64,000 nt of DNA, taken from positions 1-64,000 of the forward strand of contig CACFAG010000003.1 in assembly GCA_902564235.1 (NCBI GenBank), written 5' to 3'. Positions 1-64,000 of the stretch are shown here, piece after piece (within the stretch, counting starts at the first letter, position 1; the number at the start of each line of letters is the position of its first letter). Below the pieces are notes generated by a model. The model saw only the letters and a program-made list of their open reading frames with translations, was not told where the DNA came from and ran no database searches. The DNA is from an uncultured Prochlorococcus sp. Its GTDB lineage: Bacteria > Cyanobacteriota > Cyanobacteriia > PCC-6307 > Cyanobiaceae. A program made the translations under genes and the position numbers.

Positions 1-83
1 TTTTAGAAAAATTAGGAAAGTATATAGAAGAACTAAAAGAACTTGAGAGAAGTATAGATATAGATAAATTTATTATTAAAGTC

Positions 84-1070
84 ATGCCTTATTATAAATT
101 TATTTTTGATGTTAATTGTAACTATAGTTTTGATTCAATAGAGACAGGACAAGTTCCTTATCAATCTACTAAAGAGATAAAAGTGCCCTATGAAACCACT
201 GAAGAAAGAAAAGTCCCATATACTGAGCAAGAAGAGTATAAATACCAAGAACCTTACACATATTATGAAAAACAGGGTCAACAAGTCATCAATCACAGAG
301 TAGTAGATATTAACGTCCCTAAAACTAAATACAGATGGGTCAAGAAAACTAGACCTGTTACTAAATATCGAATTGAAACAGTCCCCACTACTAAATATCG
401 AACTGAAACAGTTCCCACTACTAAATATCGAGAACAAGAAAAAAGGAGAGAAAAAGAACGAAGAACTTATTCTAAGAATTCAGGGAAAACTCATTACATT
501 CCTAATGATTTTTATAGAACAAAAAACTTAATTAGACCAGAAGATATAAATCGATTAATTAATCCAAGAATATTAAATAACAGGAATCAATATCTAAGAG
601 ATTTAAAAAATAATGTTTTTAAAAATACTACTCATAATGTAAGTTATGAATTAGTTTCTTTTGCATATGAATTCACTGAGATGTTTAGCAAAATAGAGAA
701 TCAACTTAAAGGGAAAATAGAAAAAGATATAAGGAATCAATGTGATAGTTATATAAAGAATTCAACTAAATGGGATAAAATGGAAGGATTAGATATTCAT
801 TGCAATTTAACTCCTACAGCAAAGGAAGTTGCTTTTATACCTTATTTGATTGTGCAATTAAAAGGTAAATATTTACCTCAAACTATTTTCACGCATTCAC
901 TTTTAGATAATGATAGATATGAAACAGAAAATGAAAATTTTCCAATTCCAGGAATTTCAAATGAAGTAGAACAACTTGAAGAAAAATACAATTTCAAAAA
1001 AAATAAAAATAAGGGGTTTTGGTTTATTTTAATAGTTTTTATAATTTTGATTCTGGGTCTACTGTTGTAA
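84..1070 (+). CDS. repeat-rich hypothetical protein with C-terminal membrane anchor (start may lie before the window)
   Basis: I do not recognise the family. The N-terminal third is a degenerate repeat region rich in V-P-Y and T-K-Y-R units, with two near-identical blocks (TKYRTETVPT and a variant) and then a very basic stretch (REQEKRREKERR). A mixed alpha/beta middle follows, and the last 20 residues are a clean hydrophobic helix (FWFILIVFIILILGLLL) preceded by lysines, so the protein is probably tail-anchored with the bulk in the cytoplasm. The same frame stays open upstream of the ATG to the window edge and encodes a charged helical stretch (EKLGKYIEELKELERS), so the true start may be outside the window. 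Not an obvious core gene. Confidence 0.7.
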   Translation: MPYYKFIFDVNCNYSFDSIETGQVPYQSTKEIKVPYETTEERKVPYTEQEEYKYQEPYTYYEKQGQQVINHRVVDINVPKTKYRWVKKTRPVTKYRIETVPTTKYRTETVPTTKYREQEKRREKERRTYSKNSGKTHYIPNDFYRTKNLIRPEDINRLINPRILNNRNQYLRDLKNNVFKNTTHNVSYELVSFAYEFTEMFSKIENQLKGKIEKDIRNQCDSYIKNSTKWDKMEGLDIHCNLTPTAKEVAFIPYLIVQLKGKYLPQTIFTHSLLDNDRYETENENFPIPGISNEVEQLEEKYNFKKNKNKGFWFILIVFIILILGLLL

Positions 1071-1180
1071 ATTAAAAATATCTATTTAAATGTTGTTAAC
1101 TTCTTTGTGTAAGACTTCTTTCTATAAAGATAAAACAAAAACTTTCAAAAAATGAATTAAAATTGTGAGAGATTTTTCAG

Positions 1181-1360
1181 ATGAAATTGATTAAATATCC
1201 ACACTTTGTAGATCATAAGAAGAAAGAAGTTTATATCCATATTGAAAGTGGGTTTCCAACAACTCTTGGAGTTCCCCACCTTGTAAACCAGAACTATCCC
1301 ACATATAAAGGAGTTCTGGTATCAAAAAAATACTTGAAAGAATTACAAACGAGTAATTAA
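1181..1360 (+). CDS. small hypothetical protein (59 aa)
   Basis: This short ORF is below the track cutoff. It opens MKLIKYPHFVDHKKKEVYIHIESG and ends KKYLKELQTSN. It has an ATG start and amino-acid usage typical of the many 50-70 residue proteins in this genome. The longer minus-strand ORF over the same bases looks like its shadow. No family recognised. Confidence 0.5.
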   Translation: MKLIKYPHFVDHKKKEVYIHIESGFPTTLGVPHLVNQNYPTYKGVLVSKKYLKELQTSN

Positions 1361-1479
1361 AGGGGTTGTATTTCCCCTGTAACCCCACCACCACTAAGTT
1401 CGTGTCCATCTAACTCTTCACCTACCACTCACCAACCACTAAAAATAATTAAACCCCAGCCATAGACTGAGGTTAAAGG

Positions 1480-1552
1480 TGCCAGGACCCAGATTTGAAC
1501 TGGGGACACGGCGATTTTCAGTCGCCTGCTCTACCAACTGAGCTATCCCGGC
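1480..1552 (-). tRNA. tRNA-Phe (GAA)
   Basis: The reverse complement folds as a tRNA: acceptor GCCGGGA/TCCTGGC, D arm AGCTCAGTTGGTAGAGC, anticodon arm GGCGACTGAAAATCGCC with GAA, and a TTCAAAT T-loop. The discriminator base is A and CCA is not encoded. Confidence 0.97.
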
Positions 1553-1643
1553 TCTAACCTATCTACTTTAAATTAAGATGTGTAGTTTGTGAAACCTTTC
1601 TCATTAAAAATTTATATCTTCATTAAATTTTCACAAAAAAATT

Positions 1644-2873
1644 TTATTCTGAATTAATAGCTAATAAGGCAGTTCCAAATGAGGTAGTTTTTTTACATGA
1701 AACTATTGGTATTTTAATAATTTTTTCTCTTATTTTTCTCCACTGAGGGTTTTTTGAACCTCCACCAATTGTAATAATTTTCTTTGGAAGTGAGCCTGTT
1801 AGTTCACATAGTTTTTCCCATCCTTTCAATTCAATTTTGGCTAGACCTTCGAATAATGCGTGTAAATAAAGTGAGTCGCTTACTGGTCTAGGCCCAAGAA
1901 TCGGCTCTAAATTCGAATTATTAACTGGAAATCGCTCTCCTTTGCTGTTAAGAGGTAAAAGATTTAAAGAAGTTTTTTTAGATGGATTTATCTGTCGACT
2001 GAGCTCTTTAATTTCTAAATCAGAAAAAAATTTAGATAATACACCACATCCTGCGTTTGATGCTCCTCCGCAGATCCACTCGCCACTAACTCTATGGGTT
2101 GTAATCCCCTTTGCTTGTATAGGGTTATTAATAAATTTTTTAACTACAATAGTTGTTCCTAAAACTGTGAGACCATCTTCTTTCTTTAAACCCGCAGCTA
2201 TTAAACTTGCATTAGAGTCAGTAGTACCTGAGATTAATATTAATTTCTTATTCAAATTAAATCTTAATGCTAAATCAGAATTGACTTGGCCAACAATTTT
2301 TCCACTTTTTATTATTTGAGGTAAGCATTTTTGCCATGAAGTATTGAAATAGCTTTTTGGCCAGGATTCTTTTTTAAGATCCCAACCAAGTTTGAGATTA
2401 TTACCTTCTTCTCCAAAAGTCCAATCTTTTAAAAACCACCCAGTTATCAAATCAGATTGATGTCTTAAAAGTATATTTGTTCCATATTTATCTATTAGTT
2501 TTAATGCCTTAGCAAGACTACTGTATGGAGTTCTCAAATGATCTTCTTCAGAAGTTAATGATTCAAGAAGGATCTTATGTTCAATACATGCCTGGTCATA
2601 AGGTATAGCTTCTCCTAAAGGCTCCCCTTTTAAATTGGATGCTGTCAAAGTTCCTGAAGTACCAGATATAGCCAATTTATTAAGGTTAATTTTCAACTCA
2701 ATAGGTAAACTATCTAAAAGATTCTCACAAGAATTAATCCAAGAATTTGGATTTTTAAAACTATAGAAATAAGGAACTGAATTTGAATATACCAATTTCT
2801 TATGAAGATTAATTATGGATATTCTTGCACCACTGGTACCAAAATCTAACCCTCCATAAAAATTATCAGGCAT
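1644..2873 (-). CDS. FGGY-family sugar kinase (D-ribulokinase/xylulokinase-like)
   Basis: A 409-residue ASKHA-fold carbohydrate kinase. The N-terminal phosphate-1 loop is visible (GLDFGTSGARISI), with an ISGTSGT segment near residue 70, a second-domain ISGTTDSNASLIAAGL segment, and a C-terminal adenosine motif (IITIGGGSKNPQWRKI). It is shorter than E. coli xylulokinase and fits the cyanobacterial/plant XK-1 type, which is known to phosphorylate D-ribulose; I cannot prove substrate from sequence. It lies 12 bp downstream of metK on the same strand, so the two may be cotranscribed. Confidence 0.88.
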   Translation of the reverse strand: MPDNFYGGLDFGTSGARISIINLHKKLVYSNSVPYFYSFKNPNSWINSCENLLDSLPIELKINLNKLAISGTSGTLTASNLKGEPLGEAIPYDQACIEHKILLESLTSEEDHLRTPYSSLAKALKLIDKYGTNILLRHQSDLITGWFLKDWTFGEEGNNLKLGWDLKKESWPKSYFNTSWQKCLPQIIKSGKIVGQVNSDLALRFNLNKKLILISGTTDSNASLIAAGLKKEDGLTVLGTTIVVKKFINNPIQAKGITTHRVSGEWICGGASNAGCGVLSKFFSDLEIKELSRQINPSKKTSLNLLPLNSKGERFPVNNSNLEPILGPRPVSDSLYLHALFEGLAKIELKGWEKLCELTGSLPKKIITIGGGSKNPQWRKIREKIIKIPIVSCKKTTSFGTALLAINSE

Positions 2874-2885
2874 AGAATAATTATT

Positions 2886-4127
2886 TTATAAAAATACTTT
2901 GGCCCCCTCTGCTAATTGGGCTGCTTTCCCTTCTACATTTTCCCAAGGAAGTTCAAGATCTCTTCTACCAAAATGTCCATAGGACGCTGTCTTTCTGAAA
3001 AATTTACCACCCATTTGTTTGGGTAGATTTCTTAAGTTAAACTCTTTTATTATTGCTGCAGGTCTTAAATCAAAGTGATTTTTAATAAGCTCAGTCAAAT
3101 TAGCTTGTGAAATAACACCAGTATCAAACGTTTCAACCAGAATGGAAATCGGTTTTGCAACTCCAATTGCATAACTTAATTGTACCTCTGCCTTTTTTGC
3201 TAATTTTGCCTCAACTATACTTTTAGCTACATAACGTGCAGCATAAGCTGCTGATCTATCCACTTTTGTGGGATCTTTACCCGAAAATGCTCCTCCTCCG
3301 TGTCTTGCATATCCACCATAAGTATCAACAATGATTTTTCTACCGGTAAGCCCGGCATCTCCTTGAGGACCTCCTACGACAAATTTCCCTGTTGGATTTA
3401 CTAGAAATCTTGTTTTGTTAATGTTTGGTTTGATTTCTAAATCTTCAGTAGCAGGAATTACAACATTCGTCCATAAATCTTCTTTTATTCTTTGACGAAT
3501 TTCTTCTTCATTTGTGATCCCATCAATCTCAGGATTATGTTGAGTTGAAATTAAAATAGTATTTATCGAAACTGGGACACCTTTTTCATAATCAATACTT
3601 ACTTGAGTTTTACCATCAGGGAGGAGATAATTAAGGACTTTATCGTGTCTTACTTTGGCGAGTTGAATGGCTAATCTATGAGCTAAGCTAATTGGTAAGG
3701 GCATCAATTCAGGTGTTTCATCGCATGCATAGCCAAACATTATTCCTTGGTCACCTGCTCCGGTATTGTCTTCCAAATCATCGTTAATGTCTTCAGCTTC
3801 GTTCACTCCCTGAGAAATATCTGGTGATTGCTCATCAAGTGCTACTAAGACAGCACAACTATTTGCATCAAAACCACCTGCTTTATAACCTTCATATCCA
3901 ATTTCCTTAATTACATTTCTAACAAGTTTGATATAATCAACTTTTGCTTTTGAAGTTATTTCTCCAGTCAACAGACAAAGACCGGTATTAACAACAGTTT
4001 CACATGCTACTCTGCTTTCTGGATCTTCTGTTAATAAAGCATCTAAAACTGCGTCACTTATTTGATCACATATTTTGTCTGGATGACCTTCAGTGACAGA
4101 TTCAGAAGTGAAGATAAAATCACTCAT
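2886..4127 (-). CDS. metK: S-adenosylmethionine synthetase
   Basis: Makes S-adenosylmethionine from methionine and ATP in the cytoplasm. The 413-residue length and start ([29 protein letters not shown]) are typical of the family. The methionine/ATP-binding GHPDK and the signatures [12 protein letters not shown] and [23 protein letters not shown] are all present, so the enzyme should be active. It would supply methyl donor to the island methyltransferase and to chlorophyll and corrin synthesis. Confidence 0.98.
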
Positions 4128-4266
4128 TTAAACATAAAATTTGAATTTAATTTATCTTAAATTAGACTGTAGTTACTAAGCAATAATTGTAAATTAAAAT
4201 GGTTATTTAAGAATAAAAAGATTTTTGTTCTGATATTCCCGCACAAATAAATTAACTAGATTTAGT

Positions 4267-5352
4267 CTATTCAGCTGAAGGTGTTGGGATTTCTTCATTT
4301 TCATCAGTTTGTTCGAATAACATTTGTTTGTATTTGGCAGCCATTTCTTCAGCTTTACTAAAAACTTTTTGAGGGTCAGTTAGCATATCACCTGGTTCAG
4401 GTTCAAGAGCTTTTGTAGATAATGAAATTCTTCCTCTTTCCGAATCAAGGTCAATTATCATGACTTTCATTTGATCATTAACATTTAAAATATTATGGGG
4501 AGTCTCTATATGTTCATGACTGATTTCAGAAATGTGCAATAGACCACTAACTCCACCAATATCAATAAAGGCTCCATAAGGTTTAATACCTTTTACAGAA
4601 CCTACAACTACTTCGCCTACCTCAAGTCTATTCATTTTTTTCTCCACCAAAGCTCTTCTATGACTTAGTACTAATCTGTTCCTCTCTTCATCAACTTCAA
4701 GAAATTTTAAAGGCAAATATTCACCTTCTAAGTCATCTTTAATTTTTCGAGCACTGATATGAGAGCCTGGTATAAAACCTCTCAGGCCTTCTACCCTCAC
4801 AAGAGCACCACCTCTGTTTGTCGCAAAAACTTCAGAGTATATTGTGGCATCTTCTTTTTGGAGTTGTCTAACCCTTTCCCATGCTCTTTGATATTCAATT
4901 CTTCTAATTGAGAGGGCTAACTGGCCATCTTCATTTTCTTCACTCATTATGAAGAATTCCCTGCTTTCTGAAGGTTGTAAAACATCATTAAGACCTTCAA
5001 CTCTATTTATTGAAACCTCTTGAACAGGCATAAAAGCAGCTGTTTTTGCACCTATATCTATCATCGCCCCTTTGGGCTCTAAAGCGAAAACGGTACCTTT
5101 TACTAAATCACCAGGTTTAAAGTTATAGTCATACTTCCCCAAAAGTGATGCAAATTCTTCTTGTGTGAATCCTGCAGTGTCAAAATCTGTATTTGTTCTG
5201 CTAGAGGAAGAATCTGCTGAAGGTATATCGCTCTTCTCGAATGATAAATCTTCCTCATTTTGAGTGGCTGCATCATTATCTAGCTCAGACGAATTTTTAA
5301 TTTCTTGATCCTCAGAAAGCTTTTTAATGGTTTGGGAAGAATTTTCGTTCAT
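4267..5352 (-). CDS. rpsA: 30S ribosomal protein S1 (three S1 domains)
   Basis: An S1 protein of 361 residues, the shorter cyanobacterial form with three OB-fold S1 repeats: about residues 80-150 (FKPGDLVKGTVFALEPKGAMIDIG), 165-230 (EVFATNRGGALVRVEGLRGFIPGSH) and 245-315 (LEVGEVVVGSVKGIKPYGAFIDIGGVSGLLHIS). The N terminus is an acidic low-complexity tail of about 50 residues rich in S, D and E. It binds mRNA on the 30S subunit. Confidence 0.95.
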   Translation of the reverse strand: MNENSSQTIKKLSEDQEIKNSSELDNDAATQNEEDLSFEKSDIPSADSSSSRTNTDFDTAGFTQEEFASLLGKYDYNFKPGDLVKGTVFALEPKGAMIDIGAKTAAFMPVQEVSINRVEGLNDVLQPSESREFFIMSEENEDGQLALSIRRIEYQRAWERVRQLQKEDATIYSEVFATNRGGALVRVEGLRGFIPGSHISARKIKDDLEGEYLPLKFLEVDEERNRLVLSHRRALVEKKMNRLEVGEVVVGSVKGIKPYGAFIDIGGVSGLLHISEISHEHIETPHNILNVNDQMKVMIIDLDSERGRISLSTKALEPEPGDMLTDPQKVFSKAEEMAAKYKQMLFEQTDENEEIPTPSAE

Positions 5353-5461
5353 TTTTTGTAGCGCAGACTACCTAAGGTAGTTAGAAAGGAATGCTACTAG
5401 CCTGCAAACCAATAGCAAAAAACAATTGTGATATGTATTCTACACTTTAAGATGCTGAATT

Positions 5462-5941
5462 TTATGAAATTGAAGCTAATTGGTTTTTTGAACTTCCTTT
5501 TAGAGATTCAAGAGTAGAAATAAAATCTTTTACCCCATTAAATTTTCTGTAAACTGAGGCGTATCTTATGTAAGCTACTTCGTTTTCTTTCCTAAGATTT
5601 TTTAGTATTAATTCTCCGATTTGTGAAGATTTAATATCTTTGTTAGAGTCTTGTAAAATTTGAGATTCTATTCCATCTACGAAATTAATAATTGCTTCGC
5701 TGCTGAAGTTAGTCTTTTCGCAAGCTCTTGATATACCAGTAAATAATTTTTGTTTATCAAATAATTCTCTGCTGCCGTCTTTCTTTAAAACTGAAACTGG
5801 CATTGATTCCACTCTTTCATAAGTTGTAAATCTAAAGCTGCAATTTAAGCACTCTCTTCTTCTTCGAACACTCTTGCCACTATCGGCAGATCTTGATTCC
5901 AAAACTCTGCTATCTGTGTTTTGACAGGTTGGACACTGCAT
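5462..5941 (-). CDS. nrdR: transcriptional repressor NrdR
   Basis: A zinc-ribbon plus ATP-cone repressor of ribonucleotide reductase genes. The family start MQCPTCQN is residue 9 of the track ORF, so I moved the start to 5941. The zinc ribbon has two Cys pairs (CPTC, CLNC) followed by RFTTYERVE, and the ATP-cone begins with [17 protein letters not shown]. The length of 159 residues is normal. It sits downstream of psbT but is separated from it by a strong terminator. Confidence 0.95.
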
Positions 5942-6001
5942 GTGGTGAAATAAGCTGCACTTCAACTCTAATAGTAGAGTAATATCTTAATAATGGAAAG
6001 T

Positions 6002-6032
6002 AAAAAAAAACCTCTTGTTAAAGAGGTTTTTT
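6002..6032 (-). terminator. rho-independent terminator after psbBT
   Basis: A perfect stem of about 10 bp (AAAACCTCTT / AAGAGGTTTT) with a GTTA loop. It gives a U-run on the minus strand and an A-run mirrored on plus, so it ends the psbB-psbT transcript before nrdR. Confidence 0.9.
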
Positions 6033-6038
6033 CTAAGT

Positions 6039-6137
6039 TCATTTTCTATCGAATTTAGGCGGGTCTCTAAAGGCGACAGCAAAGAATAGGGTCACAACTG
6101 CGAGAGTTAGAATAAGAACGTAAGCAAAAGCTTCCAT
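6039..6137 (-). CDS. psbT: photosystem II protein PsbT
   Basis: A 32-residue single-helix PSII subunit, [29 protein letters not shown] plus a short basic tail, at the dimer interface in the thylakoid membrane. It is too short for the track. It lies 23 bp downstream of psbB on the same strand, the conserved psbB-psbT order, and is followed by the terminator at 6002-6032. Confidence 0.97.
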
Positions 6138-6160
6138 AAGATTAAGTAAATAAGTTTAGT

Positions 6161-7684
6161 TTAAACCCTTCCTGGGATTCTTCTTGTGGATTCGTCACCA
6201 AGTTTCTTGAATAAACCAAATTCAACTTGGTCGCCAATCTCAGCATCAATACCAGCAAAGGAATTTCTGTAAAGAGTTCTTGAAGCATGCCACCAGTGGC
6301 CAAACAAGAATAGCAATCCGAAACATAAATGTGCATATGTAAACCACGCTCTAGGTGAGCTTCGGAATACACCGTCAGATTTATATGTTTCTCTGTCAAA
6401 CTTGAATGCTTCTCCAAGTTGAGCCTTTCTAGCTAATCTTTTAACTACTGCAGGGTCTGTAAATGTTTGTCCATCTAGGTCACCTCCATAGATAGTTGCA
6501 GTGATACCAGTCTGTTCAAAAGAATACTTTGCCTCCGCTCTTCTAAATGGAATATCTGCCCTAACATTACCTTCTTTATCTTCAAGAATCACAGGGAAGT
6601 TTTCAAAGAAGTTAGGAATTCTTCTAACTTCTAATTCGTTACCTTCCTTATCTTGAAAGGCAATGTGACCTTGCCAGCCAGTTGGTAATCCATCACCATT
6701 AACAAGAGCTCCAACTCTAAATAGTCCTCCTTTAGCTGGACTATTCCCAACATAATCGTAGAAGGCTAACTTCTCTGGAATCGATGCATATGCCTCAGAT
6801 TTAGTAGCACCATCGTCTATTGCCGCTTGTACTCTTCTATTAATTTCAGTTTTGAAGTAACCTGAATCCCATTGATATCTGGTAGGACCAAAAAGCTCTA
6901 CTGGGGTTGTTGCTGAACCGTACCACATTGTGCCGGAAACAACAAAAGATACAAATAATACAGCAGCTAAAGCACTAGCAAGGACTCCTTCTAGACTTCC
7001 AAGTTTTAATGCTCTATAAAGTCTTTCTCCAGGTCTGTTGGTGATGTGAAAAATACCTCCAATAATACCCATAAGCCCTGCTGCAATATGATTCGCTACT
7101 ATACCTCCTGGATTAAAAGGATTAAATCCTTCTACTCCCCAGGAAGGGGCTACAGGTTCTACATGACCAGTTAAACCATAAGGGTCAGAAACCCAAATCC
7201 CTACGTTTGCACAATGAAAAGCTCCAAAACCAAAACACGTTAGTCCGGCTAGAAGAAGGTGAATTCCGAAAATTCTTGGTAAATCAAGAGCAGGCTCACC
7301 AGTTCTTGAGTCTTCCCACAAATCTAAGTCCCAGTATGTCCAGTGCCAAATTGAGGCTAACATCAATAGACCACTAAATACTATGTGAGCTGCTGCAACC
7401 CCTTCGAAACTCCAGAATCCAGGATCAACCCCAGTAGCACCGGTAATATCCCATCCGTTCCAACTACTTGTGATACCTAGCCTTGCCATGAAAGGCATGA
7501 CGTACATTCCCTGTCTCCACATTGGATTCAGAACAGCATCAGAAGGATCAAAAATGGCTAATTCATAAAGAGCCATTGAACCGGCCCAGCCGGCTAATAA
7601 TGCAGTATGCATAAGATGCACAGCAAGTAGTCGACCTGGGTCATTAATAACTACTGTGTGAACTCGATACCAAGGCAATCCCAT
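6161..7684 (-). CDS. psbB: photosystem II CP47 chlorophyll protein
   Basis: The 507-residue inner antenna of photosystem II. The start [37 protein letters not shown] is diagnostic. Six transmembrane helices carry the chlorophyll-binding histidines, and the large lumenal loop lies between helices V and VI. The C-terminal tail (RRIPGRV) is short. Transcribed with psbT; divergent from the ferredoxin gene across a 222 bp promoter region. Confidence 0.99.
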
Positions 7685-7906
7685 CGGTTAATTTCTAGTA
7701 ACTATGCTGTGTAAACAGCTAAACATCACGATAGTAAGGGTTTTTTAGCCTTTGAGGGATTTTTGTAAATAAATTTATTTTCTTGCAAAAATTGGTCAAA
7801 TCAATTGGCAGAACAAAGTTTATAAGGAATTTTTGGCTAAAAACTGTTAATATTTTGGTCACAATTCTCAAAGTAAAACGTCAAAATAAGAAAAATAACT
7901 AAAAAA

Positions 7907-8269
7907 ATGGCAACTATCAGATTTATTCGTGAGGACATTGAGGTCCAATGCAATCCTGGTGAGAATTTAAGGGAACTTGTAATGAAAGAGAATTTACAGC
8001 TATATGGATTAAAAGGTATTTTAGGAAATTGTGGAGGTGCGGGACAATGTAGTACTTGTTTTATTTCAGTTGAAGGTGGAAACAAAAATTCTTTGAGCCC
8101 TCTTACATCTGTTGAAGAAGACAAACTGAAAAATAGACCAGAAAATTGGCGCCTTGCATGTCAAACATTGATAAAATCATCTGCAGTAATTTTAACAAAA
8201 CCACAATCTCCCCCCTCAAATTTGGAAGAACTAAAAAAAATTAGTGAAAATAAAAAATTACCTCGCTAA
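7907..8269 (+). CDS. [2Fe-2S] ferredoxin
   Basis: A plant-type 2Fe-2S domain of 120 residues. Three of the four ligands are in GNCGGAGQCSTCF (C-x5-C-x2-C) and the fourth is in RLACQT. The cluster loop differs from photosynthetic PetF (C-x4-C-x2-C), so this is one of the alternative ferredoxins and not the main PSI acceptor. The C terminus is a short proline/lysine-rich tail. It heads a plus-strand run with psbM. Confidence 0.88.
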   Translation: MATIRFIREDIEVQCNPGENLRELVMKENLQLYGLKGILGNCGGAGQCSTCFISVEGGNKNSLSPLTSVEEDKLKNRPENWRLACQTLIKSSAVILTKPQSPPSNLEELKKISENKKLPR

Positions 8270-8377
8270 ATTGTTTAAGACTGTTAATCAGTTTATAAAA
8301 TTTGTTTATTTTTCCACTTTATTTTAATTTATATGTCTATGATCTTAATACTTAACTTAGTAATACTAATTAATTAA

Positions 8378-8530
8378 ATGGAAACAACTAATTTTGGATT
8401 CGTAGCTAGTCTTTTATTTGTGGGCGTGCCAACAATATTCCTCATAGGGTTATTCATTTCTACACAAGACGGAGAGAAATCAAGCTTCTACTCTGACTCT
8501 AGTAAAGGTAGGCTTGGACCAAAACGCTAA
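8378..8530 (+). CDS. psbM: photosystem II protein PsbM
   Basis: A 50-residue ORF missed by the track: METTNFGFVASLLFVGVPTIFLIGLFISTQ followed by a polar C-terminal tail ending GRLGPKR. The N-terminal helix matches PsbM, a single-span subunit at the PSII dimer interface. The roughly 15-residue tail is an extension beyond the canonical ~35-residue form. Confidence 0.92.
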   Translation: METTNFGFVASLLFVGVPTIFLIGLFISTQDGEKSSFYSDSSKGRLGPKR

Positions 8531-8541
8531 TGCTTTAATAA

Positions 8542-9411
8542 ATGCTTTGCATTTCTGTTGAAAAATTTTTATTTTGGAAAAAAATACAACTTGCTAAAGG
8601 AGGCGATCAACAATCTTTTGCATTTTTACTTGATTGTATAGGAGGTATACCGACTGGTGATTTAAACTCGATAAGTATAAATCCAAAAGCAACCTTATAT
8701 TTAAAAAAAAATTTAGGGTATTTAGAATCTATTTGGGACGATCATTTACAAAAATCTTGCCCAATCCAATACCTCTGTGGAATAACGTTTTGGAGAGACT
8801 TAAAATTAAAAGTTACAAGTAAGGTACTAATTCCTAGACCAGAAACAGAGCTAATAATCGATATTGTCTTTAATAAATTTAGAAAGAGATCGGAAGAATT
8901 ATTTTTTGCCGAATTAGGAACTGGATCAGGTGCAATTAGTATAGCTTTGGCATTGGCTTATCCTTTGAGCGAGGGAGTAGCAACTGATATAGATCAAGAT
9001 GTATTAAAAATAGCCACTAAAAATTTTATAAACTCTTCTAAAAAATCAAATTTGAAATTTTATTGTGGGAATTGGTGGTTACCTCTTGAAAGTTTCAAAG
9101 GGAAATTAGACCTCGTTATTTCAAACCCGCCATATATTCCCAGAGATACTTATGAAAAATTACCCAAAGAAGTTAAAAATTTTGAACCTAAAGTTGCTTT
9201 ATTAGGCGGCGAAGATGGTTTAAAACATATAAATGAAATAGTACAAAAAGCACCATTATTCTTAAAGGAGAATGGTTGGCTAATTTTAGAGAATCATTTT
9301 GATCAAAGTGAAAAAGTAAAACAACTCCTTTTTAAAAATAAATTTACATCAATAGAAATTGTGAAAGATCTTTCAGGTATTGGTAGGTTTACCATTGGAA
9401 GATATAAATAA
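8542..9411 (+). CDS. prmC: release factor glutamine methyltransferase PrmC (HemK)
   Basis: N5-methylates the GGQ glutamine of peptide release factors using SAM. A helical N-terminal domain (to about residue 95) is followed by the class I methyltransferase core: ELGTGSGAISIALA (motif I) and the catalytic ISNPPYIP (N-P-P-Y). IPRPETELI, also characteristic, precedes motif I. Start at 8542 is the first ATG, 11 bp after psbM. Confidence 0.95.
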   Translation: MLCISVEKFLFWKKIQLAKGGDQQSFAFLLDCIGGIPTGDLNSISINPKATLYLKKNLGYLESIWDDHLQKSCPIQYLCGITFWRDLKLKVTSKVLIPRPETELIIDIVFNKFRKRSEELFFAELGTGSGAISIALALAYPLSEGVATDIDQDVLKIATKNFINSSKKSNLKFYCGNWWLPLESFKGKLDLVISNPPYIPRDTYEKLPKEVKNFEPKVALLGGEDGLKHINEIVQKAPLFLKENGWLILENHFDQSEKVKQLLFKNKFTSIEIVKDLSGIGRFTIGRYK

Positions 9412-9434
9412 ATTAATGTAAATTCAAAATCTAA

Positions 9435-10016
9435 ATGAATTTAGTAGACTGTAAGACTGCCTCAAAGACTCTTAAAAGTGGTTTGCCTATAATTTTCCCA
9501 ACAGACACTTTACCTGCAATTGGATGCTTACCAAAATTCTCAAATATTATTTATGAGTTTAAAAAAAGAGAAAGAAATAAACCTTTAATTCTTATGGGAT
9601 CAGAACATAAACATTTAATTGATTATGTTCACGAATCAGCAAAAAAAGATTACGAAAATATAGCTTTAAAATATTGGCCTGGAGCTTTGACAATTGTTAC
9701 TCCTGCTTCAGAAAAACAGGCTGTAAACATTACCAGCAAAGATCTTACTATTGGGTTGAGAATTCCAAATTCATACATGGCACAATCTCTTTTGAGAGAA
9801 ACAGGCCCGTTGTTAACTTCAAGTGCAAATATTTCAGGTTTTAAAGGATCAAATACAGCTGAAGGTATTGCTCTAGACTTCCCTTCTTTAAAAATTTTGG
9901 GACCTATCCCCTGGGGGAAAAGTAGTGGAAAAGCTAGCACTATAATATTTTGGAAGAAAAGTGGAGATTGGAGACTTATTAGAGAAGGAGAAGTAATAGT
10001 TAGGGAATTGTATTGA
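9435..10016 (+). CDS. tsaC: threonylcarbamoyl-AMP synthase (YrdC/Sua5 domain)
   Basis: The 193-residue single YrdC-domain form makes threonylcarbamoyl-AMP for the t6A37 modification of ANN-decoding tRNAs. FPTDTLPAIGC near the N terminus and KKRERNKPLILM are the nucleotide/threonine-binding signatures, and LTSSANISGFKGS is the conserved C-terminal motif. It follows prmC by 23 bp, and its stop overlaps the ATG of the next small gene. Confidence 0.93.
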   Translation: MNLVDCKTASKTLKSGLPIIFPTDTLPAIGCLPKFSNIIYEFKKRERNKPLILMGSEHKHLIDYVHESAKKDYENIALKYWPGALTIVTPASEKQAVNITSKDLTIGLRIPNSYMAQSLLRETGPLLTSSANISGFKGSNTAEGIALDFPSLKILGPIPWGKSSGKASTIIFWKKSGDWRLIREGEVIVRELY

Positions 10017-10183
10017 TGTTATTATTATTATTTTTTGTTTTCTTAATTCAATTTTTAAACTATTGGATATTTGAACCTCTTGTATCTTTTTTAGAGTATG
10101 TAATCGAAATAAGATCGTTTCCTATCATTGCTCTGATAAGTTTGATCTTTTTATTTTCAGCAAATAATATTGAAAAGAATTAA
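10016..10183 (+). CDS. small membrane protein (55 aa), translationally coupled to tsaC
   Basis: Missed by the track. The ATG overlaps the tsaC stop (TGATG). The product starts MLLLLFFVFLIQFLNYWIFEPLV and has two hydrophobic stretches (about residues 1-20 and 36-50) separated by a short acidic loop. Coupling and membrane character support a real gene; family unknown. Confidence 0.6.
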   Translation: MLLLLFFVFLIQFLNYWIFEPLVSFLEYVIEIRSFPIIALISLIFLFSANNIEKN

Positions 10184-10192
10184 ATAAAAAAA

Positions 10193-10264
10193 TGCCGGCT
10201 AACAGATTTGAACTGATGACCTTCGCTTTACAAAAGCGCTGCTCTACCGCTGAGCTAAGCCGGC
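10193..10264 (-). tRNA. tRNA-Thr (TGT)
   Basis: The reverse complement gives acceptor GCCGGCT/AGCCGGC, D arm AGCTCAGCGGTAGAGC, an anticodon loop TTTGTAA with TGT, and a TTCAAAT T-loop. CCA is not encoded. Confidence 0.96.
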
Positions 10265-10328
10265 ATAATGACCATCTTACAATTAAGGTGGATCAAACTT
10301 AGTATTTTTTGGATGTTTTTAAAATTTA

Positions 10329-10664
10329 TTACTTTTTGATATCTTCTTGACTTTTATCATTCTTATCATTTTTTTTAAACTTTATTTCTCCTGTAATAGT
10401 TCTCTTGATTGGTAAATTTGCTACTAATGCAGTCATTCTGTCCTCCGTCTCTAAACTTACAGCCACCTCTTCAAAGTCAATCTCAACATATTTAGCGACA
10501 ACATCGAGTATTTCTTTTCTCATTTTATCTAGAAGATCAGTTGTTAAAGAGCTCATATCAACTCTGTCATGAGCAAGTACAAGTTGTAATCTTTCTCTAG
10601 CGGTGTTGGCACTAGCCGTCTCTCTGCCAAGTAACTTGTTTATAAGATCTCTGAGGGTCATCAT
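10329..10664 (-). CDS. minE: cell division topological specificity factor MinE
   Basis: A MinE of 111 residues. The anti-MinCD helix region ([14 protein letters not shown]) is clear and is followed by the dimerising topological specificity domain ([25 protein letters not shown]). The lysine-rich C-terminal tail is an extension. It is the last gene of a minC-minD-minE run on the minus strand and lies 1 bp after minD. Stimulates MinD ATPase to drive pole-to-pole oscillation that centres the Z ring. Confidence 0.96.
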
Positions 10665-10665
10665 T

Positions 10666-11481
10666 TTAAAAAACTTTGGTTTGCATTAATCTCATGAATT
10701 TATCTTTAAGGCTTTTACCTTCCTTTTTGGGGTCAATAATTGGTACATCCTTCCCTATAAGTCTTTGAGAAACATTTAAATAACATTTTTTTGCAGGAGA
10801 TCTTCCATCTGTAAGTGTCAGTGGCTCACCCCGATTTGTACTTATTATTACCTGTTCATCTTCTAAAACAATACCTAACAAAGGTAAAGAAAGTATTCCT
10901 TTGACATCATCGATAGATAGCATCTCTTGACTTGCCATCATGTTGGGACGAACTCTGTTGATTACAAGTTGAATAGGCTCAATATCAGAAGTATTAAGAA
11001 TTCCAATTACCCTATCGGCGTCGCGTACTGCAGATAATTCCGGGTTAGTTACAACAATAGCTTCTTTACAAGCTGCAAGAGCATTTTTAAAGCCATCTTC
11101 TACACCAGCAGGACAATCTACTAAGACAAAATCAAATTTCTCACTAAGCATTTCACTAATTTTTTTCATATCTTCGGGCTTCATCCAATCCAGCATCCTT
11201 GGATCCCCAGCAGGTAGAAGAGCAAGATTAGGTTCCTTTTTATGTCTAACCAATGCTTGGTCAAGACGACAAGTCTTGTCTAGAACATCTTGAGCCGTAT
11301 AAATGATGCGATTTTCTAATCCTAAAAGAAGATCTAAATTTCTTAAGCCAAAGTCAGCATCTAATACAGCAGTTGCAGCTCCGCTATTAGCAAGTGCTAT
11401 GCCAAGGTTTGCAGTTAAAGTGGTTTTACCAACTCCTCCTTTACCTGAACAAATTAATATTGTGCGAGTATTTTTCCCCAC
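10666..11481 (-). CDS. minD: septum site-determining ATPase MinD
   Basis: A ParA/MinD P-loop ATPase of 271 residues. The deviant Walker A ([10 protein letters not shown]) is at the N terminus, switch I/II regions include [12 protein letters not shown] and [11 protein letters not shown], and the C terminus ends in the amphipathic membrane-targeting helix ([14 protein letters not shown]). Works with the flanking MinC and MinE on the inner membrane. Confidence 0.98.
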
Positions 11482-11592
11482 AGTTTTAAGGATTTTCCAA
11501 ATAATAAAGCCACCTGCAGAAAGTTAAATATTTTAAAGATTAAGTAATTCTTAAATTTATCTAGTTTGAATTAATTTATTGCAAATGATTAA

Positions 11593-12255
11593 TTAATTTT
11601 TAGTTTCGATTACATGTGGTTTGATAACTATCGTTTGTTTATCTATTACCGCAATTTCTGGATAATAATTTTTGGGTTTATCCTTTGGCCCAATAGCTAT
11701 TACATCTGCAATACGTAATTGTAAAGGGTTTAGATAAAGTGAGGCAATGGAGGCATTTTTATTTCCACTTTTCCCCGCAAATGCGATCCCAAGTAATTTG
11801 CCCCAAACGTAAATGTTTTTCTTGGCGGAAACTATTGCTCCTGGATTAACGTCTCCAATAATGCATAGGTTTCCATTTGAAGATATTCTGTCACCCGATC
11901 GAACTGTTCCTTCGTGAAGAATATCGTGTTTGTTCTTTGACCTAAATAAAAGTAACTTATTTTTAATCTCTTGTTCTTTAAGAAAAGTTGAATCTATTTT
12001 TAAAGACTTTCCACCAAGAATTGTATCTCTACTATTTGAGTAAATGTATACGGAACTAACGTTAATTTTGTCAAAATAATTTTTTAATTTTGATAATTGA
12101 TGAGAACTTATTGATTCGTTGACGGCGAAAATTTTGGCTTCAAGAGGTTCTTTCATGGAAGCAAATTTTTTGAAAATTTCATGGATATTATCTAAATCTA
12201 ATAAAGAATAAATTTCTAAATATTTACTTTTAGTATTTTTTAAAATGATTTCCAT
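11593..12255 (-). CDS. minC: septum site-determining protein MinC
   Basis: 220 residues. The C-terminal beta-helix domain is recognisable (HEGTVRSGDRISSNGNLCIIGDVNPGAIVSAKKNIYVWGKLLGIAFAG), including the RSGxxxxxxGDxxxGxxVxAGG-type surface that binds MinD. The N-terminal FtsZ-antagonist half is divergent. Position upstream of minD confirms the call; the 111 bp gap to minD leaves room for a separate promoter. Confidence 0.93.
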   Translation of the reverse strand: MEIILKNTKSKYLEIYSLLDLDNIHEIFKKFASMKEPLEAKIFAVNESISSHQLSKLKNYFDKINVSSVYIYSNSRDTILGGKSLKIDSTFLKEQEIKNKLLLFRSKNKHDILHEGTVRSGDRISSNGNLCIIGDVNPGAIVSAKKNIYVWGKLLGIAFAGKSGNKNASIASLYLNPLQLRIADVIAIGPKDKPKNYYPEIAVIDKQTIVIKPHVIETKN

Positions 12256-12266
12256 TGAATTAAATC

Positions 12267-13523
12267 TTAGGAATTATTTTTTAATAATGAAATTTCATTT
12301 TTTATATCATTTTTGATCACACTTGGGTAAATAATAAAAGAGCTTTCCTCAGATCTCATTAAAGTTTTTATTAAAGCAGAGCTATTTTCTAATGAGCTTT
12401 GATAAGAGCCGTCCCATATTTTTAATGCATTGTTAGATTCAAAACCTTTAAAAGACTTTTCCTTAATCCCGCAAAATATTTCTGAATCATAACCGTTTTT
12501 TTCGCATAATTTTCTGGCATATGCAAGGATTTTTAATCTATCAATTTTACTTAAAAAACTTATATCTGATGCGTTTAGTAAATCTCTGTCAATAAACATT
12601 TTGCATAGTGTAGAAAGTGGCTCAAAAGATTCATCTTTCCATCTAATCAAATGATAGTAAAAGGTTACATCATCATTTCTTATGAAATCATCAAAATCAA
12701 CCTTTGCAGGAAAAAATATCCATTTGTGTAGAGAATTATCTAACCATATTTTCTTTTCAAAATTATTTTTTATTGTATAAATTATTTTTTCCAGAATCCA
12801 TGTTGAAATTTCGTTTATTCTGTGATTATAGATTGTTCTGTACATTAAGTTTCTTAGTACAAGGAAATGCTCAATAGCAATTACTCCTTTTGGTTTTATA
12901 CCGATATTTCCATCAGGTGAAAAAGTAAGGGCTGAAATAATTCTTTCTAAGTCAACTAAGCCATAGTTAGTACCGGTGTTGTAACTATCGCGTAAAAGAT
13001 AATCGAGACGATCGCAATCTATCTCACTACTAATCAATGTTTTTAGAGGTTTTGAAAATAGTTGTTTTGATTGAAATAATTCACCAATTTTTCTGGGTAA
13101 TTCGTTGTCATACTTTTTAAGGATTGAATTAATTGGAGAATAATTTTTAACTAAGTTTAGAGACCACTGTTCGTGATTATGCTCGAATATTGTTTCGCTG
13201 GTATGGCTTAAAGGTCCATGACCTAAATCATGTAATAAAGCTGCTCCATAAAGAACAAATTTGTTCTCACAAAACGAAGGTTTACTTTCAATCAACCTTT
13301 TATAGATCTTTCTTGCGATACAAAAAACGCCAATTGAGTGGGTAAATCTACTCGCTTCTGCTCCGTGAAAAAGTAATAATGCCGCCCCTAATTGTTTTAT
13401 TCTTCTTAATCTTTGAAAAGCAATTGTATCAATTAATTCCAGAACCATTAATTCTTCTGGCTTCCTTGAATCAAATACTATTTCTTTATGAATTGGATCA
13501 TGAAACACTCTTTTGATACTCAT
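12267..13523 (-). CDS. HD-domain phosphohydrolase (dGTPase-like)
   Basis: A 418-residue metal-dependent phosphohydrolase. The HD motif is intact: the H...HD cluster is visible as RFTHSIGVFCIA, LLHDLGHGPLSHTSE and, later, SSEIDCDRLDYLLRDSYNTG with the final D. These match the dNTP triphosphohydrolase/SAMHD1-like branch, so a nucleotide substrate is likely but not shown by sequence. It lies 11 bp upstream of minC on the same strand. Confidence 0.88.
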   Translation of the reverse strand: MSIKRVFHDPIHKEIVFDSRKPEELMVLELIDTIAFQRLRRIKQLGAALLLFHGAEASRFTHSIGVFCIARKIYKRLIESKPSFCENKFVLYGAALLHDLGHGPLSHTSETIFEHNHEQWSLNLVKNYSPINSILKKYDNELPRKIGELFQSKQLFSKPLKTLISSEIDCDRLDYLLRDSYNTGTNYGLVDLERIISALTFSPDGNIGIKPKGVIAIEHFLVLRNLMYRTIYNHRINEISTWILEKIIYTIKNNFEKKIWLDNSLHKWIFFPAKVDFDDFIRNDDVTFYYHLIRWKDESFEPLSTLCKMFIDRDLLNASDISFLSKIDRLKILAYARKLCEKNGYDSEIFCGIKEKSFKGFESNNALKIWDGSYQSSLENSSALIKTLMRSEESSFIIYPSVIKNDIKNEISLLKNNS

Positions 13524-13560
13524 AGTTTTTAAGATTTTTAATTTTTAATCTTTTGCCATC

Positions 13561-14847
13561 TCAAGGCTTTATTCCTTCATTGCTTAATTCAATTGATTGA
13601 ACTGAAACTTCTTCTTTTTCTAGAAGCGACCCTAAAAATAATTCTGCATTCCTCACCCACTTATCGTCAGTACTTCCATAATCACTTGCATCTGGAAGAT
13701 CAAGTAATTTTTCAGGAGTCATACCTTGGCCTTGAATATTATTACCTTTGGGGGTTAGGTAACTAGCCACTGTTATAGCAATACCACTATCTTCTCCCAA
13801 ACTTTTTAGGGATTGAATCAAACCTTTCCCGTATGTTTGTTCTCCCATAAGAATTGATCTTTCATTGTCTTGTAAAGAACCAGCAAGTATTTCACTGGCA
13901 CTTGCAGTTCCTTTATTTACTAAAGTCACCATTGGTCCATCAAAAGATGTCTCTTTTTGAGCAATAATTGCATCTTTGATTCCATTTCTATCTTTTGTTT
14001 CGACTACAGGTTTCTCGCTCAATAATGAGTCTGCAACTGCTATTCCTGAGCTTACTAGTCCCCCTGAATTATTTCTAAGATCCAAGATCAAGGCCTCAAC
14101 CTCTTTCTCTTTTAACTCTTCAAGTGCCTCTTCAACTTTTTCGGGTACGCTTTCGCTGAATTGAGTTATCCTTAAATATCCTATTGTATGAGAATCATCT
14201 CTCAATCTTTTTGTTCTAACTGGTCTGAGATCTACTGATCTCCTCTCTAGATCGACTTCCCTAATTTCTCCTGATTCCGAAGATACTTTAACTAAAACTT
14301 TTGTCCCTGATTCACCTCTTAACTTAGAGGCAGTATTTGCAAGCCCTAATTTTTCTGATGAGATTCCGTCCACTGTCTCTATCAAGTCTCCGCTTACTAT
14401 TCCAGCTTCTTCAGCTGGCGAACCCCCAAGAGTAGAGATAACTTTAACTTTATTGTCATCATCTTCACCTAATTGAAGTCCAACACCATTAATTTCACTC
14501 CCAAAATTACTTGATTTTAGTAGTTCATAATCTTTTGGGCGTAAAACTCTCGTGTAGGGATCGTCTAGAGGTCTTAACATGTCTTCAATTGCGGAATAAG
14601 CCTCTTCACTTGTTTCAATTTGTTTCTGTAATGTTTTTTGTCTAATTCTTTTCCATTGGATTTCATCAAACTTTTCTGGATCATAAAAACCTTCGTTTAC
14701 TAAGGTCCAAGCATCAAGTACTAATTGCCTGCTATCACTGAGAGCATCTACTCTTTCAATCAACAAAAGATTGATAGAAAATACGATGATCATTGATGCA
14801 GTGATCACAGTTTTGAATGTTAAAAGTTTGTTAAAAGATGAATTCAT
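13561..14847 (-). CDS. ctpA: carboxyl-terminal processing protease CtpA
   Basis: A serine protease of the thylakoid lumen/periplasm that trims the C-terminal extension of pre-D1 so the Mn cluster can assemble. An N-terminal signal/anchor (TFKTVITASMIIVFSINLLLI) precedes a PDZ domain (GVGLQLGEDDDNKVKVIS...GDLIETVDG) and the S41 catalytic domain, with the nucleophile in GTASASEILAGSLQDN and the lysine in GEQTYGKG. I start at the internal ATG (MNSSFNK); the track ORF begins at an upstream TTG. Confidence 0.95.
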   Translation of the reverse strand: MNSSFNKLLTFKTVITASMIIVFSINLLLIERVDALSDSRQLVLDAWTLVNEGFYDPEKFDEIQWKRIRQKTLQKQIETSEEAYSAIEDMLRPLDDPYTRVLRPKDYELLKSSNFGSEINGVGLQLGEDDDNKVKVISTLGGSPAEEAGIVSGDLIETVDGISSEKLGLANTASKLRGESGTKVLVKVSSESGEIREVDLERRSVDLRPVRTKRLRDDSHTIGYLRITQFSESVPEKVEEALEELKEKEVEALILDLRNNSGGLVSSGIAVADSLLSEKPVVETKDRNGIKDAIIAQKETSFDGPMVTLVNKGTASASEILAGSLQDNERSILMGEQTYGKGLIQSLKSLGEDSGIAITVASYLTPKGNNIQGQGMTPEKLLDLPDASDYGSTDDKWVRNAELFLGSLLEKEEVSVQSIELSNEGIKP

Positions 14848-14917
14848 TGGGTTAAGTGTTAACACCAAGTATAAGAATTTTAAGTAAGCTCTTTATATCA
14901 AAGCTAATTTTTTTTGG

Positions 14918-15574
14918 ATGGCGAATTCCTCATCTGTTTATGACTGGTTTCAAGAAAGGCTTGAAATCCAAGACATAACTGACGACGTAACTTCCAAGTA
15001 CGTACCCCCTCACGTAAATATTTTTTATTGTTTAGGAGGCATAACTTTAGTATGCTTCCTAATTCAATTTGCAACAGGTTTTGCAATGACTTTTTACTAT
15101 AAGCCAACAGTTACACAGGCTTATAATTCAGTTAGTTATTTAATGACCGATGTAAGTTTTGGATGGTTAATAAGATCCGTGCATAGATGGAGTGCATCAA
15201 TGATGGTTTTGATGTTAATCCTTCATGTCTTTAGGGTTTATCTTACCGGAGGTTTTAAAAGGCCAAGAGAATTAACTTGGGTTACAGGTGTTGTGATGGC
15301 AGTAATAACTGTTGCTTTTGGAGTTACAGGATATTCACTACCTTGGGATCAGGTAGGTTATTGGGCAGTCAAGATTGTTTCAGGTGTTCCTGCTGCAATA
15401 CCAGTAATTGGTGACTTTATGGTTGAACTACTTAGAGGTGGAGAAAGTGTTGGGCAATCCACTCTTACCAGATTTTATAGTCTTCATACTTTTGTATTGC
15501 CATGGTCGTTAGCAGTTTTTATGTTGATGCACTTTTTAATGATTCGTAAACAGGGTATTTCAGGTCCTTTATAA
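14918..15574 (+). CDS. petB: cytochrome b6
   Basis: The 218-residue b6 subunit of the cytochrome b6f complex, with four transmembrane helices. The sequence begins [38 protein letters not shown]; the Cys is the covalent heme ci ligand. Heme histidines sit in [22 protein letters not shown] and SLHTFVLPW...[11 protein letters not shown]. Divergent from ctpA and followed by petD. Confidence 0.99.
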
Positions 15575-15607
15575 ACTCTTATACTTAAATCAACAATAGT
15601 TCTCCAT

Positions 15608-16090
15608 ATGTCTACATTAAAAAAACCAGATCTATCTGATCCAAAACTGAGAGCAAAGTTAGCTAAAGGTATGGGCCATAATTATTATGGTGAACCAGCT
15701 TGGCCTAATGACTTACTTTATATCTTCCCGGTAGTCATCTTGGGAACTATTGCCTGCGTAGTTGGATTAGCAGTTCTTGATCCTGCAATGTTGGGAGACA
15801 AAGCTAATCCTTTTGCAACACCCCTAGAAATACTACCTGAATGGTACCTTTATCCAGTTTTTCAAATACTTAGGGTTGTTCCTAATAAACTTTTGGGTAT
15901 CGCACTACAAACATTAATTCCACTTGGACTAATTATTTTACCCTTTATCGAAAACGTTAATAAATTCTCTAATCCATTTAGAAGACCAGTAGCAATGTCA
16001 GTTTTCTTATTCGGAACTTTTCTAACAATATATCTTGGTATTGGGGCATGCTTGCCAATTGATAAATCACTAACTTTAGGGTTATTTTAA
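15608..16090 (+). CDS. petD: cytochrome b6f complex subunit IV
   Basis: 160 residues, three transmembrane helices, starting [35 protein letters not shown]. The Qo-site PEWY motif is present ([17 protein letters not shown]). Cotranscribed with petB across a 33 bp gap. Confidence 0.99.
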
Positions 16091-16092
16091 GC

Positions 16093-17532
16093 TTAAATAT
16101 TAAACATATCTAGATCGTTATACTCATTTCTTAAGAAATGATTCATTAATAGAAATCCAACAATTGTCCAAGTTTGATATGTTCTTGATTGTTGTCCAAC
16201 CCAAGTACCTGTAGGACCATCAAAATATTCTGCCCATTCTTGCTTAGGTAATTGATTAAGTTGACACCAATATGATTCCTCTATTAAAGATTTCATTTCT
16301 TCCATGAGAATCACATCTTCAGACCCATAATTTTTTTGATGCAAAAGGACAGCTGTACCAAAAAACCAAAGTAAACTTGGCCAATGACCACCGTTATGGT
16401 AACTCCAAGGCCAATTCTTTGGATCAGATCCTGTCTTATTTTGCCATTCTTCGACATCCATATGAGGATGACAAATTCTCATAGGCATTTGAGCCATCAA
16501 ATGATGTCTGTTATGTAAAACTAATCTAAATAAAGCTCTTTGCTCTTCAGGAGGCAGTACTCCGAAAATACATGCTAAAGAGTTGCCTAAACTGTAAAAT
16601 CGAAAGTCGGGCCTTCCTGTCCTAATATTTCCTATTAAGTACCCACCTCTATTCTCTAGCCAATCTTGTAGCCATGAGGGAACCACTTGAGGTTGAACGT
16701 TAAATTCATTGAAGTGTTGATCATCACCATATTGCTCAGTTGGCCTTCTTCTTAAAATTTGCATCGTTTGGCTGGTAACCCAATAATGTTTCAAAAGAAA
16801 ACTTCCTAAATCTTTAACCCATTGATTTGTAAGAATAAGTCTTTGATCTAAAAGTCTACTTACATGATCTGCTCTACTTAATTCCATTAAGTTAATACAA
16901 CTTTTTAAACATCCATGAAGTAAAACTTCAACTTCTAGAGGCGCTCCCCATACATCCATAGGTCTATCAATCATAAATGCGCAATCTGGAACAAAAAGTA
17001 CTGGAGTACCCTCAAACGTTGGATGTAGAACCAGATCTAATAGGAGTTGAATACCTCTTTGAACTCTTTGACTTTTTCCGAAGGCATAATCACCGCTTTT
17101 ATTGACATAATACCAACATAAAATGGGCCACCATAAACTTGCATCGGCGGAAGTTATCCTCCCTATCGATCTTTGTCCATAGTCTCCAATGAGCTGTCCA
17201 TTTTCTTCAACGAAACTAGTAGGAAATACACCACGTGTTTGGTAATTAGAGCTTTGTAACTCAAGGCATACACTTAGGAACTTTTTAACAATTTCATACC
17301 GTTTTTGGGTAATGAGGTAAATCATTACAGGAACATTGTCTCTTAAAAATATTTCTCCATAATTTAATTTTTTATTTTTTGTTGGGTGTTCTAGTGCAGC
17401 AACGCTTCCCACTAACTCGCCTGATATTTCAACCAAAGTCTTTTCGAAGTGTTTTTTTGCATTTGTTACAATTTTCTCTTCATCAGAACTTGGTCTTACT
17501 CTTAAATTTTTTTGACTAAATCTTTCTGCCAT
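16093..17532 (-). CDS. alkaline/neutral invertase (GH100)
   Basis: Hydrolyses sucrose to glucose and fructose in the cytoplasm. The 479-residue length and conserved blocks (YGEIFLRDNVPVMIYLI, SADASLWWPILCWYY, MRICHPHMDVEEWQNKTGSDPKNWPWSYHNGGHWPSLLWFF) match GH100. Only 2 bp separates it from the convergent petD. In Prochlorococcus it would act on sucrose made as compatible solute or carbon store. Confidence 0.92.
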   Translation of the reverse strand: MAERFSQKNLRVRPSSDEEKIVTNAKKHFEKTLVEISGELVGSVAALEHPTKNKKLNYGEIFLRDNVPVMIYLITQKRYEIVKKFLSVCLELQSSNYQTRGVFPTSFVEENGQLIGDYGQRSIGRITSADASLWWPILCWYYVNKSGDYAFGKSQRVQRGIQLLLDLVLHPTFEGTPVLFVPDCAFMIDRPMDVWGAPLEVEVLLHGCLKSCINLMELSRADHVSRLLDQRLILTNQWVKDLGSFLLKHYWVTSQTMQILRRRPTEQYGDDQHFNEFNVQPQVVPSWLQDWLENRGGYLIGNIRTGRPDFRFYSLGNSLACIFGVLPPEEQRALFRLVLHNRHHLMAQMPMRICHPHMDVEEWQNKTGSDPKNWPWSYHNGGHWPSLLWFFGTAVLLHQKNYGSEDVILMEEMKSLIEESYWCQLNQLPKQEWAEYFDGPTGTWVGQQSRTYQTWTIVGFLLMNHFLRNEYNDLDMFNI

Positions 17533-18133
17533 TTCATTTATATCCCTTTATTTAAGCCTAGTTGTTGAACGATACTTTGAACAAATAAAAAATTAATAAA
17601 AAATTTTTGTATAAAAGGTTGCACAATCATGGTCGGATGGTTTAGTATTTCCTTCTGGGCAGAAATATTCTTTTTGCATTATTCAAGCAGTTACTTTAAA
17701 TCTGATTTTTGGTAAATGAGTGAATTTTTTGAAGATTTGATTTCGATCAATATTTTCAGCCAGAAGAAGGGTTTACCCTTCTAAATGAGTTATACATTTA
17801 TTGTTTAACTCCGCACCTAGAAAATTTAAAAACTTAGGAACTGATGCTTTTATTGCGTCAAGAATAACTAAATTTTTTTTGTTATCTCAAGATGTAAATG
17901 CAATAAAGGTGTGAGGTCCCGTCAAGAATATATAAAATGTCATCAATTGCTAACTTTTGGCTTTGATGTAAACGGATCTGAGATCTTGGAAAGTCACTTT
18001 AGAAATATTTTTAATGTGCACTCAATGTAATCCTTAAAATTTAAGGAGGCTTAAGCTAAATACATAAACAGAAGTTTTTATTTGGATAAAAGCAATTCAA
18101 TTTGAGTAGATTTATCTACAAAAGGATTTGAAC
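17533..18133 (+). promoter_or_regulatory. rrn upstream region and leader (no convincing gene)
   Basis: About 600 bp between the invertase start and 16S with no convincing gene. A 28-codon ORF (MVGWFSISFW...) near 17630 is the only translatable piece and has no support. The region must hold the rRNA promoter and the 5' leader with processing sequences. Confidence 0.6.
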
Positions 18134-18135
18134 AC

Positions 18136-19617
<1,482 letters not shown>

Positions 19618-19740
19618 ACAGGGAGACAACAAAATGTTTAATATTATTTTGTCACCTTAGGTCGATCGGTATCTCACGTTTTTAATTTATTAAGAATTTC
19701 ATTTCCTAAGTTTTTCTAGGTCACACCCATTATTTTTCCT

Positions 19741-19814
<74 letters not shown>

Positions 19815-19826
19815 TATCTCTATGTT

Positions 19827-19899
19827 GGGGGTATAGCTCAGTTGGTAGAGCGCCTGCTTTGCAAGCAGGATGTCAGCGGTTCGAGTCCGCTTACCTCCA
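19827..19899 (+). tRNA. tRNA-Ala (TGC) in the 16S-23S spacer
   Basis: Acceptor GGGGGTA/TACCTCC, anticodon arm CCTGCTTTGCAAGCAGG (TGC) and TTCGAGT T-loop. It follows tRNA-Ile by 12 bp. Confidence 0.98.
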
Positions 19900-20155
19900 C
19901 TGATTACCACCTCTTCCATAACCGGTAGAAAGGAAATGTTTTGAGTTGTGATCAAATTCTGAAAGAATCTAGCTTCCTAATGAAATCATTAAGATGCTGG
20001 ACTCATTGAATTAATTTCATTGTTTTCAGAGAACCTTGACAACTGCATAGATTATTTTTAAAGACAATAAGCATCTTTAATGATGCAGATTTATTATTTG
20101 TGCGAATGCATTAATAACAATTCTATTAAGCTGATGCTTCATTTTTGAAGTTATT

Positions 20156-23032
<2,877 letters not shown>

Positions 23033-23094
23033 TAAACTTAATTTATTGTTTTTAATTTATAAAATTTTCTATGCAGTTCTCAAGGTTCATACTA

Positions 23095-23212
23095 TCCTGG
23101 TGTTCATGGCGATGTGGAACCACTCCGATCCATCTCGAACTCGGTTGTGAAACGCATCAGCGGCGAAAATATTTAGGGGGTAGCCCCTTGAGAAAATAGC
23201 TCAATGCCAGGT
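23095..23212 (+). rRNA. rrf: 5S ribosomal RNA
   Basis: About 118 nt starting TCCTGGTGTTCATGGCG, with loop B/C region CCACTCCGATCCATCTCGAACTCGG and a 3' arm (TGCCAGG) pairing to the 5' end. Located 60 bp after 23S. Confidence 0.93.
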
Positions 23213-23221
23213 AAAATATTT

Positions 23222-23257
23222 AAAAGGGTTTACTCTTCTTGAGTAAGCCCTTTTTTA
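23222..23257 (+). terminator. rrn operon terminator
   Basis: A 13 bp stem (AAAGGGTTTACTC / GAGTAAGCCCTTT, one G-T wobble) with a 5 nt loop and a T6 run. The 3' edge overlaps the mutM stop, so it may also act on the convergent mutM transcript. Confidence 0.92.
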
Positions 23258-24133
23258 TTTTTGGCATCTAGAACACCAATGGGTACTTCTTCCAGTAATT
23301 TTTTGTCTTTCAATTAAATTTCCACATTTACGACATTCTTTTCCAGTTCTCCTATAGACATTTGTCTGTAAACCAAAATTCCCATTTTCTCCTTCCAAGT
23401 CCCTAAAATCGCTAAATGTAGTACCACCAGAACCTATACTTTTTTTTAATACAGTTACAATTGATTCTTTAAGCTTGATTAACTCATGTTTTTTTATTGT
23501 TCGAGCTTCCCTAAAAGGAGAGATGCCAGCAGAGTATAAACTTTCATCAGCATAAATATTACCTATACCGGCCACTATTGTTTGATCTAATAAAATAGAT
23601 TTTATAGATTTTGTTCTTTTTGAAATAACTTTCTTAAGGTAATTTGCATCAAATTCTTTAGAAAATGGCTCTGGTCCTAATGAACCTAATCCTTTAATTA
23701 TTTCGTTAAGCGATAGGTCTTTATTAATCCACCACATTTGACCAAAACTTCTTACGTCAATGTACCTAAGCTCATTATTATTTTTATCGAAAAATCTTAT
23801 TCTTGTATGTTTACAAGGATGAGTTGATTTTTCAATGAATTTAAAATATCCCGTCATTCTTAGATGAATTACAAGAAATCCGTTATTTTGTGAATTTTCT
23901 ATAGGAAATTGAGTATTCTCATTTTGAACTCCTCTTAATTGAGCTATTAAATATTTTCCTCTTCTATCCCATTTATAAATAAGTGAGTTCAGAAGGCCTT
24001 TAATGAATTCTTCTTTGTTTGATGGGAATGCAACAGTTGAATCCCTACAGACTTCTATTTTTTTAATAATAAAATTATTTAGTTTTTGCTCTAAACCTCT
24101 ACGAACAGTCTCTACTTCAGGTAATTCAGGCAA
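23255..24133 (-). CDS. mutM: formamidopyrimidine-DNA glycosylase
   Basis: Removes 8-oxoG and other oxidised bases. The catalytic N-terminal proline follows the Met ([15 protein letters not shown]), the H2TH region includes [26 protein letters not shown], and a C-terminal zinc finger has CRKCGNLIE...STHWCSRCQ. Length 292 is normal. 4 bp downstream of psaE on the same strand. Confidence 0.97.
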
Positions 24134-24137
24134 TTAT

Positions 24138-24347
24138 TTAAGCTTTCTCTAATTCACTTTCTGCGAAATTATTTGTATTTGCTCCACCATCAGTTCCGCT
24201 TATACCAGCGTAATTTACTTTATCGAATCTAACTACACAGTTATATTTAATACCTGAGGTATCAACTGAAGCAACTTTACCTATTTCATTGTACCAATAT
24301 GATTCTGGTCTTTTTACTCTTACTAGATCTCCTCTTGAAATTGCCAT
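24138..24347 (-). CDS. psaE: photosystem I reaction centre subunit IV (PsaE)
   Basis: A 69-residue SH3-like stromal subunit that supports ferredoxin docking and cyclic flow. [29 protein letters not shown] and [22 protein letters not shown] are diagnostic. Confidence 0.98.
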
Positions 24348-24427
24348 TACTATTAATTTAACTCATTAAAGAATAACTCATTATTAATATTCTTAGAGAA
24401 ATTATTCACACATATTAATTAAAAGTT

Positions 24428-25165
24428 TTAACAAAAATCATTTATTAAATTATTTTCGAATTCTTCTTTAGCAGGTTCCGGACCCTTCCATTTTTTCCCT
24501 GGAATTCTCACATTTAATTGATTTGTATCGCAATTGATTGAAAGGATCAGTTTTTCATTTTTTTGATTTAATACATTCAAAACTTTTCTACCTTTAATTT
24601 CTTCATCAGATTTACTTTGAATAATTAATGGACCATAAAATTGTCTATCTATAATAAGTAATTCATTATTTCTCTTATTTTTAATTTTTTCATGATTTTC
24701 TAAACTAATTGATTCATTTTTGTTTAATAAGAGCTTTTGTCCAACTTTTATAGAATCTGGATTGTCGAGATTATTAATTTCGATCAAATATCCTAAATTT
24801 AATTTATGTATATTTGATATGTCGGTAAGATTTTCACCTGTTTTAACAATATGATAATTTTTTAAATCTGATTGTTTTTTTGAATTATTAGTGGATTCGG
24901 AGATAATAAGATTTTGTCCTACAAAGATATAGTTTTCATCATTTAATTCATTTAAATTGATAATTAAATTCTTGTCTATTGAATATAATTCTGAAATACT
25001 CGAAATTGTATCCCCTATTTTTACAATATGAATTTTTCTTATTTCATCTTTATTTTCAGTAATTGACTCTTTTTTTGCAATATTCTCAATATTTTCTTCT
25101 GCTTTTACCAATGAGTAATTAAAAAAATTCATTAGTACTGCAATCACTAAAAATACTAATTTCAT
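24428..25165 (-). CDS. secreted LysM-domain protein
   Basis: 245 residues with an N-terminal signal peptide (MKLVFLVIAVLMNFFNYSLVKA). Two LysM repeats follow: HIVKIGDTISSISELYSIDKNLIINLN at about 46-90 and HIVKTGENLTDISNIHKLNLGYLIEIN at about 104-150. The C-terminal third is unrecognised and ends NDFC. LysM binds peptidoglycan, so a periplasmic wall-associated role is likely; no catalytic domain is seen. Confidence 0.88.
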   Translation of the reverse strand: MKLVFLVIAVLMNFFNYSLVKAEENIENIAKKESITENKDEIRKIHIVKIGDTISSISELYSIDKNLIINLNELNDENYIFVGQNLIISESTNNSKKQSDLKNYHIVKTGENLTDISNIHKLNLGYLIEINNLDNPDSIKVGQKLLLNKNESISLENHEKIKNKRNNELLIIDRQFYGPLIIQSKSDEEIKGRKVLNVLNQKNEKLILSINCDTNQLNVRIPGKKWKGPEPAKEEFENNLINDFC

Positions 25166-25237
25166 TATTTTCGGTATTTATTTAAAGATAATCTCTTAAT
25201 TCAAAATCGCTAGGCTTTTGAGAAGAATTTAAGTAAT

Positions 25238-26629
25238 TTAAATCTTTAAAATAAATTTTAAAAATTTCTTAACTATTTTATAGGGCGGATATCTCAGATT
25301 TAAATCAAATAAAAAACCTTTGAAAGTAATAGATTTTTGATTTGAAAAATTACGAAAACCCTCCTCTCCATGAAATTTACCAAAACCACTCTCTCCAACA
25401 CCTCCAAAAGGTAAATTTGGAATTAGAACTGGTAACATAACATCATTAATACAAATTGTGCCTGAGCTTGTTACTCTTGAAATATAATTGTGGATTTTTT
25501 TGTTGCCTCCAAATAAGTAGATTGCTAATGGTTTTGAAGTTTGACTAATCTGATTTAAAGCTGATTCTTTATTATTGATTCCAATTACTGGAAGTAGTGA
25601 ACTGAATAGTTCTTTTTGAAAAATATCTGTTTCATTTAATTTAAATCTTAAAATTGTAGGAGATATTTTCAACTTTTTTTTACTAAAAGTGCCCCCAAAT
25701 AAAATTCTTTTTTCTTTTTTAAATTGTTTGAGAATTTCTATACTTGAAGAAAATTGCTTTTTCTCTAATTTTGATAAGTTTTCGGAAATAATTGGATTGT
25801 CTCCGTAAAAACTTACTATGTATTTCTTTAATTTTTCTACAAAAATATTTTCAATTTCTTTATCAACAAAAATATGATTAGGAGCCATGCAGGATTGACC
25901 AGAATTAAAAAACTTGCCCCAAACAATTCTTTTAGCAGCCACTTCTAAATTTGCATTCTTGAAAATAATTACAGGATTTGTTCCGCTTAACTCAAGAGTT
26001 AATGGAGTTAAGTTTTTTGAAGCTAATTTCATTATAGATTTTCCAGTTTCAGTACTTCCTGTAAAAAAAATGTGATCAAAATTTTGTTCAATTAATTTTA
26101 TTGATTGTTTATAATCACCCTCTACTGTTATTAGGACATCTTTACGGAAATATTTGGAAGTAAGCTTTTTAAAAAGTTTTGAGGTTACAGGACATTTTTC
26201 TGATGGTTTTATAACAGCGGTATTTCCTGCCGAGAAAATATTTACCAATGGCTTTAAAACATAAAGCAATGGATAATTATAAGGACCAAGAATTAATACA
26301 CATCCAAGAGGTTCATAAATAACTTTGGAGGATGATGGAAATAGATAAAAAGGTGTATCAATCTTTTTTGGTCGCATCCAAGAATTGAGTTTGTTTTTTA
26401 TGAGTGAAATTTCTTCTTTCACTAAAAGGATTTCTGAAAGCCCTTCAATTTCAGATTTACCTAGATCAACAAAAAGTGATTTTATTATCTCTTTTTTATT
26501 TTCATCCAAAAGTTTAGAAATTATATTGATATGTTGGATCCGCCATTTTATATCTCTCGTTTTACCAGTAAGAACTGTATTTCTTAATTTATTAATGTCT
26601 TCTAAGTCAAATTTATCAGAAATTTTCAT
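25238..26629 (-). CDS. NAD(P)-dependent aldehyde dehydrogenase (class 3-like)
   Basis: A 463-residue ALDH. The cofactor-binding segment ILGPYNYPLLYVLKPLVN, the GSTETGKSIM loop, the glutamate in LELSGTNPVIIF and the catalytic cysteine in FFNSGQSCMAPNHIF are all present. Lack of the long N-terminal arm and the hydrophobic C terminus fit the ALDH3 fatty-aldehyde type, which may act on alk(en)al intermediates at membranes. Substrate is inferred. Confidence 0.9.
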   Translation of the reverse strand: MKISDKFDLEDINKLRNTVLTGKTRDIKWRIQHINIISKLLDENKKEIIKSLFVDLGKSEIEGLSEILLVKEEISLIKNKLNSWMRPKKIDTPFYLFPSSSKVIYEPLGCVLILGPYNYPLLYVLKPLVNIFSAGNTAVIKPSEKCPVTSKLFKKLTSKYFRKDVLITVEGDYKQSIKLIEQNFDHIFFTGSTETGKSIMKLASKNLTPLTLELSGTNPVIIFKNANLEVAAKRIVWGKFFNSGQSCMAPNHIFVDKEIENIFVEKLKKYIVSFYGDNPIISENLSKLEKKQFSSSIEILKQFKKEKRILFGGTFSKKKLKISPTILRFKLNETDIFQKELFSSLLPVIGINNKESALNQISQTSKPLAIYLFGGNKKIHNYISRVTSSGTICINDVMLPVLIPNLPFGGVGESGFGKFHGEEGFRNFSNQKSITFKGFLFDLNLRYPPYKIVKKFLKFILKI

Positions 26630-26785
26630 CTTATTCTAATGAATACTATTAAATATATCAGAGGATAAATTATAAATAACTAAAGTTTTTAGCCACTCAA
26701 ATCAATGTGAATTATTCATGAGAAATAATCAAATTAATTAATATTGCCTTTAAAAATTCAAATTTTTCTTGGTTAGTATATTTCT

Positions 26786-27676
26786 ATGAGGGAAAAATTT
26801 TCAATTAGATTGATATCTATAAATGAAATACCAGTAGTTACAAACTGGGCTAAATTAGAGGGATTTTCTCCTGGAATGGATGACGTATCAATTTATAGAA
26901 ATACAGATAAACAAGGGGTTTGGGTAGCTTGTCTGGATAATAAACCTGTAGGTTCTATTGCGTGTATAAAATATAATTCCTCATATGGTTTTATAGGTTT
27001 ATTTATCGTTAAAAAAGAATTCCGAAATAATGGATATGGAGTTAGATTATGGAAACATGCCCTCGATTATTTAAAAAATGTTGATTGTATTGGTCTTGAG
27101 GCTGCCCCAGATAGATTGAATGATTATGCAAAGTGGGGGTTTAGAAAATCTTCTATTACAAATCGATGGAAATTAAATGGTTCCCAAGAGTTGCCTTTAA
27201 GAAATTTCTATAAAGATCAATTTCACTCTTTTAAAGTTGTCCCGGGTAATAAAATGCCCCCTGACGCAGTCTTAATTTATGATGATCAGAGAGAACCTAG
27301 TCCTAGGCCACATTTTTTAAATGACTGGTTGAAAAATTCTCATGGTAATGTCAGTGCAATTGTCGATAATAATGGGATGTGCCATGGATTTGGCAGGATA
27401 AGACCTTGTGTACTGGAGGATAATGAGAAAGCTTGGAGAATCGGACCTCTTTTAGCGGATACTCCGCCACTTGCTGAATTATTAATAAGAGAGTTAGTTG
27501 GTGATTTAGATTCCAAAATCTTGTTGGATTGCTCTAATCTAAATCCTTATGCAAATTATCTTTTATCAAGTTTGGGATTTGAGGAAATATCAAAAACTTA
27601 CAGAATGTATAAAGGCACTCAACCTCCCTGCCCAATGAACCAAGTATACGGACTTGCCTGTTTGGAACTGGGATGA
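26786..27676 (+). CDS. GNAT-family N-acetyltransferase
   Basis: 296 residues. The N-terminal half carries the GNAT core (GFIGLFIVKKEFRNNGYGVRLWKHAL with the R/Q-x-x-G-x-G/A-type acetyl-CoA loop) and the C-terminal half looks like a second, degenerate GNAT lobe (GFGRIRPCVLEDNEKAWRIGPLLADTPPLAELLIREL). Substrate unknown. Confidence 0.85.
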   Translation: MREKFSIRLISINEIPVVTNWAKLEGFSPGMDDVSIYRNTDKQGVWVACLDNKPVGSIACIKYNSSYGFIGLFIVKKEFRNNGYGVRLWKHALDYLKNVDCIGLEAAPDRLNDYAKWGFRKSSITNRWKLNGSQELPLRNFYKDQFHSFKVVPGNKMPPDAVLIYDDQREPSPRPHFLNDWLKNSHGNVSAIVDNNGMCHGFGRIRPCVLEDNEKAWRIGPLLADTPPLAELLIRELVGDLDSKILLDCSNLNPYANYLLSSLGFEEISKTYRMYKGTQPPCPMNQVYGLACLELG

Positions 27677-27747
27677 TTTTCTTTAAAGCATGCAATTTAG
27701 TTTTTGTTTCTGTAATACTGGAACAAATTTTTTGATTATCCATAAGC

Positions 27748-27996
27748 TTAACTCTCCGAAGGCTTCAAAATTCTTTCTACAATATCTGCGTTGATTATAG
27801 TGATCTCTCCATTATCAATATTGGCAACTTGAAACAAGGTCCATGAAGTTGGATTTCTAGCTCCTCCAATACAGTTGATAACTTGACCGACCCAATAATT
27901 TTTATTCTTTTCGTTAGTATTTTCGCAATTTTCTTTTTTAATCGCGACATAATCACCAGGCCTAACAAAAAGAAACTCAGGAGTTGCTGAGCTCAC
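27748..27996 (-). CDS. DUF3104 family protein
   Basis: An 82-residue small cyanobacterial family: PEFLFVRPGDYVAIKKENC, YWVGQVINCIGGARNPTSWTLFQVANIDNGEITIINADIVERIL. Possibly a small SH3-like barrel; function unknown. It starts at GTG. Two overlapping palindromes lie just upstream (28003-28026). Confidence 0.78.
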   Translation of the reverse strand: MSSATPEFLFVRPGDYVAIKKENCENTNEKNKNYWVGQVINCIGGARNPTSWTLFQVANIDNGEITIINADIVERILKPSES

Positions 27997-28002
27997 AATA
28001 AA

Positions 28003-28026
28003 ATACTAATAGTATATACGTACTAT
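28003..28026 (-). promoter_or_regulatory. double palindrome upstream of the DUF3104 gene
   Basis: ATACT-AAT-AGTAT (28003-28015) overlaps ATAGTA-TATACG-TACTAT (28009-28026), 7-30 bp before the GTG start. The core TACTATTAGTA also occurs in the palindrome at 31047-31062. Operator-like, by inference only. Confidence 0.45.
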
Positions 28027-28093
28027 AGCAAGTTATTAGTTTTGTTGTCGAACTTTGAGTTATTTAGCAAACTAGGATTAATTAAAAAATAAA

Positions 28094-28186
28094 ATGGAAT
28101 CAACTGAAATTGCTATATTTTCAACATTATTGGGGTTAATTTTAGCTTTAACTGACGCTTATATAGAAAGAAATATTCCTGGATAA
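28094..28186 (+). CDS. 30-residue single-span membrane peptide
   Basis: MESTEIAIFSTLLGLILALTDAYIERNIPG: one helix with a short charged C-terminal tail, the size and shape of a photosystem or cytochrome b6f minor subunit, but I cannot match it to PetG/L/N, PsaI/M or Psb30. Below the track cutoff. Confidence 0.5.
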   Translation: MESTEIAIFSTLLGLILALTDAYIERNIPG

Positions 28187-28203
28187 TATTTCTAATTTAT
28201 TTC

Positions 28204-28338
28204 TTAAATTAAATAAGATTTAAGCTGGTCTAATATGTCGGCACGGTTGGATAATAATTTTGTAAAAACTAAATATATCAACCCTCCCATTGCGAGTCTG
28301 CCGTTAAGTTTCTCTAACTGCTTTAGTTTTTTCAACAA
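28204..28338 (-). CDS. high-light-inducible-like protein (short, TTG start)
   Basis: A 44-residue minus-strand ORF: LLKKLKQLEKLNGRLAMGGLIYLVFTKLLSNRADILDQLKSYLI. EKLNGRLAMGG is the chlorophyll-binding Hli/ELIP motif (E-x-x-N-G-R-x-A-M-x-G), followed by a hydrophobic span. The frame has no ATG; two tandem TTG codons just after an in-frame stop are the only starts. It could be a bona fide short Hli or a 5'-truncated copy. Hli proteins bind chlorophyll and protect photosystems under high light. Confidence 0.6.
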   Translation of the reverse strand: MLKKLKQLEKLNGRLAMGGLIYLVFTKLLSNRADILDQLKSYLI

Positions 28339-28457
28339 ATAGATTTGCGGTTAAACAAAATTTAAAGGGTGTAGAAAATAAAAAAGTATTGATTACTTCA
28401 AAATTAAAAAAAAATTTTACAAATTTAAAAAGATATTATTTCAAAAACGAATTAAAT

Positions 28458-28595
28458 TTAAAGCCAAGCCTCTTTCATCTCAAGATAAAGTCTCTCGCTT
28501 TCAGCAGAATTAATTTTGCTGTCTGAATAGGATTGCTGCTGCTGCTGCTGCTGTTGCTGAGTTGAGTTATTATTAGAGTTTTGGACTTCGCTCAT
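28458..28595 (-). CDS. polyglutamine microprotein (45 aa)
   Basis: MSEVQNSNNNST then nine consecutive glutamines, then SYSDSKINSAESERLYLEMKEAWL. The Q tract is encoded by six CAG codons in a row flanked by CAA/CAG, giving a CTG/CAG microsatellite on the plus strand. The predicted helix at the C terminus (SAESERLYLEMKEAWL) is normal-looking protein. Function unknown. Confidence 0.6.
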   Translation of the reverse strand: MSEVQNSNNNSTQQQQQQQQQSYSDSKINSAESERLYLEMKEAWL

Positions 28596-28711
28596 TAGAA
28601 GGACTAAATATTTGTGTTTATTCTCTCATATTTAGAGCTTTTTTTGTCAACTTAAATTCTTAAATTTTATTTAAATTTTCTATGTTTTTAATTTTCCTTT
28701 TTTGAGCGAAG

Positions 28712-28813
28712 TTATTTCGCTACAGTAGTTTTGGAATATAGGAATTTAACTTCCCAATATACAATTCCTAGGAAGATAGCACTTGCAATAATAATTTCAG
28801 AAATGGCTAACAT
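28712..28813 (-). CDS. 33-residue single-span membrane peptide
   Basis: MLAISEIIIASAIFLGIVYWEVKFLYSKTTVAK: one hydrophobic helix and a basic tail. Below the track cutoff; family unknown. Confidence 0.5.
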   Translation of the reverse strand: MLAISEIIIASAIFLGIVYWEVKFLYSKTTVAK

Positions 28814-28960
28814 TTTATTTTTCAATTCTAATTTAATTTTGGTATCAATTTACACAGAATGCAATAGGTACTAATTACATTTAAAATTTTAGAAAATCTT
28901 ATTTAATAAAATATCGCGTCAAAATAATATAAAATTTTAAGTTAGATACATATTATTTTC

Positions 28961-29395
28961 GTGGGAAATTTCATAAATTCAACAACTCTTATACCTTTAA
29001 TACCTTTAGTAACCTCTTTATTTATTTTTATTTTATTGGTAAGTTTTAACAGAACACTTAACAGGTTAACAAAACCAGTTACTGCACTGGTTGCATTATC
29101 TTTATTAAGTTCTGCTTTTATAAGCTCATTTGACTATTTTAAGAAAATAGAAAAAGAATTAGTTTTATCTGAATTTCTCAAATTTTTTGAAGAAAAAAAT
29201 TTAGTTATACATCTCAATTTAGTAAATGAAAAAATTATAATTTTTTTCTCATTAATAATGATATTAATTATTGGAATATCTTTTTATAAATTACCTAGAA
29301 AAAAAGGTTACGTCTCATTGATGATTAGCTTAGGTTTAATATCTTCTTCGGTGATGCTCTCAATATTGCTATTAGATTTCTCAGCACTAATCTAA
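28961..29395 (+). CDS. four-span membrane protein, unknown
   Basis: 144 residues starting at GTG. Hydrophobic spans at about 9-30, 39-57, 90-107 and 117-142. The start (TTLIPLIPLVTSLFIFILLVSF) recalls the first helix of NuoL/NdhF-type subunits but the rest does not, so I leave it unassigned. It converges on the PTOX gene with a few bases of overlap at the 3' ends. Confidence 0.65.
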   Translation: MGNFINSTTLIPLIPLVTSLFIFILLVSFNRTLNRLTKPVTALVALSLLSSAFISSFDYFKKIEKELVLSEFLKFFEEKNLVIHLNLVNEKIIIFFSLIMILIIGISFYKLPRKKGYVSLMISLGLISSSVMLSILLLDFSALI

Positions 29396-29901
29396 ACTTT
29401 AGTAAGCATTGACAAAGCTTCATTAAGTTCTTGGACATGATTTAATTCATCTTGAGCAATTTCTTTTATTTTTTGATCATTTGGATTATCTATTAAATAT
29501 TTGGAATAAGTTTCAAATGCATGTTCTTCGATTTTTATGTTGACATCATAAGCATTAGCTGGAGAGAAGAAATAATAAAAAACCATGATCCAGTAATAGA
29601 CAAGCACAAGATGTCTCGCAAAAAATCTATCAATCCAGAACCTATCTCCTCCTCTTTCCTCCATTTCTTTAAGATGCTCAGTTTCGTTAATAGCTTGATA
29701 AAAATGTTCTTTCATTAAAATCATTGTTTTTTCATTTTTGATTCCTAGGGATTCTTTAAAATGAAGAACTGAAAGAAATGCAAAATAAGGAGATCTAGCT
29801 ATTACTTCTAACACCCAAAATCTTTGTAAAGATCTACCAGAGTATATGAAGTCTAAGAAGTTAACAGTACTATTCAAAATAAAAGAATTTAATTTCTTCA
29901 T
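29392..29901 (-). CDS. ptox: plastoquinol terminal oxidase (PTOX, alternative oxidase family)
   Basis: A di-iron quinol oxidase of 169 residues that passes electrons from plastoquinol to O2 and relieves over-reduction of the photosynthetic chain. Motifs in order: LEVIARSPYFAFLSVLHF, NETEHLKEME (E-x-x-H), EEHAFETYSKYL (E-E-H) and QDELNHVQEL (E-x-x-H), giving all six iron ligands if the first Glu is in LEVIAR. It is shorter than plant PTOX and lacks a targeting peptide. Known in high-light Prochlorococcus. Confidence 0.92.
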   Translation of the reverse strand: MKKLNSFILNSTVNFLDFIYSGRSLQRFWVLEVIARSPYFAFLSVLHFKESLGIKNEKTMILMKEHFYQAINETEHLKEMEERGGDRFWIDRFFARHLVLVYYWIMVFYYFFSPANAYDVNIKIEEHAFETYSKYLIDNPNDQKIKEIAQDELNHVQELNEALSMLTKV

Positions 29902-30056
29902 AAATTTTGTTTTTCTTTAAGTATAATTACTTAGATGCTCAAGGACTATAATATATTTAAGTAATTAACCAAAAATTAATATTTATAGTCTAAAAATTGT
30001 TACTTCCATTGAAATATTTTTTTTTCATGCATTAATTGGATAGATCAAAATTTTAT

Positions 30057-30182
30057 ATGACAACTACTGAAAAAATTGCAAATGCAAAAAAGAGGATTGA
30101 TGAATTAGAAAGACTTATAAAATATTGGAATGATTCAGAGCTTGATGAGGCAAAAATAATAAATTTTTATAAGGAAAATTAA
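30057..30182 (+). CDS. 41-residue helical protein
   Basis: MTTTEKIANAKKRIDELERLIKYWNDSELDEAKIINFYKEN: ATG start, strongly helical and charged, probably one coiled coil. Below the track cutoff; function unknown. Confidence 0.55.
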   Translation: MTTTEKIANAKKRIDELERLIKYWNDSELDEAKIINFYKEN

Positions 30183-30346
30183 AAATAAAGTTGCTTAGAT
30201 ATTGATTATTCAGGCTCATTAACTTTTTATAAAGTTTAAGTGATTTAATTTCTTTGAGTATTCAAATATTGTTTTATTTATAAATAGAGCAATTAAACCT
30301 ATTCTCAAAAACGGTAATAAAGAAATAATCTTAAAGAAAAATATAT

Positions 30347-30460
30347 ATGAAAACCTTTTCAAAAAAATATTTAGTTCCGATTAAATTCCTACCTTGGTTT
30401 TTTTGGCTATTTGTATCTTTCGTAAGTATATATTTGTGTAAAACGGCTTGGGTAAGTTGA
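30347..30460 (+). CDS. 37-residue single-span membrane peptide
   Basis: MKTFSKKYLVPIKFLPWFFWLFVSFVSIYLCKTAWVS: basic N terminus and one aromatic-rich span. Below the track cutoff; function unknown. Confidence 0.5.
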   Translation: MKTFSKKYLVPIKFLPWFFWLFVSFVSIYLCKTAWVS

Positions 30461-30473
30461 ATAATTAATGAAT

Positions 30474-30782
30474 CTAGCTTCTTCTTAACCAATCAGGAGC
30501 GCCACCAAACCAATCGGATATATCATCTTCATTTGGGTTGAAATGATTTTCTTTATTTAGTCCATCTACACCAAACGATTGTAAGAGGTTATCAATTCCT
30601 CCATCGTTTTTTATACCATTCCTCCTAAAGCTGTTAGCTTTTTTCAGCCAAAGAGAAATTGTTGAATTGTGGTGTGCAAATTTTTCAACATATATCCTTT
30701 CTTCTAATGTAATTGATTTGTCTTGCGCGATTTTTTTAATTATTCCTTGGATCTTTAATCTTTTTTGATTACTAAGAAGCAT
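30474..30782 (-). CDS. conserved cyanobacterial hypothetical protein
   Basis: 102 residues: a helical basic N-terminal half (MLLSNQKRLKIQGIIKKIAQDKSITLEERIYVEKFAHHNSTISLWLKKA) and an acidic C-terminal tail ending DDISDWFGGAPDWLRRS. No family assigned. The WFGGAPDWL tail looks like a conserved picocyanobacterial block. Confidence 0.7.
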   Translation of the reverse strand: MLLSNQKRLKIQGIIKKIAQDKSITLEERIYVEKFAHHNSTISLWLKKANSFRRNGIKNDGGIDNLLQSFGVDGLNKENHFNPNEDDISDWFGGAPDWLRRS

Positions 30783-31046
30783 TTTTAATTAATTCATTAA
30801 CCTTTTATAGGAAGGATTATTAAAAATATCTTGTCAATGTTAATTTCAACAAATTCACTATTTTAAAAGGTTTTTAGTGAGAAAAGTTTTAAGACGCTAA
30901 AAAAAAGGGATTAATCAGTCATGCCTAATAAGTTGATTCATTTATGAAACTTATAAATTTAAAAATTAGATCAAAAAATCAATACAATCTTAAAGACAAC
31001 TAAAAATCAAGAAAAATGGACGGAGTAGTTGCATAATAGTAAACTT

Positions 31047-31062
31047 GTACTACTATTAGTAC
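31047..31062 (+). promoter_or_regulatory. palindromic operator candidate (GTACTA-CTAT-TAGTAC)
   Basis: Perfect 6 bp arms, 18 bp before the ATG of the 31080 gene. Half-site spacing (GTA-N10-TAC) is wrong for NtcA (GTA-N8-TAC). The GTACTAAT core on the complementary strand resembles described cyanobacterial LexA boxes. Shares TACTATTAGTA with 28003-28026. Confidence 0.45.
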
Positions 31063-31079
31063 AGTTGTATTATTAAGAT

Positions 31080-31286
31080 ATGAAAGTCATTTCGTCTTCT
31101 CCTTATGCCCCTTTTAATTCAAAAGAGTGGAATTCTCTTATAAGCAAAAATGCAAAGTTTGAAAATACTCCAATAAAGATTCAAAAAAGATTTTATAAAA
31201 CTTTTACTCTAAAAAAGATTGAAGAAAATGAACTTTTGAAAGAGAAGAATCAATTGCATCAACAAATGCAACTTGTATTTGGATAG
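31080..31286 (+). CDS. hypothetical protein (68 aa)
   Basis: MKVISSSPYAPFNSKEWNSLISKNAKFENTPIKIQKRF, then a charged helix (TLKKIEENELLKEKNQLHQQMQLVFG). Not recognised. The palindrome immediately upstream suggests dedicated regulation. Confidence 0.6.
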   Translation: MKVISSSPYAPFNSKEWNSLISKNAKFENTPIKIQKRFYKTFTLKKIEENELLKEKNQLHQQMQLVFG

Positions 31287-31376
31287 AAAAATATCAACTA
31301 ACAATCTTTTTATTGAATATTATTTTACGAGATCCAATTTTTTGTTAGATTAGTAGAAATACAACAAGGATTTAAT

Positions 31377-31667
31377 TTGGCTGTAGATCGAGAACTTTTA
31401 AAAGAAGTTACCCAAGAACTTTGGAATACCGTAAAAAAACTAAGACCTGAAATAGATCGGCAAACTAGACTTCAATTAGTTTTAAAAGCCTTATTGACTA
31501 TTGGAGATTTACCAGATCAAATGCAAGCAGCCATGGTAGTAGGGGTTTGCGCAGAAATGGATAAGAGTGATGTTGATAATGTTGAAACTAATTCAGAAAC
31601 TAAAGAATCAAGCGGAGTTGATACTTCTACAGGCAGAAAAGTAGTTAGAAGAAGTTCAGCTAAATAA
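31377..31667 (+). CDS. conserved hypothetical protein (96 aa)
   Basis: Starts at TTG with a good AAGGA six bases upstream. A helical domain (VDRELLKEVTQELWNTVKKLRPEIDRQTRLQLVLKALLTIGDLPDQMQAAMVVGVCAEMDK) is followed by a disordered tail ending RKVVRRSSAK. No family assigned. Confidence 0.7.
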   Translation: MAVDRELLKEVTQELWNTVKKLRPEIDRQTRLQLVLKALLTIGDLPDQMQAAMVVGVCAEMDKSDVDNVETNSETKESSGVDTSTGRKVVRRSSAK

Positions 31668-31678
31668 ACCTTATAAGA

Positions 31679-31882
31679 TCATCCTTTAATTTTCTTTGAT
31701 TCGTTTTTATTAAGTCTATTGAATAGGTAGTATGAAATTACAAGTAAGAGAGGAACGAATATTGAATGTAAAGTCATCATTAATTCTGTTTGGCCCATTC
31801 CTATAAGATTTGACTCGCTTGGAAGTTGTTCTGACCAAGTGCCAACTAAATGCCAGGCTTGAGGAATTGATAAGAAAAACAT
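31679..31882 (-). CDS. small membrane protein (67 aa)
   Basis: One clear span (TLHSIFVPLLLVISYYLFNRL) with a basic C-terminal tail and an N-terminal stretch rich in W, Q and S. Converges on the 31377 gene. Function unknown. Confidence 0.55.
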   Translation of the reverse strand: MFFLSIPQAWHLVGTWSEQLPSESNLIGMGQTELMMTLHSIFVPLLLVISYYLFNRLNKNESKKIKG

Positions 31883-31999
31883 ATAAGAGTTATAAGTTAA
31901 GTTTATGTTCAGATAAAGATTATCATTATTGAACGTTTTTGCTTTCTTTATTCTTATTTCTTAACTAAGTATTTGAAGAGTGATAATTGAGAACTTTAT

Positions 32000-33529
32000 T
32001 TATAAATTTATTTTTTTAAGAAGAGTTTTAAATTCTTTTTTACCAATAATTTTTTCAGCTGCATAAGCACCACTAGCAGAAACAGCAGGAATTCCAATAC
32101 CTGGAAATGTACTTGCACCGCAAGTAAATAAATTTTTAACTGGAGTTTTGCAGCCTGGGAAGAGACCTTTTTCTGCAGATAATGCAGGCCCGTAGCTACC
32201 GCAATAGGTATTGGTGAATTTTTTATGAGTGATTGGAGTTCCTAGCATCTTTAAATCAATCCTTTCATCTATGTCAGGGATAAATTTTCGCACTGCATTA
32301 AGGAATATTGAACATCTTTCTTCTTTCAAATTTTTGTAGGTTAATTCCTCTGGATTTAGGTTTTCCCAAATTTCCCAAGGTTCATTTGCGGGAGTATATC
32401 CATGAAGAACATGTTTCCCTTTAGGGGCCATATTTTTATCTAAAACAGATGGGATTGAAAATACAGCTATGTTTCTTTCTGCGGTTATACCTTTTCCCCA
32501 ATCATTAACATGTATCGCATGTATTGGCAAATCTTCAAGACCATCAGCATCAAAACCTAGATGTATGTGAAGGAAAGAATCACATTTATTAGGGTTCAAA
32601 ACTTTTGTATTCCATTTTTTTGATATTTCATTTGGAATTAACTTTTTTAAATTCCAAACATCAGTATTCGTGACAACAGTTTCACAACTATAACTAGAAC
32701 CATTATTTAGAGTTAAACCTGTTGCTAAATTTTTATTGAAGTTAATTGACTTAACTCTCGAAGAGAGAATTAATTCTCCTCCATTTTTTTTAAATCCATT
32801 AATTAAGGCTTTTACGATAGATTCACTACCTCCTTTAGGGTATTCAAGGTATGAATTTGGTTCAAACCATTCGTTAAATAAAGTAGCCATCGCAGCTGTA
32901 TTTGTATCATGCATTGACATACCACTTATTAAAAAGCTCAATAAATCAACCCAATTCCTGAGAAAAGGATCCTCTAGATGATTTTTTACTAAATTCCCAA
33001 ATCCCTTATTAATTTTTGGTATTTGATTGATATTAGGTAAAAATTTTGAGGTTAAATTTATTAGATCTAAGAAATTTATTGATTCGGGAGAAAATGAGAG
33101 TAAAGGTATTTCATTTATTATTTGGCTAAGAGGTTTTATTCCGGAAATAAATGATTCCCATTCTTTAACAGATTTCTCACCTCTTAAATTTTTAATTGTT
33201 TTTTTAAAAGGTTCTTCTCCTACATCAAGATTAAAATTGCCTTCTGGGACAATTACTTGCCAACCTTTATATTGAAATAGTTCAACTTCTTCATCAAGTA
33301 ATTTAAGAATTTGCCCTAAGGGATTAGTTGTCGGCCATTTACCTATTCCACTCCACAATGAAGGACCTGATTCGAAAGTGTAACCTTTTCTTTTGAAACT
33401 GTGAGCAACACCTCCAGGTTGGGTATGTGCTTCACATATGAGTACTTTCTTACCGGATAAAGCGAGAATCGAACCACAACATAATCCACCTATTCCACTC
33501 CCGACTATTACAACATCGTATTTTTCCAT
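32000..33529 (-). CDS. crtH: carotenoid cis-trans isomerase (CrtH/CrtISO)
   Basis: A 509-residue FAD/NAD(P)-dependent enzyme that isomerises poly-cis lycopene to all-trans for zeaxanthin and alpha/beta-carotene synthesis. The dinucleotide fold is at the start (DVVIVGSGIGGLCCGSILALSGKKVLICEA), then GGVAHSFKRKGYTFESGPSLWSG, and the C-terminal FAD-binding block (NLFTCGASTFPGIGIPAVSASGAYAAEKI). The length and the KFTNTYCGSYGPA segment favour CrtISO over phytoene desaturases. Confidence 0.92.
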   Translation of the reverse strand: MEKYDVVIVGSGIGGLCCGSILALSGKKVLICEAHTQPGGVAHSFKRKGYTFESGPSLWSGIGKWPTTNPLGQILKLLDEEVELFQYKGWQVIVPEGNFNLDVGEEPFKKTIKNLRGEKSVKEWESFISGIKPLSQIINEIPLLSFSPESINFLDLINLTSKFLPNINQIPKINKGFGNLVKNHLEDPFLRNWVDLLSFLISGMSMHDTNTAAMATLFNEWFEPNSYLEYPKGGSESIVKALINGFKKNGGELILSSRVKSINFNKNLATGLTLNNGSSYSCETVVTNTDVWNLKKLIPNEISKKWNTKVLNPNKCDSFLHIHLGFDADGLEDLPIHAIHVNDWGKGITAERNIAVFSIPSVLDKNMAPKGKHVLHGYTPANEPWEIWENLNPEELTYKNLKEERCSIFLNAVRKFIPDIDERIDLKMLGTPITHKKFTNTYCGSYGPALSAEKGLFPGCKTPVKNLFTCGASTFPGIGIPAVSASGAYAAEKIIGKKEFKTLLKKINL

Positions 33530-33568
33530 TAAATATTTACTTTTCTCTTTTATTAAAACTAAAGATTT

Positions 33569-33679
33569 TTAGACAAAAGTATTAGTTGAAGTTGTAATAC
33601 TTAGTACAACAGCTAGAAAAAATATGTAAGGGATTGCTTTTAGAGGAATGTATCCTTGGCTTTTAGAAATAAAATCCAT
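33569..33679 (-). CDS. 36-residue single-span membrane peptide
   Basis: MDFISKSQGYIPLKAIPYIFFLAVVLSITTSTNTFV: one span from about residue 13. Same strand as crtH and 40 bp upstream of it. Below the track cutoff. Confidence 0.55.
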   Translation of the reverse strand: MDFISKSQGYIPLKAIPYIFFLAVVLSITTSTNTFV

Positions 33680-33852
33680 TGATTTAGTTACTTTATGTAA
33701 ATATAATAACGAGATCTTGTTCCTTATGTGTGCCAAAAAATTATTTTTTTAGAAATATATTGAAACAAAGAAATCTTTTTGAGGTGATCTTTTTGGTTTT
33801 GAACATTTTTTATGAAGTTATCTTAGTATTTAATTCTTAGAAACAACCTATC

Positions 33853-34338
33853 ATGCAAGATTTACCTGATATCAAGGAGTTAAAAATATTAGAAAAAAAT
33901 TCTCAAAAAAATGGTAGCGGAATAGCATATGAGGAATTGTTAGGAATATGGAAGTTTAAGTATGTATGGGGAAAGGAGTTAGATGAAATCAAAAATGTAC
34001 CTAGTTCGATTCTCCAAGTATTGTCTGCAAGACTCGAATTAAGAAGTAAAAATAAAGAGGATCAAATAAATTATGAAATAAAAAATTCAATTAATTTTGG
34101 ATTATTAAGTATTACCTTTTTAGGTAGCGCGGAATTAAAAGGACTTAGACCTTTATTGGCTTTTTATTTTAAAGAATTGAAAATTAGTATTAGTAATTTT
34201 CCTATATTTAATAAAGAATTAAAAAAACCTGAAGATAAAAAAATGCCTTTTTTCTCACTTGTAGGAATTAGCACTAAAGATAATTGGTTTTGTTCTCGAG
34301 GCAGGGGCGGAGGGCTTGCAATATGGGTTAAGTCTTAA
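33853..34338 (+). CDS. conserved cyanobacterial hypothetical protein (161 aa)
   Basis: Starts MQDLPDIKELKILEKNS and ends WFCSRGRGGGLAIWVKS. A central LLGIWKFKYVWGKELDEI block and the GRGGGLAIW end look lipocalin-like, as in plastid-lipid-associated (fibrillin) proteins, but I am not sure of the family. Confidence 0.7.
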   Translation: MQDLPDIKELKILEKNSQKNGSGIAYEELLGIWKFKYVWGKELDEIKNVPSSILQVLSARLELRSKNKEDQINYEIKNSINFGLLSITFLGSAELKGLRPLLAFYFKELKISISNFPIFNKELKKPEDKKMPFFSLVGISTKDNWFCSRGRGGGLAIWVKS

Positions 34339-34339
34339 T

Positions 34340-34555
34340 TTAGTGGTATTCTCCTGGATGATCTACCTTTCTTACAGTAACTTTATCAACTTTTTGTCCA
34401 TTAAATCTCAAGAGATCATCTCCTGAAAAGTCATAACCTAAGCGTTGACCTATTAGGGCTACATCATCTGCTGTAGAGGATGTCGTAACCTGCTTTTTTA
34501 ATTCTTCATCAGATTGCATCTTAATTAAAAATTTTCTTATTTCAGAAAAACTCAT
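34340..34555 (-). CDS. Nif11-domain protein
   Basis: A 71-residue protein with the Nif11 fold: SEIRKFLIKMQSDEELKKQVTTSSTADDVALIGQRLGYDFSGDDLL. In other picocyanobacteria this domain is the leader of prochlorosin-type lanthipeptide precursors. Here no Gly-Gly/Gly-Ala cleavage site or Cys-rich core follows; the tail is RFNGQKVDKVTVRKVDHPGEYH with no cysteine. No lanthionine synthetase is seen in the window, so it is probably a stand-alone domain. Confidence 0.78.
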   Translation of the reverse strand: MSFSEIRKFLIKMQSDEELKKQVTTSSTADDVALIGQRLGYDFSGDDLLRFNGQKVDKVTVRKVDHPGEYH

Positions 34556-34646
34556 TACTAGAATTTGATTGATTGATGTTAATGAAATTTATAAAATCTT
34601 TTTCTTAGCAAGAACAAGATAAATAGATAATTATTATACTATTTTT

Positions 34647-34964
34647 ATGACTTACTTATTCCTCTATGTAGTTGGCATAATTTTAATATGGTGGACATAT
34701 CGTGTCGGTTGGCTTGAGGCTCTCAAAACAGTAGTTAAAGTTATAGTTCCCTCAGCGCTTATTATTGTATTTAACATAAAAGCCGGAAGATTACTTTTTA
34801 AAAGTCCTGTAGTAGGTTTATTAAGCGCTTTGCCTACCTCTATTTTTATTTTTAGAGGTTCATTGCCTTTAGTTAGTTATATAAATAACTGGATTGAAAA
34901 TAAAATAAATAAGTATGATGATTCGGAAGTTATAGATACTGATTCTGAGCCTTTAGATGATTAA
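34647..34964 (+). CDS. membrane protein, unknown (105 aa)
   Basis: Two or three spans (YLFLYVVGIILIWWTYRVGWL, VVKVIVPSALIIVFNI, VVGLLSALPTSIFIF) then an acidic tail (DDSEVIDTDSEPLDD). Not recognised. Confidence 0.65.
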   Translation: MTYLFLYVVGIILIWWTYRVGWLEALKTVVKVIVPSALIIVFNIKAGRLLFKSPVVGLLSALPTSIFIFRGSLPLVSYINNWIENKINKYDDSEVIDTDSEPLDD

Positions 34965-34970
34965 TTTAAT

Positions 34971-35363
34971 TCAATCAAAGCCAAGAAATAATTCTTTGTG
35001 TACAACAAGAACATCAAATAAAGTTGTTCCATGAATAGGACTTAATGGGATTTTGTCTATATTCAATGCTTCTGCGCAAATTAAATGAGCATCCCATTTT
35101 GTATCGTGATCACTAATTTCAATTGACCACTCAATTACTTTTTTGAAATGATCTGGCATCTCTGAACCAATTTTTCTGCAAATTTGACATAGAACTGACA
35201 AAAGAGGAGGCTTTGATGGCCTTTTTAAATCTTTAATAAGACTAGGCTGCGTAAAAACACTTGTATAGCGGATGTAGTCAATCAATTCATATTCTTCTTT
35301 AGTTAGAGCTGCTTTATCTAATGCTCTTTCAAATTCTTCTATGGGCGTTATTGGTCTATCCAA
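34971..35363 (-). CDS. conserved hypothetical protein (130 aa)
   Basis: MDRPITPIEEFERALDKAALTKEEYELIDYIRYTSVFTQPSL then a helical middle with CQICRKIG and IEWSIEISDHDTKWDAHLICAEAL. No membrane span. It follows tatA by 4 bp, so the two are likely cotranscribed; any link to protein export is inference. Confidence 0.72.
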   Translation of the reverse strand: MDRPITPIEEFERALDKAALTKEEYELIDYIRYTSVFTQPSLIKDLKRPSKPPLLSVLCQICRKIGSEMPDHFKKVIEWSIEISDHDTKWDAHLICAEALNIDKIPLSPIHGTTLFDVLVVHKELFLGFD

Positions 35364-35367
35364 GATA

Positions 35368-35634
35368 TTATTTTTTGGTGTTTTCTGAATCTATTTTTTC
35401 TTGATTAATTTCATTGGTTTGATTACTTTCTATAGATTTAGGAGATTCATCTTTATCTTTTTCGTTCATAACTTGATCGATTTCATTTTGAAATTCATTC
35501 GAGGCTTTTTTAAGACTTTTTAAAGTTTTACCAAGCTGTTTTCCTAATTCTGGAAGCTTTTTTGGACCAAAAATTAAAAGAGCTAAGATAAGTATTACAG
35601 TAACTTCAGGCAAACCTACACCAAAAATATTCAT
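35368..35634 (-). CDS. tatA: twin-arginine translocase subunit TatA
   Basis: An 88-residue pore subunit. One N-terminal span (GVGLPEVTVILILALLIFGPKKLPELGKQLGKTL) with the conserved FGPKKLPE hinge, an amphipathic helix, and a charged unstructured tail. Exports folded proteins across thylakoid and plasma membranes. Confidence 0.95.
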   Translation of the reverse strand: MNIFGVGLPEVTVILILALLIFGPKKLPELGKQLGKTLKSLKKASNEFQNEIDQVMNEKDKDESPKSIESNQTNEINQEKIDSENTKK

Positions 35635-35724
35635 AACTGATAACTATTTAACTAATTAGGAAATCTACTATTAAATATAGTCAAATCATGTGAAAATTTC
35701 ATTCTCGGAAAAGGTTTTTTAATA

Positions 35725-35862
35725 TTAAAAAATTTTGAAAAATATTATTGTTATTAATACTCCTTTAAAGAAAACTAACCAAAGTAATTGATAATCACTT
35801 AATTTGAATTTTTTTTGGTACCAATTTATAAGAGTTTTATGTTTGTTTATTAATTTTCTCAT
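35725..35862 (-). CDS. 45-residue membrane peptide
   Basis: MRKLINKHKTLINWYQKKFKLSDYQLLWLVFFKGVLITIIFFKIF: a basic N-terminal half, an LSDYQLLWLVFFKG block and one C-terminal span. Its composition is typical of a real small membrane protein. Below the track cutoff. Confidence 0.55.
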   Translation of the reverse strand: MRKLINKHKTLINWYQKKFKLSDYQLLWLVFFKGVLITIIFFKIF

Positions 35863-36040
35863 TTTCACTGAGATTATTTATTACTATCACTTATTTTATC
35901 TTAATTTCTTTTATTATTATTTTATAGAAATCCCAGATTCTACTCAAATTAGATTATCCTATTAAATTTAAATCTTTTTCTAAATTAGTTTTTTTCTAAA
36001 CTATTGAAACTATTCGCTAAATATTTACTATTAAAAAAAA

Positions 36041-36280
36041 ATGAAGTACTTTTTTGTTGTTTTTTACCTTTTTTCTCTAATTTATCCAGCTGAAGCCGTT
36101 ACCACAAAAATGTTTAAAGTATTGGATACGTGTGCAAGATATCGACTCGGTGAGATTAATGCTAATGAGGCTATAGAAAAACTAAAATTAAAATTAACGA
36201 ATTCTTACACTAATCAGCCAAAGGACCTAGTTAAAAAATATTGCTCAGTATTTACTCCAAATGAAAAAATTGAATTTTAA
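36041..36280 (+). CDS. small secreted protein (79 aa)
   Basis: The signal peptide MKYFFVVFYLFSLIYPAEA is followed by TTKMFKVLDTCARYRLGEINANEAIEKLKLKL...LVKKYCSVF. The two cysteines in the mature part could form a disulfide. Exported; function unknown. Confidence 0.7.
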   Translation: MKYFFVVFYLFSLIYPAEAVTTKMFKVLDTCARYRLGEINANEAIEKLKLKLTNSYTNQPKDLVKKYCSVFTPNEKIEF

Positions 36281-36296
36281 TCTTTGCAATACATAT

Positions 36297-36431
36297 TTAA
36301 TTATTCTTTTTTGAATAATCTTTAGCTTTGTTTCGTATTTCTTTAACTTTTTTAAAATTAGTTATTTTTAAGTTAAAAATAACTCCCAAAAAAAGAATAA
36401 GAAATAAAAAAATATAAATTATTAATTCCAT
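36297..36431 (-). CDS. 44-residue single-span membrane peptide
   Basis: MELIIYIFLFLILFLGVIFNLKITNFKKVKEIRNKAKDYSKKNN: an N-terminal span and a basic cytoplasmic helix. Below the track cutoff. Confidence 0.55.
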   Translation of the reverse strand: MELIIYIFLFLILFLGVIFNLKITNFKKVKEIRNKAKDYSKKNN

Positions 36432-36595
36432 ATTATTGAATTAATAAATTCATCCTAGCTAAATTCACCTTAGTTTATTTCAATAATTTTTTAGTATCTT
36501 TTAAAACAAAAAAACTGACTTTGATATCAGTTATTTACTTTAAGGCCACAAAAAAAACATATTAACCTCTAATATAGAACTTTACAAGAATCATT

Positions 36596-37045
36596 GTGCA
36601 GATTGGAGATAAAATTCCAGAATTCTCTCTACTGGATCAAAATGGAGTTAAAAGATCAAATAAGGGATTAAAAAATCCCCTTGTTTTATTTTTTTATCCA
36701 AAAGATGATACCCCGGGTTGCACTATAGAAGTTTGCGGATTTAGAGATAAATATGATTTATTTAAAGTATTAGGTGCACAGGTTTGGGGAGTAAGTAATG
36801 GAAGTACCTCAAGTCATTTGGCATTTGCTAATAAAAATAAATTACAATATCCATTACTTTGTGATACGAATGACTCTCTTAGGAAAACTTTTAAAGTTCC
36901 TAAAGTATTAGGTTTTATGGATGGTAGGGTAACTTACGTTATTGATCGCAAAGGGACAGTTAGGCATATTTTTAGAGATTTATTGAATGGTCCTGAACAC
37001 ATTAAAGAGGCTATTAGAGTACTTAAGAAAATTCAAAATCAATAA
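36596..37045 (+). CDS. bcp: thiol peroxidase / peroxiredoxin (Bcp/PrxQ)
   Basis: 149 residues, GTG start. The peroxidatic cysteine lies in FYPKDDTPGCTIEVCGFRDKYD, with the resolving cysteine five residues later (C-x4-C), the PrxQ arrangement. Reduces H2O2 and organic peroxides using thioredoxin. Confidence 0.94.
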   Translation: MQIGDKIPEFSLLDQNGVKRSNKGLKNPLVLFFYPKDDTPGCTIEVCGFRDKYDLFKVLGAQVWGVSNGSTSSHLAFANKNKLQYPLLCDTNDSLRKTFKVPKVLGFMDGRVTYVIDRKGTVRHIFRDLLNGPEHIKEAIRVLKKIQNQ

Positions 37046-37113
37046 ATTATTATTCAAAGAATTTTAGATTAATAAGTTTTAATTTATTATAGTTTCAGCT
37101 TTTTTTTTAATAT

Positions 37114-37386
37114 ATGAAGAAAATGGGAATGCAGGCTGTTGATCTTGCTATTCAAAATGGAGTGGATCTTGACGGTACTCCAATCCCTCAAAAAATGCTA
37201 GATCTATACAACAGAATTATGGATGAGGAGAATAAAAGACAAAGAAGTGGTGTTAAAAAATCAATGAGAAATAGATGCGTCAAAACGGGTTCTAAGCATT
37301 TTGATAAGGAAACATTGAATCAATTATTAATAGACTCGGGATGGGAAGGTCTCAAAGAAAAGGAAATTTTATTTTTTTATAACTAA
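37114..37386 (+). CDS. conserved hypothetical protein (90 aa)
   Basis: MKKMGMQAVDLAIQNGVDLDGTPIPQKMLDLYNRIMDEENKRQRSGVKKSMRNRCVKTGSKHFDKETLNQLLIDSGWEGLKEKEI. The DGTPIP and basic SGVKKSMRNR blocks look conserved. Helical and basic; may bind nucleic acid, but that is a guess. Confidence 0.7.
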   Translation: MKKMGMQAVDLAIQNGVDLDGTPIPQKMLDLYNRIMDEENKRQRSGVKKSMRNRCVKTGSKHFDKETLNQLLIDSGWEGLKEKEILFFYN

Positions 37387-37482
37387 AAAAGATTTATATT
37401 ATCTTAAAAATTAAATATGGTAATTTTACTTAAATTTAAAAACTGAGAACTAATAAAAATTTTTTTTAGATCTAGTTTTGAA

Positions 37483-37827
37483 TTATTTAAACCATCCTTT
37501 TTTGTTAGAGGATATTATTTTCTCTTTTTCAGCTTTTGTTTTATTACTTGCTTTTTTGAAAGCCAAGTTGGCTTCTATTAGTGTGACTATTGATATGAAA
37601 AAAAGACCAGAAATTCCAATTATTTGTTCATTTTGAGAAGGTTCTGAATCACCTTGTAAAAAAATACCTAAAGCGAACCATGCAGTACTAGCAGTGATGG
37701 TAAAAAAATAGGGTTTCCATCTTCTTTGATATAAGTAGCCCGATCCTAAACCAGGAAGAAAATTTAAAAAAGATGCTACCCACCCTTTTGAAGATGCAAG
37801 TATTTCGTCTCTTGAGGGATAAGACAT
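37483..37827 (-). CDS. membrane protein (114 aa)
   Basis: After MSYPSRDEILASSKGWVASFLNFLPGLGSGYLYQRRWKPYFFT it has two or three spans (ASTAWFALGIFL, IIGISGLFFISIVTLIEANLAF) and a basic tail. The PGLGSGYLYQRRW block is typical of cyanobacterial membrane proteins of unknown role. Starts 5 bp after the 34-residue gene upstream. Confidence 0.72.
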   Translation of the reverse strand: MSYPSRDEILASSKGWVASFLNFLPGLGSGYLYQRRWKPYFFTITASTAWFALGIFLQGDSEPSQNEQIIGISGLFFISIVTLIEANLAFKKASNKTKAEKEKIISSNKKGWFK

Positions 37828-37832
37828 TTATG

Positions 37833-37937
37833 TTAGGTATTTATTAAATGTGAATTTATATAAGCAAAAGATATTGCTGCACAAATTACCCAACTAAAAG
37901 GTAGAAACATTCTTATTTTTTCATTATTATTATTCAT
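37833..37937 (-). CDS. 34-residue single-span membrane peptide
   Basis: MNNNNEKIRMFLPFSWVICAAISFAYINSHLINT. Its stop is 5 bp before the start of the 114-residue membrane protein, suggesting one operon. Below the track cutoff. Confidence 0.55.
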   Translation of the reverse strand: MNNNNEKIRMFLPFSWVICAAISFAYINSHLINT

Positions 37938-38002
37938 TAATCAATTATGGAAAATATTTTTAAAATCTGTGGATTTAATAGATACCTTAAAACTATAAGA
38001 AT

Positions 38003-38029
38003 TAAAAAAGACGGTTTTTAACCGTCTTT
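38003..38029 (-). terminator. rho-independent terminator
   Basis: AAAGACGGTT-TTT-AACCGTCTTT, a perfect 10 bp stem with a U-run on the minus strand. It ends the 38057-38341 transcript. Confidence 0.9.
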
Positions 38030-38056
38030 GAAAAAAGTAATTTTTCTAAAATTAAA

Positions 38057-38341
38057 TTATTTATCTTTTGAGGCTGAGAGTACTTTAAGTTCTTTTTTTA
38101 CTTCTTTTTCTCTCTCTTCAAGATGTTTTAGTTGAGCTTTAAAAGCATCTTCAAGTCTTACTTTTTGTTTTGTTATTTCATCAAGCTCTTCTTGATGTTG
38201 GTTTTTCTTTAACTCCTTCATTTCACTATCGGAAATAACATATACTTGGCGATATGAAGGTGTTTCAAAAAGAAGATCAAACATTGAATACATAAGTGAC
38301 CTTTGAATTAGTACAAATTCAATATCCGATAATTCTTTCAA
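38057..38341 (-). CDS. coiled-coil hypothetical protein (94 aa)
   Basis: An N-terminal helical part (MKELSDIEFVLIQRSLMYSMFDLLFETPSYRQVYVI) and a long coiled coil from about residue 40 (MKELKKNQHQEELDEITKQKVRLEDAFKAQLKHLEEREKEVKKELK). Monocistronic, with its own terminator. Function unknown. Confidence 0.7.
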   Translation of the reverse strand: MKELSDIEFVLIQRSLMYSMFDLLFETPSYRQVYVISDSEMKELKKNQHQEELDEITKQKVRLEDAFKAQLKHLEEREKEVKKELKVLSASKDK

Positions 38342-38497
38342 ATATGAAAGGATAAATACCGAAGATATTGATACGGCAAATACACCGAATTTCGGTTTAC
38401 CTAACTTAACCGCCCAGTATTTACCGATCGAATTTTAAGGTATATTTTAAAGTATTAAGGAGATGATTCTAAAGATCTAAATCAAAAAGAACTTAAA

Positions 38498-38926
38498 ATG
38501 GATTTAAAAATTACTAAAACATTAGTAATCCCATCCAACGAAATTAAATGGCGCTTTTCCAGATCCTCCGGTCCTGGGGGACAAAATGTAAATAAAATTG
38601 AAAGCAGAGTAGAGATTATTTTTAATATAGAAGACTCCAAAGTATTAAATGATTATCAGAAAGAAATTCTTAAGAGAAACTTGAAAAAAAAATTAGTGAA
38701 TAATTGCTTACGTTTAGCGGTTCAAGAACACAGAAATCAATTATTAAATAGGCAGCTAGCTTTAATGAAATTTAGTTCAATCATAAAAAATGCTTTAAAT
38801 AAATCATTTAAATTAAGAAAATCTACACAACCTACTAAGGCATCACAAAAGAAAAGAGTTGAGGTTAAGAAAAAACGTGGCGAATTGAAAAAAAGTAGAC
38901 AAAAAGAAAAAACATATCAAATATGA
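38498..38926 (+). CDS. arfB: ribosome rescue peptidyl-tRNA hydrolase ArfB
   Basis: 142 residues. The catalytic GGQ motif is in FSRSSGPGGQNVNKIESRVEI, and there is no codon-recognition domain. The C-terminal tail is extremely basic (ASQKKRVEVKKKRGELKKSRQKEK), as needed to enter the empty mRNA channel of stalled ribosomes. Family ArfB/YaeJ/ICT1. Confidence 0.92.
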   Translation: MDLKITKTLVIPSNEIKWRFSRSSGPGGQNVNKIESRVEIIFNIEDSKVLNDYQKEILKRNLKKKLVNNCLRLAVQEHRNQLLNRQLALMKFSSIIKNALNKSFKLRKSTQPTKASQKKRVEVKKKRGELKKSRQKEKTYQI

Positions 38927-38998
38927 ATAAACTAAATAAATATTTCCATCTCAAATTTTTAGGAAAGCATATTATTAATTTAATTTCATTTTGGTTTA

Positions 38999-39247
38999 TT
39001 GAATACAACTAATGATTTCTGGTTAATTGACTCTAATTTTGTAGGGGTGATGCGTTTCTACAAAGATAGAGATAATTCTGATAAATCTATTGATTATATG
39101 TTTATTGAAGAAGGAATTATTATGGGAATTCATGGAGAAAATCCTCCATTAATGAAAACTAGAAAAAAAATTGTTATTGAAGAAGCAAGATTATTATGGC
39201 AAAAATTGTTAAATGAAGGTTGGCAAAAAACTAATAAAAAATGGTGA
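38999..39247 (+). CDS. DUF1651 family protein
   Basis: 82 residues, TTG start. WLIDSNFVGVMRFYKDRDNSDKSIDYMFIEEGIIMGIHGENPPLMKTRKKIVIEEARLLWQKLLNEGW matches the picocyanobacterial DUF1651 family. Function unknown. Confidence 0.85.
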   Translation: MNTTNDFWLIDSNFVGVMRFYKDRDNSDKSIDYMFIEEGIIMGIHGENPPLMKTRKKIVIEEARLLWQKLLNEGWQKTNKKW

Positions 39248-39275
39248 GGAAATTCTACAAAAAATTTTTTTAATT

Positions 39276-39440
39276 TCAGAAAAAAAATGAACCTTTAGGG
39301 TATAGCCTGGAAATTTTTTCCTGTTGTAAATATTTCTTTTTTTTGATGTCGTTTTCATATCTTCTCAACATCATTAAATAGTTTGATACTCCAAAAATTA
39401 CTAAAAAGAAAATAAATCTTATTCCTGCCTCAAATTTCAT
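39276..39440 (-). CDS. 54-residue single-span membrane peptide
   Basis: MKFEAGIRFIFFLVIFGVSNYLMMLRRYENDIKKKKYLQQEKISRLYPKGSFFF: one span then a basic helical tail. Below the track cutoff. Confidence 0.55.
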   Translation of the reverse strand: MKFEAGIRFIFFLVIFGVSNYLMMLRRYENDIKKKKYLQQEKISRLYPKGSFFF

Positions 39441-39502
39441 ATGAGAATTAAGCTTTATTTTAATCTGACAATTACTAATTAAAAATCAATCGGTATTTAT
39501 AT

Positions 39503-40363
39503 CTAATTAAAACGTCTAAGGAATTTTTGTTTTGATTTTACTGCATAAAAAATACATAACAAAAGTAATATTAAAATTGCACTAAAGCTTCCGATTGGGT
39601 TTGGAATATTTTGTGTAAAAGGACCTGCTAAAAAAGAAGGAGTATTTTCTTTGAATTCTATTAATCCGTTATTTATAAAAAACCAAATACCCACAAGTCC
39701 CCCATGAAGTCCTATGCAATTCCATAGAGAACCTTTATCTCTAATTTTAACTAATGATAGAAATATCCCAAGTAAAATAAATCCTAAACGTAATCCTATT
39801 ATGTTCCACAATATGTCATTTGATAAATTATGAACAAAGCTAAAAACTATAGCTTGTAAAGCTATTGATATTTGTGTACCATATTCAAATTTTAGTTCTT
39901 CTAGTAACCATCCTCTAAAAATTATTTCTTCTGCGAATCCAACACCTAATCCCAGTACAATAGAATTTAATAATATTATTGGCGAGAATTCACCTATCCA
40001 AGAAATATAATTTTTTTGCAATAGTGGTAACAGAATTATTATTATTAAAACTAAGGAAAATAAGATACCTTTAAAAAAATTGACAAAGTTTTTTAAAAAT
40101 TTGTCTTTAGTTATCCCAAGAAGTACCCAAGCACTTGATTTGTTTCGTTTGATATAAAACCAATATGGGAGTAAAAAGATAAAAAGAAAGAAAGTAATAA
40201 TAGTTCCAATTAAGGATAAATTTTCTTCTTCAAAATTAAACAATAAAAGTGGCTGAGATAAAGCCCAGCCAATGCCATAAAGAATTGGAATAAAAAATAT
40301 AGTGGATAAAAATCTTGGTCTTAAAAGAAAAAAACTTTTAATTAATATCATTAAATTTTTCAT
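39503..40363 (-). CDS. CPBP-family intramembrane metalloprotease
   Basis: 286 residues with about eight spans. The Abi/CAAX motif is complete: EEIIFRGWLLEEL (E-E-x-x-x-R), FVHNLS (F-x-x-x-H) and HGGLVGIWFFINN. Known members process prenylated or bacteriocin-like peptides; the substrate here is unknown. Confidence 0.9.
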   Translation of the reverse strand: MKNLMILIKSFFLLRPRFLSTIFFIPILYGIGWALSQPLLLFNFEEENLSLIGTIITFFLFIFLLPYWFYIKRNKSSAWVLLGITKDKFLKNFVNFFKGILFSLVLIIIILLPLLQKNYISWIGEFSPIILLNSIVLGLGVGFAEEIIFRGWLLEELKFEYGTQISIALQAIVFSFVHNLSNDILWNIIGLRLGFILLGIFLSLVKIRDKGSLWNCIGLHGGLVGIWFFINNGLIEFKENTPSFLAGPFTQNIPNPIGSFSAILILLLLCIFYAVKSKQKFLRRFN

Positions 40364-40380
40364 TTTAGTTTGAATATTAA

Positions 40381-40578
40381 TTAACCCCAGCCTTTGCCTT
40401 TTATTATTCTAACTACTTGTTCAAAAAGTTTTAGCTTTTTCTTTTTACTATAGTTTATGTTTTTTGAAAGATTAGATAAATCTTTATAAAATTGCCGAGT
40501 TATTTTATCTTCTTTATCACTAGGCCATAGTAAGTCTGACCCCTCTTCATATTCTTCTTTATATCTTTCTTTATTCAA
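40381..40578 (-). CDS. hypothetical protein (65 aa)
   Basis: Acidic start (MNKERYKEEYEEGSDLLWPSDKEDKITRQFYKDLSNL) then a basic helix ending IIKGKGWG. Same strand as the CPBP gene, 17 bp upstream. Not recognised. Confidence 0.55.
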   Translation of the reverse strand: MNKERYKEEYEEGSDLLWPSDKEDKITRQFYKDLSNLSKNINYSKKKKLKLFEQVVRIIKGKGWG

Positions 40579-40666
40579 ATTTTTTTATATCGTAATAATT
40601 TAAATTTTACTTATTGCAAATGCTTAAAAGTGATGTTTATTAAATTTGTTTATTTATTTAAAATTT

Positions 40667-40756
40667 ATGCTGATTAATCTTTCAACTTTAATTTTTACAT
40701 TATTATCTCCATTGCTTATTTTTGCAGTAATAGTATCGGTTTACTTATTTCATTAG
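40667..40756 (+). CDS. 29-residue hydrophobic peptide
   Basis: MLINLSTLIFTLLSPLLIFAVIVSVYLFH, a single span with almost nothing outside the membrane. Coding status uncertain. Confidence 0.35.
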   Translation: MLINLSTLIFTLLSPLLIFAVIVSVYLFH

Positions 40757-40785
40757 GAAGTATTTAACAAATGAAATTAATTATT

Positions 40786-40881
40786 TTAAGGGTGTATTAT
40801 GCCTACTTTTTCTAATGCAAATGATAAAACTGCAATTACGGCCATTACTGTTAAGATCTTGTTCTTTTTGATGAAATCCAT
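40786..40881 (-). CDS. 31-residue single-span membrane peptide
   Basis: MDFIKKNKILTVMAVIAVLSFALEKVGIIHP: basic start, one span. Its balanced composition suggests a real gene. Below the track cutoff. Confidence 0.5.
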   Translation of the reverse strand: MDFIKKNKILTVMAVIAVLSFALEKVGIIHP

Positions 40882-40955
40882 AATGCATATTAATAATCTA
40901 TTTATTAAATTCTTATATAAAATAATAAATAATTAAAATTATTATAACAATTAGA

Positions 40956-41095
40956 ATGGAACCCATATATGTTGGAGATTTACTTCCCTCAATAGCTTCT
41001 TATAAAAAGATAATTGAAAATATGATAAAGGTATAAAAGAAGGGGAATTTTATGAAGAACCTATAGGCGGAGATTTTAATTACCCTGATTGGTAA
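40956..41095 (+). pseudogene. small gene split by one-base frameshift at an A-tract
   Basis: The first frame gives MEPIYVGDLLPSIASYKKIIEN and then stops soon after. Adding one A to the AAAA at 41017-41020 joins it to the next frame: KKIIEKYDKGIKEGEFYEEPIGGDFNYPDW followed by a stop. The rejoined 46-residue protein is coherent, so the gene is either frame-broken or mis-sequenced. Confidence 0.5.
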
Positions 41096-41097
41096 AT

Positions 41098-41280
41098 ATG
41101 CTTACTACAAAAATAACTTTTGCCTTGGCAGATTGGATTAGAGAGTGGCGTAAGTGCCGGGATAAGAATCCTTCTATTGATGAGTGTGTAAAATTTGTGC
41201 AGTGGAAATTGGAAGATTATAAACTTTCTGATAGTGATATAAGAATAATTGAATCTATTTTGCTCTATGAATCTGAATAA
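41098..41280 (+). CDS. hypothetical protein (60 aa)
   Basis: I take the ATG (MLTTKITFALADWIREWRKCRD) in place of the TTG three codons earlier. It continues KNPSIDECVKFVQWKLEDYKLSDSDIRIIESILLYESE. Small, helical and conserved-looking. Starts 2 bp after the stop of the split gene, so the two probably form an operon. Confidence 0.65.
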   Translation: MLTTKITFALADWIREWRKCRDKNPSIDECVKFVQWKLEDYKLSDSDIRIIESILLYESE

Positions 41281-41289
41281 CTAAGAGAT

Positions 41290-41718
41290 TATAGACTTTA
41301 TTATTTATATTTATCTATAAAAAACAAAGGGTCATTAAAATCCTCTTACAAATTAAGAAAAAAGTAAATCAGCATATTTACGGATTTACTGAAAATATAA
41401 AAAGGAGTAATTTATAAATGTTGAGTTCGGAGGCAATCTAAATGATTGATAGTCCGCCTGAAATTTAGCAAATTCCAAAATATAGGAAGCGTATTCCTGA
41501 GAATGGGATTATTCGAAAATTAAAGTTCAATCAATTAGTCTGATAAGACTTCGCTTTATAATTACTAGCGACAATAGGGACTGAAATTATCGAGAGAAAT
41601 CCCCGAATTCACGTATTCTAGGTTTATGAGTAAATAGACTTTAAAATATGTAATTTTATATCCTATTAGAAGGAAATCAAATATCAAAAAGGACTGTACC
41701 ACCAGTCCTTTTTTTTTA
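41290..41718 (+). ncRNA. candidate structured non-coding RNA
   Basis: About 400 bp with no coding potential that ends at a strong terminator on the plus strand. Local hairpins include GGAA-GCGTA-TTCC, a TCGCT/AGCGA pair around 41570 and GGGA...TCCC near 41580-41602. GC is higher than in the flanking spacers. I could not match it to tmRNA, RNase P RNA, SRP RNA, 6S or Yfr1. It may be a long 5' leader of an unseen gene, but the terminator precedes the next ORF. Confidence 0.5.
41686..41718 (+). terminator. rho-independent terminator before pip
   Basis: AAAAAGGACTG-TACCAC-CAGTCCTTTTT, an 11 bp perfect stem followed by more T. It has no coding gene within 400 bp upstream, which is the reason to suspect an RNA gene. 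Confidence 0.92.
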
Positions 41719-41787
41719 TAAACTACTTATAAACTAGACTTCTTTTTGGATAATATGGATTTATTAAGTGTTTAAAAATATTTCACA

Positions 41788-42738
41788 ATGAAAGATCAAG
41801 TCTTGTTTCCTAAAATTGAAGTTCGTGAAAAGGGTTTTTTACAAGTAAGTGATATTCATACGATTTATTGGGAAAGATCTGGCAATCCAAATGGTAAAAA
41901 AATACTAGTTATTCATGGAGGCCCAGGAGGAGGAAGTCAACCAAGATATAGAAGATACTTTGATCCAGATAAATTTGATATTATTCAATTTGATCAAAGG
42001 GGTTGCGGTTCTTCAACTCCTTTCTCCGAATTAAAAGAAAATACGACTAATCATTTAGTTGATGATATTGAGAAATTAAGGATTCTATTAAAAATAGATA
42101 GTTGGCATTTGTTTGGTGGATCTTGGGGCTCAACACTTTCACTTATATATGCAATTAAAAATCCCTCAAGAGTTACGAGCTTAACTTTGAGAGGAATATT
42201 TTTATGTAGAAAGTTTGAATTATTGTGGTTCTATCAATATGGTGCGAGTGAGATATTCCCTGATGAATTTGAAGAATATATTTCTGTAATACCAAAAGAA
42301 GAAAGAAATGATTTAATAAGTTCTTTTTATAAATATCTAACATCTTCAGATGCAAATCTTAGATCAAAAGCAGCAGCAACTTGGACAAAATGGGAACTCT
42401 CAACTAGTCATTTAATAAATAAAAAATTTGATTTTGATAAGTCTCAAGTTAATTCTTTTTCAGATGCCTTTGCAAGGATCGAATGTCATTATTTTATTAA
42501 TAATATTTTCTTAGAAGATGATTTTATTTTGAAAAATATAAGAGCAATAGAATCGATTCCAACAAAAATAATTCAAGGGAGGTATGACGTTGTATGTCCT
42601 GTTAGGAGTGCTTGGGATCTAAATAAGAAATTAAAGAATTCTGAATTAATTATTGTTAATGATGCTGGTCATTCAATGAGTGAAAAAGGTATTACTATCG
42701 AATTAATAAAAGCTGTAAAAGGAATTCAAAATCTCTAA
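41788..42738 (+). CDS. pip: proline iminopeptidase
   Basis: A 316-residue alpha/beta hydrolase. The oxyanion region HGGPGGGSQPRYRRYFDPDKFDIIQFDQRGCGSS and the nucleophile elbow GGSWGSTLSL are diagnostic for the S33 prolyl aminopeptidase; the catalytic Asp (GRYDVVCP) and His (DAGHSMSE) are both present. Removes N-terminal proline from peptides. Confidence 0.95.
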   Translation: MKDQVLFPKIEVREKGFLQVSDIHTIYWERSGNPNGKKILVIHGGPGGGSQPRYRRYFDPDKFDIIQFDQRGCGSSTPFSELKENTTNHLVDDIEKLRILLKIDSWHLFGGSWGSTLSLIYAIKNPSRVTSLTLRGIFLCRKFELLWFYQYGASEIFPDEFEEYISVIPKEERNDLISSFYKYLTSSDANLRSKAAATWTKWELSTSHLINKKFDFDKSQVNSFSDAFARIECHYFINNIFLEDDFILKNIRAIESIPTKIIQGRYDVVCPVRSAWDLNKKLKNSELIIVNDAGHSMSEKGITIELIKAVKGIQNL

Positions 42739-42761
42739 AAGAGAGAATATTCCTTTAAAAA

Positions 42762-42935
42762 TTAAAGGCCATTATCTTCAATATTTTGTGCAATACTCCT
42801 AAGAAGTTCGACGATATCAGAATCTTCGCATTGAGTATCTTCTTTAAGCAAAATGCACTCGTCTCTAATACTTACATTAGTACTCCACCATATACCTGAA
42901 CTATTGGTATCGTCCCATTCAAATCTTTCAGACAT
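42762..42935 (-). CDS. small acidic hypothetical protein (57 aa)
   Basis: MSERFEWDDTNSSGIWWSTNVSIRDECILLKEDTQCEDSDIVELLRSIAQNIEDNGL: acidic, soluble, two cysteines. Just under the track cutoff. Function unknown. Confidence 0.6.
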   Translation of the reverse strand: MSERFEWDDTNSSGIWWSTNVSIRDECILLKEDTQCEDSDIVELLRSIAQNIEDNGL

Positions 42936-43061
42936 AATTAATAAATCCTAATAAATACATTAAAGCTTGTATTACTTCATCGTGGATTTATATATTCAAT
43001 TTCAAAATTTAAAAACTTACCTATTCACTAAAAAGAATCTGGAAATTTCTGACAATAAAAT

Positions 43062-44558
43062 TTAGAAATCTAATTTCAGTTCGTATTGTTTTTCCTTTTC
43101 TTTAGAAACAGTTTTTTTATTATTTGTATTTTTTCTAAGCCCTTTTCTAGAGCCATGCTTTAAATAAATTTCTTTTGAGATATCCCAATATCCATCCTTT
43201 TTAGTGATTTCCTGGATTTTCTTCTTTGCAGTTTTAGTGCTATTTGGGATGTCAATTATTGGTCTTATGTAATTAATTTGTTCATATTCTTCTTTATTAA
43301 ATCTAGATAATAGCCATGGTTCATGAATGAAATTAAGTGATATATCCTTTAATTCTGGTATCCATTTTTTTATAAATTTTCCTTGAGGATCATGATCTTT
43401 TCCCTGCTTAATAGGATTATAAATTCTATTGGTATTGATAGATGTAGTTCCAGATTGCATTTGGCATTGGTTCCAATGTATTCCAGGCTCATAATCTACA
43501 AATTTATTTGCTAATTCTGAACCTGAATCTTGCCATGGTAGCCATAAATTATAGCTTGCAAAAGACATTAACATCGCTCTCATCCTGAAGTTAATCCATC
43601 CATTGAAATTTAATGAGCGCATACATGCATCTATAAAAGGAAAGCCTGTATTACCTGAACTCCATGAATAAAGTAATACATTATTTTTTTCTCTAATGTT
43701 TTTAAAAAAAGGATGGAATTCCCTAAACTCTAGTTCTGGTTCACTTTCAAGTTTCTGAATAAAATGACAATGCCAAGTTAATCTACTTTTTAACATCCTA
43801 GAATTATTGTTTTTTGATATATTTGCTTTATTAAATATTTCTTTTAATGAAATGCATCCCCAACAAATGTATGGGGATAGTCTTGAACAACTATCAAATG
43901 ATTTTTCTGGGCTAGAAATATCTTTTGAATAAGAATCTAATTTTTTACTAAAGAAGTATTGCATTCTCTCTAAACCTCTCTTTCTTCCACCTTGCATTCT
44001 TCCTAGACAAGTTTCTTTTTTAAAGGGAAAAATTCTGTCTGAGGGTATTTCTCCAACATCAAAGTTAATAGAATTAATTCTTAATGGAGCCTTAAAAAAG
44101 TTTTTATCGGCATTTTTTTGCCACTTTTTAGACCAATTATTCCTATCTAAATTTCCTCTAAAAACTGAAAATTGTAGAAATTCCTTCCAAATAATATTTT
44201 TGCTTAAAGCCCATTCTCTTACTTTTTGATCTCTTTTATAAGTAAGCCAATCTCCGGTTTCTTGATGGCTATATATACCTTTGATTTTAAATTTTGAACT
44301 AATTTCATCAAATATATTAATAACATTCCCAGTCCTAATAATTAATGGTTGTCCAATCTCAGCAAGAGCATTTCTTAAATCTATTAAACTTTCTTTGCAA
44401 AATTGCCATTGTCTATCTGAATGAGTATTTTGGCTCCAAATATCTAACTCAATAATATAAATAGGTAAAATATCATTATCTTTTATAGCCTCACAGAGAG
44501 CTTCGTTATCAAAAATTCTTAAATCTTTCTTAAACCATAAGATATTTATTTCTTTCAT
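43062..44558 (-). CDS. DNA photolyase / cryptochrome family protein
   Basis: 498 residues. The N-terminal antenna-binding Rossmann domain starts NILWFKKDLRIFDNEAL; the FAD domain contains TGFPFIDACMRSLNFNGWINFRMRAMLMSFASYNLWLPWQDSG and WNQCQMQSGTTSINTNRIYNP. Most likely repairs UV cyclobutane dimers; a cryptochrome role cannot be excluded. The lysine-rich C-terminal tail is extra. Confidence 0.9.
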   Translation of the reverse strand: MKEINILWFKKDLRIFDNEALCEAIKDNDILPIYIIELDIWSQNTHSDRQWQFCKESLIDLRNALAEIGQPLIIRTGNVINIFDEISSKFKIKGIYSHQETGDWLTYKRDQKVREWALSKNIIWKEFLQFSVFRGNLDRNNWSKKWQKNADKNFFKAPLRINSINFDVGEIPSDRIFPFKKETCLGRMQGGRKRGLERMQYFFSKKLDSYSKDISSPEKSFDSCSRLSPYICWGCISLKEIFNKANISKNNNSRMLKSRLTWHCHFIQKLESEPELEFREFHPFFKNIREKNNVLLYSWSSGNTGFPFIDACMRSLNFNGWINFRMRAMLMSFASYNLWLPWQDSGSELANKFVDYEPGIHWNQCQMQSGTTSINTNRIYNPIKQGKDHDPQGKFIKKWIPELKDISLNFIHEPWLLSRFNKEEYEQINYIRPIIDIPNSTKTAKKKIQEITKKDGYWDISKEIYLKHGSRKGLRKNTNNKKTVSKEKEKQYELKLDF

Positions 44559-44644
44559 AATTTTTTCTTTTAATCCTAGAAAAATAAGATTAAGTTTGTA
44601 GGTAAAAAATATTAAAAATTTTAGAATAACTAAAAATCAAAAAA

Positions 44645-45268
44645 ATGAAAATAACAAAAAAACTTTGGGAGGATAATTATGAGATTGCTTTACTAAGTTT
44701 AAATACAAAATTTGTTCAAGGTTTAAAGAATGGAAGTCTACCTAAAAAAATATTTCAAGAATATTTAGCTCAAGATTATTTCTTTTTAGAGACTTTTGCT
44801 AAGGCTTATGGTCTTGCTGTTTCCAAATCAAAAGATAAGTACTCAATTAGGAAGTTAAGTGAACTGTTAATGGGCGTTTCAGAGGAGTTAATACTTCATG
44901 AAACTTATGCAAAAGAATGGGATATTGATTTGTCTAATAACTATATAAAAAAAGCCACTAAAAATTATACAGATTTTCTTGCTGATACTTCCAAAAGACT
45001 TAGCTCCGTTGAAATAATGTTTGCGATGACTCCATGTATGAGACTTTATTCTTGGATAGGAAAAAGTTTGTATGAAGAGGATTTTGATATTAAATATAAA
45101 GAATGGATAATTACTTATTCTGATGAGAGCTTTGAAAAGCTAGCAGCTTTACTTGAAAATCTTATTGAGACTAATAAAGAAACATATGACATTAATCAGG
45201 CCAAATATTTATACAAGAGAGCTATGGAATTGGAGTTAGATTTTTTTAATGCATATTCAGATTTCTGA
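44645..45268 (+). CDS. tenA: TenA-family thiaminase II (pyrimidine salvage)
   Basis: 207 residues, all-helical. Family marks are FFQEYLAQDYFFLETFAKAYG near the N terminus and TPCMRLYSWIG, with YSDESFEKLAALLENLI at the C terminus. TenA_C enzymes hydrolyse aminopyrimidine breakdown products of thiamin to HMP. The next gene, thiD, would phosphorylate that product. Confidence 0.9.
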   Translation: MKITKKLWEDNYEIALLSLNTKFVQGLKNGSLPKKIFQEYLAQDYFFLETFAKAYGLAVSKSKDKYSIRKLSELLMGVSEELILHETYAKEWDIDLSNNYIKKATKNYTDFLADTSKRLSSVEIMFAMTPCMRLYSWIGKSLYEEDFDIKYKEWIITYSDESFEKLAALLENLIETNKETYDINQAKYLYKRAMELELDFFNAYSDF

Positions 45269-45317
45269 TTTAAATTAAAATTTATTTATAGTAATTTCAA
45301 AAACGAGTTAATAAATT

Positions 45318-46097
45318 ATGTATTCTAAAATTGCACTTTCAATAGGCGGTAGTGACTCCGGTGGTGGAGCAGGCATACAGGCTGACTTGAGAACTTTCAT
45401 GGCCCTTAAAGTACATGGATGTTCTGTTATTACATGTATTACCGCACAAAATAGTATAGAGGTTACATGCGTTCAACCAGTAGAGAAGAATACTTTATTA
45501 AATCAGTTAGATACTTTATTTGCTGATTTTGGTATTGATGCCTTAAAAACTGGAATGTTATTAAATGAAAGAATAATTAATGATACTGCTTCAAAATTAA
45601 ATACATACAAAATAACCAAAATTATTGACCCAGTAATGGTTACAAGAACTGGTTCTAAATTACTGGAAGATTCTGCTATTAATGCTTATAAAAAACTCTT
45701 ATTACCAATTGCTGATTTGGTAACTCCAAATATTTATGAAGCAAATCTACTTTCTGGCTTAGAAATAAGGAGTAAAGAAGATATTGAAAATTCAGCAAGA
45801 AAAATTATTGGTCTTGGAGCTAAAGCGGTGCTTATAAAAGGTGGCGGTTTAAAAAATATGAAAGGGAAGGATTTTTTCCTTGACTTAAATGGTAGAAAAG
45901 AGTGGCTATTTAATAATTTTATAAATACAAAAAATACCCACGGAAGTGGCTGTACTTTGAGTGCTGCTATTTGTGGTTACAAGGCTTTAGGTTTTGATCT
46001 ATTTGATTCCATACAAAAAGCGAAATTATTTGTTGAGAAATCTTTAGACAATTCTTATAAAATAGGCTCTGGCCCTGGTCCCTTAGGCCATTATTAA
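45318..46097 (+). CDS. thiD: hydroxymethylpyrimidine (phosphate) kinase
   Basis: 259 residues, ribokinase fold. ALSIGGSDSGGGAGIQADLRTFMALKVHGCSVITCITAQNS is the ThiD signature, DPVMVTRTGSKLL binds substrate, and the catalytic region is NTKNTHGSGCTLSAAI. Makes HMP-PP for thiamin. 49 bp after tenA on the same strand. Confidence 0.96.
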   Translation: MYSKIALSIGGSDSGGGAGIQADLRTFMALKVHGCSVITCITAQNSIEVTCVQPVEKNTLLNQLDTLFADFGIDALKTGMLLNERIINDTASKLNTYKITKIIDPVMVTRTGSKLLEDSAINAYKKLLLPIADLVTPNIYEANLLSGLEIRSKEDIENSARKIIGLGAKAVLIKGGGLKNMKGKDFFLDLNGRKEWLFNNFINTKNTHGSGCTLSAAICGYKALGFDLFDSIQKAKLFVEKSLDNSYKIGSGPGPLGHY

Positions 46098-46115
46098 TTA
46101 TTTATAGAAGTGGAG

Positions 46116-46301
46116 TTAGAACCACCATTTCCTGTAGGGCTTTTTTAAAAATAAGATTTCTTCAGTCTCCCATCCTCCCTCCAACCACTCAAGATGCTCA
46201 AGTAATAAAGACTCACTTTCCCTTTTGCTTAATTGCCCAATTCTATTAGCTATACCATCGAACCTTACTTTCATCAATTCCTCAATCTTGATGTTATTCA
46301 T
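46116..46301 (-). CDS. hypothetical protein (61 aa)
   Basis: MNNIKIEELMKVRFDGIANRIGQLSKRESESLLLEHLEWLEGGWETEEILFLKKPYRKWWF: helical with an aromatic C-terminal end. Converges on thiD. Not recognised. Confidence 0.6.
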   Translation of the reverse strand: MNNIKIEELMKVRFDGIANRIGQLSKRESESLLLEHLEWLEGGWETEEILFLKKPYRKWWF

Positions 46302-46483
46302 AGGTTAAATAATAAATTTTTTCTACTCTTACTTGTATACATTTTCTTGTCAACGATTTAATTTTATTTGTTTACTAGCATTCCTTAAATATGTATAAAA
46401 TACAACTTTTTAAAGCAGATAGTAATTAAGACTTATTCACATAGATTTAATTAAAGACTAGTTTATATAAAAATACTTTAACT

Positions 46484-46627
46484 ATGAATAAAAAAGAAAC
46501 AGCAAAGCAAAAAACTATTTTAAATGTAGGCTATTGTGAAACTACCTCTGAATGGCTCAATAGAATCATTACTGAACTGGCAGATGAAAATAAAAATTTT
46601 GTAGATTTGTCAGTTATTTGTGCTTAA
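46484..46627 (+). CDS. 47-residue hypothetical protein
   Basis: MNKKETAKQKTILNVGYCETTSEWLNRIITELADENKNFVDLSVICA: soluble, two cysteines. Below the track cutoff. Confidence 0.5.
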   Translation: MNKKETAKQKTILNVGYCETTSEWLNRIITELADENKNFVDLSVICA

Positions 46628-46708
46628 TTTTTTAGAAAATATAGTTTATTTTGATTTATTTTCAGTTAGCTTTTAAGTATAAGAGAAATTTAACAGATAT
46701 TTTGTGAT

Positions 46709-47176
46709 GTGAATCCTAATAAAAAAAACATAGAAATAATTAAACAATTCAATTTATCTCCTCATCCTGAGGGTGGATGGTTTAGAGAGATAGTGAGGAG
46801 TGAGAATTCTCTAATAAGGGAAGATGGCCAAACTAGAAACTTTATTACGGGAATTTATTATCTTTTGGAGAGAGACGCAAAAAGTGCTTGGCACAGAGTA
46901 AAAAATGCTGATGAAATTTGGATTTATTTAAGGGGCGATCCTCTGAATTTATGGTGCCTAGATAATGATAATAAGTTAATAAGAAATTTAATTTTAGATT
47001 CCAATAATCCAGTAGAAATGATCCCATCTGGATATTGGCAAGCTGCAAAAAGTACAGGCGAATTTACTTTAGTGAGTTGTTGTGTTGGCCCGGGCTTTGA
47101 TTTTAAGGATTTTGAATTACTCAGAAATACAAATCATACTTCTAGATTGGATAAAGCAATTAATGATCTTATTTGA
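46709..47176 (+). CDS. cupin family protein (DUF985)
   Basis: 155 residues, GTG start. The DUF985 marks are FNLSPHPEGGWFREIVRS, FITGIYYLLERDAKSAWHRVKNADEIWIYLRGDPL and MIPSGYWQAAKSTGEFTLVSCCVGPGFDFKDFELL. A single cupin barrel; the His and Glu of the W-H-R...DEIW block could bind metal. Substrate unknown. Confidence 0.9.
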   Translation: MNPNKKNIEIIKQFNLSPHPEGGWFREIVRSENSLIREDGQTRNFITGIYYLLERDAKSAWHRVKNADEIWIYLRGDPLNLWCLDNDNKLIRNLILDSNNPVEMIPSGYWQAAKSTGEFTLVSCCVGPGFDFKDFELLRNTNHTSRLDKAINDLI

Positions 47177-47246
47177 GACATTTTTTTGTTTATATTTTTG
47201 AAATGATCCTTTAGATTTATAAGGCTACTCAATCAATCTATATTTA

Positions 47247-47624
47247 ATGAATAAAAATCCTGTCAAAACAATTGGTATTAATGATGAACCAAGAAAAGAT
47301 TCATACTTAGTATATGTAAATCAGGCTGATGGATTAAAAGGCATCCTTAATAGGGATTTTGATGAATGGTCGAATTTTGATGGTTGGGAAAGTATTTCAG
47401 TTCAGCAATGGATTTTTTCTAGAGCTTTGGAGGTTTTCAGAGGTAAGAAAATTGATATTAAATGCGACTGTTGTAAACATAATGATTTAATCCCAAATGA
47501 TTTTGAGAGTATTAAAAAAGAAAAATGTTTTGGTAAAAAAAGTGCTTACATGATTGAAAAAGTTGTAGATGAAATTGTATTAGCTAAGGCAAGAAGAGAA
47601 AGTGATGGAACATATTCTGCGTAA
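47247..47624 (+). CDS. hypothetical protein with a Cys/His cluster (125 aa)
   Basis: IKCDCCKHNDLIPNDF has a C-x-C-C-x2-H cluster that could bind a metal. The N-terminal half is EPRKDSYLVYVNQADGLKGILNRDFDEWSNFDGWESISVQQWIFSRALEVFRG. No family assigned. Confidence 0.65.
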   Translation: MNKNPVKTIGINDEPRKDSYLVYVNQADGLKGILNRDFDEWSNFDGWESISVQQWIFSRALEVFRGKKIDIKCDCCKHNDLIPNDFESIKKEKCFGKKSAYMIEKVVDEIVLAKARRESDGTYSA

Positions 47625-47660
47625 GATTCATAAATATATACGGAGTGAAAAATCTTTTAC

Positions 47661-47843
47661 TTACCAGTGAAAATTATCAGAAGAACCAATCGTTAAATTT
47701 CTAGTGGACATCTTATGGAACTTAAAGTGTACCGAATCACTGAACTCCTTTTCATCTGAGTAATTAACAAGATCCACTGGGTCGATGTTTTCATCGAACC
47801 ATGCATCATATTCAATATGGTTTGGTTCAGCAAAATAACTCAT
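47661..47843 (-). CDS. acidic hypothetical protein (60 aa)
   Basis: I prefer the ATG two codons inside the track ORF (MSYFAEPNHIEYDAWFDENIDPVDLVNYSDEKEF). Very acidic with many aromatic residues. Not recognised. Confidence 0.55.
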   Translation of the reverse strand: MSYFAEPNHIEYDAWFDENIDPVDLVNYSDEKEFSDSVHFKFHKMSTRNLTIGSSDNFHW

Positions 47844-47983
47844 ATCCAATTAATAGCTTTCAAAAAATATATAAACGGTACAAGCGATACCAAATTAACA
47901 TTCTTAATTTTTAGATAATCCATATTTTTAACTTTTTCATAAAGAATAGTTGCTAGAAAGATAGGAGAAATATCTATAAATTA

Positions 47984-48337
47984 ATGTCTCTAGATACAAC
48001 CATGGTTTCTATCCATCCCCACTTCACAATCAAGGATGGGAAGATGGACCAGTGCATAGCTCTTTTAGAAGAAATTTTGGTACTGACAAAAGCTAATGAA
48101 CCTGATTGCCTTTTCTTTAATATCACTACATGCGGTTCAGATAAGGCTTATGTAAGAGAGGCATATAAAGATGGTGCTGCCGCTTTATTTCATCTCAAAA
48201 ATATGGGACATATGATTCCCAAGCTTTTTGAAGTGTCAGATATTACTGTGCAGGTCCAAGGCCCAGCTAAGGAGATTGAACCCTTGAAGGAAATACTCCC
48301 AGACGCTGATTTCTATGAAGCAATATCTGGATTCTGA
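47984..48337 (+). CDS. ABM-like dimeric alpha/beta-barrel protein
   Basis: 117 residues: MVSIHPHFTIKDGKMDQCIALLEEILVLTKANEPDCLFFNITTCGSDKAYVREAYKDGAAALFHLKNMGHMIPKLFEVSDITVQVQGP. The order (beta strand, helix, CLFF strand, VREAYKDGAA helix) fits the antibiotic-biosynthesis-monooxygenase fold. Has its own terminator and is first of four similar small genes. Confidence 0.65.
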   Translation: MSLDTTMVSIHPHFTIKDGKMDQCIALLEEILVLTKANEPDCLFFNITTCGSDKAYVREAYKDGAAALFHLKNMGHMIPKLFEVSDITVQVQGPAKEIEPLKEILPDADFYEAISGF

Positions 48338-48368
48338 TTTAGATTGTATATATTGACAGTCGATCGCT

Positions 48369-48391
48369 AGGGGCTTTTAGTCCCTTTTTTA
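48369..48391 (+). terminator. rho-independent terminator
   Basis: AGGGGC-TTTTA-GTCCCT stem (one G-T) followed by T6, about 30 bp after the 47984 gene. Confidence 0.82.
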
Positions 48392-48467
48392 TTTAGGAAT
48401 TCAAAATAAATCAATCTTCCCTTTACTTATATCAAGTAGCTTTATTATCAGCACAAAAATTATTTTT

Positions 48468-48815
48468 ATGGCATCAACTTTTTATATTGTTCATCATGAA
48501 TTTAAGGCAGGAAAAGCTGAAAAATGGTGGGAAACAGCTTATGCGGCAATGTCACCAGGTGGTGGATGGGATGATGCGGTAGCAGCTAATAAAGAAAAAG
48601 GATTTTTTAACCATTCTGCAAATGCAGTAACTAAAACTGGTCCTGTATATTGTTTTTGGGAAGTAAAAGAGGGTATTTCAGCTGAGGAGTTTCAGGAGTT
48701 TATAGACGGTCCCTCTGGTCCAGGTTTCGGACAAGATGCTCTGATGAATATCTGTAAACCAATTGACACATCATTAATGAATGGACAAACACCTTATCCA
48801 CCAGTTTTTTCTTGA
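48468..48815 (+). CDS. small one-domain protein (115 aa)
   Basis: MASTFYIVHHEFKAGKAEKWWETAYAAMSPGGGWDDAVAANKEKGFFNHSANAVTKTGPVYCFWEVKEGISAEEFQEFIDGPSGPGFGQDALMNICKPID. Ferredoxin-like barrel suspected from the strand-helix order and the YCFWEVK-EEFQEFID pairing; no confident family. Confidence 0.65.
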   Translation: MASTFYIVHHEFKAGKAEKWWETAYAAMSPGGGWDDAVAANKEKGFFNHSANAVTKTGPVYCFWEVKEGISAEEFQEFIDGPSGPGFGQDALMNICKPIDTSLMNGQTPYPPVFS

Positions 48816-48837
48816 TTATTGACACTCTATCTAGAAT

Positions 48838-48859
48838 AGGGAGCAATTAGCTCCTTTTT
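48838..48859 (+). terminator. rho-independent terminator
   Basis: GGAGC-AATTA-GCTCC followed by TTTTTA, immediately before the ATG of the DUF3764 gene at 48863. Confidence 0.82.
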
Positions 48860-48862
48860 ATT

Positions 48863-49141
48863 ATGTCTCTTGAAACTACCGTTTTCACATTCAAAATTAG
48901 TGTCCCTTTTGAAGAATGGGCTGCGGTTTATGATAGCGAAGAAAATATACAAATGAATAAAGAGCGCGGAATTATTTGCTTATACAAAGGTGTAAAGAAA
49001 GATGATCCAACAAGTGTAATTCTTATTGAGCAGGGTGAAGAAGGTAAATCAATAGCTATGTTTGAAGATCCTGCAGTGAAACCATTAATTGAGAGTGCAG
49101 GTCATATTTACGATTCAACGGTTATATCCAGTTATTTTTGA
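48863..49141 (+). CDS. DUF3764 family protein
   Basis: 92 residues: MSLETTVFTFKISVPFEEWAAVYDSEENIQMNKERGIICLYKGVKKDDPTSVILIEQGEEGKSIAMFEDPAVKPLIESAGHIYDSTVISSYF. Matches the small picocyanobacterial DUF3764 family; ABM-like strand order. The ATG follows the terminator by 3 bp, so its transcript would have to start inside or read through it. Confidence 0.8.
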   Translation: MSLETTVFTFKISVPFEEWAAVYDSEENIQMNKERGIICLYKGVKKDDPTSVILIEQGEEGKSIAMFEDPAVKPLIESAGHIYDSTVISSYF

Positions 49142-49185
49142 AGTAAAAAGCTTTAAAAATTTCAGATACTGTTTTAATTGCTCTT

Positions 49186-49424
49186 TTGAAAGGAAATAAT
49201 CTTGATTTAAAATCAATGCTTGAAAAAGATGGATTAATTAAAACGAATATGAAAAAAGAAGTTACTTATAGAATTAATTTCTGCAGAGAGGAAATAAAAA
49301 AACTATTCCAAAGTTAATTAAGAAATTACCAGAGTGTGTTGTATTGGATCAAGAGAGAATAGAAAATTTAACAAGGGTGTTTCCTCTGCAGTATTTAAGT
49401 ATGTTTGAGCAATTTAGCAAATAA
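49186..49424 (+). pseudogene. small gene split at an A7 tract
   Basis: Frame one reads LKGNNLDLKSMLEKDGLIKTNMKKEVTYRINFCREEIKKLFQS and stops. Adding one A to the A7 at 49296-49302 continues it as EEIKKTIPKLIKKLPECVVLDQERIENLTRVFPLQYLSMFEQFSK and a stop. The rejoined sequence is coherent protein. Start uncertain (TTG 49186 or ATG 49216). Function unknown. Confidence 0.45.
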
Positions 49425-49429
49425 AAGCA

Positions 49430-49579
49430 ATGAAACTTTTATTATTGACTCCTATATTCAAACGTTTTAAAAAAAGTGCTTTTTTCTCATCACTTAATCA
49501 GAATACTTGTCCTGTTTATGATGCTGAAGAAATAAAAAAACAAGAACAACAAGAAGCTATTAGAAAGTTATACCCATAA
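49430..49579 (+). CDS. 49-residue hypothetical protein
   Basis: MKLLLLTPIFKRFKKSAFFSSLNQNTCPVYDAEEIKKQEQQEAIRKLYP: short hydrophobic start, charged C terminus. Starts 5 bp after the split gene. Below the track cutoff. Confidence 0.5.
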   Translation: MKLLLLTPIFKRFKKSAFFSSLNQNTCPVYDAEEIKKQEQQEAIRKLYP

Positions 49580-49584
49580 AAAAA

Positions 49585-49767
49585 GGGCGATAGCTTCGCC
49601 CCAGTCAAAAAGCAGGATAATCCCCATCACCCGGCCTTTTTAAAATCCTAGCACTACATATAGTGTTTGTAAGTAATAAAAATTTACTATTGGTGGAGTT
49701 GTTTGTTTCTAATTAATTTGTCATGATGGAAATCCCCATCACTCAGGCTCGCAAGAGTCTTTTTTTT
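49585..49767 (+). promoter_or_regulatory. leader with hairpins and a repeated AATCCCCATCAC motif
   Basis: Contains a GGGCGA-TAGCT-TCGCCC hairpin without a T-tract, then AATCCCCATCACCCGGCC followed by T5, and about 113 bp later AATCCCCATCACTCAGGC followed by an ACTC...GAGT stem and T8. The second copy ends just before the likely ATG at 49768. An attenuator or processed leader is possible. Confidence 0.4.
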
Positions 49768-50157
49768 ATGTCTAGTTTTGGATCAGACACTCCATTTATG
49801 CTTCTTGCAAAACTTAAAGTTAAGGAAGATAAGGTTGCAGAATACTTAGAAATTGCAGATAAGACAGATAAAGCTGTTGAAGCTGGCGAACAAGGAATGC
49901 TCCATCATACTTTTGATCAAGACCCTGATGATCCTCTTCGTTTCGTATGGTCAGAAGTTTATAAAAATGATGATGCTTTACTAGCTCATTTAGCTAATCC
50001 AGCATTAGGTGTTTATCTTGAAGCTCATGCTGAACTAGGAACTGATTTTTCTGTTGAATTTTACGGAACTGTGGGAGATAAAGTTATTGAAGCTATGAAC
50101 GGAACAGGAGTTCCATATAAGATCTTTAAAACAAAATTAGGATATAGCAGAGTTTAA
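49768..50157 (+). CDS. quinol monooxygenase-like (ABM domain) protein
   Basis: I start at MSSFGSDTPFMLLAKLKVKEDKVAEYLEIADKTDKAVEAGEQGMLHHTFDQDPDDPLRFVWSEVYKNDDALLAHLANPALGVYLEAHAEL because the track's 15 earlier residues run through the terminator-like T8 leader. The body fits the YgiN/ABM barrel: strand, helix, MLHHTFDQDP strand, FVWSEVYKND, HLANP helix. About 129 residues. Enzyme activity not shown. Confidence 0.78.
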   Translation: MSSFGSDTPFMLLAKLKVKEDKVAEYLEIADKTDKAVEAGEQGMLHHTFDQDPDDPLRFVWSEVYKNDDALLAHLANPALGVYLEAHAELGTDFSVEFYGTVGDKVIEAMNGTGVPYKIFKTKLGYSRV

Positions 50158-50185
50158 TGATGAGAGTATTAATTAATTAATTCGA

Positions 50186-50305
50186 CTAAATTATTAATAA
50201 GAATCTTAGTGCTAGAGGTAACCATAGACATAGAAGAAGTATTAGTAAAATAGTAATAGCATGGATATTTGGAATAAAATGCTCTTTTAAAATTTGTGTT
50301 TTCAT
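50186..50305 (-). CDS. 39-residue single-span membrane peptide
   Basis: MKTQILKEHFIPNIHAITILLILLLCLWLPLALRFLLII. Follows the 29-residue peptide by 3 bp on the same strand. Below the track cutoff. Confidence 0.5.
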   Translation of the reverse strand: MKTQILKEHFIPNIHAITILLILLLCLWLPLALRFLLII

Positions 50306-50308
50306 AAT

Positions 50309-50398
50309 TTATCTCGCCTTCTTAAGTTTGATTTCTCTTCTGATAAGCAATGCTATGACTACAACACACATGTTCATTAGAAATACGTCTAATGGCAT
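50309..50398 (-). CDS. 29-residue single-span membrane peptide
   Basis: MPLDVFLMNMCVVVIALLIRREIKLKKAR: one span and a strongly basic tail. First of a two-peptide unit with 50186-50305. Confidence 0.45.
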   Translation of the reverse strand: MPLDVFLMNMCVVVIALLIRREIKLKKAR

Positions 50399-50539
50399 TT
50401 AATAAAAAAGTCTCTATTTAATTATTAGCAAGATTTTTGATCTACGAATCAAGAAATTATTACTAATATTTATTGGCTTAATAAAACGAATTTAAAAATT
50501 AAATTTATGCTTAAATATCTCATAACTTTTAACTATTAA

Positions 50540-50842
50540 ATGGCTTATTCAGAAACAAGAATAGTAATAGGTGGTCTAGCACATGTACCTGTTCTTATCT
50601 TTATAGCCAATTTTTTAAAAGGTAAGTTTGAAATTAAAACCGAAGAGAAAAAAGATACTGTAGTTAAAGGAGAGCCAGTTAAAATTATTGAGGTAAAAAA
50701 TACTGTAGTTAAAGAAGTTAAAGCAGAAGCTATAAAAGAAATCTCAAATAAGCTGGACAGTATTGAACAGAAGGCTGATGAGGTTTATGAAAAGGTAAAG
50801 AAGAAAAAGAAAGATAAGAAGAAGAAGAAAAATAATAACTAA
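50540..50842 (+). CDS. membrane-anchored lysine-rich protein (100 aa)
   Basis: A hydrophobic N-terminal segment (IVIGGLAHVPVLIFIANFLKG) is followed by a charged helix with a VVK-x-x-x repeat (TVVKGEPVKIIEVKNTVVKEVKAEAIKE) and a polylysine end (KKKKKDKKKKKNNN). Not recognised. Confidence 0.6.
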   Translation: MAYSETRIVIGGLAHVPVLIFIANFLKGKFEIKTEEKKDTVVKGEPVKIIEVKNTVVKEVKAEAIKEISNKLDSIEQKADEVYEKVKKKKKDKKKKKNNN

Positions 50843-51024
50843 ATTGAGATCCTATCAAGCATCAATACATCTTGTGCTTGGATTGTATCTCTTTTATCTT
50901 CGTCTTCGGGGTCTTTATAAGATTCAATTTCAGCTTGAATTTTTCTCTTGTAAACTCCTTTGATATAGTCAATTTCTCTATTCTTTTTATTCAAGATTGA
51001 GAATGGTGATCTTTTTAAGTTCAT
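50839..51024 (-). CDS. hypothetical protein (61 aa)
   Basis: MNLKRSPFSILNKKNREIDYIKGVYKRKIQAEIESYKDPEDEDKRDTIQAQDVLMLDRISI: charged and helical. Overlaps the end of the convergent 50540 gene by 4 bp. Not recognised. Confidence 0.6.
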   Translation of the reverse strand: MNLKRSPFSILNKKNREIDYIKGVYKRKIQAEIESYKDPEDEDKRDTIQAQDVLMLDRISI

Positions 51025-51051
51025 AACTTTCTTCTAATAAATAAGTTTTGA

Positions 51052-51189
51052 TCAGCTCCAGTTCTTATCAGATTCAACAACGCTATCCAATGTTTGCTGA
51101 TTCCTGATTTCTTCTTCAAGAAGTTCTTCTTCTGATCTTTCTTCAATCTCAGATTTATAATCTTCTTTTAGTGTGGATTTGGTAGACAT
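51052..51189 (-). CDS. 45-residue acidic coiled-coil peptide
   Basis: MSTKSTLKEDYKSEIEERSEEELLEEEIRNQQTLDSVVESDKNWS. Same strand, 27 bp upstream of the 61-residue gene. Below the track cutoff. Confidence 0.5.
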   Translation of the reverse strand: MSTKSTLKEDYKSEIEERSEEELLEEEIRNQQTLDSVVESDKNWS

Positions 51190-51674
51190 TTGCTCATGAC
51201 GACTACATCTATGTTCTAACTAGTTAGAGAGGCCATTCGACTAATAAATATGTACGGTTTGAGGTACTCCATTATACGGATAAAGGATCAACAATTAAAT
51301 TTGAATATAGTTAGAATCTTGAGTTGTTTACTGATTAACAGTCGATTTAAATAAGAATGCAAATTGCTGGTTTTTGTGAAAATTTTTCTCTTCTCAGGTT
51401 TAGTTGATGACTACAGAATAAAGAAAAATCTTTTTGCAATTTCTCCCAATCATGCAATAAAGGTTTTGCAGTAGAAGTATCCACAAGCTTCAACCATATC
51501 TAGATGAACTTGATGAGGATGAAAAAAATAGAGCAGAGCAATTTGCTGAAAAATATTTAAATGATTAAAAATTAATAATTAATAATATAGATTTATAACT
51601 CACAAAAAAAATATCAAAATTTCATTAGATAAAAAGACAATATCATTTAAAAATTTGAATTAATTATTTTCTTA
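51190..51674. other. non-coding stretch with decayed coding fragments
   Basis: No intact ORF. Two fragments look protein-like: KNLFAISPNHAIKVLQ at about 51425-51475 and PYLDELDEDEKNRAEQFAEKYLND ending near 51568. They are in different frames with stops between, and one indel does not rejoin them, so I read a decayed gene. Confidence 0.4.
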
Positions 51675-51869
51675 TTAGAGCATGTCATTGAGCATATAGT
51701 TCCAGTCAACGACCCCACCATCTTTTTTTGTCTCTTGATCTAACTTTCGTAATTCTTTTCTGATTTCTTGCATTTCTTTAGGATATTTGTGGTCATTCTT
51801 TGCGTAAGGATCACTAGTGTAGTTACCAATATTTTCTCTAGTAAATAGTTCCATAGTTTTGTTGATCAA
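51675..51869 (-). CDS. hypothetical protein (64 aa)
   Basis: MINKTMELFTRENIGNYTSDPYAKNDHKYPKEMQEIRKELRKLDQETKKDGGVVDWNYMLNDML. An alternative ATG lies five codons in (MELF). Overlaps the end of the upstream 56-residue ORF by 17-32 bp. Charged, helical; not recognised. Confidence 0.55.
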   Translation of the reverse strand: MINKTMELFTRENIGNYTSDPYAKNDHKYPKEMQEIRKELRKLDQETKKDGGVVDWNYMLNDML

Positions 51870-52008
51870 GATTGTCTATTTTAATTTTTTTGTTTAGTTC
51901 TAAATAACTTTTCTCATAATACAAATATACTTCTTGCGCACCATTATTTCGTTTGGCAATATAAGTAACCGACTCCAAAATTGGCACATCAACATAAGAT
52001 GTTTCCAT
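51838..52008 (-). CDS. hypothetical protein (56 aa)
   Basis: METSYVDVPILESVTYIAKRNNGAQEVYLYYEKSYLELNKKIKIDNLDQQNYGTIY. Below the track cutoff; ATG start. Its 3' end overlaps the next gene. Function unknown. Confidence 0.5.
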   Translation of the reverse strand: METSYVDVPILESVTYIAKRNNGAQEVYLYYEKSYLELNKKIKIDNLDQQNYGTIY

Positions 52009-52109
52009 TAATGGCCAGATAGAAACGAAAGAATAAAAGTCAGGGATTTTCTAATAATTTTTCTTTCGGTTCAGCTGTTAAAAAGCTCCTACACACATAC
52101 TGATAGACA

Positions 52110-52895
52110 ATGAAAATTATTAAGAGACTCAGGTCGCTGCCAGGCGATTCTCTGGGTGTTATACGCCGCACCCCGCCACTTGTTTTCGCAATGGCTGTCT
52201 TATCTCTCGGAGGTTTTATAGGCGCCTCCACGGTCCTTGTGAGAGGGTTCAGAACGGTTGAGAATACTATCACTGTTACAGGTGCAAGTACTGAAAGTTT
52301 TGAGAGTGATATTGCAAAATGGTCAGTCCAGGTAAAGACCTCAGGTAAAACTCAGATTGACTCATTTACCAAGCACAAGGAGTCCATTAATAAGACAATG
52401 GAATTCCTTAAAGCCAATGGAATTGAGGACAGCGTAAAGCAGGATGTTTATCTTGGCCCTGCGAGTATCAGTGAATATAAAACTAGGAATCCTAAGACTA
52501 ATGAAATCATTAGAACTGAATGGATTACTTATCAGAATATTGAGATTGAAAGTAGGGATGTTTATAACATCCAGAAGACTCATAGTCAGATAACAGAATT
52601 GCTCGGCAAAGGGGTAAGGGTGAAACCAAGCCGTCCTGAATTCACTTATTCAAAGCTGGCTGACAAGCGCGTTGACATGCTTGCTAAGGCAGCAAAGGAT
52701 GCACGAATCAGAGCTGAGGCTATTGCGCTTCAGGCAGGATCTGAAGTAGGTGGTTTGAAGAGAGTTAATACTGGAGTTTTCCAGATAACTGTTCCGAATT
52801 CCACCAAGGTAAGCAGTTGGGGTTCTTATGATACCACTACTATCAAGAAAGACATAACTGCTGTTATGGGAGTAACTTTTGCTGTGAAGAAGTAA
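52110..52895 (+). CDS. SIMPL-domain (DUF541) secreted protein, atypical composition
   Basis: 261 residues. An N-terminal span (PPLVFAMAVLSLGGFIGASTVLVRG) is followed by the SIMPL domain: NTITVTGASTESFESDIAKWSVQVKTSG, SITELLGKGVRV-type core and a C-terminal KLADKRVDMLAKAAKDARIRAEAIALQAGSEVGGLKRVNTG. Such proteins sit in the periplasm or outer envelope; function unclear. Codon and base composition are visibly GC-richer (for example CTGCCAGGCGATTCTCTGGG) than all neighbours apart from the integrase, which indicates transfer. Confidence 0.88.
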   Translation: MKIIKRLRSLPGDSLGVIRRTPPLVFAMAVLSLGGFIGASTVLVRGFRTVENTITVTGASTESFESDIAKWSVQVKTSGKTQIDSFTKHKESINKTMEFLKANGIEDSVKQDVYLGPASISEYKTRNPKTNEIIRTEWITYQNIEIESRDVYNIQKTHSQITELLGKGVRVKPSRPEFTYSKLADKRVDMLAKAAKDARIRAEAIALQAGSEVGGLKRVNTGVFQITVPNSTKVSSWGSYDTTTIKKDITAVMGVTFAVKK

Positions 52896-52988
52896 CTTAT
52901 GGAGTCTTTTTTCTGCCCTTTAGAATCATCAATAAGGGCAGACCAATAAGCATCAGACTCCCATCAATAAATAAAAAAGTATTTAGAT

Positions 52989-53192
52989 TCATTTATCCAT
53001 TCCTTCCGGGGTATCCCAATTTAGGGGTATCCCTTTTTTAACTGGTTCTTTTTTCATATCAACCATCTCTTTTCTAATTTTGTTGTAGTAGGCCAACTCT
53101 TCTGGATCATCAGAACCCAGACCATAATTCATGGTCGCTGCAAGATAAATTCTGTGCATCCGGTATGACGATAGTGGCATTACTGAAGACAA
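52989..53192 (-). CDS. hypothetical protein (67 aa)
   Basis: MSSVMPLSSYRMHRIYLAATMNYGLGSDDPEELAYYNKIRKEMVDMKKEPVKKGIPLNWDTPEGMDK; start may be the second Met (MPLSSYRMHRIYLAATMNYG). Not recognised. Marks the left edge of the island. Confidence 0.55.
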   Translation of the reverse strand: MSSVMPLSSYRMHRIYLAATMNYGLGSDDPEELAYYNKIRKEMVDMKKEPVKKGIPLNWDTPEGMDK

Positions 53193-53391
53193 TCTCTGTT
53201 AAATATATATGAATTTAAGGCAAAATGCTGACCTCTGAGATCTTAGTCATACCAGTCAATTGCGCAACCCCTCCATAATACACGGGGAGAAGGGGTAAAA
53301 GACAAGAAATTTAGAGGGGACTACTTACTGGATGTGTATACATCATCATTGTAAGTAGGGGCAAATAACCACAATCAACAACAACTAAAAC
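53193..53391. other. non-coding left-end region of the island
   Basis: No ORF. Includes CACGGGGAGAAGGGG and GAGGGGACTACTTACTGG blocks of higher GC. I looked for a copy of the 3' end of tRNA-Thr(GGT) or tRNA-Tyr as a second attachment site and did not see one. Confidence 0.4.
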
Positions 53392-53457
53392 ACCTATATA
53401 AATTACGTGGGTATGTGTGTAAACACATAATGCACGTACTGTATATAGGTACCTATA
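53392..53457. promoter_or_regulatory. 59 bp nested palindrome plus abutting 14 bp palindrome upstream of vsr
   Basis: Three nested arms share one centre near 53421: ACCTATATA / TATATAGGT (53392-53400 and 53442-53450), ACGTG / CACGT (53405-53409 and 53433-53437) and TATGTGT / ACACATA (53412-53418 and 53423-53429). The outer right arm runs directly into TATAGGTACCTATA (53444-53457), a perfect palindrome. It sits 40 bp before the vsr start. Confidence 0.85.
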
Positions 53458-53496
53458 GGGTGATGGTGAGTATATTGTTTAAAACTGATTGGTTAG

Positions 53497-53913
53497 ATGA
53501 GTAGTGAAGTAATACATAAGGTAAGTGAACAGAGATCAAGGAATATGTCTGCTATTAAATCGAAGAATACAAAGCCTGAAATCAAGGTAAGAAAAGCTCT
53601 ACATTCTATGGGATATAGATTCAGACTTCATTCAAAAGATTTACCTGGGTCTCCAGATATCGTACTCCCAAAATATAAAACTGTTATCTTTGTCCACGGA
53701 TGTTTCTGGCATAGGCATGAGAATTGCAAGTATGCCTCCACTCCAAAAACAAGGCAGGAATTCTGGAACAAAAAATTCACAGAAAATATAAAAAGGGATT
53801 TGGAAATTCAGGATAAAATAAAAAATCTTGATTGGAGATCTGTTGTTATCTGGGAATGTGAAACAAAAAATATAGAAAATTTAAGAGATAAAATAATTGA
53901 TGTTTTTAGTTAA
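53497..53913 (+). CDS. vsr: very short patch repair endonuclease (Vsr)
   Basis: A 138-residue nicking endonuclease that cleaves at T:G mismatches left by 5-methylcytosine deamination. The N terminus RSRNMSAIKSKNTKPEIKVRKALHSMGYRFRLHSKDLPGSPDIVLPKYKTVIFVHGCFWHRHENCKYASTPKTRQEFWNKKF has the catalytic Asp (GSPDIVLP), the HGCFWH and H...C zinc/metal-site residues all in place. Its stop overlaps an ATG (53900) for the methyltransferase reading frame. Encoded with a Dcm, it may simply prevent C-to-T mutation or act as the nuclease of the system. Confidence 0.95.
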   Translation: MSSEVIHKVSEQRSRNMSAIKSKNTKPEIKVRKALHSMGYRFRLHSKDLPGSPDIVLPKYKTVIFVHGCFWHRHENCKYASTPKTRQEFWNKKFTENIKRDLEIQDKIKNLDWRSVVIWECETKNIENLRDKIIDVFS

Positions 53914-54001
53914 TAAATTGGTTGACTTTATAAATCTCGGTGCCATAGTTAATAAGAATTTAAGAGAAGAAAGATTCAAAAATCTCAAGTTAAAAAAATA
54001 A
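53900..54001 (+). other. upstream ORF ending on a -1 slippery heptamer (A AAA AAA TAA)
   Basis: 33 codons, from an ATG inside the vsr 3' end to a TAA that directly follows A-AAA-AAA read in phase. A -1 slip there enters the methyltransferase frame at ATA-AAT-ACT. One extra A would do the same. Predicted fused product 392 residues. Confidence 0.6.
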
Positions 54002-55077
54002 ATACTGTTCAAAATAAATTTGAATTTATTGATCTTTTTGCGGGTATAGGTGGCTTTAGAAAAGGGTTTGAATCAATAGGTGGAAATTGTGTTTTTACAA
54101 GTGAAATAGATAAATTTGCTCAAGAAACTTACAAAGCTAACTTCCAGACAAATCATTTATTTACTGGAGATATTAGAGATGTGGATACAAAATCAATCCC
54201 AAGACATGATGTTTTGCTGGCTGGGTTTCCATGCCAGCCTTTCAGCCTCGCAGGAGTAAGTAAAAAAAATTCACTCGGTAAATCACATGGTTTTGATTGC
54301 AAGATCCAGGGAACTTTATTTTTCGAAATTGCAAGAATTCTTGAGCATCATAGACCTAAGGCATTTCTTTTGGAAAACGTAAAAAATCTCAAAAGTCATG
54401 ATAAAGGCCAGACCTTTGAAACCATTCTTGATGTATTAGAAAATAAACTTGGTTATAAAGTTCAACATCGCATAATTAATGCAAAATCTTTTGTCCCTCA
54501 AAATAGACAGAGAATTTATATCGTCGGTTTTAGGGAAGAAAATAATTTTAATTTTGATGATTTAATTATTCCAGATATTTCTGATGGCCCAATATTATCT
54601 TCAGTGCTTCATCCAGAAGATGGATCCGAAACTTTTGAAGAACCATATACTATTCCTAATCTTTCAAAAGTAAATGAGAAATACACCATCACGAGTAAAT
54701 TATGGGATTATCTCAGAATGTATGAAAAAAAGCATAAAGCCAAAGGAAATGGATTTGGGTTTGGATTATGTAAGCGTGAAGATGTTGCTAGAACTTTATC
54801 TGCCAGATACCACAAAGATGGAGCTGAGATATTGATATATCAGGGGGATAAAAAGAATCCAAGAAGACTTACTCCAAGAGAATGCTCAAGATTGATGGGT
54901 TTTGATGAAAAAGGCGAATCAAACTTTGTAATTCCAGTTTCTGATTCTCAGGCATATAGACAATTTGGTAATTCGGTTGTTGTTCCTGTTATCGAAGAGA
55001 TTGCAAAATTAATGTCTAAAAATATTTTTGAAGATCTGAATAAAAAGAGAGAGAGAAATTTGCCTATATGTGCATAA
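53956..55077 (+). CDS. dcm: DNA (cytosine-5-)-methyltransferase, 5' end frame-broken at an A7 tract
   Basis: All C5-methyltransferase motifs are present: [15 protein letters not shown] (I), [11 protein letters not shown] (IV, catalytic Cys), FLLENVKNL (VI), [11 protein letters not shown] (VIII), [14 protein letters not shown] (IX) and [13 protein letters not shown] (X). The track begins at an internal GTG (54181) that drops motif I, which is wrong. The motif I frame is open from 53956 but has no ATG/GTG/TTG. An ATG at 53900, overlapping the vsr stop, encodes [26 protein letters not shown] and joins it after a -1 shift or an extra A at 53992-53998. Confidence 0.9.
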
Positions 55078-55091
55078 ATTCTTTATCAATT

Positions 55092-55901
55092 TTACTCAGG
55101 AACAAAATCTTCACCAAGCAACTTCTCAAGATCCTCTACCTCTAAGAGAGGGGTTGCATAATTTACAGATAAATTACTATATGCATCTGATAGTCTTCTT
55201 AAAGCCCAACTTCTCCCACTTTGAGCAAGAGACCCTTTTCTTGCAAAGCCACTTCCATTTGGATCTGAATAAACCTTTAATATAAATTTGTGCAGCGTAG
55301 TACTTCTTCTTATAGTTCCAAGTCCCCTTGTCCCTTCCCAAAAATCTCCCATATAACCAACTCCTTTTTTACTAAAATATATTTTAGATTCATCTCCAAA
55401 TGATCTGTACATTATGAACCCCTCTCTAATTGAATGTTCATAAATTTTCTTTTTCTTACTGCTTAATTTTATGTCACCCATTTCAGGAATATAATTTACT
55501 TCTGTACTTACATTCTTGAAGGAATCTGTAAGATCTTCGAAATAAACTAAAGCTAACCATGACCAAAATCCTACGTTATCCTCAAGATTATTATTTTGAA
55601 TGAATTCATTTAAACTTTTAAAAATATATCTTGATAGTTCAAATCTTGTGGGATGGACATAAGTTAAATTAAGTGAAGGCGCGTTCTTTATTTTTTTCGA
55701 TTCACCAGAATTTATTTTTGGTAGCTCTTTTAATAATTGCAATATTCTTGCATCAATATTTCCAGGTTTAATGTTATAAAGGTTTTTTTGCTCATCTATA
55801 TGTTGCCTGAGTAATCCTATAACTTCCATAAATTTTTCAACCCCATTTTCTGTAAGTTGATGCATTGCTATGGATTCTGGTCTTTTAATTATCTTGTTCA
55901 T
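55092..55901 (-). CDS. unrecognised protein, last gene of the GHKL operon (269 aa)
   Basis: Helical N-terminal part (TENGVEKFMEVIGLLRQHIDEQKNLYNIKPGNIDARILQLLKELPKI), a central FWSWLALVYFEDLTDSF block and a C-terminal basic/glycine region (KGVGYMGDFWEGTRGLGTIRRSTTLHKF, then GFARKGSLAQSGRSWALRRLSDAYSNL). No PD-(D/E)XK, HNH or PLD motif is visible. It resembles small R-M-associated DUF proteins (DUF6339-like) I have in mind, but I cannot confirm that. Its ATG overlaps the previous stop (TAATG), so it is translationally coupled. Confidence 0.8.
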   Translation of the reverse strand: MNKIIKRPESIAMHQLTENGVEKFMEVIGLLRQHIDEQKNLYNIKPGNIDARILQLLKELPKINSGESKKIKNAPSLNLTYVHPTRFELSRYIFKSLNEFIQNNNLEDNVGFWSWLALVYFEDLTDSFKNVSTEVNYIPEMGDIKLSSKKKKIYEHSIREGFIMYRSFGDESKIYFSKKGVGYMGDFWEGTRGLGTIRRSTTLHKFILKVYSDPNGSGFARKGSLAQSGRSWALRRLSDAYSNLSVNYATPLLEVEDLEKLLGEDFVPE

Positions 55902-56725
55902 TAATCTTGATTATTAAAACTCTTAAGTAATTGATTATCAAAATTATATTTTTTTATCCATGCATCACTCAATCTAGCAAGTACGTCTTGGAATTTATCA
56001 TATTCTTCTAATTTATCAAGCGAATCTATGCCTGAAGAACTTATGTCTTTAAAAGCACCAGGAACAAGTTCATTAGCATATTCAATCCAATTCTTAGCCC
56101 ATCCTTTTCTACCTTTATTTAGAAATGCATAAGAAAAAATTTTATCTAAAGCCAAAGGAAAAAAGCTACACATAAAGATAGGATTTGCTTGAATAATTGA
56201 TTCAATATTTTTTCTTGTAATAAACCCTTTTTTTGTTTTTAGTTTTTTATTGATTTTTAGAATTGGGCCAAATCTTGTTATGTCAACTTGGGCTATTCTT
56301 TTTCCTAAATCTTCGCCTTTGACTTCTAATAAGTTTTTTTGTTGAGAATTAGGAACTAATTTAATAGCACTTGTTTCAGCAATTCTTTGTTTAGTGATTG
56401 AATCAAATATAAAAACTTCAAATTTTGCAGAATCGCCTAATTGGTCAAAGCCGTAATTTTTAATATCAAATTTTAATGGGTAATCTACAATTTCATTGAG
56501 ATACAAATAACACAACAGATCATTCGCTGTGTCATAAGCGTAAATTCCTAATTGTAATTTCTCATCATCATATTTTTTTTCTTCTAAAAATTTAAATGAA
56601 GTAAGGCTAATTACTTTTTTATCATTAGAGACTTCCCAACTTATTTTATTTAATGGTATTAATTCTTTCGGGAAAGGATCACTAGAACGTACTCCTTTAG
56701 ATTTGTATTTTGATGCAATTTCCAT
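55901..56725 (-). CDS. unrecognised protein, third gene of the GHKL operon (274 aa)
   Basis: The N-terminal half is beta-rich (KISWEVSNDKKVISLTSFKFLEEKKYDDEKLQLGIYAYDTANDLLCYLYLNEIVDYPLKFDIKNYGF) and looks like an immunoglobulin- or C2-like sandwich; the C-terminal half is helical (FMCSFFPLALDKIFSYAFLNKGRKGWAKNWIEYANEL). No nuclease motif seen. It starts 1 bp after the ATPase stop and ends coupled to the next gene. Confidence 0.8.
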   Translation of the reverse strand: MEIASKYKSKGVRSSDPFPKELIPLNKISWEVSNDKKVISLTSFKFLEEKKYDDEKLQLGIYAYDTANDLLCYLYLNEIVDYPLKFDIKNYGFDQLGDSAKFEVFIFDSITKQRIAETSAIKLVPNSQQKNLLEVKGEDLGKRIAQVDITRFGPILKINKKLKTKKGFITRKNIESIIQANPIFMCSFFPLALDKIFSYAFLNKGRKGWAKNWIEYANELVPGAFKDISSSGIDSLDKLEEYDKFQDVLARLSDAWIKKYNFDNQLLKSFNNQD

Positions 56726-56726
56726 G

Positions 56727-58694
56727 CTAAATCAAAGTATATCTAGATTTATGGCTATAAGCTTTTTTTATTCCCTTAAGCTCCAAAGTAAATGATGTAT
56801 CTTCCACAAAAATTTCTATAGAAGTTTGTTGCCTACTAGAATTATCAATGCTACAGCCTGAATAAAATGAAATATCAGTTTGATTAAGAAGGTTGAAGTC
56901 AAATTCATCGACTTTTACAAATGCATCAGTATTCCCTCTTTTTTTTATGCCAAATTCTATTTTAATTTTTTTCCCACATATTTCTTCATTATTTATTGAA
57001 TTGATTACTAATTTATCTCCTACTTGATCTTGACTATAAATATGTTTCTTGGAAGGCGGTATATCTATATCTATTTCCGGTGATTCTTTAACTACATCTT
57101 CAACGTGATCATCTTCTTCAATTATCTTTTTTTCCTTTTTCTTTTGTTTGAATTTTAAACTGAAAAATTGACTCAATAAATCTTTGTTTTCATTTTCATC
57201 TTCGGCAAATATTAAATTGATTAAACGGTTAGAAACATTTCTGAATAGTTTTAAAATAAATTTTGCATTTTTAACATCATATTCTGCTTCTCCAGTAAAA
57301 GATTCACTATTAAATACAAGATGAGAAGACTCTTCGAAATTTGAAAGGAGCTTATTTAATTCACTTTTTGTAGATATTACGGCAACCATAATGTCTTTAA
57401 GATATTTGGCTTCTCTAGTGAAAATAGATTTTTTACTTTCATCCCATAAGATCTGATTTTTTCTCATCATCATCCCGCAAGTTGCTAAACCTTTCCTTTC
57501 AGAACGCATTTTTATCGCAACATAAAATTCATCATGTATTGGACCATCTTTATGATCAATTTTTACAGGTACAGTTAATTTTAAGTGAGAACCTTGATTT
57601 AATTTAGTCGCAATTTCTTTTAATGAGTATCCTTTTAAATCAAAATAATCTTCCGAAAAATTAGTTAATTCTCTATCTGGAATATCTAACAATTCCATAT
57701 CGATATTAATGTCACTAAGTCCTGCTCTGGTATTAATTACAAAATCCATCATTTCTTGGTTGACACCTTCAAATATTTCTTCAGAAAAACACTTTTTAGT
57801 TACTTCTCTAATATTATTTTTATTTATATTTGTATCCTCAATTTTTATTTCAAGGTCGCCCTCTGTAATAGGACAAAACCAATTCTTAATTGCAAATGGA
57901 ATCAATTCTTTAATATTAAATGCGTGAAACTCGGGGAATAAGAAATCAGTACCATATTCATCCCTAGGAGATTTAAAAAAATTTTTTAGGCATTTTTCTA
58001 ACGCTGGATCGACAGCTACTTTATTTCTTATTTCATTTTTTACAAAATATTCGTGGGGTTCTCTTAATTTATTTTTTCCATCAATTTTTGAATATCCGTT
58101 TTTCATACATCTACCCATAAATCTTGTTTCTTCATTAGGTTTTGAAATTTTTGATCTTACAAAAACCATCCATAGCTTTGAACATTTCCATGTTGCTAGT
58201 TTCCCTAAATTTCTACCCCCATCTGCATCTCTCCCTTTACTAAGGTTAGGATTCCCAGTCCTAAAAACATATTTATTCCAGTTTGAATGGTCGCTAGTTA
58301 ATATTCCATCTAATCCGTAAGTATTAAAGTCAGAAGCTTTTAGAGCTTTATAAGTGAACTTATAATCATCATTAATATTGCCACACTTAATTAATCTTTT
58401 ATAAATTCTATCGTTTACAAATTTTTGGTAAATCTTTTTTTCTAAAGGACTATTAAAGTGAATTACTTCTAGTTTTAATTGTGCCACTTTAGATGGGCCT
58501 GGAAGCTTAGCGTCCAAAGTATTTTGAACAAGTTCTCTTATAAAAGTTTCAGCTGTAGATTTACCCTCTTTTTCAAAATCTTTTTTCCCGCTTACATCAT
58601 TAATTGTCTTTTCTCCTATTGTTACCTCATCTGAGTCCCATTGGAACTCATCTAAAGAACTTAAATCAAGTTTTAAATCAAATATTTCCTGCAT
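56727..58694 (-). CDS. GHKL-type ATPase (Hsp90/MutL/MORC-like), defence-associated
   Basis: 655 residues. The ATP-binding Bergerat fold is visible as TAETFIRELVQNTLDAKLPG (the E-x-x-x-N-x-x-D-A N-box, about residues 46-65), then GRNLGKLATWKCSKLWMVFVRSK (a possible G2-like segment). The middle has a YFVNTRAGLSDIN-type region and the C terminus is a probable beta domain. A lysine/glutamate-rich linker (KQKKKEKKIIEEDDHVED) splits the two halves near residue 525. MORC/MutL-like ATPases of this size, beside methylases, Vsr and small unknowns, are known from prokaryotic restriction-like systems. Probably clamps DNA on ATP binding. Confidence 0.85.
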   Translation of the reverse strand: MQEIFDLKLDLSSLDEFQWDSDEVTIGEKTINDVSGKKDFEKEGKSTAETFIRELVQNTLDAKLPGPSKVAQLKLEVIHFNSPLEKKIYQKFVNDRIYKRLIKCGNINDDYKFTYKALKASDFNTYGLDGILTSDHSNWNKYVFRTGNPNLSKGRDADGGRNLGKLATWKCSKLWMVFVRSKISKPNEETRFMGRCMKNGYSKIDGKNKLREPHEYFVKNEIRNKVAVDPALEKCLKNFFKSPRDEYGTDFLFPEFHAFNIKELIPFAIKNWFCPITEGDLEIKIEDTNINKNNIREVTKKCFSEEIFEGVNQEMMDFVINTRAGLSDINIDMELLDIPDRELTNFSEDYFDLKGYSLKEIATKLNQGSHLKLTVPVKIDHKDGPIHDEFYVAIKMRSERKGLATCGMMMRKNQILWDESKKSIFTREAKYLKDIMVAVISTKSELNKLLSNFEESSHLVFNSESFTGEAEYDVKNAKFILKLFRNVSNRLINLIFAEDENENKDLLSQFFSLKFKQKKKEKKIIEEDDHVEDVVKESPEIDIDIPPSKKHIYSQDQVGDKLVINSINNEEICGKKIKIEFGIKKRGNTDAFVKVDEFDFNLLNQTDISFYSGCSIDNSSRQQTSIEIFVEDTSFTLELKGIKKAYSHKSRYTLI

Positions 58695-58697
58695 AAT

Positions 58698-58940
58698 TTA
58701 CTCTTTTAATTCGAAATGATTATTCTTTTTATTTTGCGAATCAAATTTTCTGCATACATCATTAACTTTCTCTCGTAATGCTTTTTTTATCTGATCTGAT
58801 TGTGATTTGCTGTATGTATAGTTACTTTTGTTACCAAGATTTCCAACAAGTTCCAAAGCTTTTAAAGCCTTGGGAACCCTTTTGTTGGCAAGTTCAATAA
58901 AATGTTCTGAATTATTTTTTGGAGTCAATTTTGAAGTCAT
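58698..58940 (-). CDS. small island protein A2 (80 aa), paralogue of the next gene
   Basis: NSEHFIELANKRVPKALKALELVGNLGNKSNYTYSKSQSDQIKKALREKVNDVCRKFDSQ. Clearly related to the 58984-59235 product. All helical. 3 bp before the ATPase start, so it belongs to the operon. GCGTACAT lies just upstream (58969-58976). Function unknown; similar small proteins accompany bacterial methylase operons in my recollection. Confidence 0.75.
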   Translation of the reverse strand: MTSKLTPKNNSEHFIELANKRVPKALKALELVGNLGNKSNYTYSKSQSDQIKKALREKVNDVCRKFDSQNKKNNHFELKE

Positions 58941-58983
58941 TATTTACAATTATTGCACGCTATTTAAGCGTACATATTTAATT

Positions 58984-59235
58984 TTAGGCTTTTAAAATAA
59001 AAGTCTTAGAATCATTATTTGTCCTAGGACGAAATCCAGAAAGAGTTTTATCCAATTCTTTTGTAAGAAATCTCTTAATTTCTACAACGTCTTTTTCAGA
59101 ATAGTCTTGTTTCCTTGAAGATAATCTTGATAAGTTTTCAAGTGATTTGGTTACTTTTTCAATTCGCTGATTAGCTAATCTGCAGAAAGCTTCTCTGCTG
59201 GACTCCGTAATTTGCGCTGCATTAGTTTCCGTCAT
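58984..59235 (-). CDS. small island protein A1 (83 aa)
   Basis: I start at MTETNAAQITESSREAFCRLANQRIEKVTKSLENLSRLSSRKQDYSEKDVVEIKRFLTKELDKTLSGF because the track's 17 extra N-terminal residues are unlikely hydrophobic coding from the promoter. It aligns with the next gene: F-x2-LAN-x-R-x2-K-x3-x-LE-x3-L-x5-YS...IK-x-L. First gene of the operon, facing a palindrome-rich promoter region. Confidence 0.7.
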   Translation of the reverse strand: MTETNAAQITESSREAFCRLANQRIEKVTKSLENLSRLSSRKQDYSEKDVVEIKRFLTKELDKTLSGFRPRTNNDSKTFILKA

Positions 59236-59262
59236 AATTATATTTAAAAGTATTATTACTAT

Positions 59263-59325
59263 ATACATTAGATAGATGTATGTCAAGAATTACATATATA
59301 GGCGTACATTTGTAATATGAACGTA
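59263..59325. promoter_or_regulatory. divergent operator/promoter region
   Basis: Between the A1 start and the 59366 gene: ATACAT-TAGATAG-ATGTAT (59263-59281), then imperfect arms TATATAGGCGTACAT / ATATGAACGTATATA around 59298-59330. GCGTACAT recurs at 58969-58976 before A2. Fits an operator read by an island regulator, possibly A1/A2. Confidence 0.5.
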
Positions 59326-59365
59326 TATAATTTCCTTGGAAGAACTTAATTAAATTAACTCACAA

Positions 59366-59752
59366 ATGACCGATCTAGATAAATTTGAAGGGATGAATCC
59401 TCCAGAGTTTGATTTAATCTCAAGAAAAATTCATGATTTACTTAGGGATCATGCTCGATTTATAGAATTAGTAAATTCACTGTCTGGATTTTTACCTGAA
59501 TATGAATTGCTCATGGAATATCTAAAGGAAAATAATATTGTTTTTCAAAAAGATGATATCGATGAAAAAATATCTCCAGAGATACTTACGCTGGAAAGTA
59601 ATCCTGTTCTCATGAGGAGAATATTGGAACGGATATCTGAACAATTTTATTTAAGTATGAGAGGTCTTGAAAAACTTGATGAAGCATTATCTCACTCAAG
59701 GAATCTTTTTGAAAAAAAATTTTTTTTGGAGAGGAATTTCCACAACTCATAA
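59366..59752 (+). CDS. unrecognised island protein (128 aa)
   Basis: MTDLDKFEGMNPPEFDLISRKIHDLLRDHARFIELVNSLSGFLPEYELLMEYLKENNIVFQKDD then a helical half with ESNPVLMRRILERISEQFYLSMRGLEKLDEALSHSRNLFEKKFFLE. Acidic to neutral, no motif. Divergent from the GHKL operon; candidate regulator, antitoxin or accessory protein. Confidence 0.7.
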   Translation: MTDLDKFEGMNPPEFDLISRKIHDLLRDHARFIELVNSLSGFLPEYELLMEYLKENNIVFQKDDIDEKISPEILTLESNPVLMRRILERISEQFYLSMRGLEKLDEALSHSRNLFEKKFFLERNFHNS

Positions 59753-59840
59753 AATTAGATAAAAAAATTAATTACAAATTTCCATACGGGTTTTATACGA
59801 ACCATTACTTGCAATATCCCCCCTATGAGAGACTGTGGAT

Positions 59841-60804
59841 TTATATGGAAAGTTGAAAATGGCTGTAGCGCATTAGCATTTTTATATCTCTGTGACCACT
59901 GCATGCACTTATCTCCAAAGCATTCATTCCTGAACTCCACATTCTGCTTATTGCAATATGCCTTAGATCATGAAATCTGAGAGTTTCAAGACCGGCCCTT
60001 TTTCTGGCTTTATCAAATCCATGCCTGGCAGCACCTTTTGTCAGATCAATAATTTTTCCATGCCTTTCCGATAATTCTTCCAGAATCTTTTTGGCTTTAC
60101 CCGGAAGAGGAATAAGTCTCGGTGCTGAATAATTATTTGTGGCGGCACAATTCTTTCTATATATAAAGTAATTTTTTATTCAGATTTATATTCCTCCAGG
60201 TCAGGCTCAAAAGTTCGGAACGGCGAAAGCCTGTTGCCAGTGCAAGCTTTGTGAGTCTCAGATGATTTTTATTGGACATCTGAGACAGTTCAAATAGGAG
60301 TCTTTTCTCGTCTTGATCAGTGAAAAATGGAGCTCTTGCATCTCCGGTCCCTCTCACTCTCAGATACCTTGCGGGGTTATCTTTTATTTCTGCTCCTCTT
60401 TCATCCCTTGCCCAGTCGATCAGTACTCTCAATATCCTCAGTTCTCTCATAACTGTATTTGGTTTCACTTTCAGTAATCGTTCATCTCGCCATACTGCAA
60501 AGTGCTTTATCTGCAGGTCTTTCAGACAAATATCCCCAAGCCAGCTTTCTGCAGTCACTCTGAGAGGATATTTTTCATTTTCCGCACTTCGGTGCAGCAT
60601 CAGCGGACCATTTATATAGTCATTGATTGCCTCTCCCAGGGTGATGGGGATATCACGGAACCCCTTTTTTGTTCTTTCTTCAACTGCATCTGCCCATGAT
60701 TGGGCCAGATCTCTGGAAAGAAAAGTTCTTGACCTCGGGCCTACATGATTCTTCCTTCTTATAAGGACCTGCCAGCCGCTGCCGCTTCTTCTGATTGTTG
60801 CCAT
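59841..60804 (-). pseudogene. int: tyrosine recombinase (integrase), frame-broken at an A6 tract
   Basis: The first frame gives MATIRRSGSGWQVLIRRKNHVGPRSRTFLSRDLAQSWADAVEERTKKG, a core-binding domain and ALATGFRRSELLSLTW (box I Arg), then ends at 60157. The C-terminal catalytic half is intact in the next frame: PRLIPLPGKAKKILEELSERHGKI...LRFHDLRHIAISRM...ACSGHRDIKMLMRYSHF, with the H-x2-R, H and Tyr nucleophile. Removing one A from AAAAAA near 60180 restores a 320-residue integrase. GC is higher than the host. Adjacent to tRNA-Thr(GGT). Confidence 0.88.
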
Positions 60805-60858
60805 TTCGGTGTCATCAATTGTGTGATGCACCTCCAGATATCTGCCTTTAAAACAGAA

Positions 60859-60886
60859 AAGTGGACCCGAAAACGGACGTCCACTT
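60859..60886. repeat. 28 bp inverted repeat between integrase and tRNA-Thr
   Basis: AAGTGGAC-CCG-AAAA-CGG-AC-GTCCACTT: 8 bp outer arms and 3 bp inner arms. Lies between the integrase start and the tRNA, where a recombination core or Int-binding site would be expected. Confidence 0.75.
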
Positions 60887-60944
60887 CTGAATAATTTCTT
60901 TGTGCGATAGTGGCAATCTCAATGATACCAAGCTATCCCGCGAG

Positions 60945-61016
<72 letters not shown>

Positions 61017-61026
61017 AATTTTAAAG

Positions 61027-61108
61027 TGGGCCGGGTTGGATTTGAACCAACGTAGGCAGAGCCAGCGGATTTACAGTCCGCCCCCTTTAACCACTCGGGC
61101 ACCGACCC
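61027..61108 (-). tRNA. tRNA-Tyr (GTA)
   Basis: A class II tRNA with a long variable arm: acceptor GGGTCGG/CCGGCCC, anticodon arm GCGGACTGTAAATCCGC (GTA). 10 bp upstream of tRNA-Thr(GGT) on the same strand. Confidence 0.97.
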
Positions 61109-61210
61109 CCACCATTTGAACTTATCAGTTAATGGACACTTTGTGTGAAATTGTTTTGGTTTTTTTGTTTCTTTCTAGATAGCATTTGTAAAGAAAAGAC
61201 TTTATTGATG

Positions 61211-61651
61211 ATGAATATTTTATTGATAAATGGACCAAATCTTAATCTTTTGGGCACTAGAGAACCTGAAATATATGGTAATAAAACATTGAGTGATATA
61301 GAAAAAGATTTAACTAAAGTTGCTAAAGAAAAAAGTATTAATCTTGAATGTTTTCAAAGTAATCACGAAGGAGAAATAGTAGATAAAATTCAGGAGTCTG
61401 TAAAAAGTATCCAAGGCATTCTTATAAATGCTGGTGCTTTTACTCATACCTCGATTTCTATTCGTGATGCTTTAATTGGATCGAAAATTCCTTTTGTAGA
61501 GTTACATATTTCAAATATTTTCAGTAGAGAAGATTTTCGTAAAGAATCTTTTCTTACAGATAAAGCTATAGGAATTATTAGTGGATTCGGCATATCGAGT
61601 TATTCCTTAGCTCTTCAAGGAATCATTGGATATTTGAGTTTTAAAGATTAA
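61211..61651 (+). CDS. aroQ: 3-dehydroquinate dehydratase, type II
   Basis: Third step of the shikimate pathway. I start at [23 protein letters not shown], the family N terminus; the track's extra 22 residues are upstream sequence. Catalytic Tyr (EIYG), [30 protein letters not shown] and [19 protein letters not shown] are all present. 146 residues. Confidence 0.96.
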
Positions 61652-62260
61652 ATGCTAATCGATTTTAAAAGGCCCACCTCTCATATTAAATATTTGTCGT
61701 CATTTACCTCAGATGAGTGGATCAAACTCGCATTATCTAATCCAATAGATATTCTTATTGACCATGCTCATTGTGAAAGAAAAGCAGCAGGAGTAGCTAT
61801 TCAATTGATGTTTAGATATCCATCAGAGCCAGATCTAGCAGAAGTTTTAAGTCCAATAGCGAGAGAGGAATTAGGGCATTTTGAAAAAATACTTTATTTT
61901 TTAAAGGATCTTGGACATTCTCTTGAGTCCTTAAAACCGCCTCCATATGGAGCTGAATTGTCCAAGAATATAAGAAAGGAAGAGCCCAATAGAATGCTTG
62001 ATAGTTTTTTAATAGCAGGACTTATTGAAGCAAGAAGTCATGAAAGATTAAGCTTGCTTGCGCTGAATTATGAAGATAAATCGTTTAAATCACTTTATGA
62101 GTCTCTGTTAGAGAGTGAGGCAAGACATTTTGGAGTTTACTGGAAACTAGCGCAAACTAAATTTTCTAAAAATCAAACTTTCAAAAGGTTAGAGGAATTG
62201 TCTGAAATTGAGTCAGCAATACTGGCTGAAACTTTTATATTGCCAAGAGTACATAGCTAA
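61652..62260 (+). CDS. miaE: tRNA-(ms2io6A) hydroxylase MiaE-like
   Basis: A di-iron protein of 202 residues that hydroxylates the isopentenyl group at A37. Iron ligands are visible in HAHCERKAAG, IAREELGHFEKIL, GLIEARSHERLSLLA and ESEARHFGVYW. The start codon follows the aroQ stop directly, so the two are cotranscribed. Confidence 0.9.
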   Translation: MLIDFKRPTSHIKYLSSFTSDEWIKLALSNPIDILIDHAHCERKAAGVAIQLMFRYPSEPDLAEVLSPIAREELGHFEKILYFLKDLGHSLESLKPPPYGAELSKNIRKEEPNRMLDSFLIAGLIEARSHERLSLLALNYEDKSFKSLYESLLESEARHFGVYWKLAQTKFSKNQTFKRLEELSEIESAILAETFILPRVHS

Positions 62261-62276
62261 AGTTAATAAAATAAAA

Positions 62277-63032
62277 ATGATAATAAAAAAGTTCTTAAGT
62301 TTACTTAATCCAGATAAAACTGATTTGCCAACATTCACCATCGTCGGTGTAGGCCCTGGAGATCCATCGCTTTTAACAATTGCTGCTGTGGATGCAATAC
62401 GAAAAGCGAAAGTTATAGTTTTTCCAATTTCAGATGATAATAAAAAGAGTTTCGCTGCAGAAATAGTCAAGAAGTACACCAAATTTAAAAAAAATATCCC
62501 TATCATCTTTCCAATGGCTAGGAAGGATTTTGATCCAGATGAAATATGGTCTAATGCTGTAGAAAAAATTGTGAAATTTATAAAAAATGGAGAATCAGTT
62601 GTTTTACTTTGTCTTGGAGATACTTCCCTATTTGCAAGTTCCTCTAATATTTTGAGGTTAATAAAAAATAATCATGCTGAAATTATTACCAAAACCATAC
62701 CTGGTATTTCCTCTATTTCAGCAGCAGCAGCTTTGAATGATTTTGATTTGGTAAAAAAAGGCGAGACCTTGATCATCAAAGAATGTCCTTCTTCAGAATC
62801 TGAATTAACAGCCCTAATTAGAGAAAGTAAGTCAAATAAAACGGTATTGGCCATTATGAAAGTTGGCAAAAGATGGAATTTAGTCAGGGAAATTTTAAAA
62901 AAAGAGGATATCATCAATACATCACTAATAGCTTTAAGTGTTGGGATGCCTGACCAAATTATTCAATATGCATCACAATATAAAGAGGAATTTATGCCTT
63001 ATTTTTCTTTGATTTTGATAAGGTTCGATTAA
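62277..63032 (+). CDS. cobI: precorrin-2 C20-methyltransferase
   Basis: A SAM-dependent tetrapyrrole methylase for cobalamin synthesis. I start at MIIKKFLSLLNP, the ATG 16 bp after miaE; the track start runs through miaE. TIVGVGPGDPSLLTIAAVDAIRKAKVIVFP, LCLGDTSLFASSSNILRLI and TIPGISSISAAAALNDFDLVKKGETLIIKE are the family blocks. 251 residues. Confidence 0.92.
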   Translation: MIIKKFLSLLNPDKTDLPTFTIVGVGPGDPSLLTIAAVDAIRKAKVIVFPISDDNKKSFAAEIVKKYTKFKKNIPIIFPMARKDFDPDEIWSNAVEKIVKFIKNGESVVLLCLGDTSLFASSSNILRLIKNNHAEIITKTIPGISSISAAAALNDFDLVKKGETLIIKECPSSESELTALIRESKSNKTVLAIMKVGKRWNLVREILKKEDIINTSLIALSVGMPDQIIQYASQYKEEFMPYFSLILIRFD

Positions 63033-63517
63033 TGTATAAAAAAGAAAAATTAGTTGAAAATCAATTTACGTGGCCAATATGTAAGGATCTATTATTTCTT
63101 GTTCTTGAAGATAAGGTTAGTGATGTTTTTGTTTGTGAATTAGTTTGGGAAAGACTTTTTTATACTAGAGAAACAATCTTAAATGATTGGTCCTTTAGCG
63201 CATTAACTCCTTCTTATTGGTCAGAAAAATTTGAAAAAGCTCCGCAAATCATTTCAGAGCGACCAGCCTCAGTACATTTGACTCGATCCATTCCAAAAGA
63301 GTATAAACAGGGATTGAAAAATTTTCTTAATTTTAAAGGCTATAAGATTAATGAACTCTATCCAAGAAGAACTAGAAGAGCGACGGCAGTAAATTGGTTG
63401 ATTTATTGGGCGATTGAAAATGATTGTTTTTCAAAAGATAGTGGATTAATGCCAAGTCCTAGTTCACCCCCTGTTAATCCAGTTAAAGGACATTTTGGCG
63501 ATCCAGAAATTAAATAA
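63032..63517 (+). CDS. DUF1823 family protein
   Basis: 161 residues overlapping the cobI stop (TAATG). FTWPICKDLLFLVLEDKVSDVFVCELVWERLFYTRE, YWSEKFEKAPQIISERPASVHLTRSIPKEYKQGLKNFLNFKGYKINELYPRRTRRATAVNWLIYWA match cyanobacterial DUF1823. Function unknown. Confidence 0.85.
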   Translation: MYKKEKLVENQFTWPICKDLLFLVLEDKVSDVFVCELVWERLFYTRETILNDWSFSALTPSYWSEKFEKAPQIISERPASVHLTRSIPKEYKQGLKNFLNFKGYKINELYPRRTRRATAVNWLIYWAIENDCFSKDSGLMPSPSSPPVNPVKGHFGDPEIK

Positions 63518-63591
63518 GTTTTTTTGAAAAAGGTAAATGATTCTATTAAAGTTATAGTTGTAATGGATACTATTTTCTTTGGAGAGAAGAA

Positions 63592-64000
63592 TTGAATCTT
63601 CCTACAATAGCAATTATCGGAAGACCGAACGTTGGGAAATCTACCTTAGTTAATCGTCTTTGCCAAAGTAATGATGCAATAGTATTTGATAAGCCTGGTG
63701 TTACGAGAGATAGAACTTATCAAAATGCTTCATGGGGAGGCAAGGAATTTCAAATAGTTGATACTGGAGGTTTGGTTTTTGATGACGATAGTGAATTTCT
63801 CCCAGAGATAAGGACACAAGTCTTCTTGGCTCTAGAAGAGGCTTCACTTGCGTTACTGGTGGTAGATGGAAATCAAGGCGTTACTGATGGTGATTTATCA
63901 ATAGCAAAATGGTTAAGAAACTCAAGCTGCAGAACAATTGTTGCTGTTAATAAATGCGAATCGACTACTTTAGGAATATCCCTAGCTTCAGAGTTCTGGA
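63592..64000 (+). CDS. der: GTPase Der (EngA), 5' part, cut by the window
   Basis: Essential double-GTPase for 50S assembly. TTG start with GGAGAGAAG upstream, then [22 protein letters not shown] (G1), [27 protein letters not shown] (G2/G3) and VAVNKCES (G4). The second GTPase domain lies beyond the window edge. Confidence 0.96.

Follow-up and report, generated by a model that had tools for sequence, protein, structure and literature searches.

The window analysed here, 64,000 nucleotides of DNA from an uncultured Prochlorococcus sp., carries in its tRNA-Thr/integrase/aroQ island a cassette that is probably an immune system of the restriction-modification-like kind, its restriction half, S-S-A-B-C, being non-classical, methylation-gated, and ATP-dependent. 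At the sequence level, the genes are all present, the ATPase motifs are intact, the frames are under purifying selection, and linkage to C5 methyltransferase genes recurs. The strongest evidence for this role is a natural swap. In sister genomes L127, L128, L131, and L135, a complete Mza set (GHKL, Z1, DUF4420, and AIPR) occupies the place of S-A-B-C, following vsr (85-99% identical to that of the window) and dcm (89-90%) in the order 474-aa GHKL, Z1, DUF4420, and 700-aa protein. The MzaB, MzaD, and AIPR profiles match those genomes and 0 of 3 S-A-B-C carriers; they were found in six sister genomes altogether and were absent from the window genome as assembled. Because sister strains replace it with Mza at the same spot, S-A-B-C is probably the restriction-like "attack" half. 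An earlier note on this DNA, made from the sequence alone, had pointed to Mza-type systems, a link that the swap bears out. In another sister (L133), dcm is 93% and S 87-88% identical, yet identity falls to 34-36% for A, B, and C, the pattern that a rapidly diverging defence module would be expected to show.

The cassette consists of a palindrome, vsr, and an EcoRII/Dcm-type C5-methyltransferase gene (dcm) on the plus strand and a convergent operon, S83-S80-A655-B274-C269, on the minus strand (Table 1). Open reading frame calls, together with Pfam and NCBIfam for Vsr and the C5 methyltransferase, recovered every gene of the earlier note in its reported orientation. The "four-gene" operon described there stands as to the tight spacing of S80, A, B, and C (C and B coupled via TAATG, a 1-bp gap between A and B, and a 3-bp gap between S80 and A). 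As a correction, S83 and S80 are paralogues, and both belong to the system. The reported palindrome is real, with 16 of 18 arm positions paired and the inner sequence ACGTG..TATGTGT..ACACATA..CACGT. It is kept before vsr in most sister islands, whichever module comes next, and is a probable promoter/operator for the vsr side.

Table 1. Features of the island, with positions in the window
Feature	Position	Strand	Basis or remarks
Palindrome ahead of vsr	53392..53450	none	Arms 53392-53409 and 53433-53450, 18 nt each; loop 23 nt
vsr, very short patch repair endonuclease, 138 aa	53497..53913	+	PF03852 3e-32; TIGR00632
dcm, EcoRII/Dcm (CCWGG)-type C5 DNA methyltransferase	53974..55077	+	PF00145 3e-89; PRK10458 419 bits
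C, 269 aa, predicted all-helical, remote DUF6339/PDC-M33C homologue	55092..55901	-	hhalign; AF2
B, 274 aa, beta-rich N-terminal and helical C-terminal part	55901..56725	-	PDC-M33B position; family unrecognised
A, 655 aa, GHKL/S5 ATPase, paraMORC2 family	56727..58694	-	PDC-M33A 2.5e-22; motifs
S80 (A2 of the earlier note), small conserved helical protein, 80 aa	58698..58940	-	Directly upstream of A
S83 (A1 of the earlier note), second S-family paralogue, 83 aa, first gene of the operon	58984..59235	-	ORF call; family comparison
Gene without family, 128 aa, divergent from S83	59366..59752	+	Accompanies the S-A-B-C module
Island tyrosine-recombinase integrase, 224 aa	60157..60831	-	PF00589 1e-6
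tRNA-Thr(GGU), integration end of the island	60944..61016	-	tRNA-Tyr, then aroQ beyond

The cassette is not a chance arrangement, since a near-copy that is 93.6% identical (L041, AH-321-P05) maintains all frames under purifying selection, with dN/dS of ~0.09-0.17 for vsr, dcm, A, B, and C between the window and that copy. The 128-aa gene shows 92% and 83% identity in the two other carriers and is missing from the Mza-type sisters. The integrase is shortened in the window (224 aa versus 321-351 aa in sisters), and a search for a far attachment site, as a tRNA-derived direct repeat of at least 13 nt, found none.

Vsr matched TIGR00632 at 141 bits (cut-off, 98), and vsr is the constant gene of the island. 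The dcm frame is open at 53956-55077 with no ATG, GTG, or TTG upstream of motif I; a conserved ATT at 53974 is proposed as the start. A programmed -1 frameshift at A7 was considered for dcm and discarded because the A run is missing in sister genomes. The dcm product is 60% identical to the methyltransferase adjoining R.EcoRII in Sphingorhabdus, including the GNGFGF target-region motif, and is predicted to methylate CCWGG. The Sphingorhabdus plasmid holds that methyltransferase together with vsr and R.EcoRII. Given this arrangement and the Mza swap in sisters, the methyltransferase-vsr lineage has three alternative partners: EcoRII, Mza, and S-A-B-C. No cognate restriction endonuclease was found in the window cassette or in its 93.6% identical copy.

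Protein A contains an N-box (RELVQNTLDA at 53), DFNTYGL at 122, GRNLGK at 160, GTD at 248, and EESSH at 454. The N-box, G1, G2, and GT motifs and the S5 region were aligned over 17 proteins, and E454 and H458 (ExxxH, in the C-terminal part of S5) were invariant in the alignments. With all Bergerat motifs found, the fold proposed earlier for this 655-residue protein is upheld at the motif level, and GHKL motifs plus ExxxH assign A to the paraMORC2 ATPase family. A matched PADLOC model PDC-M33A with an E value of 2.5e-22 over residues 49-302; no Pfam model reached the ATPase, and the DUF4263 nuclease had no match in the Pfam search. Direct searches of Pfam, NCBIfam, PHROGs, and the PDB gave no family for A, B, or C, and no relatives occurred in the viral contigs or phage collection scanned.

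C, which no model matched directly, aligned full length with DUF6339/PDC-M33C in hhalign (probability, 89-90; E value, 2e-6; 209-217 columns), while shuffled and reversed controls were negative; profile-profile comparison thus suggests a remote homologue of DUF6339. Its AF2 model (pLDDT, 68; pTM, 0.70) had no PDB structural neighbour. B gave nothing at an E value of ≤1 against the PDC-M33B model and an hhalign probability of 0.6-0.8. Weak Foldseek matches of B to minigluzincin-type peptidases (E values of ≥0.2) were discarded because the AF2 model is poor (pLDDT, 59; pTM, 0.46) and the HExxH motif was not seen. Profile searches, proposed in the earlier note, therefore led from A to PDC-M33A and from C remotely to DUF6339, with no family for B. 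The small S proteins form a conserved fourth component; among 78 loci, 49 have the S family immediately upstream of A.

In the restriction-modification-like reading, the Dcm/EcoRII-type enzyme would mark the host at predicted CCWGG sites, and Vsr would mend T:G mismatches arising from 5mC deamination. ATP binding would dimerize A through its GHKL domain, S, B, and C would help load it onto DNA lacking the host mark, and A would close as a clamp so that incoming DNA is stopped, either by a block to replication or transcription or by recruitment of a nuclease encoded elsewhere. An unlinked nuclease is possible because the genome is 68% complete. Methylation marking and gating, clamp action, the fate of target DNA, and phage protection are steps that we infer. 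A bolder version is put forward tentatively: S-A-B-C may be a nuclease-free restriction module. S, B, and a DUF6339-type protein would load a MORC-like ATP clamp that reads the CCWGG methylation state and, on unmethylated DNA, acts by silencing or blocking rather than by cutting; paired with a single methyltransferase and its Vsr, the module would be interchangeable with both EcoRII and Mza.

S-A-B-C could instead be a self-sufficient antiphage module that responds not to host methylation but to another cue, such as a replication structure or protein of the phage, with dcm-vsr a separate, orphan modification/repair pair that happens to lie in the same hotspot. The island does swap S-A-B-C as one unit, A-B-C elsewhere adjoins McrB-like, GmrSD, UvrD, and type I genes, and some Bacillales relatives (L055, L059, L060, L095, and L093) have A-B-C with no methyltransferase detected nearby, so methylation is not obligatory across the whole family. 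Against the main reading, ordinary restriction endonucleases co-occur with S-A-B-C in other loci (AlwI type in Planococcus; MutH/Sau3AI type in L053, L057, and Priestia). Across distant loci, however, dcm lies within 9 kb in 52 of 80 that contain A, confirming the operon beside methylases elsewhere, where the earlier note had advised looking. Every testable member of the window's own clade has a C5 methyltransferase (4/4 other loci with flanking sequence), as do all 20 loci of a second clade (dcm, 20/20; vsr, 13/20), mostly without a recurrent further gene. The same-site replacement is moreover Mza, a methyltransferase/Z1/AIPR-type system, and we consider a self-sufficient module unlikely.

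The remaining alternatives concern how DNA would be stopped. An unrecognised DNase in B, C, or the C-terminal domain of A would make this an ordinary ATP-dependent restriction enzyme; the earlier note inferred a nuclease, and paraMORC3/Shedu proteins have one in cis (PMC12137116). Yet A, B, and C show no nuclease motif, the B and C families show no conserved acidic/lysine nuclease signature, module profile searches gave no PD-(D/E)XK, HNH, or PLD match, and C is predicted all-helical without a PDB neighbour, although for B the structure model is of too low quality to judge by; a hidden nuclease is accordingly rather improbable. That Vsr, named earlier as a candidate effector, cuts ATPase-trapped DNA, as in MutL stimulation of Vsr in Escherichia coli, would suit an RE-fold endonuclease that is a constant island neighbour, and a MutL-Vsr interaction is reported (PMC2292703). 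It is nonetheless very improbable: vsr lies beside dcm in 27 of 52 dcm loci versus 0 of 28 dcm-less loci (Fisher p=6e-7; 80 distant A-containing loci), so that all 27 vsr loci have dcm, most S-A-B-C loci have no vsr, and vsr also partners Mza and EcoRII. A mismatch-glycosylase-type HhH-GPD glycosylase replaces it in four vsr-less dcm loci. Because Vsr occurs only with C5 methyltransferases and such a gene can take its place, it reads as 5mC-deamination repair, not effector. DNA compaction is an established mode of eukaryotic MORCs (discussed in PMC2292703), and S-A-B-C might compact or repress unmethylated foreign chromosomal DNA, or regulate genes by methylation state, apart from phage defence; the patchy mobile-island distribution and Mza exchange point to defence and leave this highly unlikely.

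The restriction-modification-like reading gives functional context to the unvalidated defence candidate PDC-M33/paraMORC2/DUF6339 and adds S as a conserved small protein family partnering such GHKL ATPases. Because one methyltransferase-Vsr pair occurs with EcoRII, Mza, or S-A-B-C, the role of prokaryotic MORC-like ATPases in restriction becomes directly testable, with modules swapped behind the same mark. In addition, the island shows that a streamlined marine cyanobacterium exchanges defence modules at a tRNA hotspot.

Among known systems, EcoRII/Dcm restriction-modification with Vsr shares the methyltransferase lineage and vsr, but in the window S-A-B-C stands in place of the EcoRII endonuclease. 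Of the Drm models for DISARM, only DrmMII was matched, by dcm at 445 bits; DrmA, DrmB, and DrmC gave no match. Shedu type I-D/paraMORC3 (VcSduA), an experimentally tested GHKL ATPase antiphage defence (PMC12137116), shares the ATPase, but its in-cis DUF4263 nuclease is missing from A. Mza shares a GHKL module, the same dcm-vsr pair, and the same tRNA-Thr site, but its GHKL protein is of another family (MzaB, ~475 aa), and Z1, DUF4420, and AIPR are all absent from the window cassette. The earlier note's statement that Z1, AIPR, and PLD are lacking agrees with profile searches of the cassette genes, and AIPR is absent genome-wide as assembled. ParaMORC2 is described as GHKL plus S5 with an invariant ExxxH, a bias to cyanobacteria and Gram-positive bacteria, and gene neighbours including methyltransferase and Vsr (Iyer, Abhiman, and Aravind 2008, PMC2292703). 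The window shares this architecture, motif, and neighbourhood but lacks an SFII helicase or RE-fold partner gene, and families B, C, and S are unnamed in that paper's passages on paraMORC2. PDC-M33 (PADLOC), a candidate phage defence that is unvalidated and for which no paper reporting a test was found, shares the order, sizes, and contiguous operon of A-B-C, with A matching the M33A model, and like the window often adjoins dcm and vsr (Planococcus plasmid). B and C of the window fall outside the M33B and M33C models, and the PADLOC models examined include no S protein, dcm, or vsr. The "new system" of the earlier note is thus new as a divergent subfamily but not as an unnamed kind, the ATPase being paraMORC2 and the A-B-C layout that of PDC-M33.

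In the cassette, a plus-strand vsr-dcm pair faces a minus-strand operon for two small paralogues (S80 and S83), the ATPase A (655 aa), B (274 aa), and C (269 aa), here termed S-A-B-C. All genes lie where the earlier note had placed them, its Vsr and C5 methyltransferase identities are certain, and A, which it called a GHKL ATPase, carries the complete GHKL motif set; no Pfam model reaches A. The operon gaps are 3 bp (S80/A) and 1 bp (A/B), and B and C overlap at TAATG. A second Prochlorococcus assembly, AH-321-P05 (locus L041), contains a copy of the cassette that is 93.6% identical in nucleotide sequence. Because dN/dS between the two is low (vsr, ~0.12; dcm, ~0.09; C, ~0.17; B, ~0.13; A, ~0.16), these five genes are maintained.

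Features of the cassette and its right side in the window
Feature	Position	Strand	Remark
palindrome	53392-53450		plus-strand side, ahead of vsr
vsr	53497-53913	+	
dcm	ends 55077	+	
C	55092-55901	-	
B	55901-56725	-	
A	56727-58694	-	
S80	58698-58940	-	
S83	58984-59235	-	
128-aa gene	59366-59752		divergent from S83
integrase	60157-60831		224 aa

The window genome is Prochlorococcus-like and 68% complete. The cassette is bordered on the left by a conserved flank (a SIMPL-like gene and vsr) and on the right by the integrase, tRNA-Thr(GGU), tRNA-Tyr, and aroQ. Sister integrases have 321 to 351 aa, and the window island, its integrase being shortened, may no longer be self-mobile. The palindrome is kept ahead of vsr in most sister islands, whichever module comes next, and is likely a control element common to them. 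The 128-aa gene belongs to no known family and is conserved in carriers of the S-A-B-C module only. At 53956-54181, no in-frame ATG, GTG, or TTG precedes SAM-binding motif I of dcm; seven Prochlorococcus versions share the ATT at 53974, which suggests that dcm starts at this rare codon. A 27-aa frame (53918-54001), conserved in some but not all versions, overlaps this region. Within the genus, vsr is carried by 30/266 genomes and the ATPase, distant versions counted, by 7 of the 61 searched.

In four sister genomes (L127, L128, L131, and L135), vsr is 85 to 99% and the window-type dcm 89 to 90% identical, and C-B-A-S-S is replaced by genes for a 474-aa GHKL protein, Z1, DUF4420, and a 700-aa protein. 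Six such genomes are hit by the AIPR, MzaB, and MzaD profiles (E values down to 1e-97, 1e-79, and 1e-14), and none of the three S-A-B-C carriers is. Mza has been validated experimentally as a means of defence; complete sets (MzaB, Z1, DUF4420, and AIPR) occupy the Prochlorococcus vsr/tRNA-Thr hotspot in L127, L128, L131, L135, L136, and L040. A Sphingorhabdus plasmid carries vsr and an R.EcoRII homologue (matching PDB 3hqg and 1na6, E about 1e-39) beside a methyltransferase 60% identical to that of the window, across the target-recognition region too. EcoRII, Mza, and S-A-B-C are thus alternative partners of one methyltransferase-Vsr lineage, and mainly for this reason S-A-B-C is read as a putative restriction-type module with CCWGG as the predicted host mark. 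L133 and L132, which is the L041 contig, also carry the window module. The L133 copy has dcm 93% and S 87 to 88% identical to the window, and A, B, and C only 34 to 36%. At L133:3173-7326, A-B-C alone has diverged fast or been replaced, with the flanking dcm and S kept.

A GTDB genome scan with a single N-box pattern yielded 80 loci, a sample biased to proteins with that motif, in which S-A-B-C is the recurrent unit; S lies directly upstream of A in 49/78, as tallied over flanks of up to 9 kb, some from short contigs. Four further loci have A, B, and C of the window type: L037 (a second picocyanobacterium), L042 (Planctomycetota), L043 (SAR86), and L044 (a Nitrososphaeria archaeon). In the last two, a C5 methyltransferase shares a single operon with A-B-C. 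The six window-type carriers form one clade of the ATPase tree (support 99), with long branches. On an Ensifer plasmid (L121:6998-9637), S precedes a different, GHKL-like 800-aa protein (motifs read by eye; A profile not matched) beside an N6/N4 methyltransferase. Two GHKL modules adjoin in one island at L027, L033, L034, and L038 and at L029, L035, L036, and L039: a constant A-B-C(DUF6339)-689-aa methyltransferase cassette and, next to it, an S-A-B-C of the M33 type or a Z1-DUF4420-A-B-C cassette. At 13 loci (L050, L058, L063-L065, L073, L078, L079, L082, L083, L096, L106, and L119), a 700- to 1200-aa protein adjoins S-A-B-C, often directly 3' of C; the members scanned gave matches of the RNA polymerase alpha-CTD-like and HhH types.

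The suggestion that Vsr might be the effector was not borne out. Across all 80 loci, tallied over the same flanks, vsr accompanies dcm in 27/52 and occurs in 0/28 that lack dcm (Fisher p = 6e-7), and one homologous group of HhH-GPD glycosylases is found in four dcm loci lacking vsr (L044, L047, L092, and L106). Mismatch glycosylases can replace Vsr function beside 5mC methyltransferases. Given this distribution of vsr and the glycosylases, Vsr is best read as a probable repair enzyme for deaminated 5mC. Neither A nor B nor C yielded a nuclease signature, and the conserved positions of the B and C families show no such pattern. The C model is all-helical (pLDDT 68, pTM 0.70), with no neighbour found in the PDB, and that of B is poor. 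Since A, B, and C show no nuclease signature, we favor an ATP-gated clamp that would close on unmethylated DNA, gated by methylation; the clamped DNA would be blocked, or a nuclease recruited from elsewhere. Two observations weigh most against this reading: a Bacillales subclade (L055, L059, L060, L093, and L095) has A-B-C and no detectable methyltransferase nearby, and at some loci S-A-B-C stands alongside an ordinary REase.

The family already has a name (paraMORC2) and a candidate label (PDC-M33). PADLOC model PDC-M33A matches A (2.5e-22), and the window's set recurs on a Planococcus plasmid: vsr, dcm, S, M33A, M33B, and M33C (DUF6339). PADLOC PDC entries are predictions that are not known to have been put to an experimental test. 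Comparison by hhalign shows window C to be a distant homologue of DUF6339 (probability 89-90, E 2e-6; score 51 versus ≤25 in ten column shuffles, reversed control negative), and no link was established between window B and M33B (probability 0.8). The invariant E454-xxx-H458 of A is the ExxxH signature of paraMORC2, a family mostly of cyanobacteria and Gram-positives in R-M neighbourhoods (Iyer et al., PMC2292703). Methyltransferase/Vsr/GHKL sets were described already in 2008; the present analysis adds a divergent subfamily with B and C proteins that existing models miss, the recognition of S as a constant component, the replacement of Vsr by a glycosylase, and the exchange of the module with Mza in nature.
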